Positions 1-43,667 of a DNA stretch of 43,667 nucleotides are shown piece by piece (position 1 is the first letter of the stretch; each line of letters opens with the position of its first letter). The position numbers were made by a program, and so were the translations under genes. Source of the DNA: Ignavibacteria bacterium RIFOXYB12_FULL_35_14 (lineage in GTDB: Bacteria; Bacteroidota; Ignavibacteria; Ignavibacteriales; Ignavibacteriaceae); the NCBI GenBank assembly GCA_001803045.1, contig MHAR01000009.1, positions 1-43,667 of the forward strand, in the 5' to 3' direction. The notes beneath the pieces are model-generated. The model was not told where the DNA came from. It saw only the letters and a list, made by a program, of their open reading frames with translations, and made no database searches.

Positions 1-67
1 TATGAATTTATCTTTCTATCAATACCTTTACATTAATCGAATACTCTATTCATTGCGGTTTACCGCG

Positions 68-904
68 CTATGCTTTACCATAAACTGCGGTTGGATTTGT
101 ATAAGGAGCATCATAAGGGTATGTAAATTCTGCATGAATAACATGCGTTGTATTACTCAGAGAATCAGAAGTAAAATAACCCGCGTAATTTGAGTGGCTT
201 TCCACATGTAGTTTTCCTATTGGAGTAATATTGCCAATACCAATATTCCCATCTGTCTGATAAATAGCTGAATTACCTAAAGTGGTTGCCCCAGTAAAAA
301 GAGGAACATAATTAGCTGTTCCGCTTCCATCTATTGAGCCGTCGCCACCTCCACCCGTCGCAGAAATTGTTAAATTATTTCCGCTTGGTGTAATAGTTAC
401 ATTACTCCCAGCAACGAGATTCACACTATCCTTTAATCCATTTAGACTTTTTACTACCTAATTGTTGCCAATCTTTAAACCGGTTACAGCCCCGTCAACT
501 ATTTTACTTGTGGTAATCGTACTGTCTAAAATATTTATAGACATGAAAGAATATGGAGAGGGACTTAAAAGTGTTCTTGGTGAGAGTTCACTCTCCGCAC
601 CCACAGTAATTCCAAGAAAGTGAATTCGATTGAACGGAACAGTTGTAATTGGATTTATGCTTCCAAGCTGAACGCTGAACAATCCATTTGCTACTGCAAC
701 AGTTGGCTGTATTTCCATCCATAAAGCCGCACCCCCTGAAGGATCATTGTAAATTTTAAATGTCATTGCAAAATCACCCGTTAGAATATTTCCCGAGGCA
801 TCTTTCAAAACACCTTGATAATTAATTTGTTTTGGTATTGCCTGGCTGAAAATATTGCTTGACAAAAAAACAACCATTGCTAAAAGAAAAATTATACGTT
901 TCAT
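68..904 (-). pseudogene. Secreted tail-fibre-like surface protein, interrupted by in-frame TAG
   Basis: Reading from 904 downward, 148 codons start with a clear signal peptide (MKRIIFLLAMVVFLSS, cleavage near FSQA). They run on through the IPKQINYQGVLKDASGN segment typical of large secreted proteins in Ignavibacteria. A TAG at 458-460 stops the frame. The same frame then continues for 129 codons with VVKSLNGLKDSVNLVAGSN and IGIGNITPIGKLHVE, the usual next segments of this family, up to a second TAG at 68-70. The simplest reading is one gene with a nonsense change (probably CAG to TAG, since relatives tend to read NNQVVKS) and a decayed or truncated 3' end. Relatives are much longer and often end in an intramolecular chaperone or sorting domain, absent here. 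It could instead be two polypeptides. I am confident of the family and fairly confident that it is broken. Confidence 0.75.
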
Positions 905-968
905 TTTTAGCTCCTTATGTTTTTATAACTAGTTATTTATAAAATATTAATAATGAAATGGCTTAATT

Positions 969-1041
969 ATTTCATCATCAGTCCCAAAAGGATTTCTGAT
1001 TAAATGATACTATTTCATCATCAGTCCCAAAGGGACTTCTG
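969..1041. repeat. Two 30-base direct repeats, 43-base period
   Basis: Copies at 969-998 and 1012-1041 share ATTTCATCATCAGTCCCAAA and differ at only two positions. The second copy contains a perfect stem AGTCCC/GGGACT around AAA (1023-1037). They lie between the T9SS cargo gene and the interrupted surface-protein gene. There are only two copies, with no CRISPR-like spacing. Confidence 0.75.
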
Positions 1042-1064
1042 CTAAAGTGATTCCATCACTTTAG
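1042..1064. other. Perfect 9-bp hairpin overlapping a stop codon
   Basis: CTAAAGTGA (1042-1050) and TCACTTTAG (1056-1064) form a perfect stem around TTCCA. On the minus strand the upstream arm is the final Leu-Lys-stop of the T9SS cargo gene. There is no U-tract, so it looks more like a 3'-end stabilising hairpin than an intrinsic terminator. Confidence 0.5.
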
Positions 1065-1565
1065 CATCAGCATTTTTTTCGTGCTGACATAATTGCCTGC
1101 CTGCATTCTACAGATATAGATACCTGTAGAATACTCCGCGGCATTAAATATTAACTCATACCAACCCGCATCCATTTCATGATTAAGCAATGTAGTGACT
1201 TCACTCCCGAGAATATCGTAGATTTTAATTAAAACATTGTTTCGTTCCGGAATGCCGAACTTTATAATTGTTGATGGATTAAAAGGATTTGGATAGTTCT
1301 GTTCAAGCTTGTATTCTATTGGAAGCATATTTTCATCTTCCGCCGCTTGTAAAACATTTTGATAGTACATTTGCCAAAATCCGGCTTGGGCTTGGTTAAT
1401 TGTGTTTTCGCATTTGCCAATACTTGTTTGACCTAAAGTTCCTACAATTACATAAGCAGAGTTGGCCTGTATCTCTCCTCCGTTACTTAAAACGCTAAAT
1501 GCTATTTGATTTTGTGAAAAAGCATTTGCAATAAAGAGGAGTAAAATCAATAATGTGATTTTCAT
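1056..1565 (-). CDS. Small secreted protein with type IX secretion C-terminal sorting domain
   Basis: This is a 169-residue protein. An N-terminal signal peptide (MKITLLILLLFIANAFSQ) is followed by about 60 residues with the pattern GGEIQANSAYVIVGTLGQTSIG, often seen just before the sorting domain in Ignavibacteria. The C-terminal ~85 residues are a textbook T9SS type A domain: EQNYPNPFNPSTIIKFGIP, an IYDILGSEV strand, YSTGIYICRMQAG and a final KKMLMLK. The protein should cross the inner membrane by Sec and be exported to or anchored on the surface by T9SS, with the C-terminal domain removed. No enzymatic domain is present, so it is nearly all targeting signal. A GGAGG-like ribosome binding site (reverse complement of cctcc at 1568-1572) precedes the ATG. 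The function of the mature part is unknown. Confidence 0.9.
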   Translation of the reverse strand: MKITLLILLLFIANAFSQNQIAFSVLSNGGEIQANSAYVIVGTLGQTSIGKCENTINQAQAGFWQMYYQNVLQAAEDENMLPIEYKLEQNYPNPFNPSTIIKFGIPERNNVLIKIYDILGSEVTTLLNHEMDAGWYELIFNAAEYSTGIYICRMQAGNYVSTKKMLMLK

Positions 1566-2010
1566 TTAAACCTCCTGTTTTTTGTTTGAATAAAATTGTG
1601 CGAAATGAGTGTACCGATATCCGGAAAATCTATGTCTCTCCTCATAGGCGTTCCCTTTCCAGAATGTTGAAGAAAAATTAATAGATAAGCTTGTCTCGCC
1701 TTAAGGCAGATTCATATCAGTAAATTTTATGGGAAGCTATTTTCGGCGATTACAAACATTCTATTCTCCATTTATTTAAAGAATACATTTGTTATCACGC
1801 CTTGGGGGGAAATTGTAGTTCCGTATTTCAAGAGTTTAGCTGCAATTCAGTATTGTGCAACTTTCCTCCTAAGGTGGAAGAAGTTCCTAAAGAACTTATA
1901 ATAAGTTCCTTTTTATTTTACTTATAGTCAAGAGGAATCTTGTTTGGTGGGCGAAATGCTGTCATTAATCACTTATGTCCAAAATAAATTGAACTCACTC
2001 TGCCATAGGC

Positions 2011-2070
2011 ATCACTATGTGATAATCTCTCTCTTTCACATAGTGATGGCTCTGCCAAAAAAGAGAGAGA
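2011..2070. repeat. Overlapping, mutually exclusive hairpins
   Basis: ATCACTATGTGA (2011-2022) pairs perfectly with TCACATAGTGAT (2036-2047). The loop of that stem, TCTCTCTCTTT (2026-2036), also pairs perfectly with AAAGAGAGAGA (2060-2070). Both helices cannot form together because the second uses the loop and the first base of the right arm of the first. Confidence 0.65.
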
Positions 2071-2189
2071 CTTACCCGCCTTGGCTCGCCAAGGGCGAGA
2101 CAGGTTGTCAATAAAGCAATATATGACAATGTTCTGATCTACCTGGCGGTAGACAGGCAGAATATTAACACCAAATCATAAGATTTAAT

Positions 2190-2228
2190 AAGCCCTTCTC
2201 TTTGTAAGAGAAGGGTTGGGATGAGTTT
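2190..2228. repeat. Dispersed palindromic repeat, left copy
   Basis: CCCTTCTCTT (2193-2202) and AAGAGAAGGG (2206-2215) form a perfect 10-bp stem with loop TGT, followed by TTGGGATGAG. The same unit occurs in inverse orientation at 43484-43528, flanks included. Confidence 0.75.
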
Positions 2229-2351
2229 CATTACAGTGAAAACACATTAGAATATTTTATTTTTTAACAATAAATTTTCTTTTACAAAATTATTTTGGAC
2301 ACCACTTACTTTAATAATTGTCACAAGCTATTTCGTGGCAAGGCAACCATT

Positions 2352-2387
2352 AAAAAACAAAATGGTCACGAATGACTCCGTGACCAT
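2352..2387 (-). terminator. Intrinsic terminator of the Yip1-family gene
   Basis: ATGGTCACG (2362-2370) and CGTGACCAT (2379-2387) form a perfect 9-bp stem with an 8-base loop. Read on the minus strand, the hairpin lies 25 bases past the Yip1 stop and is followed by TTTTGTTTTTTAATGG, a good U-tract. Confidence 0.85.
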
Positions 2388-2412
2388 CATTGAAAATTTA
2401 TCTTAAAAGTTT

Positions 2413-3009
2413 TTAAAATGTAGACCGGGATAAAGCATAACCGCTGAAGGCTATTCCGCCAACAACAACTCCAATGATAACATAAACAACGATTGCCGCA
2501 ATCAACACAACCACAAAATATCCAACCATTTTATCTTTTGGAACACTTTTTACTCTTTCTAATCCCATGTAAAGAAGCACAAGTCCGTAGATGCTTGCAA
2601 TCACAACAAGTATTGAAAGCACCGGGAAGATGTTTAGTATACCTGCAACCCAACCAGGTGTAGAGGAAAATACCGCCACCTTTAGAGATGCAACCATATC
2701 CTTGGTTGAGCCGAAGGATGGCGCTAATGCATCAATTATAAAACCGAGAACGAAAACTCCGACGAGAGACAAAATATACGTTAATATGGCCCATGTTAGC
2801 GATGTGCCAAATCCTAATTTAATTGCACCAAAGCCATAAGACAGGCCAAAGAAGCTGTAACCAAGAAGCCCTGCTACCGCAGGAATTGCAGCAAGAATAA
2901 TTGCGTACTTCGTAAAGAGATCGGCGGTAGACCAGCTTTCACCCTTAATAACTTCCCATTCTTTTGCAGGACTAAGAAGCAGATTTTTTACACGGTCAAC
3001 TAGGTTCAT
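2413..3009 (-). CDS. Yip1-domain integral membrane protein
   Basis: This is a 198-residue membrane protein. It opens with MNLVDRVKNLLLSPAKEWEVIKGE, the characteristic start of bacterial Yip1 (PF04893) proteins, in which a short amphipathic lead containing P..EW precedes the membrane domain. About five hydrophobic segments follow (roughly residues 35-55, 70-90, 110-135, 135-150 and 165-190). The family's role in bacteria is not settled, so no substrate is proposed. The gene is monocistronic: spacers flank it on both sides and a strong terminator sits at its 3' end. The reverse complement of its 5' flank reads AGGAGATTAACATG, a good ribosome binding site that supports this start. Confidence 0.85.
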   Translation of the reverse strand: MNLVDRVKNLLLSPAKEWEVIKGESWSTADLFTKYAIILAAIPAVAGLLGYSFFGLSYGFGAIKLGFGTSLTWAILTYILSLVGVFVLGFIIDALAPSFGSTKDMVASLKVAVFSSTPGWVAGILNIFPVLSILVVIASIYGLVLLYMGLERVKSVPKDKMVGYFVVVLIAAIVVYVIIGVVVGGIAFSGYALSRSTF

Positions 3010-3070
3010 GTTAATCTCCTGAATAATTGATTAAATGATGAATTAAGAGTACTTAGAAAACGACCTTAAT

Positions 3071-3202
3071 GAAAATAATAAATTTTTTAATAGAACGCTT
3101 GTTTATTTCATCAAGTAGTCAAGCTAGGCAGACAATGATCACGAAGTGGTTCGTGGCCACCAACAATTTATTAATCGAAAATAATAAATTTATTAATAGT
3201 AC
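3071..3202. repeat. Pair of 26-base AT-rich direct repeats
   Basis: GAAAATAATAAATTTWTTAA recurs at 3071-3096 and 3177-3202 with two mismatches over 26 bases. Between the copies lies a CACGAA/TTCGTG hairpin (near 3151). The spacer separates the Yip1-family gene from the 3' end of the aldo/keto reductase operon. No gene is seen in it. Confidence 0.6.
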
Positions 3203-3281
3203 ACTGATCTTTTGGTTAAAGGATTATAATATTAACTGATCTTAATTAATCAGTCTAATCTGCGTCCTAATTGAAATTATT

Positions 3282-4253
3282 TTACTCTTCAAAAACTTTT
3301 CTTACAAAATTAAATTCATCATCGCTTAGCGGTTTATCTGCACCATAAAGATTAGAGATAACTTGCTTAAGATTTCTAAATCCAGGAATCACCGATCCCA
3401 CAACTTTGTTATGAAGCATGTACTGCAAAGCCATTCTTGCCAATTCTTCATTCGATGATCCAAACTTTTCCTTTAGCTTGTCAATCTTTGGTTCAAGCTT
3501 AGCTAAATTTTCCGCAGTGAATCGAGTTGAGTTTGCACGATGATCTCCCGGCTCGAACTTTGGCGGATTTTTCTTATCATATTTTCCAAGAAGTAATCCC
3601 TGATGAACTGGACCAAAAGCAATGAACGAGATTTTATATTCATCCAACAATTTTCTTGTAGGAGTTTCTTCTTTTACAAAACGATCGTCAACTGCACTTG
3701 CAAAGCTTTGGATCACCTCGGGTTTTACTTTTGGAATCAGCTTTACAAAATCTTCATGTGAGTAGGCTGATTGCCCAATTATCCGGATCTTGCCCTCTTC
3801 TTTTAATTTATACATTACTTCGATTGCATCGTTAAGGTAAACGTCATTCTCTCCAAAATCCCCGTGATGGAAATAATAAAGATCAATGTAATCCCTGTTT
3901 AGATTTATTAGAGATTGTTCGCATTGATGCCGAATGTGTGCCGGTTCGTAAGCATGAACTGCAGTACCGGGAAACCATCCGATTTTTGTTGCAATAATAA
4001 ATTTGTTTGTCCGCTTTCCAAGAACTCGTGCAAGCATTCTTTCTGCTCGACCATTGCCATAAACGTCAGCATTATCGAAATGATTTACACCATGATCAAT
4101 TGCATAAAATATTGCTTGCTTTATTTCATGCTCATCAACATTTGCCCAGCCGTTTGGAACACCGTTAACCCAATTGAGTCCACCCATTGTCCAGCAGCCG
4201 AGACTAATTTCGGAGACCTCAACATTTGTCTTTCCAAGTTTTCTGTATTTCAT
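3282..4253 (-). CDS. Aldo/keto reductase
   Basis: This 323-residue protein has the full (beta/alpha)8 aldo/keto reductase pattern. LGKTNVEVSEISLGCWTMGG at the N-terminus is typical of the family. The catalytic tetrad appears as Asp60 and Tyr65 (HFDNADVYG), Lys90 (ATKIG) and His129 (LYYFHHGD). A late segment near 255-300 (EELARMALQYML...VGSVIPGFRN) matches the NADP(H)-binding end of the barrel. It should reduce aldehydes or ketones with NADPH in the cytoplasm; the substrate cannot be read from sequence. It is the last gene of a three-gene minus-strand operon, 17 bases after the secreted histidine-protein gene. The N-terminus aligns naturally from this ATG. Confidence 0.93.
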   Translation of the reverse strand: MKYRKLGKTNVEVSEISLGCWTMGGLNWVNGVPNGWANVDEHEIKQAIFYAIDHGVNHFDNADVYGNGRAERMLARVLGKRTNKFIIATKIGWFPGTAVHAYEPAHIRHQCEQSLINLNRDYIDLYYFHHGDFGENDVYLNDAIEVMYKLKEEGKIRIIGQSAYSHEDFVKLIPKVKPEVIQSFASAVDDRFVKEETPTRKLLDEYKISFIAFGPVHQGLLLGKYDKKNPPKFEPGDHRANSTRFTAENLAKLEPKIDKLKEKFGSSNEELARMALQYMLHNKVVGSVIPGFRNLKQVISNLYGADKPLSDDEFNFVRKVFEE

Positions 4254-4270
4254 TTTAAACTCACATTTTT

Positions 4271-4981
4271 TTATTCGAAAATTGCTTCAAGATTTTGATA
4301 CTTTGTATGCATGTTTTCAACAGCGGCATCAATGCTAATTTTATTATTTGCTTTAACTCTTTTCTTAAGATCCATTGCTGAAGTTAAAAGCTCTGCGGCT
4401 GCTAAAGTGAATGCATCTTTTTTTAATTCGAGTCTGGCGGGAAGTTTTGATTTAGTTACTGCCTTAGCTTTTTTTATTAACGTATCGGTTACTTTCCCGA
4501 GTTTTTTGTAATTCTTGTTCGGAAGATAGTCGTGATAAACGACATAAAGAGTTTTATGAAATTCGTCTATCTCCTTCAAAACAGGACGAATGGTTCTAAC
4601 CAGCATTTCATATTTTGAGTGAAGATTCTCAGCAGCTTTCAACAGTCCTTCATTATCATCTGCTAGTGCATATTTTTTGTAATCTTCTACCGAAGCTTGA
4701 AATTGCATAACATTCTCATTCCATTTTAATTGCTTGTCTCTTTGAATACCCGGCAGTGTTGCAGAATAGACAGCGTTGGCTTTAAGATTTACATCATCAA
4801 CCATTTTTCTAAGTGCATCATAATCTTTTGAAGGATACGCTGTATGCCAAATCGGGTAAATAACTTCGTGAAAAGCTTCAAGCTCGGGAACTTTCCACAC
4901 CGTGTCCTGAGTTTGACTTTTGGATAATGTAACCATAACAAGCGATGTTAGTAGCGCAATAAGCAATTTTTGATGATTCAT
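4271..4981 (-). CDS. Secreted tandem-duplicated histidine-conserved helical protein
   Basis: I do not recognise a named family. This start was chosen because the ATG at 4981 gives a clean signal peptide (MNHQKLLIALLTSLVMVTLS, cleavage near KSQ) and has an AGAGAGG ribosome binding site. An upstream in-frame ATG would overlap the preceding gene. The 236-residue product is two copies of a ~104-residue helical unit. FHEVIYPIWHTAYPSKDY (37-54) matches FHKTLYVVYHDYLPNKNY (141-158), and ENLHSKYEML (118-127) matches ENMHTKYQNL (222-231). His38, His46 and His121 recur exactly 104 residues later as His142, His150 and His225. This pattern suggests a periplasmic helical bundle binding metal or haem, but that is inference. 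It lies 16 bases after the YjbR-like gene and 17 before the aldo/keto reductase. Confidence 0.8.
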   Translation of the reverse strand: MNHQKLLIALLTSLVMVTLSKSQTQDTVWKVPELEAFHEVIYPIWHTAYPSKDYDALRKMVDDVNLKANAVYSATLPGIQRDKQLKWNENVMQFQASVEDYKKYALADDNEGLLKAAENLHSKYEMLVRTIRPVLKEIDEFHKTLYVVYHDYLPNKNYKKLGKVTDTLIKKAKAVTKSKLPARLELKKDAFTLAAAELLTSAMDLKKRVKANNKISIDAAVENMHTKYQNLEAIFE

Positions 4982-4997
4982 TTTATTTACCTCTCTT

Positions 4998-5387
4998 TTA
5001 ATATGATTTTTTGCGATGCTTTCCGTGCTTGGAATAGCGTGCTGCCAGTTTTTCTTTCTCTTTTTTTGATAAGCCGCCAACAACCAATTCGTATGAATGA
5101 TCTATCCACTCTTTAATTAGTCTGGGTGAAATGCTGCTTCCAAGTTCAACCGTGTTCCAATGAGTTTTGTTCATGTGATAACCTGGGGTTACGGCATCGT
5201 ATCTTTCCCGGAGTTCAACAGCTTTTTCCGGATCGCATTTTAAGTTTATGCTGCAAGGCGGAGTTAAATTTGTAATTGCAAAAATCTTACCTATCACTTT
5301 GTAAACGGGAGAATCTTCATCAAAAGGAAGTTCTTCAGTTACACCCTTTTTATGCAGACAATAATTTCTAATTGACTCAATATCCAT
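4998..5387 (-). CDS. MmcQ/YjbR family protein
   Basis: This 129-residue cytoplasmic protein matches the YjbR (CyaY-like fold, PF04237) pattern. It starts IESIRNYCLHKKGVTEELPF, then has a KVIGKIFAIT strand, a SINLKCDPEKAVELRERY segment, TPGYHMNKTHWNTVEL and IKEWIDHSYELVVGGL. The strong GYHMNKTHWNTV block is diagnostic. The family is often labelled DNA-binding because of its double-wing fold, but its function is unproven. It is first in a three-gene operon and ends 16 bases before the secreted histidine-protein gene. The C-terminus is very basic (KLAARYSKHGKHRKKSY). Confidence 0.9.
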   Translation of the reverse strand: MDIESIRNYCLHKKGVTEELPFDEDSPVYKVIGKIFAITNLTPPCSINLKCDPEKAVELRERYDAVTPGYHMNKTHWNTVELGSSISPRLIKEWIDHSYELVVGGLSKKEKEKLAARYSKHGKHRKKSY

Positions 5388-6263
5388 AATCTTAAATCAC
5401 AGAAAGCAAAATCTCAGATAACAAATAAACCCCAAATTACAACTAACAAAAACTCAAACTTTCTAATTATGAATTTTTACTTTTTAATTTCAGTTCCGAT
5501 TCTTATCCAACCATTTAGCCGTATCTTTAGCAAAATAAGTTAAGAACGCACATTACGAAAGGTAATGATAAAAATTCGCAAACAAACCCAGCTCCTTTAA
5601 TTTTTAATACTATGCGTTAGGAACTGGGTTTGTATTCACCGCTTTTACGTAAGGTGAGTTAAGGACATATCGGCGCCGGCTCTTTTAATTGTGAATTAAG
5701 TATTTAATGTTATTCCTCGATAAACGATATTTTTTTGTCTGATATGGACAAGGTTGATTAAAAATCGCATCGAAATTAATAATTTTTAAGTTTATATCAG
5801 AATTGCATATCTGTCCAAAATAAAGTTCAGATTTTTTTGTCTAAAATATTGTTGTGCACTGAATTCAAAAGAAATAAGCTGATAAGGTTATCTTTCTTAA
5901 GGTAATTTGTTTTACTAAGGTAAAAAAAATAACTGCCTGCTTACTTAGTTCATGGCTAAAAAGAGTAACCTTAGTAACATAAAGTTAAGATAGATTATTT
6001 CAACCTTATTACCTCATTTTATAAAAATGTTGTTTACTGTTATCAAACAATCATTTCTTACAGTAGAAAGATTTTTCATTCAAAACGAAGAGAGAAAAAT
6101 CTAATAAAAGGGGACCGTAACCGGTAACCGTTAAAATGTTTTTATTTTAAATAATTGGTAGAACTTTTTTCCTATTTCTATTTTATTTTGAACAGCAGTG
6201 CAGAACTGTAATTTACCCGCAATTAGGAAGGTATTTTTCACCAAATATTTATTTTGTCTTTTA
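5388..6263. other. Long AT-rich non-coding region
   Basis: No gene is supported in these roughly 880 bases. They hold the composite repeat at 5539-5664, a TTGTC/GACAA hairpin near 5735, a 10-bp inverted repeat TTACTAAGGT (5912-5921) with ACCTTAGTAA (5968-5977), and a 9-bp hairpin AGATTTTTC (6069-6077) with GAAAAATCT (6094-6102). Just after it is a short near-palindromic ACCGTAACCGGTAACCGTT run (6114-6132), unusually GC-rich for the region. A small RNA is possible but not demonstrable by eye. Confidence 0.5.
5539..5664. repeat. MITE-like composite repeat with internal hairpin
   Basis: The ends are imperfect inverted repeats: GTTAAGAACGCACATTACG at the left, and CTTAACTCACCTTACG when the right end is read in reverse. 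Inside, ACAAACCCAG (5582-5591) pairs with CTGGGTTTGT (5624-5633), then TCCT with AGGA after one mismatch. The right half resembles the segment at 13907-13960, and the hairpin resembles those at 9672 and 12291. Confidence 0.6.
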
Positions 6264-6271
6264 TATATTTG
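6264..6271 (+). promoter_or_regulatory. Bacteroidota-type -7 element (TATATTTG)
   Basis: TATATTTG is an exact match to TAnnTTTG and sits 30 bases before the ATG of the lipoprotein gene. No TTTG-like -33 element is seen at the usual distance, so this is only a partial promoter match. Confidence 0.35.
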
Positions 6272-6301
6272 CGGACAATTTAATAATCATATGGAGAATT
6301 C

Positions 6302-7003
6302 ATGCGTTATTTAAACAGCTTGCTTGTATTGATTATGATGTTCACTTTTATTTCATGCGAAAAAGAAAAAGAGGAAGCCCCGGAAACATCTGAACAGCTT
6401 CCCGCCGGAATGCATTCGGTTAAAGTAATCGAAGCCATGGATGCATCAGATTACACTTATATAAATGTTGATGAGAATGGAAAAACATATTGGATTGCAG
6501 TTACTCAAATGCCGGTTAAGGGAGGCGAGCAACTTTATTATTCCAAAAGTATGGAAATGAAAAATTTTAGAAGCGAAACTCTTAACCGCACCTTTGAATC
6601 CGTTTTATTTGTTGATGCAATAAGTAAGGAATTGAATGAAAACAGTGAACAAATTCATCCTATTCCATCAACCGCAAAGGAGGAGAAAATCAGCATTCAA
6701 AAGCTTTCAGATGGAAAATCAATTGCGGAAATTTTTAAAGGAATGAATATTCTGAAGGAAAAAACTGTTAAGGTTAGGGGAAAAGTCATGAGGTTCAATC
6801 CCGGAATAATGGGAACTAATTGGATTCACATTCAAGACGGAACTGCTTTCCAAAATGATTTCGATTTGCTTATTACCAGCGATACACAAGTTCAGGTGGG
6901 ACAAGTAATAACTGCCAAAGGAAAATTAATAACAAATAAAGATTTTGGGTCAGGTTACACCTACAAGGTACTAATTGAAAATGCAAAAGTTAAAGTAGAG
7001 TAG
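6302..7003 (+). CDS. Lipoprotein with NrfJ-like and OB-fold domains
   Basis: This 233-residue lipoprotein has signal MRYLNSLLVLIMMFTFISC with Cys19 as lipid attachment site, followed by an acidic linker. Residues ~38-105 (EAMDASDYTYINVDENGKTY, MEMKNFRSETLNRTFESVLF) resemble NrfJ-type small periplasmic proteins found beside cytochrome c nitrite reductase and redox genes. Residues ~155-233 form an OB-fold-like unit (KVRGKVMRFNPGIMGTNWIH, IQDGT, QVGQVITAKGKL, DFGSGYTYKVLIENA). The product should be anchored in the outer or inner membrane facing the periplasm. No nitrite reductase gene is nearby. It is a single gene; GGAGA lies 6 bases before the ATG. The domain assignment is by pattern only, and the function is unknown. 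Confidence 0.8.
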   Translation: MRYLNSLLVLIMMFTFISCEKEKEEAPETSEQLPAGMHSVKVIEAMDASDYTYINVDENGKTYWIAVTQMPVKGGEQLYYSKSMEMKNFRSETLNRTFESVLFVDAISKELNENSEQIHPIPSTAKEEKISIQKLSDGKSIAEIFKGMNILKEKTVKVRGKVMRFNPGIMGTNWIHIQDGTAFQNDFDLLITSDTQVQVGQVITAKGKLITNKDFGSGYTYKVLIENAKVKVE

Positions 7004-7065
7004 TCTTAAAAATTTTAAAGAGAGGCTGTTCATTCATATTATTTGAATAACCCGTTTAATTTTAC

Positions 7066-7215
7066 TACCTCACGTTACACAGAAAAGAAGCTGGCAAAGA
7101 GATGACATCTTTATTTTTCATAGATTTTGGATACAAGTAAAAATTATATTCCAATTTGAGCACTTATTTAAAACTTAAAAAATGTCATCTTTCCATTTTG
7201 CGTAATGTGAGTTAC
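7066..7215. repeat. MITE-like inverted-repeat element
   Basis: The left end reads TACCTCACGTTACACA and the right end, in reverse complement, TAACTCACATTACGCA: 13 of 16 match. A second inner pair follows, ATGACATCTTT near 7102 and ATGACATTTTT in reverse complement near 7185. The element fills nearly the whole gap between two convergent genes, and its right end abuts the msrB stop codon. It has no coding capacity and might also act as a bidirectional terminator. Confidence 0.6.
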
Positions 7216-7766
7216 TACTTTTTTTTCTTTTTGAAATCGAGCGAGATGGAGTTAATACAATATCTCTGACCTGTCGGTTTGGGTCCATCATCAAAAACAT
7301 GTCCTAAATGTGAGTCGCATCTGGTACAGAGTACTTCGGTTCGAATCATTCCATGACTTTTATCTGTCTGCAGTTTTACTCTTTTATTTTCAATTGCGTG
7401 TGCGAATGCTGGCCAGCCGCACCCGGAATTATATTTGGTTTCGGATTCAAATAACGAATTGCCGCAAGCTGCACAATAGTAAGTACCATGCTCAAAAAAC
7501 TCATCGAATTTTCCTGTGAATGGTCTTTCGGTTCCCTTCTCTCGTAACACCCGATATTGTTCAGGCGTTAATTCTTTCTTCCATTCTTCTTCAGATTTTA
7601 CCACGGGATTATCCATGTTTGCTCCTTCATTTAAGTTAACAAGAGATTTTTTGTTCTTCGTTGTTAACGAGTCTTCCTTTTTATTTGTGTCCGGCGATCT
7701 TTCAAAACCACACGAATTAATTGTAAATGCCAGCAGCATTACAGTAATCAATGAAGAATTATTCAT
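7215..7766 (-). CDS. msrB: Peptide-methionine (R)-S-oxide reductase, lipoprotein form
   Basis: This enzyme reduces methionine-R-sulfoxide in damaged proteins. The catalytic Cys170 lies in RYCINS, a possible resolving Cys116 in GCGWPAF, and zinc is held by Cys98/Cys101 (CAAC) and Cys147/Cys150 (CTRC). The MsrB domain covers residues ~55-178. Upstream is a lipoprotein signal, [19 protein letters not shown] (Cys19), and a charged linker, so this form should be tethered in the envelope. Met51 (7614-7616) also has a perfect AAGGAG five bases upstream and would yield a normal-length cytoplasmic MsrB. The gene ends in five lysines and TAG. It is convergent with the lipoprotein gene to its left and separated from it by the MITE-like element. 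Confidence 0.95.
7622..7627 (-). promoter_or_regulatory. Internal Shine-Dalgarno before msrB Met51
   Basis: On the minus strand AAGGAG is followed by CAAAC and then ATG at 7616. This is a stronger site than the GGGA before the full-length start, and it offers a second, cytoplasmic initiation point. Confidence 0.55.
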
Positions 7767-7923
7767 TTTTATTTCCCAATAAATATATTTATCTACAAAA
7801 CAAGAGACTGGTTCAGATAGTTTAATATAGCATTAAAGATTCATTAGATAAGTTAGCGCTATCACAAAGTAGAATTGATTCGAGTGGAAAAATTTTGGTA
7901 TGAATTTGGTTTAAAATGAAAAA

Positions 7924-7968
7924 CCCCGTCCTTTTTAGTAAGCTTTAGACTGCCAATAAAAGACGGGG
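7924..7968 (-). terminator. Intrinsic terminator of rpoD
   Basis: CCCCGTC (7924-7930) pairs with GACGGGG (7962-7968), with further T/A pairs inside and a long loop. On the minus strand it begins 14 bases past the rpoD stop and is followed by TTTTTCATTTT. Confidence 0.8.
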
Positions 7969-7981
7969 AATTTGTAGGAAA

Positions 7982-8839
7982 TCAACCAAGATAAGATTTT
8001 AAGCGTTTTGTCTTAGGAGCGTGCTTCAAATTTCTTAAAGCTTTTTCCTTTATTTGCCGTACTCTTTCTCTGGTAAGATTAAAACGATCTCCAATCTCTT
8101 CGAGTGTTGCTGAATGTTCGCTATTAATACCGAAATACAATTTTATTACTTCGGCTTCTCTTTCACTTAGTGAAGAAAGAACATTTGCCACTTCGTTCTT
8201 TAATGACTCGCCCATTAATTTTTGATCCGGATTTGGCTGCTGATCGTTTTGTAAAACATCAAGTAAGCTGTTTTTATCATCATCACCGGAAAATGGAGCA
8301 TCAACAGAAACATGTCTTCCTGCAATTTGCAATGCATAGGCAACATCTTCTGATTTCATTTCGAGCAATCCGGCAAGTTCATCGGTAGTTGGTTGTCTTT
8401 CGTATTCCTGTTCAAGGTCACGATAAGCTTTTCCAATTTTACTTAAAGAACCGACACGGTTTAAAGGCAATCTAACCATTCTCGATTGCTCGGCGATTGC
8501 TTGCATAATGGATTGTCTTATCCACCATACTGCATAAGAGATGAATTTAAAGCCCCGGGTTTCGTCAAATTTTTCCGCAGCCTTAATTAATCCGAGGTTA
8601 CCTTCATTTATTAGATCGCCTAAAGATAATCCTTGATTTTGAAATTGTTTAGCAACAGATACAACGAATCTTAAATTTGCTTTAGTAAGTATTTCCAAAG
8701 CAGCTTTATCACCTTTTTTGATTCGGATTGCAAGCTCAACCTCATCGTCAGGTTTTAGCAACTCAACTTTTCCAATTTCCTGCAAGTACTGGTCTAACGA
8801 CTTACTCTCTCTGTTGGTGAATTGCTTCGTTATTTTCAA
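7982..8839 (-). CDS. rpoD: Primary RNA polymerase sigma factor (short RpoD/SigA)
   Basis: This 285-residue sigma-70 protein directs RNA polymerase to housekeeping promoters. Region 1.2 is at the N-terminus ([20 protein letters not shown]). Region 2 follows ([59 protein letters not shown]), then region 3 ([18 protein letters not shown]) and region 4 with its helix-turn-helix ([20 protein letters not shown]). Region 1.1 and the non-conserved insert of proteobacterial RpoD are missing, as is normal for Bacteroidota primary sigma factors. That fits the TAnnTTTG elements seen in the window. The gene stands alone, divergent from the nitroreductase gene across about 300 bases, and ends in a strong terminator. 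Confidence 0.95.
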
Positions 8840-9099
8840 TTTGGAATGACTCCTATCTTATTATTTTAATTGGATTTACTTATTAGATACTCGTAGTTGA
8901 ATAAAGGTTTCCCCAAAAAACGTCGCAAGTTAATAAAAAATTCCATGCGGCGATAGGAAAATCTTTGGTTACCCTTAGATTTTTTCACTACTATCATAAA
9001 AACCGCTAAATTCGATGAATATCGAAAGTATTAAATAGTTGTAAAATTTACCCCCAAGTCAATTTTTTAGTGAAAAGGTAGAAAAACCCGAATTTTGAG

Positions 9100-9107
9100 T
9101 ACATTTG
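9100..9107 (+). promoter_or_regulatory. -7 element (TACATTTG) of the nitroreductase gene
   Basis: TACATTTG matches TAnnTTTG exactly and lies 29 bases before the ATG, with AAAGGTG as ribosome binding site between. The remainder of the ~300-base divergent spacer with rpoD (8840-9136) shows no gene. I could not pick a confident rpoD promoter in it. Confidence 0.45.
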
Positions 9108-9136
9108 TGGGTGAGTTTAGCCAAAGGTGAAAAATT

Positions 9137-9646
9137 ATGGACCTATTTACTGCCATATTAAATAGAAGAAGTATTAGAAAATATTCAGACAAAGCAATGC
9201 CAGATGGAGCATTGGATAAGCTTTTAAAGTCGGCAATGTACGCCCCCTCAGCCATGAACAATCAGGCGTGGCAATTTGTAGTTATCAACCAAAGAAAAAA
9301 GCTTGATGAGATATTAAAAGTTATTTCTCATGCAGAAATGCTAAAGTCAGCACAAGCAGCAGTTTTAATTTGCGGTGATCTCGATCTAGAGAAAAATATT
9401 GATTACGTCCAGCAGAATTGTTCCGCGGCAACGCAAAATTTAATGCTTTGTGCTCACGGATTAGGTTTGGGTTCTTGCTGGATAGGAGTATATCCTGTAA
9501 AAGAAATTATTTCAGGATTACAAGATTTATTTAAACTCCCGGAACATATCGTTCCCATATCGCTCGTATCATTGGGTTACCCCGCAGAAAATCCGATTGC
9601 TGAGGATAGATTCAAAACCGAAAAAGTGCATTTTAATCAGTGGTAA
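9137..9646 (+). CDS. Nitroreductase family protein (FMN-dependent)
   Basis: This 169-residue protein carries the FMN-contacting start NRRSIRKYSDK (residues 9-19), the MYAPSAMNNQAWQFVVI block (34-50), NLMLCAHGLGLGSCWIGVYP (about 101-120) and a C-terminal LGYPAENP segment. These mark the compact nitroreductase/FMN oxidoreductase fold, which is normally a homodimer using NAD(P)H to reduce nitro groups, quinones or flavins. It is close to the minimal length of the family. The physiological substrate is unknown. The gene is monocistronic, with a good -7 element upstream and a strong hairpin 26 bases downstream. Confidence 0.93.
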   Translation: MDLFTAILNRRSIRKYSDKAMPDGALDKLLKSAMYAPSAMNNQAWQFVVINQRKKLDEILKVISHAEMLKSAQAAVLICGDLDLEKNIDYVQQNCSAATQNLMLCAHGLGLGSCWIGVYPVKEIISGLQDLFKLPEHIVPISLVSLGYPAENPIAEDRFKTEKVHFNQW

Positions 9647-9671
9647 TTAATTACCCGATAAATGTTGGCGG

Positions 9672-9722
9672 CAAACCCAATTTCTGCATACCACACGTTA
9701 GGTTACAGAGAAATTGGGTTTG
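9672..9722. repeat. Perfect 14-bp hairpin repeat (AAACCCAATTTCT family)
   Basis: CAAACCCAATTTCT (9672-9685) pairs perfectly with AGAAATTGGGTTTG (9709-9722) around a 23-base loop containing CACACGTTAGGTTAC. It lies 26 bases past the nitroreductase stop. A T-rich stretch follows but no clean U-run, so the terminator role is only plausible. Relatives lie at 5582 and 12291. Confidence 0.7.
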
Positions 9723-9803
9723 TTAATAATTTGATTTTATTATTTTACCCGCGAAGAATTAGTTATCCTGGTAGATTTCAACTGAAGTTATTATCGAAAC
9801 AAA

Positions 9804-10241
9804 ATGAATAAAGATTACAATCCCCGAATGCATAGTGCCGAGCACATTCTTAACCAAACTATGGTTAGAATGTTTAACAAAGGTCGTTCGTTCAGCGCAC
9901 ATATCGAGAAGAAAAAATCTAAGTGCGACTACCATTTTGATCGAGAATTAACGCAAGCCGAGCTTACTGAAATTGAGAGCAAAGTGAATGAAATTATCAT
10001 TCTTAATCTTCCTGTAATAGAAAACTTTTTGCCAAGAGAAGAAGCGCTTAAAAGTTTTTCTTTAGATAAGCTTCCTGATCAAGCCGGTGATAGCATTAGA
10101 ATAATTAAGATTGGTGATTATGATTCATGTCCTTGTATCGGTAGGCATGTCACATCAACAAAAGAAATCGGGGGTTTCAAAATAATTTCTTCCGGATTTG
10201 AGAATGGCGTTCTACGGATAAGATTTAAACTAAAAGATTAG
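9804..10241 (+). CDS. AlaX-type alanyl-tRNA editing domain protein
   Basis: This 145-residue stand-alone protein has the second additional domain found in AlaRS and ThrRS. The zinc-binding HxxxH appears as His10/His14 (MHSAEHIL), and the partner motif CxGxH as Cys111/His115 (CPCIGRHV). Small AlaX proteins hydrolyse Ser or Gly wrongly attached to tRNA-Ala, acting in trans in the cytoplasm. The length fits the shortest AlaX class, which lacks the N-terminal glycine-rich and C-terminal extensions. The specificity (Ser, Gly or other) cannot be told. It precedes the penicillin-binding protein gene by 88 bases with no obvious functional link. Confidence 0.9.
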   Translation: MNKDYNPRMHSAEHILNQTMVRMFNKGRSFSAHIEKKKSKCDYHFDRELTQAELTEIESKVNEIIILNLPVIENFLPREEALKSFSLDKLPDQAGDSIRIIKIGDYDSCPCIGRHVTSTKEIGGFKIISSGFENGVLRIRFKLKD

Positions 10242-10329
10242 AAATACTTCTTTGCCTGCAAGAACCAACCATGAAACAATTTGCATCGGTTCAAGTTAAA
10301 CACTTAATATGTTTCAAATCGATTAATAA

Positions 10330-12285
10330 ATGCGCAAGACTTTTTTAAGAGTAAATTATTTTCTGCTTTTGTTCTTTATTCACACGGGAATGATTTTTTC
10401 TCAAGACCTTCCTCCAATAAAATTAGATTATTCATCGTATGTGCTTTCGTCTGACAATAAACTAATCGGATACATTGGTGAAAAACACAGAGTGGATATT
10501 AAAAGCACGTTGAATATTTCCGGCTATGTTATCAAATGCCTTGTCGCTACCGAAGACAGAGATTTTTATGAACATGATGGTGTTTCAGTTAAGGGACTTG
10601 CAAGAGGTTTATTGAGTACGATAACGGGGAACACTCAAGGCGGTAGCACAATCACAATGCAGCTTGCTCGGAACTTATTCCTTACACAAGAAAAAACAGT
10701 TTCTAGGAAATTATCGGAAATTGAGCTTGCTCAAAAGCTTGAAGAAAAATTTACCAAGGATCAGATTTTACAGCTTTATCTTAACACGGTGTACTTTGGT
10801 CATGGTGCTTATGGAATTTGGGCTGCATCGCAGGAATATTTTAGCAAATCTCCTGATCAGCTTTCAATTACGGAAAGCGCCACGCTAATCGGGTTGCTTC
10901 AATCTCCAAATGGCTACGATCCAAATAAAGTGCCGGATAAATTATTGAAGAGAAGAAATGAGGTGCTTTATAATCTTGTTGAAGTTGGGAAATTGTCCAA
11001 CCAAGAATTTCAAAGAATAAAAAAGTCCGAACTTGGTCTGAAGCTTTTTGAAAATCCGGCAAGACACTTTCTTGAACATGTTCGAAAGGAAGCTGTAAAT
11101 ATTGTCCAAAAGATGGGATTAACTCTAAGCAAAGATGAGCTTAGAATTACCACTACGATAAACTATGATATGCAAAAAGCTGCGAATGATGCTGTTGCTG
11201 CTCAATGGAAAGAGCTTCCCAAGTCCATGCAAGATTTGCAAATTGGATTAATATCAGTTGAACCCGGAACAGGAATGATTCGCACAATGATTGGCGGTAA
11301 CGTAGGGTCCGAATCACGCGGACTAAACAGAACAACACAAACTCGCCGACAACCCGGCTCTTCATTCAAACCGTTTCTTTATGGATATTTATTATCGATC
11401 GGTTATACTTTGGGAACTCCTCTGCTCGATTCTCCGCTTGTTGTTGATGCAGGAAAACCCTGGGAATGGAAACCGTCAAATGTAGATAATTCATATTCGG
11501 GGAAAATTATTCCGATGATCGAGGCAATTGAGAATTCGGTTAATCTTGTGGCTGCTCATGCAATTACTGAATTAACTTCTGCCGATTCGATTGTTTCATT
11601 CTCGCATTCACTCGGAATCAAATCAAACATTCCATCTTATCCATCAATCGCTTTGGGAACTGGTGAAGTTTCACCATTGGAAATGGCTGCTTCAATGGCA
11701 GTTTATGCAAGCGATGGCTGGTATGCTGAACCTTATGCGATCGTGAAAATTGAAGATAAAAATGGTCGAGTTATTTACAGCAATCAAAATGAAAAAAGAA
11801 TTGTGCTTGATTCAGCAACCACCTATTTGTTGACAACTGCTTTAGAATCTGTAGTTAATAACGGCACAGCAAAATCTGTTAGAAAATTTTATACTGGTAC
11901 TGCAGCAGGCAAAACGGGAACAACACAAAATTATACCGATGCTTGGTTTGTTGGTTATACGCCCTCACTTTCTACGGCTGTTTGGGTTGGATTTGATAAT
12001 CCATCAAAAAAATTATCTAAAGGATTTCAATATGGCGGAACGGTCTGTGCACCAATTTGGGGAAGAATGATGGCGAACATCTCGAAGAAATTCTCATACA
12101 TGAATTCCGATTTTATTCAGCCAACAAGCGTTGGTGATACACTTCTTTGCGTTGAAAGCGGAGAGCTTGCTTCTGATTATTGCAAGCACACCAAACCGTA
12201 TCCGGTGAATCTCGAAATGCTTCCGACACTTTGCCGTATACATTCTCCTGAAGAAGAACGTTACGATACATTTTACGGCTGGTGA
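10330..12285 (+). CDS. Class A penicillin-binding protein (transglycosylase/transpeptidase)
   Basis: This 651-residue enzyme polymerises and cross-links peptidoglycan outside the inner membrane. The GT51 transglycosylase domain (about 45-230) shows VATEDRDFYEHDGV with catalytic Glu75, then GGSTITMQLARNLFL and YFGHGAYGI. The transpeptidase domain (about 300-600) shows the nucleophile Ser344 in SSFK, the SVN motif at 403-405 and KTGT from 528. The C-terminal tail has paired cysteines (CVESGELASDYC), as in many PBP1 proteins. It is short for PBP1A, lacking an outer-membrane-type insert. The N-terminus looks like an almost cleavable signal (FIHTGMIFSQ) with no cytoplasmic tail, so membrane anchoring may be through that helix. 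Convergent with the M64 peptidase gene. Confidence 0.95.
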   Translation: MRKTFLRVNYFLLLFFIHTGMIFSQDLPPIKLDYSSYVLSSDNKLIGYIGEKHRVDIKSTLNISGYVIKCLVATEDRDFYEHDGVSVKGLARGLLSTITGNTQGGSTITMQLARNLFLTQEKTVSRKLSEIELAQKLEEKFTKDQILQLYLNTVYFGHGAYGIWAASQEYFSKSPDQLSITESATLIGLLQSPNGYDPNKVPDKLLKRRNEVLYNLVEVGKLSNQEFQRIKKSELGLKLFENPARHFLEHVRKEAVNIVQKMGLTLSKDELRITTTINYDMQKAANDAVAAQWKELPKSMQDLQIGLISVEPGTGMIRTMIGGNVGSESRGLNRTTQTRRQPGSSFKPFLYGYLLSIGYTLGTPLLDSPLVVDAGKPWEWKPSNVDNSYSGKIIPMIEAIENSVNLVAAHAITELTSADSIVSFSHSLGIKSNIPSYPSIALGTGEVSPLEMAASMAVYASDGWYAEPYAIVKIEDKNGRVIYSNQNEKRIVLDSATTYLLTTALESVVNNGTAKSVRKFYTGTAAGKTGTTQNYTDAWFVGYTPSLSTAVWVGFDNPSKKLSKGFQYGGTVCAPIWGRMMANISKKFSYMNSDFIQPTSVGDTLLCVESGELASDYCKHTKPYPVNLEMLPTLCRIHSPEEERYDTFYGW

Positions 12286-12290
12286 AACCC

Positions 12291-12342
12291 ACAAACCCAA
12301 TTTTTCAGCGCGAAAAAATCGAATTGAAGAAATTGGGTTTGT
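12291..12342. terminator. Perfect 13-bp hairpin between convergent genes
   Basis: ACAAACCCAATTT (12291-12303) pairs perfectly with AAATTGGGTTTGT (12330-12342). It starts 6 bases past the penicillin-binding protein stop and ends 18 bases before the M64 peptidase stop. On the plus strand it is followed by TTT, so it may terminate both genes. It belongs to the same hairpin family as 9672 and 5582. Confidence 0.6.
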
Positions 12343-12360
12343 TTTAGAATCAAGTCTGAT

Positions 12361-13833
12361 TTATTCGGAATAAAACTGAATCACTTTTAAAATTGCTTCT
12401 TCACAAATTTTACAGAATAGTTTATCGCCTTTTGAGAACATGATGCAATCGATCATTGGTCTGTACAATCCTTTTGGCGAATATCCAGCTCCTTCGAATG
12501 CACCGATCTTTCGGTAGTTCTTAGTCTTCCGCAAAAACCGATCAACTTCTGCAGCGTGTTGCTTATCTTTTAAATTATACTCCTCTTCTGTCTTTAAAAT
12601 TTCTTGTTTGGGTGCGCGATTCCTTTTTAGCTCTGCCACTTTTATGTTGAGTGCTCTGCGTTCGTTCTGCCATTTATAATCCATCTCTTCAAATTCTTTC
12701 TTTTCCCAAAAACTCGGCAACCCAATTCCAGGCGAAATCCATTTTTCCCATTTGAGGTTTGTAGTATCGAGCAAAGCTGTAATGTTTGGTTCAACCGGTT
12801 CAACAGTTTGTTTAAAGAAATCCTCATAAGCTACATCGGAAGTGTAGTACTCGTCTGCTAATCCGGCAAACGAGTGACCGAATTCATGAAGGAATAAATA
12901 TTTATGCCATTGATTATCAACCGTGAATGTACAGCACCAATTGTAAATCCCGCCGCCGCCGTATTTTTTATGGTTTACCATGATGAACAAAGCGTCATAC
13001 GGGACATGTGCAGCAAGATCGTGCAGAGCTTTATTTTCCTCGGTTAATAAATAACGTTCGGAACCAAGCGAGTTGAAAGTAGAATTGAGAACAGTATTCC
13101 TGAAAATATCTGCTGGTGGTTCATCGGTTCCGCTTTCTTCCGAAGGTTTGTACACACCGTAAATATTGAAATTTTGTTTGTTTGATTGAAATGGTTCTTG
13201 AGTAAATAAAATCTGGCTGAATTTTTCAAGATCTGCTCTAAATTTTCCAAGTTCATTGGCAGTATAACCCTCGCTGATTATTGCCACATCAACCTTTTTT
13301 TGCGGTTCACCATTGTAAACAGCTTTGAAAACCTTTACGGCAGAATCAACAATTCTATCTTTTATGATCGAAATATCTTTAGGATCAATTTCAGACGAAA
13401 AAATTTCTTTAAGATTATTCTCTGCATCTCTTTTTTCAATTGAAAATTTTATTTTTTCCTTCGGGAGCGGGATTAAAACGGATTCATGGTAAGCTTTTTT
13501 AATTCCTTTAATGGCATTTGAGTTGGTCTGATATTCCCCGAAATAGCTGTCAAATCCTTTAGAGAAAATTAATTTGTTTGAAGCGGCATCATAAACTTTA
13601 ACATAATATTTTCCGTTGTTGAAATTATCAATTAAGTTTTTGGTACTGCCAGCCCAAATTCCATAGGTATACAACTTATCAATGGTAAAGAGTTCTGTTT
13701 TAGAATCTCCTATGTGATGGTAATCTATTCGAAGAGTTGTGTTCACAAAATAATCCTCAAATAAAACATAGCTCTGACTATTAAGCATAAAAGTTATAAA
13801 TGCCAAAAAAATTATTGTGAAAACTGTTTTCAT
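12361..13833 (-). CDS. Secreted M64-family metallopeptidase
   Basis: This 490-residue protein has a signal peptide (MKTVFTIIFLAFITFMLNSQ). An N-terminal beta-rich domain typical of M64 peptidases spans about 25-165 (YFVNTTLRIDYHHIGD...). The peptidase domain starts near VDVAIISEGYTANELGKF. The zinc site is HEFGHSFAGLADEYY with His316, Glu317, His320 and the Asp/Glu of ADE. GAFEGAGYSPKGLYRPMIDC and FCKICEEA near the C-terminus are the usual closing blocks. M64 is named after a Clostridium IgA peptidase, but most relatives in environmental bacteria have no known substrate. A charged helical insert (about 380-440) separates the zinc site from the closing blocks. The start has a GAAAGGAAAG ribosome binding site and a TAATTTTG -7 element upstream. 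Confidence 0.93.
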   Translation of the reverse strand: MKTVFTIIFLAFITFMLNSQSYVLFEDYFVNTTLRIDYHHIGDSKTELFTIDKLYTYGIWAGSTKNLIDNFNNGKYYVKVYDAASNKLIFSKGFDSYFGEYQTNSNAIKGIKKAYHESVLIPLPKEKIKFSIEKRDAENNLKEIFSSEIDPKDISIIKDRIVDSAVKVFKAVYNGEPQKKVDVAIISEGYTANELGKFRADLEKFSQILFTQEPFQSNKQNFNIYGVYKPSEESGTDEPPADIFRNTVLNSTFNSLGSERYLLTEENKALHDLAAHVPYDALFIMVNHKKYGGGGIYNWCCTFTVDNQWHKYLFLHEFGHSFAGLADEYYTSDVAYEDFFKQTVEPVEPNITALLDTTNLKWEKWISPGIGLPSFWEKKEFEEMDYKWQNERRALNIKVAELKRNRAPKQEILKTEEEYNLKDKQHAAEVDRFLRKTKNYRKIGAFEGAGYSPKGLYRPMIDCIMFSKGDKLFCKICEEAILKVIQFYSE

Positions 13834-14177
13834 TTTACTTTCCTTTCATAAATTGCTATCAAAATTAAAGTAAGTTTTATCCAGAAGAAAATAAGGGATG
13901 AACAGAAATTAGGTTTGTTTATGATTTTCTTTTGCTGCCTTGCATAAGGCAAGTTAATGAATCACATTTTAATTAAATTAATAATAAGCAGAACGAAACC
14001 ATAATTACAATCAAAAAAAAATGAATAGAAGCAGAATTGAAAAACCTGAGGCGGAAGAAGTAAAACTCAAATGTGAAATAGGAATAAAGGAGTTGTTTTT
14101 TTATGCATAACCTGAAACAATTAATTCCTTTTCCTTCAAATTAGTACTTTTACATAATAAATATTTGCAAATAAATT
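13834..14177. other. Divergent spacer with repeat remnant
   Basis: There is no gene in these 344 bases between the M64 peptidase and hsdM. The segment 13907-13960 (GAAATTAGGTTTGTTT, then CTTTTGCTGCCTTGCATAAGGCAAGTTAA) resembles the right half of the composite repeat at 5539-5664, so it is probably a decayed copy. It contains the hairpin GCCTT/AAGGC. It lies on the left flank of the restriction-modification operon. Confidence 0.5.
13860..13867 (-). promoter_or_regulatory. -7 element (TAATTTTG) of the M64 peptidase gene
   Basis: The minus strand reads TAATTTTG, an exact TAnnTTTG match, 26 bases before the ATG. No clear -33 element was found. Confidence 0.35.
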
Positions 14178-15947
14178 ATGAACAACTTCAGAGAAAAAGC
14201 AAACTTCATTTGGTCAATTGCTGACTTACTAAGAGGACACTATAAACAAGCCGATTACGGTAAAGTAATTCTTCCGTTTACCGTTCTCAGAAGATTGGAT
14301 ATTATTCTAACACCAACCAAAAAACAAGTCCTCGAAGCATACAAAAAGCATAAAGACAAAAAACCCGAGGTGTTAGAACCTATCCTTAACGGTATAGCCA
14401 AAGTAAAATTCCATAACCACAGTAAGTTTGATTTTAACGAGCTTGCAAAAGACCATAATAATGTTGCTGCCAATCTTCGTAATTACATAAATGGTTTCTC
14501 AATTAGTGCCAGAGAAATAATTGATTACTTCAGCTTTGAAGATCAAATAAAAAAACTTGATGAATATGATTTACTCTATCTGGTGATTAAACATTTTGCG
14601 GAAGCAAAAGATAAATTTGAAGTAAAAGAACCGATGGAGATGGGCTATATCTTCGAAGAACTAATACGCAAGTTTGCAGAAATTTCAAATGAAACTGCCG
14701 GAGAACACTTTACACCGCGTGAAGTAATTCGCTTAATGGTTAATATTCTTTTTGCTAATGATAAAGATATTCTAAGAAAAGAGGGAATAGTTAAAACATT
14801 GTACGATCCGGCTGGTGGTACCGGTGGTATGCTTTCTATTGCTGATGAATATCTGCATTACTTAAATCCTGGTGCACGATTAGAACTTTTTGGGCAAGAA
14901 ATAAATCCAGAATCTTACGCTATCTGTAAATCTGATATGCTTATAAAAGGTCAAAACCCTGCCAACATAAAATTTGGAAACAGCTTCAGTCAAGATGGTT
15001 TAGAAGACGAAAAGTTCGATTATATGCTCAGTAATCCTCCCTTTGGTGTAGATTGGAAAAAAGCACAAAAATTTATTACGGATGAATACGATAATAAAGG
15101 TTTTGCTGGACGGTTTGGTGCTGGCTTACCATCAATTAGTGATGGATCACTTCTTTTCCTGCAGCATATGATAAGTAAAATGAAACGCAGTGGAGGAGGA
15201 AGTCGCATTGCAATTGTCTTTAACGGCTCACCACTTTTCAGTGGTGGAGCCGGAAGTGGTCCAAGCGATATCCGCAAATGGATAATTGAAAACGATCTGC
15301 TTGAAGCGATCATAGCAATGCCGGATCAATTATTCTATAATACCGGTATTTCAACATATTTTTGGATCGTTACCGATAGGAAAAAAACGGAACGAAAAGG
15401 AAAAGTGCAGTTAATAAATGCAACTGGAAATGATTGGGGAGAAGGTGACAAGAATAATCCATTTTATATTAAAATGATGCGCAGTCTCGGCAATAAAAGA
15501 AAAGAAATCGGTGATGGAAGAGATGGCAAGCCTGACCAAATAAAAACCATAACGGAAATTTATGAAGCATTTGAAGAAGGAATTTACTGTAAGATTTTTG
15601 ATAACGAAGATTTTGGCTACCAAAGAATTACAGTTGAAAGACCAAAACGAAATGAAAACGGTGTCATTGAATACGATAAAAAAGGCAACCCAATTCCCGA
15701 TGCTGATTTAAGAGATTTTGAAAATGTTCCTCTCAAAGACGATGTTGAAAGATATTTCAAGCGTGAAGTTTTACCACACCAGCCAGATGCCTGGATTGAC
15801 CATAGCAAAACCAAAATTGGTTACGAAATAAACTTTACCAAGTATTTTTATAAATACAAACCTTTGAGAAGTCTTGAAGAAATTCGCAAAGATATTCTTG
15901 CTTTAGAAAAAGAAACTGAAGGTATGATAAGGGAAGTTATTGAATGA
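14178..15947 (+). CDS. hsdM: Type I restriction-modification DNA methyltransferase subunit
   Basis: This 589-residue N6-adenine methyltransferase is the modification subunit of a type I system. An N-terminal helical domain (IWSIADLLRGHYKQADYGKV, VLRRLD) is followed by the catalytic domain. S-adenosylmethionine motif I is DPAGGTGG at 210-217, and the catalytic motif IV is NPPF at 286-289. GEHFTPREVIRLM is another hallmark. It works as M2S1 with HsdS for methylation and adds HsdR for restriction. It is the first gene of a five-gene operon and overlaps hsdS by the ATGA at 15944-15947. All key residues are present, so it should be active. Confidence 0.97.
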   Translation: MNNFREKANFIWSIADLLRGHYKQADYGKVILPFTVLRRLDIILTPTKKQVLEAYKKHKDKKPEVLEPILNGIAKVKFHNHSKFDFNELAKDHNNVAANLRNYINGFSISAREIIDYFSFEDQIKKLDEYDLLYLVIKHFAEAKDKFEVKEPMEMGYIFEELIRKFAEISNETAGEHFTPREVIRLMVNILFANDKDILRKEGIVKTLYDPAGGTGGMLSIADEYLHYLNPGARLELFGQEINPESYAICKSDMLIKGQNPANIKFGNSFSQDGLEDEKFDYMLSNPPFGVDWKKAQKFITDEYDNKGFAGRFGAGLPSISDGSLLFLQHMISKMKRSGGGSRIAIVFNGSPLFSGGAGSGPSDIRKWIIENDLLEAIIAMPDQLFYNTGISTYFWIVTDRKKTERKGKVQLINATGNDWGEGDKNNPFYIKMMRSLGNKRKEIGDGRDGKPDQIKTITEIYEAFEEGIYCKIFDNEDFGYQRITVERPKRNENGVIEYDKKGNPIPDADLRDFENVPLKDDVERYFKREVLPHQPDAWIDHSKTKIGYEINFTKYFYKYKPLRSLEEIRKDILALEKETEGMIREVIE

Positions 15948-17191
15948 ACAAATACCCCAAATACAAACTCGCCGGTGTTGAATGGATTGGTGATATTCCC
16001 GAACATTGGGAAGTTGAAAGAACAAAATGGGTATTTTCAGAAAGCAAACTTAGGAATAGAGAATTAAAGTATGTGGACGAAGATTTATTATCAGTTTCCG
16101 AATACTATGGTGTTGCAAAGCGTAGAGAAATAATTGATAATAACGATATTTTAAATCGTGCTGAATCACTATCAGAAAATAAAATAGTTATTAAAGGTGA
16201 ATTAGTTATAAATATAATGTTAGCTTGGAAGAAAGGACTTGGAATATCTGATCATAACGGAATTGTAAGTCCTTCGTATTGTGTTTTTAAATTACTTGTT
16301 GACAAAGGTGATCCGAAATTCTTTCACTACTTATATCGTACAAATTTGTATGCAGAGGTATTTAGACAAAACTCAAGAGGGATTATTGATTCAAGACTAC
16401 GATTATATCCCGAAGAATTTTTTAATATAATTACTATAGTTCCGTCACCAGAAGAACAAACCGCCATTGCCAATTTTCTTGATGAAAAAACTGCACAGAT
16501 AGACAAACTAATTACAAACAAACAAAAGCTAATTGAACTCCTTAAAGAAGAGCGCACTGCAATAATTAACCAAGCAGTTACACGCGGTATTGTCCCCAAT
16601 GTTAAACTTAAACCAAGTGGAATAGAATGGCTCGGCAACATCCCCGAACATTGGGCAGTGAAGAAGTTGAAGTATATGGCAAAGTTAAAAAGTGGCGAAT
16701 CGATAACTTCTGATAATATCAGAGAAGCGGATGAATACGCTGTTTACGGTGGCAATGGTTTAAGAGGATATACTTCAACTTATACTCATGATGGAGATTA
16801 TATTCTTATTGGTAGACAAGGGGCATTATGTGGAAATATTAATTACGCTTTTGGTAAATTTTTTGCGTCCGAGCATGCTGTTGTTGTAACAAGATTCAAT
16901 GATGAACATATTTTTTGGTTAGGAGAACTGCTTAGATCAATGAACCTAAATCAATATTCGATTTCAGCAGCACAACCTGGGTTGTCAGTAGAAAGGATCC
17001 AAAATTTATCAATTCCATATCCACAAATAGATGAACAAGAATTGATTGGAAAACACATCGAAACCGAAACAAAAAGAATAGACAACACAATTTCCAAAAT
17101 AGAAAGAGAAATTGAGCTGCTGCAAGAATATCGCACAGCGTTAATAAGTGAAGTAGTAACGGGAAAAATCGATGTGCGAAATACAGTGTAA
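15944..17191 (+). CDS. hsdS: Type I restriction-modification specificity subunit
   Basis: This 415-residue protein has two target-recognition domains, each opened by a near-identical block: VEWIGDIPEHW at residues 11-21 and IEWLGNIPEHW at about 227-237. Each is closed by a conserved helical spacer: PSPEEQTAIANFLDEKTAQI...INQAVTRGI in the middle, and IDEQELIGKHIETETKRI...ISEVVTGKI at the end. Each domain reads one half of a bipartite DNA site, and the helices set the gap and hold HsdM. The repeated blocks are also similar in DNA (CCCGAACATTGGG at 15998 and 16643), which could allow domain exchange. It is translationally coupled to hsdM. The target sequence cannot be predicted by eye. Confidence 0.96.
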   Translation: MNKYPKYKLAGVEWIGDIPEHWEVERTKWVFSESKLRNRELKYVDEDLLSVSEYYGVAKRREIIDNNDILNRAESLSENKIVIKGELVINIMLAWKKGLGISDHNGIVSPSYCVFKLLVDKGDPKFFHYLYRTNLYAEVFRQNSRGIIDSRLRLYPEEFFNIITIVPSPEEQTAIANFLDEKTAQIDKLITNKQKLIELLKEERTAIINQAVTRGIVPNVKLKPSGIEWLGNIPEHWAVKKLKYMAKLKSGESITSDNIREADEYAVYGGNGLRGYTSTYTHDGDYILIGRQGALCGNINYAFGKFFASEHAVVVTRFNDEHIFWLGELLRSMNLNQYSISAAQPGLSVERIQNLSIPYPQIDEQELIGKHIETETKRIDNTISKIEREIELLQEYRTALISEVVTGKIDVRNTV

Positions 17192-17258
17192 TTGTTCATT
17201 CCATTTGCTATTTTTAATAAAAAACTAATTACCTTTCCTTTGAAGAAAAGAGGAAGAA

Positions 17259-17933
17259 ATGAAAACAATTTCATATAAAAACGAAATAGGTTTTGGTATT
17301 TATACCATACCTGATATAAGCCGCTTATTGAAGGTAGACCGAAGAAAGGTTACCCGATATATCTCCGAATATTGGGATGAAAAAATTGGACGTAAACTTT
17401 TTAGTGACACATATTCCTGGAGTGTTAATCAGAGGAATAAAGCAGTAAACTTTTATGTTCTTATAGAGCTTTTTACTTTCTTCAAATTACAAGAGATTGG
17501 AGTTAGAGCAAAAACAATTCTTAAGGCAAGAGGAAGCATTTCAAAAGAATTGGGTTTTGATTACCCTTTCGCATCATCTCAACTATTAACCGATGGTAAA
17601 AAAATTTGGTATCAGTTTGAAGACGATATCGTTAACGCAGATGGTACTAGCCAAACCAACTTTGTACAAATTATTGAAAGTTTTGCTTCTAAAGTTGATT
17701 TCCTTGATAACAGCTTAGCACAAAGACTCTGGCCATTCGGTAAAGACAGAAACATTGTTGTCGACCCGCATCATCAATTTGGTCAACCAGTCATTAAAGG
17801 AACAAATATTAATGCAGAAGTAATATTCTCAATGTTCAAAAGCGGAGAACCAACATCTTCTCTTGCTATTCTCTATGATCTCACCGAGGCAGAAATAAAC
17901 GATGCTATTAATTTCTACCGATCTGCAGCGTAA
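17259..17933 (+). CDS. DUF433 antitoxin-like protein with N-terminal helix-turn-helix
   Basis: This 224-residue protein begins with a MerR/HTH-like segment (IYTIPDISRLLKVDRRKVTR, about 15-40). A middle region includes ELFTFFKLQEIGVRAKTILK. It ends in a DUF433 domain (about 165-222: NIVVDPHHQFGQPVIKGTNI, then SLAILYDLTEAEINDAINFY). DUF433 proteins are the usual partners of DUF5615 PIN-like proteins and are regarded as antitoxins. The HTH probably lets it bind its own operator. It starts 67 bases after hsdS, with AAGAGGAAGAA as ribosome binding site, and its stop overlaps the next ATG by one base (TAATG). It sits inside the hsd operon, so repression here could also affect hsdR. Antitoxin activity is inferred from family and context. 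Confidence 0.87.
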   Translation: MKTISYKNEIGFGIYTIPDISRLLKVDRRKVTRYISEYWDEKIGRKLFSDTYSWSVNQRNKAVNFYVLIELFTFFKLQEIGVRAKTILKARGSISKELGFDYPFASSQLLTDGKKIWYQFEDDIVNADGTSQTNFVQIIESFASKVDFLDNSLAQRLWPFGKDRNIVVDPHHQFGQPVIKGTNINAEVIFSMFKSGEPTSSLAILYDLTEAEINDAINFYRSAA

Positions 17934-18328
17934 TGGAAATCTTTCTTGACGAGAATCTTTCTGAGTATGTTGCGGATGCATTCAATTCTTTAAATAAAGG
18001 TTATTTCAGAGATGTTCAAGTCTTTTCTACTAAAGTCAAATTTGGTAAAGGCGCACCAGACGAAGAGATAATACCAGAAATTGGTCAAATTAGTGGCATT
18101 CTAGTTACTCAAGATGTTAATATTCATAGAATGAAATTACAGTATAACCTTTGTTCAAAATTTAACCTGGGTATTTTTTTTCTCGCATTGCCTAAAGATC
18201 AAAATAAACATTGGGAAATTGTTAAACTTTTAGTTAATAACTGGAAAGAAATAATTCATAGATCTGAAAAAGAAAAGAAACCTTTCGCATTTAGGATTCG
18301 TGTGCGAGGAAAAATGGAGAAATTATAG
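17933..18328 (+). CDS. DUF5615 PIN-like protein, probable toxin
   Basis: This 131-residue protein starts MEIFLDENLSEYVADAF, the signature of the DUF5615 (Mut7-C/PIN-like) family. Acidic residues in the expected places for a metal-dependent nuclease are Asp6/Glu7, Asp43/Glu44 in GAPDEEII and Asp61 in LVTQDVNIH. PIN toxins cleave RNA and are held in check by a cognate antitoxin, here the DUF433 protein. Start and stop are both shared or nearly so: the ATG overlaps the antitoxin stop, and hsdR begins one base after this stop. The C-terminus is rich in Lys and Arg. The nuclease role is inferred; a role as accessory restriction effector cannot be excluded. Confidence 0.85.
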   Translation: MEIFLDENLSEYVADAFNSLNKGYFRDVQVFSTKVKFGKGAPDEEIIPEIGQISGILVTQDVNIHRMKLQYNLCSKFNLGIFFLALPKDQNKHWEIVKLLVNNWKEIIHRSEKEKKPFAFRIRVRGKMEKL

Positions 18329-18329
18329 G

Positions 18330-21323
18330 ATGAGCAATTCCATTCATTTAGAATCCACTTTTGAATCAGCGATTATTGAAGGATTAACATCAATCGGTTG
18401 GTTTGAAGGTAATGCTGATGATTTCTGTAACGATCTTTCCTTTGATAAAAAAGCTATACTCTCATTTATCCAAACATCTCAACCCAAAGAATGGGAACTG
18501 CTGAAGTCATACTACAAGGAAGAATCAGAAAATAAATTCATTCAACGCCTTTTTAAGGAATTGGATTTAAGAGGAATGCTCGATGTTATCAGGCATGGTA
18601 TAACGGATAGCGGTATTAAATTCAAACTTGCTTACTTTAAACCTGATAGTGGACTGAATCCTGATACACAACGGCAATACGGATATAACAGACACTATGT
18701 AACACGACAAGTCTTCTTCTCTTCCAAAAACAATAAAAGTATTGATCTTCTTCTTTCGTTAAATGGTCTTCCAGTTGCAACAATGGAATTAAAAAATCAT
18801 TTTACCGGACAGCGAGTAAGCGATGCTATCGAGCAATATAAAACCAGTCGCGATCCGAAAGAATTATTATTCCAATTTAAGAAAAGGGCTTTAGTACATT
18901 TTACTGTTGATCCCGATGAAGTTTATTTTACCACTAAGCTTGAAAGTTTTGGGACAAAATTTTTTCCCTTCAATAAAGGATATAACAACGGAGCGGGTAA
19001 TCCGCCAGCGAAAGACTATACAACTTACCGCTCCTCATATTTCTGGGAGGACATTTTATCCATTGATAGCTGGACAGAAATAATTGCCCGATACATTCAC
19101 CTTCAAAAAGAAGAATACCAAGTTGAAGGTAAAAAGTATTACAAAGAAACAATGCTCTTTCCTCGCTTTCACCAATTAGATGTGGTCAGAAAATTAATTG
19201 CGGATGCTAAGTTAAACGGAAGTGGAAGAAGATATTTAATCGAACATTCAGCCGGAAGCGGTAAAAGTAATTCTATTGCTTGGCTGGCTTATCGTTTATC
19301 TTCTCTTTATGATCCTTTTGATAAAAAGATATTTGATTCGATAATCGTTATAACTGATAGAAACGTACTTGATCAACAACTTCAAAATACCATTTACCAG
19401 TTTGAACATAAAACCGGTGTTGTTCTACGTATCGAAGTTGATTCAAAACAATTAGCTGAGGCAATTACAAATGGTATAAGTATTATAATAACTACGCTTC
19501 AAAAATTTCCTTTCGCCTTAAATCATCTTACCGAAATACCAAACCGTAATTATGCGGTAATTATTGATGAAGCACACAGCAGTCAAGGCGGTGAAGCAAG
19601 TCGTAAAATGACAGAAGCATTAGTTGGCAAAAATATTTCTTTAGAAGAATCTGAAAAAGTAGAAAGTGAAATTGAAACCAGTTTTGCTGATGAAGATGAT
19701 TATATCCGGGAAATAATTCAGAAAAGAGGTCCGCAGAAGAATATAAGTTTATTTGCTTTTACCGCTACTCCAAAATCCAAAACACTTGAAGTCTTTGGGT
19801 ATAAAGATTCCGAAGGAAAACCAAGACCGTTCCATCTCTATTCAATGCGCCAAGCTATAGAAGAAGGTTTTATTATCGATGTATTAAAGAACTACACTAC
19901 GTATGAAACCTATTATCGCTTTTGTAAAACTATTGAGGACGATCCTTCCCTAAATAAAAGAAAAGCAACAAAAGCGATTGCAAGATTCGCCTCCTTCCAT
20001 CCCACAAACCTTGCACAAAAAACGGAAGTGATGGTTGAGCATTTCCGTCAAGTTACTATGAAAAAAATAGGCGGTAAAGCTAAAGCAATGGTTGTAACTG
20101 CGTCACGTAAACATGCTTTAAAATTTTATTTTGAATTTAAGGATTATATCAAGGAGAAGGGTTATACCAACATTAGACCGCTTGTTGCCTTTTCGGGTTC
20201 GGTTATAGATGATCTGTTCCCCGAAGGTGTTACAGAAGTGCAATTAAATAAATTTGGTGAGAAGGAATTGCCCGAGAAATTTGCAACTGGTGAGTTTCAA
20301 GTTTTACTTGTTGCTGATAAATATCAATATGGTTTTGATCAACCTTTATTGCATACAATGTATGTTGATAAAAAATTATCGGGCGTAAGAGCTGTTCAAA
20401 CACTTTCTCGGTTGAATAGAACTTATCCTGGCAAAGAAGATACTTTTGTTTTGGACTTTGCGAATGACCGGCAAACAATCATAGATTCATTTCAGCCCTA
20501 CTATGAAATGACCACTATAACCGAATCAACTGATCCTAACCATCTTTATAATCTGAAAGGTAAAATTGATTCAGCCCAAGTCTATTATCAATCAGAAGTA
20601 GATGCTTTTTCTAAGGTATTTTATAAACCTGGCAGTGCATCAGTAAGAGATCAAGGTAAGTTATATGCTTATATCGATCCGGCTGTTGATCGTTATAAAA
20701 AGTTGGAAGAGGAGCCACAAGATGAGTTTAAGAAATCGTTGACATCTTTTGTTCGTCTCTATTCTTTTCTATCCCAGATAATGCCGTTTCAAGATGTTGA
20801 ATTAGAAAAATTATATTCATTTGGAAGGTTCTTATTAACTAAACTTCCCAAAGTTGATTACACAGAACGGTTAAAATTAGATAATGAAGTAGCTCTGGAG
20901 TATTATCGATTACAAAAAATTGCTGAGGGTGATTTAGTTCTTCAAGTGCAAGGTGAATATGGTCTTAATCCTGTCACCGAAGCCGGAATAAGCAGACCAA
21001 AAGATGAAAAAGATAAACTTTCTAATATTATTCATCTTCTAAATGAAAAATACGGTACTGATTTTACCGATGCTGATAGATTATACTTTGAGCAGCTTGA
21101 ACAAGCGTTATATGAAAGTAATGAACTAAAAATTAGAGCTAAAAATAATCCGATAGAAAATTTCAAATATGCTTTTGATGAAGTATTCATACAAACACTG
21201 ATCGACCGTATGGACGCAAACCAAGAAATCTTTGACAAGATAATGCTCAATTCTGAATTTAAGAAGGATGTAGTGGAATGGTTAACGAAGAAAATCTACA
21301 AAAGAATTAAAGATGAGAACTAG
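18330..21323 (+). CDS. hsdR: Type I restriction enzyme endonuclease/translocase subunit
   Basis: This 997-residue motor-nuclease cuts unmodified DNA after ATP-driven translocation. The nuclease domain shows Asp139, then Glu153-x-Lys155 (LPVATMELKN), a PD-(D/E)xK core. The superfamily 2 helicase has Walker A AGSGKS at 308-313, DEAH at 413-416, FAFTATP, and motif VI as TLSRLNRTYPG. A helical C-terminal region for binding the methylase core follows. I chose ATG 18330, one base after the preceding stop, over an in-frame GTG at 18300 inside the preceding gene; GGAG at about 18315 could serve as ribosome binding site. The gene is intact and ends the five-gene operon. Confidence 0.96.
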   Translation: MSNSIHLESTFESAIIEGLTSIGWFEGNADDFCNDLSFDKKAILSFIQTSQPKEWELLKSYYKEESENKFIQRLFKELDLRGMLDVIRHGITDSGIKFKLAYFKPDSGLNPDTQRQYGYNRHYVTRQVFFSSKNNKSIDLLLSLNGLPVATMELKNHFTGQRVSDAIEQYKTSRDPKELLFQFKKRALVHFTVDPDEVYFTTKLESFGTKFFPFNKGYNNGAGNPPAKDYTTYRSSYFWEDILSIDSWTEIIARYIHLQKEEYQVEGKKYYKETMLFPRFHQLDVVRKLIADAKLNGSGRRYLIEHSAGSGKSNSIAWLAYRLSSLYDPFDKKIFDSIIVITDRNVLDQQLQNTIYQFEHKTGVVLRIEVDSKQLAEAITNGISIIITTLQKFPFALNHLTEIPNRNYAVIIDEAHSSQGGEASRKMTEALVGKNISLEESEKVESEIETSFADEDDYIREIIQKRGPQKNISLFAFTATPKSKTLEVFGYKDSEGKPRPFHLYSMRQAIEEGFIIDVLKNYTTYETYYRFCKTIEDDPSLNKRKATKAIARFASFHPTNLAQKTEVMVEHFRQVTMKKIGGKAKAMVVTASRKHALKFYFEFKDYIKEKGYTNIRPLVAFSGSVIDDLFPEGVTEVQLNKFGEKELPEKFATGEFQVLLVADKYQYGFDQPLLHTMYVDKKLSGVRAVQTLSRLNRTYPGKEDTFVLDFANDRQTIIDSFQPYYEMTTITESTDPNHLYNLKGKIDSAQVYYQSEVDAFSKVFYKPGSASVRDQGKLYAYIDPAVDRYKKLEEEPQDEFKKSLTSFVRLYSFLSQIMPFQDVELEKLYSFGRFLLTKLPKVDYTERLKLDNEVALEYYRLQKIAEGDLVLQVQGEYGLNPVTEAGISRPKDEKDKLSNIIHLLNEKYGTDFTDADRLYFEQLEQALYESNELKIRAKNNPIENFKYAFDEVFIQTLIDRMDANQEIFDKIMLNSEFKKDVVEWLTKKIYKRIKDEN

Positions 21324-21370
21324 TGTCTACTATTAAATTTAGCCCATGCGCTTGTTGATTAAGCTTTCTA

Positions 21371-21378
21371 TAACTTTG
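21371..21378 (+). promoter_or_regulatory. -7 element (TAACTTTG) of the LapA-domain gene
   Basis: TAACTTTG matches TAnnTTTG exactly, 29 bases before the ATG. TTG triplets at 21352 and 21355 lie slightly closer than the usual -33 spacing. Confidence 0.4.
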
Positions 21379-21407
21379 CAATATAAATTTTAACCGTTGA
21401 GGGATTC

Positions 21408-21653
21408 ATGAAAGCAAAAATTATTATTCTCCTAATCTTAATTATCCTCTTCACAATTTTCGTTTCGCAAAACACGCGCATCATTCAGATAGATTTTTTG
21501 TTTTGGTCAATTGCAATGTCAGCAATTGTATTAATCTCATTGATGATGCTTATTGGTGTTATTGCGGGATTTATAATTGCCAAAATGTTTGACCGTCCTT
21601 CGAAATCGAAAGTAAACATTTCGGGAATGAATCAGTTCACTGACCCGGTGTAA
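21408..21653 (+). CDS. LapA-domain small inner-membrane protein
   Basis: This 81-residue protein has two membrane helices (about 4-18 and 34-60). They are joined by the conserved VSQNTRIIQIDFLFWSIAMS segment that defines the LapA/DUF1049 family. After the second helix comes a short cytoplasmic tail. In E. coli LapA takes part in lipopolysaccharide assembly and LpxC control together with LapB, but most small DUF1049 proteins lack direct evidence. It stands alone after the hsd operon, with its own -7 element, and is convergent with the peptidase gene downstream. Confidence 0.88.
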   Translation: MKAKIIILLILIILFTIFVSQNTRIIQIDFLFWSIAMSAIVLISLMMLIGVIAGFIIAKMFDRPSKSKVNISGMNQFTDPV

Positions 21654-21668
21654 TAATCAAAATGAACG

Positions 21669-21713
21669 TCTCTCCTGATAAACCCGTCTGCCAACAGGTT
21701 AGATGGGGAGAGA
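21669..21713. terminator. Hairpin between convergent lapA-like and peptidase genes
   Basis: TCTCTCC (21669-21675) pairs with GGAGAGA (21707-21713), and AACC with GGTT inside it. It sits 15 bases after the LapA-domain stop and 26 before the peptidase stop. No long U-run follows on either side. It resembles the pyrimidine/purine palindromes at 2193 and 43500. Confidence 0.45.
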
Positions 21714-21739
21714 AGTGATAATTAATATTTCTAATTTAC

Positions 21740-23437
21740 TTACTTAATAAACTGCTGCGCATAATATTTTGCAGTTAGCTTTTCACTGGTCGCTTTTTCA
21801 ATCATCTCGTTCCAGTAAAGCTTATTACCTTCGTCGAACATCTTATCTTTCAAGTATTTTCCAATTTCAGTTTTCCCATTAAAGCTTTGGTTCATCGGGT
21901 CATTAGAATTGAGCAAGTTATTGTTTATATGAAAAGATAGCTGAGAAGCTAACAATTCACCAAGCATGTAATTGTGATAATATGCCGGATACAAAGCAAT
22001 GTGAATCTTCGACGCCCAATCGGGTTCATTTCTATTTTCCGGTCGTTTAAGCAGTTGATACTTTTCAACTAAATCCCACCAGAACTTGTTCAAATCTTGA
22101 TCGGGATTTTCATACATGCTTTTTTCAAACCTGTAAACAACTTGTGCCCATCTGCTGAACACCAATTGTTCAAGTCGCAAGGAATTAAAGCTTGCTTCTG
22201 CAATTTTTTCTTTTTCATTTTGGGAAATACCTACAACATCAATAAGCCATTGCGGATTTGACGCAAATCTTCCAAACAGCATTGCAATAGCTTCGGTTGT
22301 AAATGTGTGCGCTTCTTCCCTCAGTGTCCACGGTAAATTTCTATCGATATTTTTACTGTAAACTGCATGACCATACTCGTGAAGCATTGTGCCCATCCAA
22401 TTATAATTTGGCTTAACATTGCAGACAACCCTTACATCACCAAGCCGGTCGATATCTGTGCAATAAGCGTGTTGATATTTTCCTTCCTTTTCGAACAAAT
22501 CACTTTTTGCTATCATATCATCTATTTGTAATCCAATTCCGGCAAAATATTTTTGTGTTAATTCAACTATATCTTTGTTCTTATAGTAGCCGTCCAAATC
22601 GACTTTGTAAATTTTAGGCGCTTCTTGAAAAAATCTGTTTTGATAATGCCAGGGCATCAGTTCAGTTTTTGAGATGCGATAGCGCTTTGCAAGAAAATCA
22701 TCCACTTCGTTTTTTACCTGAGAATAGACTCCTTTTGTTCTTTCATATAGATCATTAAAAATCATATCAATATCTTTTGGATCTTGTTCAGCTAATTTCA
22801 AGCTCATTTCATGATAATTTGAGTAGCCCAACTCGCGCGCAGTTTCATTTCGCATCTTAACTAATTTCAAAATATCATCGGCAACAGCTTTCCCAATTTT
22901 CTTACTTGCCAACCATGTTTCCTGCAGAGTTTTCGAATCGGTTGAATTTTTCAGTGTTTCTTCTATTTGATTATCGGTTAATTTCTTTCCGCCAACTTCC
23001 GCTCTAAAGGTTGAATAACGGTTTTCGATTTCAGTTGCAAGCTTCACGATTGCTTCGAGCTTTTGTTCATCAATTTGATATTTGCTATAAGCGCGGTAAA
23101 GAACATCAAGCTGACGGTTCAATAATTCATCTTTAATCGAATTTGCTTCTTTGATTTTTTTCAGAATTGCAAAGTCATCTTTGTTTGAATAAATCTTGTT
23201 GTATTTTATCTGTAAGTCGGAGGACTTGTTGTAATCTTCCGTATTTCCCGAAATTGTGGCGTTAAAGTAAGCGATAGCGTAATCTTTGTAAGCAGTTGCT
23301 GCTTTGCCTTCAAAATTCGTTATGAATGTTTTAAGTTCTTGGGTCATTTTGTCCTCATTTGTTGTACAACCATCTAGGATTAAAAGAAAAAGTATGATGT
23401 TTATTGAAATAAGATTGAATTGATGGTTTTTTTTCAA
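21740..23437 (-). CDS. Lipoprotein M2/M3-like zinc peptidase
   Basis: This 565-residue gluzincin has the zinc site HEYGH at 353-357 and a likely third ligand Glu382 in TTEAIAMLFGR, 29 residues after His353. The flanking AYCTDIDRLGDVRVVCNVKP and NYHEMSLKLAEQDP blocks match the family usually filed as M2 (peptidyl-dipeptidase A) metallopeptidase, though the spacing is closer to M3 oligopeptidases. The N-terminus is a lipoprotein signal ending LLILDGC, so the enzyme should be membrane-tethered in the periplasm, trimming peptides. The C-terminal half has HIALYPAYYHNYMLGELLAS, typical of these enzymes near the substrate site. It is monocistronic. Family M2 against M3 is uncertain, but peptidase identity is not. 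Confidence 0.92.
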   Translation of the reverse strand: MKKNHQFNLISINIILFLLILDGCTTNEDKMTQELKTFITNFEGKAATAYKDYAIAYFNATISGNTEDYNKSSDLQIKYNKIYSNKDDFAILKKIKEANSIKDELLNRQLDVLYRAYSKYQIDEQKLEAIVKLATEIENRYSTFRAEVGGKKLTDNQIEETLKNSTDSKTLQETWLASKKIGKAVADDILKLVKMRNETARELGYSNYHEMSLKLAEQDPKDIDMIFNDLYERTKGVYSQVKNEVDDFLAKRYRISKTELMPWHYQNRFFQEAPKIYKVDLDGYYKNKDIVELTQKYFAGIGLQIDDMIAKSDLFEKEGKYQHAYCTDIDRLGDVRVVCNVKPNYNWMGTMLHEYGHAVYSKNIDRNLPWTLREEAHTFTTEAIAMLFGRFASNPQWLIDVVGISQNEKEKIAEASFNSLRLEQLVFSRWAQVVYRFEKSMYENPDQDLNKFWWDLVEKYQLLKRPENRNEPDWASKIHIALYPAYYHNYMLGELLASQLSFHINNNLLNSNDPMNQSFNGKTEIGKYLKDKMFDEGNKLYWNEMIEKATSEKLTAKYYAQQFIK

Positions 23438-23524
23438 TTTTTGGCTCCTATTATTTTTGTGGAGCTAAAATAACTAATTTGGCTTCAAGATATAATAGTT
23501 TAAAGTAATTACTGGAACGCTTTC

Positions 23525-23555
23525 TTGTTTATTCAATAAAATAGTGCTAAGTTTG
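23525..23555 (+). promoter_or_regulatory. Promoter of the rimP-nusA-infB operon
   Basis: TTG at 23525-23527 and TAAGTTTG at 23548-23555 match the -33 and -7 elements of Bacteroidota promoters with 20 bases between them. This would place the transcript start near 23561, right before the leader hairpin. Confidence 0.55.
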
Positions 23556-23565
23556 ACATAGTAAT

Positions 23566-23588
23566 TCGCCCTGTATCGGGCGATTTTT
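23566..23588 (+). promoter_or_regulatory. Terminator-like leader hairpin before rimP
   Basis: TCGCCC (23566-23571) and GGGCGA (23578-23583) form a 6-bp GC-rich stem with loop TGTATC, followed at once by TTTTTG. It ends 6 bases before the rimP ATG and occupies the place of a ribosome binding site, which is otherwise not visible. It could attenuate transcription or mask initiation. Confidence 0.55.
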
Positions 23589-23594
23589 GTTTGT

Positions 23595-24050
23595 ATGAGT
23601 TTACTTGACGAAAACATTAAAGAAATTGTCACAAAAGTAGTTGAAAGAAACGGTTTTTTGCTTATCGATCTTATTTTAAGAGGAACCGAGCATAACCGGG
23701 TTATCGAGGTTTATTTTGATGGCGAAAAAGATGTCTCTGCCGATGACTGCGCATTAGTCAGCCGCGAAATTGAATCACATCTGAATGACTTACTTGTTAA
23801 GCATCCTGATTTCAGGCTTGATGTTTCATCTCCCGGCATTGATAGACCGCTGAAATTTCTTAAGCAATATCAAAAGCACGTTAATCGGAAATTTGATATT
23901 TCTTACCGTTCCGGCGAGGAAATTAAAAAGCTAAGCGGTAAACTCGCTGCCATCGAAGGAGATCATCTGACTTTTATATCAAATAATAAAGAAGTAATTA
24001 TTAACTTTAATAATATTGTAAAAGCTAACGTTATAGTTAGTTTTTCTTAA
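23595..24050 (+). CDS. rimP: Ribosome maturation factor RimP
   Basis: This 151-residue factor is needed for 30S subunit maturation. The N-terminal alpha/beta domain has the diagnostic LIDLILRGTEHNRVIEVYFD, DCALVSREIESHL and DFRLDVSSPGIDRPLKFLKQ. The C-terminal SH3-like barrel follows (SGKLAAIEGDHLTF...). It is the first gene of rimP-nusA-infB, the conserved bacterial order. No Shine-Dalgarno is visible before the ATG; instead a terminator-like hairpin abuts it, so expression of the operon may be tuned there. It ends 14 bases before nusA. Confidence 0.96.
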   Translation: MSLLDENIKEIVTKVVERNGFLLIDLILRGTEHNRVIEVYFDGEKDVSADDCALVSREIESHLNDLLVKHPDFRLDVSSPGIDRPLKFLKQYQKHVNRKFDISYRSGEEIKKLSGKLAAIEGDHLTFISNNKEVIINFNNIVKANVIVSFS

Positions 24051-24064
24051 CGGAGGAGTAATAA

Positions 24065-25312
24065 ATGAATGTTGACATTGTTGAATCCTTCTCTCAAATG
24101 GTTAGAGAGAAAGGAATTGACAAAGACGTTTTAGGCGGAATCATCGAGGAAATTTTCGGTATGCTTGTAAGAAAAAAGTACGGCGAGGAAGCTAAGTTTG
24201 ATGTTGTTGTGAATATGGATAAAGGCGACATCGAAATATTTCTTGAGCGCGAAATAGTCGATCAGGTTGAAAATCCAAACCTTCAGATCAGCATTGATGA
24301 GGTGAACAGAAAAGGTAATTCTGATGAGCTTGAGGTGGGCGAAGATTTTGTTGAAAAGCTTCCGCTAGCTTCTTTCGGAAGAAGACTGATCATTCTGGCA
24401 AAGCAAAGCTTAAATCAAAAAATAAGAGATATAGAAAAAGATATTATTTACAACGAATACCAGGAACTCCTTGGTGAAATTGTTGTAGGTGATATTTACC
24501 AGATTAGAAAGAGCGATATTCTTGTTAATCATAATAAAAACGAGCTTCTGCTTCCAAGAAACGAACAAATTCCGTATGAAAAATATAAAAAGGGCGAGAC
24601 GGTAAGAGCAATTGTTAAGGAAGTTAGAAAAGGTAACAGCGGCCCGCAGATAATTATTTCGAGATCTGATAATCTTTTCTTAAGAAGATTGTTTGAGATT
24701 GAAATTCCGGAAATTTATGACGGTATTATCGAAATAAAATCAATAGCTCGTGAGCCCGGTGAACGTGCTAAAATTGCAGTTGAATCTCAGGATAAAAGAA
24801 TTGATGCCGTTGGTGCTTGCGTTGGAATGAAGGGCGTAAGAATTCATGCAATAGTGCGCGAGTTAAATAATGAGAATATAGATGTGGTTAATTATTCTGA
24901 AGATCCCACTGTTTTTATTCAAAGATCATTAGCTCCTGCTAAATTAAAAAGCATTCAGGTTGATCCTATTGCAAAAAAAGCAGTGGTAAATGCTGATAGC
25001 GATCAAGTATCAATGATTGTTGGAAGAAATGGCGTGAACATAAGATTAGCAATGAAATTAACCAGCTACGATATCGAAATTATTCGTGAAGAAAAGCCAT
25101 TTGAAGAATATGAAGAAGATATTGAGCTGATTGATATTAAAGAAGAGCTTGGTGCTGAAATTTACGAGCTTTTAATTAATCACCGTTATGATACCGCGCT
25201 TGAAGTGCTTACTGCGGGACCGGAAAAGCTTAAAGAAATTGAAGGACTCGATGAACAAAAAGTCAATGAGATTATCGAGATAATCAAGTCTCAGTTTGAA
25301 GAGGAAGAATAG
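24065..25312 (+). CDS. nusA: Transcription elongation/termination factor NusA
   Basis: This 415-residue protein has the N-terminal polymerase-binding domain (1-125, SFSQMVREKGIDKDVLGGII). An S1 domain follows (about 140-205, GEIVVGDIYQIRKSDILV). Two KH domains come next (about 235-360: REPGERAKIAVESQD, GACVGMKGVRIHAIVRELNN, IVGRNGVNIRLAMKLTSYDI). A short helix-hairpin-helix tail (LTAGPEKLKEIEGLDEQKVN) stands where E. coli NusA has acidic repeats. NusA binds RNA polymerase and nascent RNA to control pausing, termination and antitermination. In E. coli it also feeds back on its own operon, which is relevant to the leader hairpin before rimP. A strong GGAGGAG lies 7 bases before the ATG. Confidence 0.97.
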   Translation: MNVDIVESFSQMVREKGIDKDVLGGIIEEIFGMLVRKKYGEEAKFDVVVNMDKGDIEIFLEREIVDQVENPNLQISIDEVNRKGNSDELEVGEDFVEKLPLASFGRRLIILAKQSLNQKIRDIEKDIIYNEYQELLGEIVVGDIYQIRKSDILVNHNKNELLLPRNEQIPYEKYKKGETVRAIVKEVRKGNSGPQIIISRSDNLFLRRLFEIEIPEIYDGIIEIKSIAREPGERAKIAVESQDKRIDAVGACVGMKGVRIHAIVRELNNENIDVVNYSEDPTVFIQRSLAPAKLKSIQVDPIAKKAVVNADSDQVSMIVGRNGVNIRLAMKLTSYDIEIIREEKPFEEYEEDIELIDIKEELGAEIYELLINHRYDTALEVLTAGPEKLKEIEGLDEQKVNEIIEIIKSQFEEEE

Positions 25313-25332
25313 TTTAATAAGGCTGCTCAAAT

Positions 25333-27939
25333 ATGTCCGATACAAAAAGTAAAAAAATACGAGTATATAAATTAGCTTCCGAGTACAATCTCGCTGCTGA
25401 AACCATTGTCGAATTTCTTCAAAAGAAGGGACACGATGTTAAGACACATATGTCTATGCTTAGCGATGACATGATTACAGAAGTGAATGAGCACTTCAAA
25501 AAAGATATCGAAAAAGCAGAGAAACATTACAAGAAAATAGCGGAGTTTAATAAAAAGCGCTCGGATAAAGTCGAAGGAGAACCAACCAAAACTAAAAAAG
25601 CTCCTGAAGTTGAACCTGAAGTAGAAATTCGGGAAGTTATCGCTGAGGAAATTCAAGCAAAAATTGGCGAAGTTGAAGCTAAAGACAAACCAGAAGCAAT
25701 TACCGATGTTCCTGTTGCAGAGGTTATTCTTGAGCAAATTGCTGAAAAAGAAATTGGGAAAGAGCACATTGCTGAAGAATCGTTAAAAACGAGCCACATC
25801 CCTGAAAGACGCGTGAAGGGATTAAAGGTAGTTGGTAAAATGGATTTGGGTGAAGCTATAAAAATAGTTGACAAACAAGCCCCTCCATCTGATGGTGAAG
25901 GTAAAGATAAAACTCAGCCAGCTGGAGAAGTGATAAAGAAAAAGAAAAAGCCAAAAGCACGTAAGAAACTCTCTGATGCCCCTGTTGAAGAAATTCCCGA
26001 ATCAAAGAAAAGAAAAAGAGTTAAGCGTTTTGAGATTGATCAAAAAGAAGTTAAAGATGCAATTAGAAAAACCTTGCTTAGCATGGATGATACTGTTACC
26101 TCTGCTCGTGCAAGCTCGAGAAAAAGAAAAAAGAAAGAGCGCGAGGAAGCCGAAGAAAGACGAGTTGAGGAAAAAGAGAAAGATAAAAGTAAGTTAACTG
26201 TAACAGAATTTATTGCGGTGAACGAGCTTGCTAATTTGATGGGAGTTCAGATTAGTGAAGTAATTGCAAAGTGCATTGGGCTCGGTCTGATGGTTTCTAT
26301 TAATCAAAGATTAGATGTTGAAACAATTACACTTGTCGCGGATGAATTCGGATTTCAAGTTGAGTTCGAAAAAGAGTATACATCTGAAGCTCTTGAAGAT
26401 ACCGAGGACTTTGAGAATGAACTTAAGCCAAGACCGCCGGTTGTAACAATTATGGGGCATGTTGATCATGGTAAAACATCACTTCTCGATTACATAAGAA
26501 GAACAAATGTAGTTGCCGGTGAATCAGGCGGAATTACCCAGCACATCGGTGCCTATAAGGTTGATGTTGGTAATGGAAAGTATATTGCATTTCTTGATAC
26601 ACCGGGCCACGAAGCATTTACTGCAATGAGAGCCCGCGGAGCACAGGTAACTGATATAGTTGTACTTATTGTTGCAGCTGATGATGCCGTTATGCCTCAA
26701 ACTGTTGAAGCAATCAACCATGCACAGGCGGCACGGGTTCCAATAGTAATTGCTATTAATAAAGTTGATAAACCTGGGGCAAACATCGATAAAATTAAAC
26801 AGCAACTTGCTGACCGGAATGTACTTGTTGAAGAATGGGGTGGAAAATATCAGTGCATTGAAATTTCAGCAAAAACTGGTTTGAATGTTGCAAATCTACT
26901 TGATTTGATATTACTTGAAGCCGATGTTTTAGATTTAAAAGCAAATCCCGATAGACTTGCACGAGGCGCAGTTGTAGAAACCGAATTAGACAAAGGAAGA
27001 GGAATTACCGGAACTATATTGGTACAAAAGGGAACTCTTAGAATTGGTGATCCTTTTGTTGCCGGAATTTATTTCGGTAAAGTTAGGGCGATGTTTGGTG
27101 AGAGAGGTAATAAATTATTTGAGGCAACACCATCTACACCGGTACAGGTTTTAGGTTTTGAGGGTGCTCCACAAGCAGGCGATACATTTGTTGTTGTAGA
27201 AACCGAAAGAGAAGCGCGGGATATTAGCTTGAAACGCCAGCAGCTAAGACGTGAGCAGGATCAAAAGCAAATTCATCATATCACGCTTGATGAAATAGCA
27301 AAACAAATTAGCATTGGCGGTGTTAAAGAGCTTGCCCTTATCGTTAAAGGCGATGTTGATGGTTCCGTTGAAGCTTTGTCAGATTCATTAATGAAACTAA
27401 CAAATGAAGAGGTTGTCGTAAGAGTAATTCATAAAGGTGTTGGCGGAATATCGGAAAGTGATGTTCTGTTAGCTTCGGCATCAGCTGCAATTATTATTGG
27501 TTTTCATGTCAGACCAAATCTTAACGCAAGAAAGCTTGCCGAAACAAATAAAGTTGATATAAGATTATATAACATCATTTATGATGCTATAAATGAAGTT
27601 AAATCTGCATTGGAAGGATTGCTTTCACCTGTACTTTCAGAAGAGATTACTTCAACTGTAGAAGTGAGGGACACTTTCAAAGTTCCGAAGTATGGAACAG
27701 TTGCCGGCGGTTATGTTCAGGAAGGGAAAATTGCAAGAAACAACAAAATTCGTTTAATCCGTGATGGTATTATTATTCACGAAGGCGATATAACTTCATT
27801 AAAAAGATTTAAAGATGATGTTAGGGAAGTTGATGCAGGATATGAATGCGGAATTAGTCTTGCTAATTATAATGATGTTAAAGTTGGTGACATAATCGAG
27901 GGCTTCAGAATTGTTGAAACCAAGAAAAAGCTGTCTTAG
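25333..27939 (+). CDS. infB: Translation initiation factor IF-2
   Basis: This 868-residue GTPase brings initiator tRNA to the 30S subunit. It has an IF2_N domain at the start ([20 protein letters not shown]). A long low-complexity linker rich in Lys, Glu and Pro (about 75-280) is followed by a second IF2_N-like unit ([20 protein letters not shown]). The G domain has G1 GHVDHGKT at 375-382, G3 DTPGH at 422-426 and G4 NKVD at 476-479. Domains II, III and the tRNA-binding C-terminal domain follow. The length is ordinary for the phylum. It lies 20 bases after nusA, and a 98-base gap precedes rbfA. Confidence 0.98.
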
Positions 27940-28037
27940 ATTTTATTAGATGAAAATTTGAAACTCGATAGGCCGTTATTTTGATTATAATTAGTTCATT
28001 ACCTTTTATATGCTATGATAGTTATGGAGATTGAACG

Positions 28038-28397
28038 ATGTCATATAGAATTGATAAAATAGAAAATCTCATTAAAGAAGAAATTAGTCTCATCTTTCTC
28101 TTAAAGCTTCAAAATTTAGGATCGAGTCTTATAACAATAACCAGTGTTCGTGTAAGTCCCGATCTCAAAATTGCCAAAATATATATATCGATTTTTGAAA
28201 AAGATAAAAGAGATGAAGTACTGGAAAGAATTAAATTTAAAACAAAGTTCATCCGCTCTGAACTTGCATCCCGACTTACGATAAAGTTCGTTCCGGAACT
28301 TAAATTTTTTCTTGATGATACACTCGATTATGTTGAGAAGATTGAAATTCTAATCAAAAAAATCCACGAGAATGATGATAAAAAAGGGAACGAATAA
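28038..28397 (+). CDS. rbfA: Ribosome-binding factor A
   Basis: This 119-residue KH-fold protein assists late 30S assembly and 16S 5'-end processing. IDKIENLIKEEISLIFLLKL at the start, ITSVRVSPDLKIAKIYISIF in the centre, and LTIKFVPELKFFLDDTLDYV near the end are the family blocks. It follows infB in the usual order. Its 3' end overlaps the assigned truB start by 26 bases, indicating coupled translation. A GGAG ribosome binding site lies about 10 bases before the ATG. Confidence 0.95.
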   Translation: MSYRIDKIENLIKEEISLIFLLKLQNLGSSLITITSVRVSPDLKIAKIYISIFEKDKRDEVLERIKFKTKFIRSELASRLTIKFVPELKFFLDDTLDYVEKIEILIKKIHENDDKKGNE

Positions 28398-29112
28398 TCT
28401 TTCCGACTGCGATTTTAATTCCGGGGAAATTATTATGATAGACAAACCCCTAAATTGGACGTCTTTTGATGTTGTAAGTAAAATTCGAAATGCTGTTGGT
28501 GTTAAAAAAGCTGGTCACGCCGGAACGCTTGACCCAATGGCGACAGGTTTGCTAATAATCTGTACAGGAAAGAAAACGAAAGAAATTTTGTTTTTTCAGG
28601 ATCTAAAAAAAACTTATACAGGCTCTATACTTCTTGGTAAGAAATCTAAGTCGATGGACCTGGAAACGGAATTAATTGGAGACGAAGACATTACTTCAAT
28701 TAAGAATGAAGATATTTATAATGTCCGCGAAAAGTTCGTCGGCGATATCTTGCAAGTTCCGCCAATGTATTCGGCGATTAAATTTAAAGGAAAATCGCTT
28801 TACAATATGGCGCGCAAAGGGAAAGCAATCGAACTTAAACCAAGAGAGGTTTCAGTTTTTAAGTTTGAGATACTGGAAATAAACAAGCCGTATGTAAATT
28901 TTGAAATAACTTGCTCAAAAGGAACATACATTCGTTCTATTGCAAATGATTTTGGTGAAGAACTTGGCTGCGGTGGAGTTCTTGGCGGGCTTCGAAGGAC
29001 CGCCATTGGCAATTATTCAGTAAACGATGCGCTAAGTATCGATGATTTTGTTTCACTTTCAAAAATGATGAAAGCTCAAAAGGAAAAAGAAGTATCGGAA
29101 GGTGTTCATTAA
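28372..29112 (+). CDS. truB: tRNA pseudouridine(55) synthase
   Basis: This 246-residue enzyme makes pseudouridine 55 in the T-loop of tRNAs. The catalytic Asp54 lies in HAGTLDPMATGLL. IDKPLNWTSFDVVSKIR precedes it and VGDILQVPPMYSAIKFKGKS follows. CSKGTYIRSIANDFGEELGC is the late conserved block. Two starts compete: ATG at 28372 (or the adjacent 28375), inside rbfA, and ATG at 28435, preceded by GGGGAAA. I kept the first because SGEIIMIDKP is conserved just upstream of the later Met in related proteins. The C-terminal PUA domain of the E. coli enzyme is absent, as in many short forms. Confidence 0.95.
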   Translation: MMIKKGTNNLSDCDFNSGEIIMIDKPLNWTSFDVVSKIRNAVGVKKAGHAGTLDPMATGLLIICTGKKTKEILFFQDLKKTYTGSILLGKKSKSMDLETELIGDEDITSIKNEDIYNVREKFVGDILQVPPMYSAIKFKGKSLYNMARKGKAIELKPREVSVFKFEILEINKPYVNFEITCSKGTYIRSIANDFGEELGCGGVLGGLRRTAIGNYSVNDALSIDDFVSLSKMMKAQKEKEVSEGVH

Positions 29113-29162
29113 TTTATTTTATGAGCAGTAAATTTTTTTAATGGAATTATGATGACGACCGA

Positions 29163-30119
29163 ATGAAAGTTTACCAGCATTTAAATGAAATAGAGCGTGA
29201 TCCCAATACGGTTTTAACAATTGGAACGTTTGATGGGATTCATCTTGGTCATCAAGAAATTTTAAAAAAGCTTTTTGAAAGAAGCCGCTTTCACAAAGGA
29301 CGAAGCTTTTTAATTACTTTTCATCCCCATCCGAGAAAGGTAATTTCAAAAGCAGATGGTTTGAAAATATTAAGTACACCGGAAGAAAAAGCCCTGGTAT
29401 TGGAAAAGATGGGTTTGGAAAACTTGTTTATAATTAATTTTACGAGAGAATTTTCGCGGCAATCTCCAATAGAATTTTTTAAAAAATATATTATTAGTAA
29501 AATTGGGTTAAAAGAAATTGTTATCGGACACGATCATAAATTTGGCAAAGGACGAGAAGGTACATCTGAAACTTTGAAAACGCTTGGTAAAGAGTTTAAT
29601 TTTGAAATTAGCCTGGTTGATGAGTATAAATTTTGTGGTGAAACAATCAGCAGCACAAAACTGCGCCATGCAATTATGGATGGCGATATAAAGCGAGCGA
29701 ATTCATTTCTGGGCAGAGAATATACTTTTTCGGGCACAGTAATTTCCGGTGATAAGAGAGGAAGACTTCTCGGTTATCCCACCGCAAACATTAAGCTTGA
29801 TGATAATGACAAGCTTCTTCCAGGCTTAGGAATTTATGCTGCTGAAGTGATTATTGATAACCGGAAATTTGCGAGTCTTTTAAGCATTGGTAAAAGACCA
29901 ACATTTTATGATAATGGAGAAATAGTTCCCGAAGTTTATATTTACAACTTTAATAAAAACATTTACAACAAGAAAATCACAGTGAATGTTTTAGAGAAAA
30001 TCAGAAAAGAAGAAAAATTTTCTTCTCCTGAGGAATTGATAAATCAGATGAACAAGGATAGAGAAGCAGGAATAAAAATTTTTAATGAGATCAATACCTC
30101 AAAAAAATCAGCTCAGTAA
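29163..30119 (+). CDS. ribF: Bifunctional riboflavin kinase/FAD synthetase
   Basis: This 318-residue enzyme converts riboflavin to FMN and then FAD. The N-terminal FAD synthetase domain has the nucleotidyltransferase signature GTFDGIHLGH (21-30), ITFHPHPRKV, and GHDHKFGKGREGT. The C-terminal flavokinase domain has SGDKRGRLLGYPTANIKLDD, a GIYAAEV strand and a FYDNGEIVPEVYIYNF segment, where the usual pattern is a threonine- or asparagine-rich loop and E-x-x. In most relatives ribF is followed directly by rpsO. Here an AT-rich lipoprotein gene lies between, 19 bases after this stop. Confidence 0.97.
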   Translation: MKVYQHLNEIERDPNTVLTIGTFDGIHLGHQEILKKLFERSRFHKGRSFLITFHPHPRKVISKADGLKILSTPEEKALVLEKMGLENLFIINFTREFSRQSPIEFFKKYIISKIGLKEIVIGHDHKFGKGREGTSETLKTLGKEFNFEISLVDEYKFCGETISSTKLRHAIMDGDIKRANSFLGREYTFSGTVISGDKRGRLLGYPTANIKLDDNDKLLPGLGIYAAEVIIDNRKFASLLSIGKRPTFYDNGEIVPEVYIYNFNKNIYNKKITVNVLEKIRKEEKFSSPEELINQMNKDREAGIKIFNEINTSKKSAQ

Positions 30120-30138
30120 ATAATTAAGTTAAGCATCT

Positions 30139-30903
30139 ATGAGAAAAGGGAATATTAAAAATATTGTTTTAATGGTTACAATTATTACTATCATGATGAT
30201 AGGTTGCAAAGAGGTATCTGTCAGTTCCCCTGAGTCAAATTCAATACCCATTAATTTAAATCTGCAAATATTTGGTAAAAATAATTTACAACGAATTTAT
30301 TTAGAGACGATATCAAAAATAAATCTGCAAACTAACAAACCAGTTATAATTCCACCTGATTCAATAAAGGATGTTATTAAATTCCCTGACTCTTTATATA
30401 ATCAAGGTATTTTTATCTATTCAAGTATATCAGAAAGAAATGAAATTATAGGGGATACATTAAAAATATTTGAAGATGAAAAAGGATATAATTTATTTAA
30501 TATTATTAATAGCTACCCTTCGAATGGCGAATATCAATCTTATTGTACGTGGAAATATTTTGCTGATACCAATAAAATCTATGTTGGGGAGAAACCAAAT
30601 GCCAAATTATTATTCGAGATACCATTAAAACTAAATAATATTTATGCATCTCCATTTGATACTATAAAAATAATAGATACGGTACAATTAAAAATAAAGG
30701 CTGGAAATTTTAATACATACAAAATAGAACGAAATCAAACAATTAATGAAGATATGAAATATCAAGTATTTCAATATATAGTTCCTGATGTTGGAGTAGT
30801 ATTAGTAGAAGAAAAATTTATCTCAATTGAAATTGATAATGTGACCGGACAAAATGCAACAATTGTGCAATTTAGAAGAAGAGAATTAATAAGTTATAAT
30901 TAG
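30139..30903 (+). CDS. Orphan AT-rich lipoprotein
   Basis: I do not recognise this 254-residue protein. It starts with a lipoprotein signal (MRKGNIKNIVLMVTIITIMM, then IGC, lipid Cys23), then a predicted beta-rich region with no named motif. A central YQSYCTWKYFADTNKIYVGE and a terminal QYIVPDVGVVLVEEKFISIE resemble the general style of small secreted beta proteins in this phylum. Codon third positions are strikingly A/T-rich compared with ribF and pnp, and it splits the conserved ribF-rpsO neighbourhood. Both features suggest late insertion. It may be co-transcribed with ribF. A function cannot be proposed. Confidence 0.75.
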   Translation: MRKGNIKNIVLMVTIITIMMIGCKEVSVSSPESNSIPINLNLQIFGKNNLQRIYLETISKINLQTNKPVIIPPDSIKDVIKFPDSLYNQGIFIYSSISERNEIIGDTLKIFEDEKGYNLFNIINSYPSNGEYQSYCTWKYFADTNKIYVGEKPNAKLLFEIPLKLNNIYASPFDTIKIIDTVQLKIKAGNFNTYKIERNQTINEDMKYQVFQYIVPDVGVVLVEEKFISIEIDNVTGQNATIVQFRRRELISYN

Positions 30904-31021
30904 AATATTGTTTAGAGTGATTTTACAATTTAATTACAAGGCATTTAAATATTGTTAAATAATTTGTGAATTACTAAAAAATATAAATACGGCTAATAAC
31001 TAAAAAAGATTATAAATAAAT

Positions 31022-31045
31022 TAATCCCGGTTGATTCTGGGATTA
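31022..31045 (+). promoter_or_regulatory. Hairpin in the rpsO leader
   Basis: TAATCCC (31022-31028) pairs with GGGATTA (31039-31045), extended inward by a G-U and a G-C pair. It ends 31 bases before the rpsO ATG. S15 often represses its own mRNA through leader structures, so a regulatory role is plausible, but no known S15-binding motif is evident. The rest of 30904-31076 is very AT-rich spacer. Confidence 0.4.
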
Positions 31046-31076
31046 CATTGATAAATAAAAAATAGAAAGGTCAAAT

Positions 31077-31340
31077 ATGACTAAAGAAGAAAAGCTCCAA
31101 ATAGTAAAGAAATACGGAGCAAGCGAAAAAGATTCCGGTAAGGCTGAAGTGCAAATTGCACTTATAACAAAACGGATAAATGATTTAACCGATCATTTTA
31201 ATACACATAAAAAAGACCATCATTCAAGGCGCGGTTTAATGATGATGGTTGGCAAAAGAAGAAGATTGCTAGATTATCTTATAGATAAAGATATAGCGAG
31301 ATACAGAACAATTATTAAAGAGTTAAATATTAGAAAGTAA
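31077..31340 (+). CDS. rpsO: 30S ribosomal protein S15
   Basis: This 87-residue protein binds the central domain of 16S rRNA and starts assembly of the platform. The conserved [20 protein letters not shown]-type block is seen ([20 protein letters not shown]). [20 protein letters not shown], the rRNA-binding loop and helix, and LLDYL...[13 protein letters not shown] at the end are all present. An AAAGG ribosome binding site lies 7 bases upstream. It is followed after 12 bases by pnp, the classic rpsO-pnp pair. Confidence 0.98.
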
Positions 31341-31352
31341 AGGTTTATTATA

Positions 31353-33461
31353 ATGGTTACGAAACAAATTGAAATTGGCGGCAGATTATTCTCAATTGAA
31401 ACAGGAAGATTTGCTAAACAGGCAAACGGCTCAGCTATGGTTAGATACGGCGACACAATGGTTCTTGTTACTGCGGTTGTTTCACCTGAAGCAAAACCTA
31501 ATCAGGATTTTTTCCCGCTTCAAGTTGAATACCGCGAAAAAACTTCTGCTGCGGGGAAATTTCCTGGCGGATATATTAAAAGAGAAGGGCGTCCAAGCGA
31601 AAAAGAAATTCTTAGTGCAAGATTAATTGATCGCCCGATTCGTCCTCTTTTTCCAGGTGATTTTAAGAACGAAACTCAAGTAATTGCATTTGTACTTTCA
31701 CACGATGGTGAGAATGATGCTGATGTTCTTGCAGCCGTTGGTGCTTCTGCGGCTTTAACAATTTCGGATATTCCTTTCGAATGTCCAATGGGGGAAGTAA
31801 GAGTTGGAAGATTAAACGGTTCATTTATTGTTAATCCTACTTTTCAGCAGCTTAAGGATTGTGATATTGATCTGGTGGTTGGAGGAACTGCCGATTCTTT
31901 AATGATGGTTGAAGGAGAATCGAAACAAGTTAGTGAGAGCGAACTTCTTGAAGCACTAAAATTCGCACATGAAGAAATTAAAAAGATTGTTCAAATTCAG
32001 AATGAATTGAGAAGCGAAGTTGGAAAACCTAAAATGGTTATTCTTCAAAGTCCTGTTGACGAATCACTAAAGAAAGATGTTTATGACCTTGCTTATGATA
32101 AGCTGAAACAAATTGTTTATTCCATTCTTGCCAAAGAAGAAAGAAGCCAAAAGAATAATGACTTGACTTCCACGGTTAAAACTACACTAGCGGAAAAATA
32201 TCCCGAACAAGAAAAGGTAATTGACGAACTCCTTCACGACCTTGAAAAAGAATTTATGAGAGAGAGAATTCTTAAAGAAGGAATTCGGCTTGATGGCAGA
32301 AGCACAAAACAAATTCGCCCGATTACAATTGATTTAGGTATTCTTCCACGCACACATGGTTCGGTTCTATTTACACGCGGCGAAACTCAAAGTTTAACAT
32401 CTGTAACACTTGGAACAAAAAACGACGAACAAACAATTGATGGATTAGCTGAAGAGTACACAAAAAAGTTTATGCTTCATTATAACTTTCCCCCTTTTAG
32501 TGTTGGAGAAGTTGGCAGAATGACCGGCGTTGGAAGGCGTGAAATTGGACACGGGCATTTAGCCGAAAGAGCTTTAAAAGTTGTAGTTCCTGCTGAAGAA
32601 CAATTCCCCTATACTATGAGAGTTATATCTGATATTTTAGAATCAAACGGAAGTTCATCAATGGCAACTGTTTGCGCGGGTTCTTTATCTCTTATGGATG
32701 GGGGTGTACCAATTAAAAAAGCTGTCGCCGGAATTGCTATGGGGTTGGTAAAAGAAGGCGATCAGTATGCAATACTTTCTGATATTCTTGGCAACGAAGA
32801 TCATCTCGGTGATATGGATTTTAAGGTTGCGGGAACAGATGAAGGTATTACGGCATTCCAAATGGATATTAAAATACATGGCATATCTTTTGAAATAATG
32901 GAGAAAGCATTGCAGCAAGCAAAAGATGGACGGATGCATATTCTTAAAATAATGAACGATGCAATTGTTCAGCCTAGAGAATCTTTATCACAATTTGCCC
33001 CTAGACTTTTAACTATGAAAGTTGATACAGATCAGATTGGTTTGATAATCGGTCCCGGCGGAAAAACTATACAAGGGATGCAAAGACTTTTTGGCGTTGA
33101 AATTGCAATTGATGACACCGGCACAGTTAATATCGCTTCTCCGAATAAAGAGAATGCGGCTAAGTGTAAAGAATATATTAAGAAGATGACAGCTACTCCT
33201 GAAGTCGGTGAAATTTACGATGGAATTATAACAAAGATTATGGACTTCGGGGCTTTTGTTGAAATACTTCCCGGTAAGGAAGGTCTCCTTCACATCTCTC
33301 AAATAGATAATAAGAGAGTAAATAAAGTAACTGATTATTTTAAAGAAGGTGACAAAGTGACTGTAAAGCTTCTTAAAGTTGAAAATGGTAAATTTTCTCT
33401 TAGCAGAAAAGAGCTATTAAAAGAAACCAGTAGCGGAAACAAAACGGAAGCGGTTTCCTAG
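31353..33461 (+). CDS. pnp: Polyribonucleotide nucleotidyltransferase (PNPase)
   Basis: This 702-residue phosphorolytic 3'-5' exoribonuclease trims and tails RNA. Two RNase PH domains flank a helical linker. The first has [20 protein letters not shown] and [10 protein letters not shown]. The second, catalytic one shows [36 protein letters not shown] and [13 protein letters not shown], with acidic residues for the metal. A KH domain follows near 560 ([14 protein letters not shown]), then an S1 domain ([20 protein letters not shown]). The trimer works in RNA decay, often with RNase E/G, whose gene comes next. Domain content and length are normal. Confidence 0.98.
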
Positions 33462-33668
33462 CAAACAATTTTTATTAAATGTTTTTGCAAAAATTAATTT
33501 AAACAGGTTCAAGCTTGGTATTTAAAGAACTAAATCTTTGGTTGATTTTGTGGCTGATTATTTTATCCAAGATCGGAGAAACAAAACAGATTAATCCAGG
33601 CTTGAATCATTCATTAACAAAATTTTATTTAATGAAATATATTATTTCATTTAAAGAGTTTTTCCTTT
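33462..33668 (+). promoter_or_regulatory. Structured leader of rng
   Basis: In this 207-base gap GGTTCAAGCTTGG (33506-33518) can pair along its entire length with CCAGGCTTGAATC (33596-33608), using two G-U pairs, which closes a 77-base loop. A second hairpin, AATGAAAT (33631-33638) with ATTTCATT (33644-33651), lies 17 bases before the rng ATG. The short reading frames across this region overlap rng and show no coding signature. Confidence 0.5.
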
Positions 33669-35243
33669 ATGGTAAAAGAGATTGTAATAAACTCATCAGC
33701 TACACAAACACGTGTAGCTATAACCGAAGACGGATATTTAGCTGACTTTTTTGTCGACTATCCTGAAAACCGCAGAACAGTAGGTGACATTTATTTAGGT
33801 AAAGTTGCGCGTGTACTTCCGGGTATTAAAGCCGCCTTTATAGATATCGGAATGAAACACGATGGATTCCTGCATTTTTCCGATATCGGCGAATCGACAA
33901 AACAGCTTCAGGATATTATTGGCGATGATTCTGATATTGACGAAGAAGATGATGATGAAGTTTTCAAACGAGGTGATAATCAGAACAAATCAGGTTCAAA
34001 TACCCACACAAAACCCATAATTCCTAAACTACTTAAAGGACAGGAAATTCTTGTCCAAATAACCAAGGAACCCGTAAATAACAAAGGTGTAAGAGTAAGC
34101 TCTTCCATTTCGCTGCCCGGAAGATTTTGTGTCCTCCTTCCTTTTGATGGTAAAATCGGAATTTCGAAAAAGATTTCTGATTACAAGGAACGCAAAAGAT
34201 TGCGGAACATTGCTAAAAGTATTCTGCTTCCAAATTACGGACTTATTATTCGCACGGTTGCTAAAGATCAATCAGAAGATGCTTTAAAAGATGATCTTAA
34301 AAACCTGATGAAAACCTGGCAAGAAATTGAAACCATAGTTAAGACTGAAAAACCACCTGCCTTAATCTATCAGGACATGAACACTACTTCCAGCGTAATA
34401 AGAGATTTGTTCACTCCCGACGTAACAAAAGTTTTTATTGATTCAAAAAAACTGTACAAGCAAATAAAAAACTATGTTCAAGTCGTTCAGCCAGGTCTAG
34501 TTGATAAAATAGAGCTTTTCCCATCTGCAACATCAATTTTTGATTCGTTTAAAATTGAAGAACAGATAAAAACATTGATGGGAAGAAAGGTGCCGCTGCC
34601 AAGCGGTGGTTATCTAATTGTGGAGCATACCGAAGCCATGGTGGTTGTTGATGTTAACAGTGGGCGTTATGCTAAAAGTAAAGAACAGGAACTCAACTCC
34701 CTTAAAACCGATCTTGAAGCATCTCGTGAAATTGCTCGCCAGCTTAGGCTGAGGGATATCGGTGGAATTATTGTTATTGATTTTATTGATCTTGAAGAAG
34801 AAAAAAATAAAAAGAAAATTTTTGATGAGCTGAAGAAAGAATTCAGGAGAGATAGAGCAAAAGTAACTATTCTACCCATGTCTGATTTTGGATTAGTGCA
34901 AATAACAAGGCAGCGAGTAAGGCAAAATATTATGCAGGCGATGAAGGAAGTTTGCCCATATTGCCTTGGCTCAGGTCTGCTTACAAAGCATTCTCACATT
35001 GTTTATGATCTTGAAGAATGGATTAAGAAGTTCAAAAAAACTTCCAACGAAAGAAAGCTTATTCTTAAATGTCATCCGCTTTTTGCAGCAAGATTAAGAG
35101 AGGGAAAAGACGGTTCGATAATAAAACTTCAATTAAAATATTTCATAAGAATTAAAATTGAAGAGGATAACAATATCCCAATTGGGCATCTGAAATTTAT
35201 TTCCGCAAAAACAGAAAGCGAGCTTACTGAAATTTTTAATTAA
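33669..35243 (+). CDS. rng: Ribonuclease E/G family endoribonuclease
   Basis: This 524-residue endonuclease cuts single-stranded RNA and matures rRNA and mRNA. The N-terminal S1 domain (VGDIYLGKVARVLPGIKAAF, IDIGMKHDGFLHFSD) carries an acidic insert (DDSDIDEEDDDEVF), common in this phylum. The catalytic domain has the magnesium-binding aspartates in VVDVNSGRYA and IVIDFIDLEEE, and the 5'-sensor region lies before them. The zinc-link motif is CPYCLGSG. The length corresponds to RNase G, that is, the catalytic half without an RNase E degradosome scaffold. It follows pnp after a structured 207-base leader, so the two decay enzymes are adjacent and may be co-regulated. Confidence 0.96.
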   Translation: MVKEIVINSSATQTRVAITEDGYLADFFVDYPENRRTVGDIYLGKVARVLPGIKAAFIDIGMKHDGFLHFSDIGESTKQLQDIIGDDSDIDEEDDDEVFKRGDNQNKSGSNTHTKPIIPKLLKGQEILVQITKEPVNNKGVRVSSSISLPGRFCVLLPFDGKIGISKKISDYKERKRLRNIAKSILLPNYGLIIRTVAKDQSEDALKDDLKNLMKTWQEIETIVKTEKPPALIYQDMNTTSSVIRDLFTPDVTKVFIDSKKLYKQIKNYVQVVQPGLVDKIELFPSATSIFDSFKIEEQIKTLMGRKVPLPSGGYLIVEHTEAMVVVDVNSGRYAKSKEQELNSLKTDLEASREIARQLRLRDIGGIIVIDFIDLEEEKNKKKIFDELKKEFRRDRAKVTILPMSDFGLVQITRQRVRQNIMQAMKEVCPYCLGSGLLTKHSHIVYDLEEWIKKFKKTSNERKLILKCHPLFAARLREGKDGSIIKLQLKYFIRIKIEEDNNIPIGHLKFISAKTESELTEIFN

Positions 35244-35279
35244 GAGATATATTTTTGTGTGAAGAAATATTTAAGACAA

Positions 35280-36362
35280 ATGAAAAAGACCGCTTTTTAT
35301 AACATTCACGAAAAACTTGGAGCAAAGATAGTAGAGTTTGCAGGCTACCTTATGCCCATTCAATACTCATCAATAATTGCCGAGCATAAGGCGGTTAGAA
35401 ATTCCGTTGGTGTTTTTGATGTATCACACATGGGCGAAGTTTTTGTTTCGGGAGAAAAAGCTTTAGACTTTATTCAGCATATTACGGTTAACGATGCTTC
35501 TGTTTTGTTTCCGGGCGGAGTTCAATACTCTGCAATGTGTTATCCGGATGGCGGTATAGTTGATGATCTTCTCGTTTATAAACTGACTGATGATAAGTTT
35601 ATGCTGGTTATTAATGCTTCAAACATCGAAAAAGATTTTAATTGGATGAAAGAGAATAATAAATTCGGAGTCGAACTGAAAAATTTTAGCGATGATTATT
35701 CTTTGCTTGCGGTTCAAGGCCCAAACTCAAAGGCTGTTATCCAAAAAATTTCTGATAAAAATCTTGAGCTGGAATACTATCATTTCATGCAAACTAAAGT
35801 TGCCGGAATTGACATGATTGTTTCACGGACAGGATATACGGGTGAATTGGGCTATGAACTTTATTTCAACGGAGACGAAAAAAACGCTGAAAATGTTTGG
35901 AACAAACTCTTTGAAGCCGGAAAAGAATATGGAATTCTACCGGTTGGTTTAGCTGCAAGAGATTCTCTAAGATTGGAAATGGGATTTTGCCTATATGGAA
36001 ATGATATTGATCAGACAACTAATCCTTTGGAAGCCGGGCTTGGATGGATTACAAAACTGAAGAAGCAAAATTTTATTGCAAAAGATGCGCTGATGAAAGT
36101 GAAAAATGATGGCTTGAAAAGAAAATTAGTTCCTTTGATTACTGAAGAAAAAGCATTTCCAAGAAAAGGATATGAAATAACATCAGCCGGAAAAAAAGTC
36201 GGCACATTAACAAGCGGAACTGTAAGTCCAATTCTTGATAAAGCTATTGCTTTGGGTTATGTTGAAACTCAATTTTCGGCAGAGAATACAGAGTTAAATT
36301 TTCTAATAAGAGGGAAAGAAATTCCTGCAAAAGTCACCAAGCTTCCTTTTGTGAAGAAGTGA
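35280..36362 (+). CDS. gcvT: Glycine cleavage system T protein (aminomethyltransferase)
   Basis: This 360-residue enzyme transfers the methylene group of the glycine-derived aminomethyl carrier to tetrahydrofolate, releasing ammonia. The N-terminal block KKTAFYNIHEKLGAKIVEFA is the usual start, which is why I chose ATG 35280 over an in-frame GTG at 35259. Folate-binding features include FDVSHMGEVFVSG, QYSAMCYPDGGIVDDLLVYK, SRTGYTGELGYEL and GLAARDSLRLEMGFCLYGND. The C-terminal barrel is complete (GTLTSGTVSPILDKAIALGY). The other glycine cleavage genes (gcvH, gcvP) are not in this window. Confidence 0.96.
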   Translation: MKKTAFYNIHEKLGAKIVEFAGYLMPIQYSSIIAEHKAVRNSVGVFDVSHMGEVFVSGEKALDFIQHITVNDASVLFPGGVQYSAMCYPDGGIVDDLLVYKLTDDKFMLVINASNIEKDFNWMKENNKFGVELKNFSDDYSLLAVQGPNSKAVIQKISDKNLELEYYHFMQTKVAGIDMIVSRTGYTGELGYELYFNGDEKNAENVWNKLFEAGKEYGILPVGLAARDSLRLEMGFCLYGNDIDQTTNPLEAGLGWITKLKKQNFIAKDALMKVKNDGLKRKLVPLITEEKAFPRKGYEITSAGKKVGTLTSGTVSPILDKAIALGYVETQFSAENTELNFLIRGKEIPAKVTKLPFVKK

Positions 36363-36405
36363 TATACTCTAAATTTCTAAGGAAAACCATTAAAATATTA
36401 TTGTT

Positions 36406-37128
36406 ATGAAAACCAACGTCCATTTTTCTTACATAAATGCGGATGAGCTTGCTTATGCTGGGAAAACCACCGTGGTGATTGATGTGCTGCGAGCTTCCAC
36501 TACAATAATTCAGGCATTGCAGAATGGGGCAAGAGAAGTTATACCGGTTGCATCGGTTGAATTTGCAGTAAAAGTATCTGGTGGAATGTTTGGCGGGCAA
36601 ACTCTCTTAGGCGGTGAAAGAAACACAAAAAAGCTCGAGGGATTTGCATTAGGAAACTCGCCGCTTGAATATACGTCAGAGGTTGTAGCCGGTAGAACCA
36701 TTATATTGTTTACGACGAACGGTTCAAAAGCAATTGTAAAAGCAAAATTTTCGGAAAATTTATTTATTGCTGCTTTCACAAATTTAAATGCTGTAGCGGA
36801 TCATTTATTAAAGCTCGATAAGGATTTTGAGATACTGTGTTCAGGGAGAGGCAATAATTTTTCAATGGAAGATGTAATCTGTGCAGGTAAATTAATAACG
36901 GAGATTCAAAAAATTAATAAGGATGTCGAGCTAACCGATTCTGCAAAAGCAAGTGTTGCGTTAAGCAAATCATTTGGCAAAAGTATCGTGGTGATGATGG
37001 AACAAACCGAGCATGGAAGAATTTTAACTGAGAATAGTTTTAATGAAGATATAAAATTTTGCAGCCGGCTTAATACTTCTGAAACAATACCGTATTTAAC
37101 TTCCGGCGTTTTGAAGCCTCTTCAATAA
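36406..37128 (+). CDS. comB: 2-phosphosulfolactate phosphatase family protein
   Basis: This 240-residue protein carries the ComB family blocks TVVIDVLRASTTIIQALQNG, LLGGERNTKKLEGFALGNSP, RTIILFTTNGSKAI and LCSGRGNNFSMEDVICAGKL. ComB removes phosphate from 2-phosphosulfolactate using magnesium. The pathway leads to coenzyme M in methanogens and to sulfolactate in some bacteria. No comA or comC partner is nearby, so the true substrate here is open. It follows gcvT by 43 bases and precedes ftsK by 37, with no evident link. The reading frame is complete. Confidence 0.92.
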   Translation: MKTNVHFSYINADELAYAGKTTVVIDVLRASTTIIQALQNGAREVIPVASVEFAVKVSGGMFGGQTLLGGERNTKKLEGFALGNSPLEYTSEVVAGRTIILFTTNGSKAIVKAKFSENLFIAAFTNLNAVADHLLKLDKDFEILCSGRGNNFSMEDVICAGKLITEIQKINKDVELTDSAKASVALSKSFGKSIVVMMEQTEHGRILTENSFNEDIKFCSRLNTSETIPYLTSGVLKPLQ

Positions 37129-37165
37129 TCCGAATCATTTAATAATTTGAAATTTATTTTTCATA

Positions 37166-39598
37166 ATGGCACTTCGTAGAAAAACAAAAACACAATCAAG
37201 CAGTTCCAAAGAAGACGGCTTCTTCTCGTTCACAAATGAGAAGAAGAAAATAATCATCGGAATTCTGCTTCTTATATTTTCTTTATTTTTGTTTTTTAGC
37301 ATCATTTCATTTCACGAGGGAGACGTATTCGGTTCGTTCTTTTCTGATCTTGTAAACGGTCAAATAAAAAACCCAGCAAACTGGTTAGGAGTAATTGGGG
37401 CACATTTCTCTAATTTTCTTGTGAAGTATTCTCTCGGTTATTTCTCCATAGCTTTCCCTGTAATTTTATTTTTTTGGGGAATTGCGTTCTTCAAAAAAAT
37501 AAAGTTCAGAACAATTATTTACACCTCTAATTTTATTTTGCTTGCTGCTATTATTCTTGCAAGCTTATTCGGAATTATGAATACCTCTAGAGAATTTCCT
37601 TTGTTTCCAAATTTTTCTGGCTATACGGGGGATTATTTTGGTAAAGTCCTAAAAAGACTGTTCGGGGGAATCGGAAGTGTAATCTTTCTTATCACATCAT
37701 TTGTGCTTTTAATCATAATCGCTTTTAATGTTAAGATTGAAAGCATAGTTTCTTTCTTGAAGAGTATTTTTATGTTTACGTCAAGCGCTTCAAAAGAAGC
37801 AAGTGTTGATAAAAAATCCAGCGTTGGTATTGATGAAAATCTTGAAAAGATAAAAGATTTGAGACCCGAAAAAAAGAAAAGAAGAATAATCCATCAAGAA
37901 GAAGCTCTCGCTAAGGATGAATCTGAATTAGAGGATGAAGAAACCAAAATCAGAATTATCAGAAAAGATGAAAAGACGACTCTTCCGATTGAGACAAATG
38001 AGTTATTGAATGAAGAGATAAAGAAAGTTGACTTGGAAAAAACCGGGGATATTCCTCCTCGTGAGACTACCGCTGTTCAGGAAGCAAAGCTGCCCAATCA
38101 ATGGGATGAAATTCTCAATTTTAAAAAGCCAAGTCTCGAACTTCTCGACCCGGTCGTAGATGAAGATTATAAAGTTGCCGAGGAAGAATTAAAAAGAAAT
38201 GCTGAACAGTTAAAAGAAAAATTAAAGCTCTTCGATATTTCTATTCAAGATATTTCTGTTACACCAGGACCAGTTGTAACGCTTTATGAAATTGTGCCGG
38301 AACCAGGTGTTAAAATCAGCAGGATTGTTGGTTTGGAGAATGACATTGCGCTTGCACTTGCTGCAAGAGGAATTAGAATTATTGCACCTATCCCGGGGAA
38401 GAGTGCTATTGGCGTAGAAATACCAAATGCTGAAGCCTCAGTTGTTAATGCAAGATCTGTTGTCGGAAAAATTTTTGATTCTAAAGCCGAGCTTCCAATG
38501 GCGTTCGGCAAAACTATTAGCGGTGATGTTTATGTCACCGATTTATCGAAGATGCCGCATCTGCTGATTGCAGGATCAACAGGCTCCGGAAAAAGTGTTG
38601 GTATAAATATGATAGTTGCCAGCTTGCTTTATGCTAAGGATCCTTCTGACGTTAAATTCATAATGATAGATCCTAAAAAAATAGAATTGTCTTTTTATAA
38701 CAAATTACGCAAACACTATCTTGCAGTATCACCGGATTTGGAAGAAGAAATAATAACATCACCGCAAAATGCGGTTCTTCTTCTTAAATCAGTTGAATAT
38801 GAAATGGAACAGAGATACGACAGACTCGCTAAAGCGGGCGTAAGAAATATTGTTGACTACAATCTTAAAGTTGCCGATGTGAATAAGAAACCGAAGGACA
38901 CTGATGAAATAAAGCATCACCATCTCCCGTATTTAATTGTGATAATTGATGAGCTTGCAGATTTAATGATCACCGCGGGAAAAGATGTTGAAGAACCAAT
39001 TACAAGATTGGCACAGCTTGCAAGAGCTGTTGGAATTCATCTTGTGCTTGCAACACAAAGACCTTCTGTTAATGTAATTACCGGTGTAATCAAAGCTAAT
39101 TTTAGTTCACGCATTGCTTATCAGGTTGCAACAAAAATTGATTCACGCACAATCCTGGATATGAATGGAGCGGAACAACTTTTAGGAAAAGGCGATATGT
39201 TATTTCTTCCCACAGGTTCGCCAAAACCAATTCGTGTTCAAAATGCATTTATTTCAACGGATGAAGTTGAAAAATTGACCAACTACATTTATTCGCAGCC
39301 TGGTTATTCGAAACCATACTTTCTGCCATCACTTTATGAAAAGAAAAAAGCAGCCTCGGGAAAATATCTATCGGATTTAGACCCAATGTTTGAGGAAGCC
39401 GCACGCGTGATAGTTCGTCATCAGCAAGGTTCGGTTTCGCTTTTGCAGAGAAGATTAAAGCTCGGATATTCCCGCGCAGCTAGAATAGTTGATCAGCTTG
39501 AAGAAGCCGGAATTGTTGGACCAAATGACGGAAGCAAGGCACGATCGGTGATTGTTGAAAGCGAAGAACAGCTCGAAACGATTCTGCGTAACTTATAA
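37166..39598 (+). CDS. ftsK: DNA translocase FtsK
   Basis: This 810-residue septal motor clears chromosomal DNA during division. About four membrane helices lie within residues 25-190. An acidic/basic linker (about 210-320) follows, shorter than in E. coli. The alpha domain (PGPVVTLYEIVPEPGVKISR) comes next, then the RecA-like motor with Walker A GSTGSGKS at 470-477 and Walker B in LIVIIDELADLM. HLVLATQRPSVNVITGVIKA follows. The C-terminal winged-helix gamma domain (VSLLQRRLKLGYSRAARIVD) reads orienting sequences. The reading frame is complete. It stands between comB and ridA in the same direction, and no terminator is seen before it. Confidence 0.97.
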   Translation: MALRRKTKTQSSSSKEDGFFSFTNEKKKIIIGILLLIFSLFLFFSIISFHEGDVFGSFFSDLVNGQIKNPANWLGVIGAHFSNFLVKYSLGYFSIAFPVILFFWGIAFFKKIKFRTIIYTSNFILLAAIILASLFGIMNTSREFPLFPNFSGYTGDYFGKVLKRLFGGIGSVIFLITSFVLLIIIAFNVKIESIVSFLKSIFMFTSSASKEASVDKKSSVGIDENLEKIKDLRPEKKKRRIIHQEEALAKDESELEDEETKIRIIRKDEKTTLPIETNELLNEEIKKVDLEKTGDIPPRETTAVQEAKLPNQWDEILNFKKPSLELLDPVVDEDYKVAEEELKRNAEQLKEKLKLFDISIQDISVTPGPVVTLYEIVPEPGVKISRIVGLENDIALALAARGIRIIAPIPGKSAIGVEIPNAEASVVNARSVVGKIFDSKAELPMAFGKTISGDVYVTDLSKMPHLLIAGSTGSGKSVGINMIVASLLYAKDPSDVKFIMIDPKKIELSFYNKLRKHYLAVSPDLEEEIITSPQNAVLLLKSVEYEMEQRYDRLAKAGVRNIVDYNLKVADVNKKPKDTDEIKHHHLPYLIVIIDELADLMITAGKDVEEPITRLAQLARAVGIHLVLATQRPSVNVITGVIKANFSSRIAYQVATKIDSRTILDMNGAEQLLGKGDMLFLPTGSPKPIRVQNAFISTDEVEKLTNYIYSQPGYSKPYFLPSLYEKKKAASGKYLSDLDPMFEEAARVIVRHQQGSVSLLQRRLKLGYSRAARIVDQLEEAGIVGPNDGSKARSVIVESEEQLETILRNL

Positions 39599-39677
39599 TT
39601 TTTTTCCGATACCATTTCCTTTTGAGCAAATCATTTTATTTTTAAGTATTAAATTGTAAATCATATTTTTATTGTTG

Positions 39678-40064
39678 ATGAAAAAGTATATTTCTTCCGG
39701 AACAGAGTGGGAAAATATAGTCGGTTACTCGAGAGCAGTGAGAGCTGGAAATGTTATTGAAGTTTCCGGAACTGTAGCCTCGGATGGAAATAATATAGTT
39801 GGCAAGAACGACGTGTATTTACAAACAAAATTTATTCTGAAGAAAATTGAATCTGTACTAAGCAAAGCAGATGCATCTTTAAATGATATTGTGCGAACAA
39901 GAATTTATGTTAGGGATATTTCAAAGTGGAGCGAGGTAGCAAAGGCACATCAAGAAGTGTTCGGCAAAATTAAACCTGCATCCACAATGGTAGAAGTAAG
40001 CTCTCTAATTTCAGCAGAATATTTGGTAGAAATAGAAGCAACAGCGATATTAAATAATCAGTAA
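39678..40064 (+). CDS. ridA: RidA family protein (enamine/imine deaminase)
   Basis: This 128-residue protein belongs to the RidA/YjgF/UK114 family, which hydrolyses reactive 2-aminoacrylate and related imines to protect PLP enzymes. VEVSGTVASDGNNIVG, KADASLNDIVRTRIYVRDIS (with the key Arg in RTRIYV) and KPASTMVEVSSLI are present, with Glu in VEIEATA near the end. The slightly longer and more charged middle loop fits the RidA subfamilies other than the archetype. I chose ATG 39678 over two TTG codons directly before it. Trimer, cytoplasmic. Confidence 0.9.
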   Translation: MKKYISSGTEWENIVGYSRAVRAGNVIEVSGTVASDGNNIVGKNDVYLQTKFILKKIESVLSKADASLNDIVRTRIYVRDISKWSEVAKAHQEVFGKIKPASTMVEVSSLISAEYLVEIEATAILNNQ

Positions 40065-40091
40065 ATCAGCAGAATAACAAGGACAGCAGAG

Positions 40092-40586
40092 TTGGAATTC
40101 AAAACACATCCAAAGACGAAAATAGGGCATATCCATTTAACCGTTTCAGATTTAGAGCAGTCATTAAAATTTTACCGCGATCTCTTAGGTTTCGAGATCA
40201 CTTCATTTTATGGTGAGCAAGCGGTATTTCTTTCTGCCGGAGGTTATCATCATCATATCGGGCTTAATACTTGGGCTGGGGAAGGCGCGCCGGCACCGCC
40301 TTCCGGTTATACCGGCTTATATCACTTCGCCATTCTTTATCCCAGCAGAAAAGAATTAGCAAGAGTTGTGAGAAGACTTTACGAAATGAATTTTAAAATT
40401 GACGGTGCATCCGATCACGGAGTCTCAGAATCAATTTATATTTCCGATCCGGATGGAAATGGAATTGAGCTATATGCCGACCGAAGAGAAGAGAATTGGC
40501 CTATTGATTCTAATGGTCGCTTAGAAATGACGACGAAACATTTAGATGTGCTTGCATTACTTTCCGAACTAGATGAAGACAGTTGA
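40092..40586 (+). CDS. VOC superfamily protein, catechol dioxygenase-like
   Basis: This 164-residue protein is a one-unit vicinal oxygen chelate fold. Probable metal ligands are His15 (GHIHLTVSD), a His in TGLYHFAIL and a Glu in GNGIELYADR. The stretch GGYHHHIGLNTWAGEGAPAP matches extradiol dioxygenases of the CatE type. Full enzymes have two VOC units, so this half-size protein may act as a dimer or in another reaction. The only usable start is TTG 40092, with AAGGA 8 bases before it; an upstream in-frame stop at 40062 and no earlier ATG exclude others. The substrate is unknown. Confidence 0.87.
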   Translation: MEFKTHPKTKIGHIHLTVSDLEQSLKFYRDLLGFEITSFYGEQAVFLSAGGYHHHIGLNTWAGEGAPAPPSGYTGLYHFAILYPSRKELARVVRRLYEMNFKIDGASDHGVSESIYISDPDGNGIELYADRREENWPIDSNGRLEMTTKHLDVLALLSELDEDS

Positions 40587-40616
40587 TTTATCATTTTAGA
40601 AATTGAAAAAATTATT

Positions 40617-43091
40617 ATGAAGAATAAAAACGACTCAATATTTTTTACTGATAAAGAAGAAAGCACAAGCTTTTCATTATCGAATCAGTTTGCCGAGCAT
40701 CTCGAATTCAATTTGGTGCGGGATAAAATAACAGCAACCCCTGATGATGCATTTCATGCGTTGTCAATGTCCGTAAGAGACCGCCTTGTCCGCCGATGGA
40801 TAAGAACCCAGCAGAGATATAAAGAGGAAGATGTTAAACGAGTTTATTATTTGTCGTTAGAATTTTTAATGGGAAGACTGCTCGGCAATGCTCTTATCAA
40901 TATGAATTTTTATGACGAGTGTTACAACATTTTGAAGAGGGACGGTTACAGTCTTGAAGATATAAGAGATCACGAGCAGGAAATGGCACTTGGAAACGGC
41001 GGTCTTGGCAGATTAGCCGCTTGTTTTCTTGATTCAATGGCAACACTTGAACTGCCCGCTTTTGGTTATGGAATCCGGTATGAGTACGGAATATTTGAAC
41101 AAGATATTTATAAGGGTTACCAGGTTGAGAGAGCAGACAATTGGTTAAAGCTTGGTAATCCCTGGGAAATTATGAGACGTAACCTAATTTTTAAAGTGAA
41201 GTTTTACGGAAGAGTAATTCAGGATAGCAATAACCACTTAAGGTTTAATTGGGTCGATACTCAAGATGTTAATGCTCTCGCTTATGATATTCCTATTCCT
41301 GGCTACGGCACAAATACCGTGAACAATCTTCGTCTTTGGGAGGCAAAAGCAACAAGCTCATTTAACTTTCAAGATTTTAATACAGGGAATTATGTTGCTG
41401 CAGTTGCAGAAAAAACGGATTCGGAAACCATTTCTAAAGTTTTATATCCCAACGATACAATTGACAAAGGAAAGTTTTTAAGATTAAAGCAGCAATACTT
41501 TTTCGTTTCAGCGACATTGCAGGATATTATTCGCAAGTATAAAATTAACCATGATTCATTCGATAAGTTTGCAGAGAAAACAGCAATTCAACTAAATGAT
41601 ACACATCCTGTAATTGCAATCCCCGATTTAATGAGAATATTAATTGATGAAGAAGGTTTGGAGTGGGATAAAGCCTGGGAGATAACAACTAAAACTTTTT
41701 CCTATACAAATCATACAGTAGTACCCGAGGCACTTGAAGAATGGGCTGAATCTATAATGGGAGAACTACTTCCAAGACATCTTCAAATAATTTATGAGAT
41801 AAATCGAAGATTTTTAGAATACGCTCGCGAGCTTTACACAACAGACAACTCAATCTTATCAAAGCTGTCTATCATCCGGGACCATCCCGATAAAAAAATA
41901 AGGATGTCTAATCTTGCCATAGTTGGGTGCCACACTATTAACGGTGTTGCAGAACTTCATACAGAAATTTTAAAGAAGACGATTTTCTATCACTTTAATA
42001 AGATTTATCCCAATAAATTTAAAAATGTTACCAACGGTATAACTCCACGGCGATGGTTGAAAAGCGCAAATCCTTTATTGTCTGGATTGATATCTGAAAG
42101 AATAGGAGATAAGTGGGTAAAGAAGCTTGACGAATTGAAGAAGCTTGAAAAATTTATAGATGATAAAGAATTTTTGGAAATTTGGCGCGGATCGAAATGG
42201 CTTAATAAAAAATTACTTATTAATCATATTGAAAAAGATTACGGATTAAAAATAAATCCCGAGTCAATGTTCGATGTTCAGATAAAAAGATTTCACGAGT
42301 ATAAAAGACAATTGTTAAATGTTCTTCACATCATAACGCTTTATAATAGAATAAAAGACAATCCAAAGAAAGATTTTGTACCTCGAACGATAATTTTCGG
42401 CGGTAAAGCTGCACCGGCATATTTCGCGGCAAAGCTGATCATTAAACTAATAAATTCAGTGGCCGATGTTGTAAATAATGATAAAGTCGTTGGTGACAAG
42501 TTAAAAATTGTATTCATTAAAAATTATTCCGTATCGTTAGCAGAAAAAATTATTCCTGCCTCGGAGCTATCAGAACAAATTTCCACTGCCGGATTTGAAG
42601 CTTCCGGAACAGGGAATATGAAGTTTGCCTTGAACGGTGCTCTCACAATCGGAACGATGGACGGTGCTAATGTTGAAATAAGAGAAGAGGTTGGTTCCGA
42701 TAACATTTTTATTTTTGGTTTACTTTCTGATGAAGTAATGAAGATCAAAAATAACGGTTATGATCCACGAGAATACTATGAAAAAGATGCGGAACTTAGA
42801 AGAGTTATCGATATGCTTGCATCAGATTACTTTAACAGGAAAGAACCCGGAATATTCAAATCGATAGTGGAGTCGTTATTAAATGTTGATTACTATTGCT
42901 TGCTTCCCGATTACCATTCGTACATAGAAACCCAAGACAAGGTTAGCAAACTTTACATAGATTTAGATAAGTGGACTCAAAAATCCATTCTTAATGTGGC
43001 ACGTATAGGAAAATTCTCAAGCGACCGCTCTGTCCAGGAATATGCTAAAAATATTTGGAAGGTTAAGCCGATAAAGGTAAAGATTGAGTAA
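40617..43091 (+). CDS. glgP: Glycogen/starch/alpha-glucan phosphorylase
   Basis: This 824-residue enzyme releases glucose 1-phosphate from alpha-1,4-glucans. The family blocks are all present: YYLSLEFLMGRLLGNALINM, ALGNGGLGRLAACFLDSMAT, GYGIRYEYGIFEQ, and QLNDTHPVIAIPDLMRIL. NVTNGITPRRWL and VQIKRFHEYKRQLLNVL follow. The pyridoxal-phosphate lysine is Lys669 in GTGNMKFALNG. It has the full length of the maltodextrin/glycogen type. No other glycogen gene is in the window. It is convergent with the broken cupin gene, whose stop lies only 7 bases away, so there is little room for a terminator. Confidence 0.98.
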   Translation: MKNKNDSIFFTDKEESTSFSLSNQFAEHLEFNLVRDKITATPDDAFHALSMSVRDRLVRRWIRTQQRYKEEDVKRVYYLSLEFLMGRLLGNALINMNFYDECYNILKRDGYSLEDIRDHEQEMALGNGGLGRLAACFLDSMATLELPAFGYGIRYEYGIFEQDIYKGYQVERADNWLKLGNPWEIMRRNLIFKVKFYGRVIQDSNNHLRFNWVDTQDVNALAYDIPIPGYGTNTVNNLRLWEAKATSSFNFQDFNTGNYVAAVAEKTDSETISKVLYPNDTIDKGKFLRLKQQYFFVSATLQDIIRKYKINHDSFDKFAEKTAIQLNDTHPVIAIPDLMRILIDEEGLEWDKAWEITTKTFSYTNHTVVPEALEEWAESIMGELLPRHLQIIYEINRRFLEYARELYTTDNSILSKLSIIRDHPDKKIRMSNLAIVGCHTINGVAELHTEILKKTIFYHFNKIYPNKFKNVTNGITPRRWLKSANPLLSGLISERIGDKWVKKLDELKKLEKFIDDKEFLEIWRGSKWLNKKLLINHIEKDYGLKINPESMFDVQIKRFHEYKRQLLNVLHIITLYNRIKDNPKKDFVPRTIIFGGKAAPAYFAAKLIIKLINSVADVVNNDKVVGDKLKIVFIKNYSVSLAEKIIPASELSEQISTAGFEASGTGNMKFALNGALTIGTMDGANVEIREEVGSDNIFIFGLLSDEVMKIKNNGYDPREYYEKDAELRRVIDMLASDYFNRKEPGIFKSIVESLLNVDYYCLLPDYHSYIETQDKVSKLYIDLDKWTQKSILNVARIGKFSSDRSVQEYAKNIWKVKPIKVKIE

Positions 43092-43098
43092 AATTGAC

Positions 43099-43425
43099 TT
43101 AACCCTTGATCATCACCATCATCATCTTAAATCTGCTGTTTGCTTTTAATGCATAGGGCTTGTTAGCAGACATTATAGTCATTTCGCCTTTCTAAACGAT
43201 ATTAACTTTTCCCGCTATTGTAATCTCTGCCTCGCCACCCATTAAGTAAACCAGCGCATCAAAAGGTGTTGTGTGCTCGCTTAATCCCTCACCTTTATCG
43301 AAAGCAAATAATGTTATCGTTCCTGTTGGCTGCTTGATTATGGTTTTGCTGACTAACAAACCAGTTTGATAATCAATTAATTTTTCCAATTCGTTTGGAG
43401 CATGAAGATGTTCGTTTTCGTTCAT
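43099..43425 (-). pseudogene. Cupin-domain protein with in-frame TAG
   Basis: From ATG 43425, with AAAGGAAA as ribosome binding site, 77 codons encode a small cupin (HTTPFDALVYLMGGEAEITI and AGK). TAG at 43192-43194 then stops it. Without that stop the frame continues 30 more codons, KGEMTIMSANKPYALKANSR and FKMMMVMIKG, and ends with TAA at 43099-43101. This is exactly the missing second half of the cupin barrel (normally GEMIIMPANxPHAL...FKMxLVM). One point change thus truncates a 108-residue protein. In the second motif the usual proline and histidine are changed (MSAN, PYAL), which suggests further decay. The intact form would be a small beta-barrel protein of unknown role. Confidence 0.8.
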
Positions 43426-43483
43426 GTTGATTTCCTTTGCTCACGACTTTATGCACTTTGTGAAAATTATTTGTTAACCAATT

Positions 43484-43528
43484 GGAACTCATCCCCCGAC
43501 CCCTTCTCTTACAAAGAGAAGGGGGGAT
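43484..43528. repeat. Dispersed palindromic repeat, right copy
   Basis: CCCCTTCTCTT (43500-43510) and AAGAGAAGGGG (43514-43524) form an 11-bp stem with loop ACA, preceded by AACTCATCCCCCGA. In reverse complement it matches 2190-2228. The remaining bases to 43667 hold a second short pyrimidine-rich run (near 43571) and no gene. Confidence 0.75.
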
Positions 43529-43667
43529 CTCGCTCCGTTTTCTGGCATAGCCATTCCTCAGGAAAAAGTCCCTCTCTTTTTAAGCAATGCTGTCAACTTA
43601 AGAAAAGGATAATTACTGTTCATTAAATAGCTCTTCTCTTATTAGGTGGATATTTTAATGTCCATTT

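Follow-up and report, generated by a model that had tools for sequence, protein, structure and literature searches.

Why would a small bacterial protein keep the same three histidines twice in one chain? The question is posed by a gene in a 43,667-nucleotide stretch of DNA from Ignavibacteria bacterium RIFOXYB12_FULL_35_14, which was analysed whole and is referred to below as the window. The original prediction described the product as a secreted, internally duplicated protein of no named family, in which His38, His46 and His121 recur 104 residues later and suggest a metal or haem site in each half.

The duplicated protein and its gene

The gene lies on the minus strand (Table 1); frame 1 of the plus strand is broken by stops throughout 4271-4981. 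Histidines stand at residues 3, 38, 46, 121, 142, 150 and 225, the repeated ones falling into the pairs 38/142, 46/150 and 121/225, and the protein has zero cysteines. It is probably exported, judging by eye from its signal-peptide-like start.

The internal duplication is borne out. At an offset of 104 residues, 30 of 102 residue pairs are identical, against 2-14 at the remaining offsets between 95 and 114. The alignment of the two halves scores 135, a value reached in 0 of 2,000 shuffles (mean 28.7, sd 5.2, maximum 54), and comparison of the half 1 and half 2 profiles by hhalign (35 rows each) gives a probability of 99.6% and an E-value of 2.2e-24. The motifs FHxxxYxxxHxxxPxKxY and ENxHxKY are indeed found in each half. 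The absence of a named family likewise held: the window protein has an above-cut-off match in neither Pfam nor NCBIfam and nothing notable among PDB sequences. Matches obtained with the separate halves and with profiles against Pfam, NCBIfam and PDB sequences were weak only and were set aside, and among the open-licence PMC papers listed by literature searches, judged by titles and the starts of abstracts, none deals with this domain or with the superoxide dismutase (SOD) fusions considered below.

The gene had also been placed in an operon between a YjbR-like protein and an aldo/keto reductase. The gene order is correct, with 16 bases between the end of the YjbR gene and the gene of interest and the reductase gene starting 17 bases downstream of it, but the association is local. 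A YjbR cluster lies near 4 of 81 two-domain loci and a reductase directly 3' in 2 of the 73 with gene order printed (the window and L022), which rules out a conserved operon. The commonest neighbour cluster of the family occurs in at most 12 of 81 loci, and gene calling lost the two-domain gene to an opposite-strand frame in 8 of 81. Elsewhere in the window, plus-strand frames at 14178-21323 look by eye like a type I restriction-modification set (methylase, specificity and restriction subunits), with a short protein between.

Table 1. Window coordinates of the two-domain histidine protein gene, its parts and its neighbours
Feature	Position	Strand	Remarks
Two-domain histidine protein gene	4271..4981, including stop codon	-	236 aa; coding part 4274-4981
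Signal-peptide-like N terminus, about residues 1-23	4913..4981	-	By eye; low-confidence model helix 3-24
Half 1, residues 29-130, predicted four-helix bundle	4592..4897	-	Helices 32-48, 54-59 with 61-72, 78-106, 110-131
Half 2, residues 131-236, predicted four-helix bundle	4274..4591	-	Helices 136-152, 158-176, 182-210, 214-233
His38, helix 1 of half 1, invariant	4868..4870	-	82/82 covered rows
His46, helix 1 of half 1, invariant	4844..4846	-	82/82 covered rows
His121, helix 4 of half 1, invariant	4619..4621	-	83/83 rows
Glu125, helix 4 of half 1, invariant	4607..4609	-	83/83 rows; position of the single-domain fourth histidine
His142, helix 1 of half 2, counterpart of His38	4556..4558	-	83/83 rows
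His150, helix 1 of half 2, counterpart of His46	4532..4534	-	83/83 rows
His225, helix 4 of half 2, counterpart of His121	4307..4309	-	82/82 covered rows
YjbR-family gene, upstream neighbour	4998..5387	-	PF04237, 6.5e-31; functional link not implied
Aldo/keto reductase gene, downstream neighbour	3282..4253	-	PF00248, 2.5e-50; functional link not implied

Two-domain and single-domain relatives

A whole-protein search found matches in 17 of 59 close genomes (the window's own included; one match is a short fragment), and the best 80 of 92 relatives from a scan of genome contigs were retained. The record titles of the scan relatives name Ignavibacteria, Melioribacter, Bacteroidetes, Aminicenantes, Acidobacteria, Calditrichota and others, labels that may be wrong for what are metagenome bins. 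The 97 matching frames were reduced to 84 distinct ones and, with the fragment L017 dropped, to 83 aligned rows.

None of the six repeated histidines varies in any covered row of these 83 two-domain proteins (82 of 82 or 83 of 83). The contig-scan patterns contained His46, His142 and His150, so that the search itself accounts for part of their invariance. This bias does not touch His38, His121 or His225, and the whole-protein search, unbiased for all six, yielded 16 rows with the same invariance wherever covered. Besides the histidines, Glu125 (83 of 83), Glu118 (82 of 83), Trp45 (82 of 82 covered) and Pro50 (81 of 83) are fully or nearly invariant. The half 2 counterparts of the two glutamates vary: among the 83 proteins, position 222 is Glu in 48 and Asp in 17, and position 229 is Gln in 60 and Glu in 15.

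We also found single-domain relatives elsewhere in Bacteroidota, which carry the three histidines and a fourth that replaces Glu125/Gln229. A half-2 profile matched 22 of 296 genomes of the phylum (13 two-domain, 9 one-domain), and a profile of seven single domains matched 38 of 395 genomes, 28 of them at E < 1e-12, as well as 10 of 246 and 28 of 248 genomes in two orders; these four samples overlap, and G255, whose single-domain frame is split, is present in two of them and not in the fetched stretches. On the evidence of profile comparison (hhalign of 47 single domains, E 3.9e-14 against half 2 and 6.4e-10 against half 1), these proteins are homologous to the halves of the window protein. 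In the single domains the three repeated histidines are matched by H14, H22 and H95, and Gln229/Glu125 by H99, which lies four residues past the helix-4 histidine. No column of the single domains conserved at 70% or more is a helix-4 glutamate.

All four histidines are kept in 56 of 58 single-domain loci, 55 by alignment and one (L207, mis-cut) on reading. The other two, L234 and L235, come from one genus and read H,M,R,K and Q,M,K,K, with three and four histidines lost. These two (genomes G672 and G661) are SOD fusions whose C-terminal helical domain can still be aligned and whose SOD part keeps GGHYNH and WEHAY. A possible intermediate, L174 (genome G340), has the four histidines, and its stretch after the second histidine is closer to the two-domain family.

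When 35 half-1, 35 half-2 and 47 single domains are aligned, only three columns are invariant (117 of 117), all of them histidine, and the next best is Phe141 (102 of 117); helix-1 H-x7-H and helix-4 H occupy equivalent columns in all 117, a set whose single-domain part consists of site-bearing domains by choice. The 70 half rows represent 35 of the 83 proteins, at less than 55% identity and without long gaps. The 47 were drawn from the 58 single domains by leaving out L207 (envelope cut), L234 and L235 (motif lost) and eight others, mainly near-duplicates (L150, L152, L161-L163, L173, L223 and L228). A site built on the repeated histidines in each half, as originally proposed, is well backed by this conservation.

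Predicted fold and geometry of the putative sites

AlphaFold2, given 15 sequences, models the window protein as two four-helix sets (mean pLDDT 89.1, pTM 0.74), the fold of half 1 being taken from this full-length model and from homology to half 2. The single-domain model (pLDDT 93.7, pTM 0.86) has helices at 8-25, 30-48, 58-79 and 84-106. Neither model has a Foldseek match in the PDB at E <= 0.001. VIA-align 2 matches half 2 best to plant NDH and PsbQ subunits (Z 14.5, 13.7 and 12.9; 9grx_6 aligns over 100 residues with Z 14.5 and 1.9 Å), a Zn-containing cyanobacterial PsbQ structure is also present, and matches to cytochromes b562 and c' span Z 11.8-12.7 (cytochrome c' up to 12.6; b562 4er9 at 12.5, 2.5 Å, 99 aligned). 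Cytochrome b562 variants and b562-based fusions make up most of the nearest structures of the single-domain model, with no match at E <= 0.001 (4er9: Z 10.7, 2.8 Å, 97 aligned). Both the models and the structural matches are in line with the up-down four-helix bundle of cytochrome b562, but these Z scores fall within the tool's range for unrelated helical bundles, and we take shared shape alone from them: each half is modelled with the general form of cytochrome b562, cytochrome c' and PsbQ.

Given this fold and the weak b562 matches, the main rival to a metal ion is haem b, bound non-covalently in each half by two histidines; the protein would then be a duplicated b562-like electron or haem carrier, and the SOD fusions two-domain redox enzymes. 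In comparisons with the b562, c' and hemerythrin profiles, the window protein reaches no cut-off, and weak b562 and c' matches occur among its relatives. At E <= 0.1, Cytochrom_B562 is the most frequent family both for full proteins (5 of 15, best 1.5e-4) and for half 1 (10 of 35 members, best 5.3e-4, with the runner-up family at 2 of 35). Half 2 matches 125 families at this threshold, cytochrome c' in 5 of 35 members (best 8.8e-5) and Cytochrom_B562 in 4, but the unrelated TBCC_N is matched as often as cytochrome c' (5 of 35). The single-domain relatives show no b562 or c' trend at E <= 0.01; the best PDB match of their profile is a protein named cs074A (E 0.0022), and one of the 47 matches PsbQ (PF05757, E 0.0052), for which the window protein has no Pfam match. 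The window protein itself stays below every Pfam gathering cut-off, with no match to Cytochrom_B562 (PF07361) at E <= 1. Hemerythrin is likewise without a match to it at E <= 1 and is absent from the first 25 of 28 families matched by 15 members.

The residues themselves also argue against haem. The CxxCH motif for haem attachment in helix 4 is absent from all 83 two-domain and all 58 single-domain proteins. The haem ligands of cytochrome b562, Met7 in helix 1 and His102 in helix 4, near the open end, would correspond, by the alignment ranges of the 4er9 and BRIL rows, to about Ile138/Asp139 and Glu232 here. In single-domain relatives, the His-rich tails and neighbouring MbnP, SCO1 or YHS genes (below) suit metal ions better, and on balance we consider haem b unlikely.

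For the sites, a generic antiparallel model of two ideal helices was used, with the register set from the b562 row, alignment ranges and the b562 haem ligands, core residues picked by eye, and the handedness picked as the one that joins the b562 ligand positions (6.6 Å). In this model the CB-CB distances are 8.1 Å for 142-225, 8.7 Å for 142-229 and 6.6 Å for 225-229, against 12.4 Å for 150-225 and 13.1 Å for 142-150 on the same helix; with the opposite handedness, 142 and 225 are 16.1 Å apart and point away from each other. From bond lengths we estimate about 11.4 Å CB-CB as the greatest distance at which one ion can have two histidine ligands. By this limit, His38 and His46, eight residues apart on one helix, should not share one ion unless the helix is distorted; a kink is possible in half 1, since position 43 is often proline (57 of 83 two-domain proteins). 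The convergence of all three histidines of a half on a single ion, the other element of the original site proposal, is thus probably wrong as stated.

We favour a reading, to which we give a probability of roughly one half, in which each half would bind one transition-metal ion between helices 1 and 4. Half 1 would probably coordinate its ion through His38, His121 and Glu125; in half 2 the likely ligands would be His142 and His225, close to Gln229. His46/His150 may lie beside the site as second-sphere or second-site residues. The protein would act in the periplasm to sequester or carry metal, with copper as the best single guess. We read the histidines as a metal site because the three-histidine set is kept through duplication, fusion and divergence and is lost almost jointly in one genus, and because subfamilies differ in whether His, Glu or Gln stands one helical turn away. 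The misfit of His46/His150 in the two-helix model speaks against one shared three-histidine site, and the metal-ion reading itself is opposed by a fold that resembles haem proteins and by a geometry that depends on ideal helices, alignment register and a chosen handedness.

Gene context of the possible metal site, remaining alternatives and known systems

In 18 of the 58 single-domain loci (two of them with the histidines lost), the domain is the C-terminal part of an Fe/Mn SOD; one further locus has a DJ-1/PfpI fusion and 39 have neither, as called by BLAST against a single SOD part and a single DJ-1 part, with Pfam run on two SOD fusions and the DJ-1 fusion. Those starts of SOD fusions that were read look exported. 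Attachment to SODs in other bacteria probably marks the domain as a metal-handling module. A single Fe/Mn SOD gene is present in the window's genome, on a different contig. A plasmid search with an SOD fusion returned 179 records, none covering 80% of it, and the matches listed cover the SOD part. In L165 (genome G171), the single domain is fused to DJ-1/PfpI and lies beside MbnP, MbnH and DUF2911 genes.

Histidine-rich C-terminal tails (three or more His within the last 12 residues) occur in 10 of 58 single-domain and 0 of 83 two-domain proteins. Genes for MbnP, MbnH, YHS or SCO1 lie within a stretch of about 10 kb at 9 of 58 single-domain loci (MbnP at 6, MbnH at 6, YHS at 5 and SCO1 at 3) and in 0 of 40 control windows, with the family names checked on example proteins; the one-sided Fisher value of 0.0068 is indicative only, the markers having been picked after the loci were viewed and the 58 loci being related. 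The controls were random 10-kb windows from the same genomes on contigs longer than 60 kb, and some target stretches reach a contig end before the full 10 kb. Tails and neighbours point the same way as the conserved histidines, which is a further reason for the metal-site reading. The other 49 loci have none of the copper markers, and several lie, by eye, beside housekeeping-like genes. Ahead of one SOD fusion (L148) lie a partial efflux gene of CusA/CzcA-like type and genes for an efflux adaptor and two further membrane proteins; the adaptor-like neighbours of L227 and L229, considered as metal genes, look like general efflux adaptors and were left uncounted. A small CxGxC protein, without a Pfam match in the examples, is encoded at 9 of 58 loci (L147, L153, L172, L173, L206, L207, L217, L222 and L226), often with copper-type genes, and in 0 of 40 controls.

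Several observations tell against copper for the window protein in particular. Copper markers occur in 3 of 80 two-domain loci, each several genes away, and His-rich tails are absent from all 83 two-domain proteins. MbnP is without a match in the window's genome, and none of 59 relatives has one that reaches the cut-off. The COX1 phylogenetic profile is uninformative (present in 56 of 59 relatives). In two two-domain stretches, L046 and L075, genes resembling SCO1 and, by eye, PCuAC lie at a distance of about 3-6 kb.

It is also quite improbable that the domain binds no cofactor and that its histidines are structural or bind a ligand in a PsbQ- or sensor-like helical bundle. The top structural matches of half 2, plant NDH subunits and PsbQ, are haem-free, but three invariant histidines with nothing else invariant across three subfamilies are unusual for packing residues, and their joint loss in one genus and the His-rich tails of some single-domain relatives weigh the same way. 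A dinuclear metal or catalytic redox centre (for example diiron or dicopper, with Glu118 and Glu125) that removes peroxide or superoxide products, hence the SOD attachment, would suit the near-invariance of both glutamates in half 1, a His46 out of reach of the His38 site in a regular helix and the SOD and DJ-1 fusions, but we think it the least probable reading, given the looser half 2 positions 222 and 229, the single-domain columns lacking a conserved helix-4 glutamate and the missing hemerythrin match of the window protein.

Returning to a metal ion in each half, we place the window protein in an unnamed domain family whose single-copy members are partly SOD-fused or His-tailed. More tentatively, the domain may be an undescribed periplasmic module for copper or another metal that serves as a SOD partner by fusion or as a lone carrier, the window protein being a two-site version in which Glu or Gln takes the place of the fourth histidine. 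As part of the same reading, and with equal reserve, the module might extend through Bacteroidota and, by record titles, Ignavibacteria, Aminicenantes and Acidobacteria. If correct, this would name a metal-site domain that joins metal handling to extracytoplasmic superoxide removal in a large group of environmental bacteria, and would offer a compact duplicated scaffold in which a site of three His and Glu stands beside a twin of three His and Gln in one chain. Unannotated small exported proteins and SOD extensions would also become interpretable.

Among known systems, cytochrome b562, which is periplasmic, is a single four-helix bundle of about 105 residues, the form predicted here for each half, and gives weak Pfam and structural matches, whereas the window protein is duplicated, has its histidines deeper in the bundle, has no PF07361 match and, by alignment ranges, probably lacks the Met7/His102 pair. 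Cytochrome c' (PF01322) is alike in its four-helix bundle and weak half 2 matches, and differs by the CxxCH missing here. PsbQ and the chloroplast NDH lumenal subunits give the best structural score for half 2, with a sequence relation limited to the one single-domain match. CnrX-type periplasmic metal sensors have a helical periplasmic metal site with several histidines, and no such family is among the matches listed for the window protein or among the first 25 families for full-length members and for half 1. Fe/Mn SODs of the fused type carry a homologous C-terminal domain with the three histidines and a fourth; theirs is a single domain on an enzyme, whereas the window protein consists of two such domains and no SOD.
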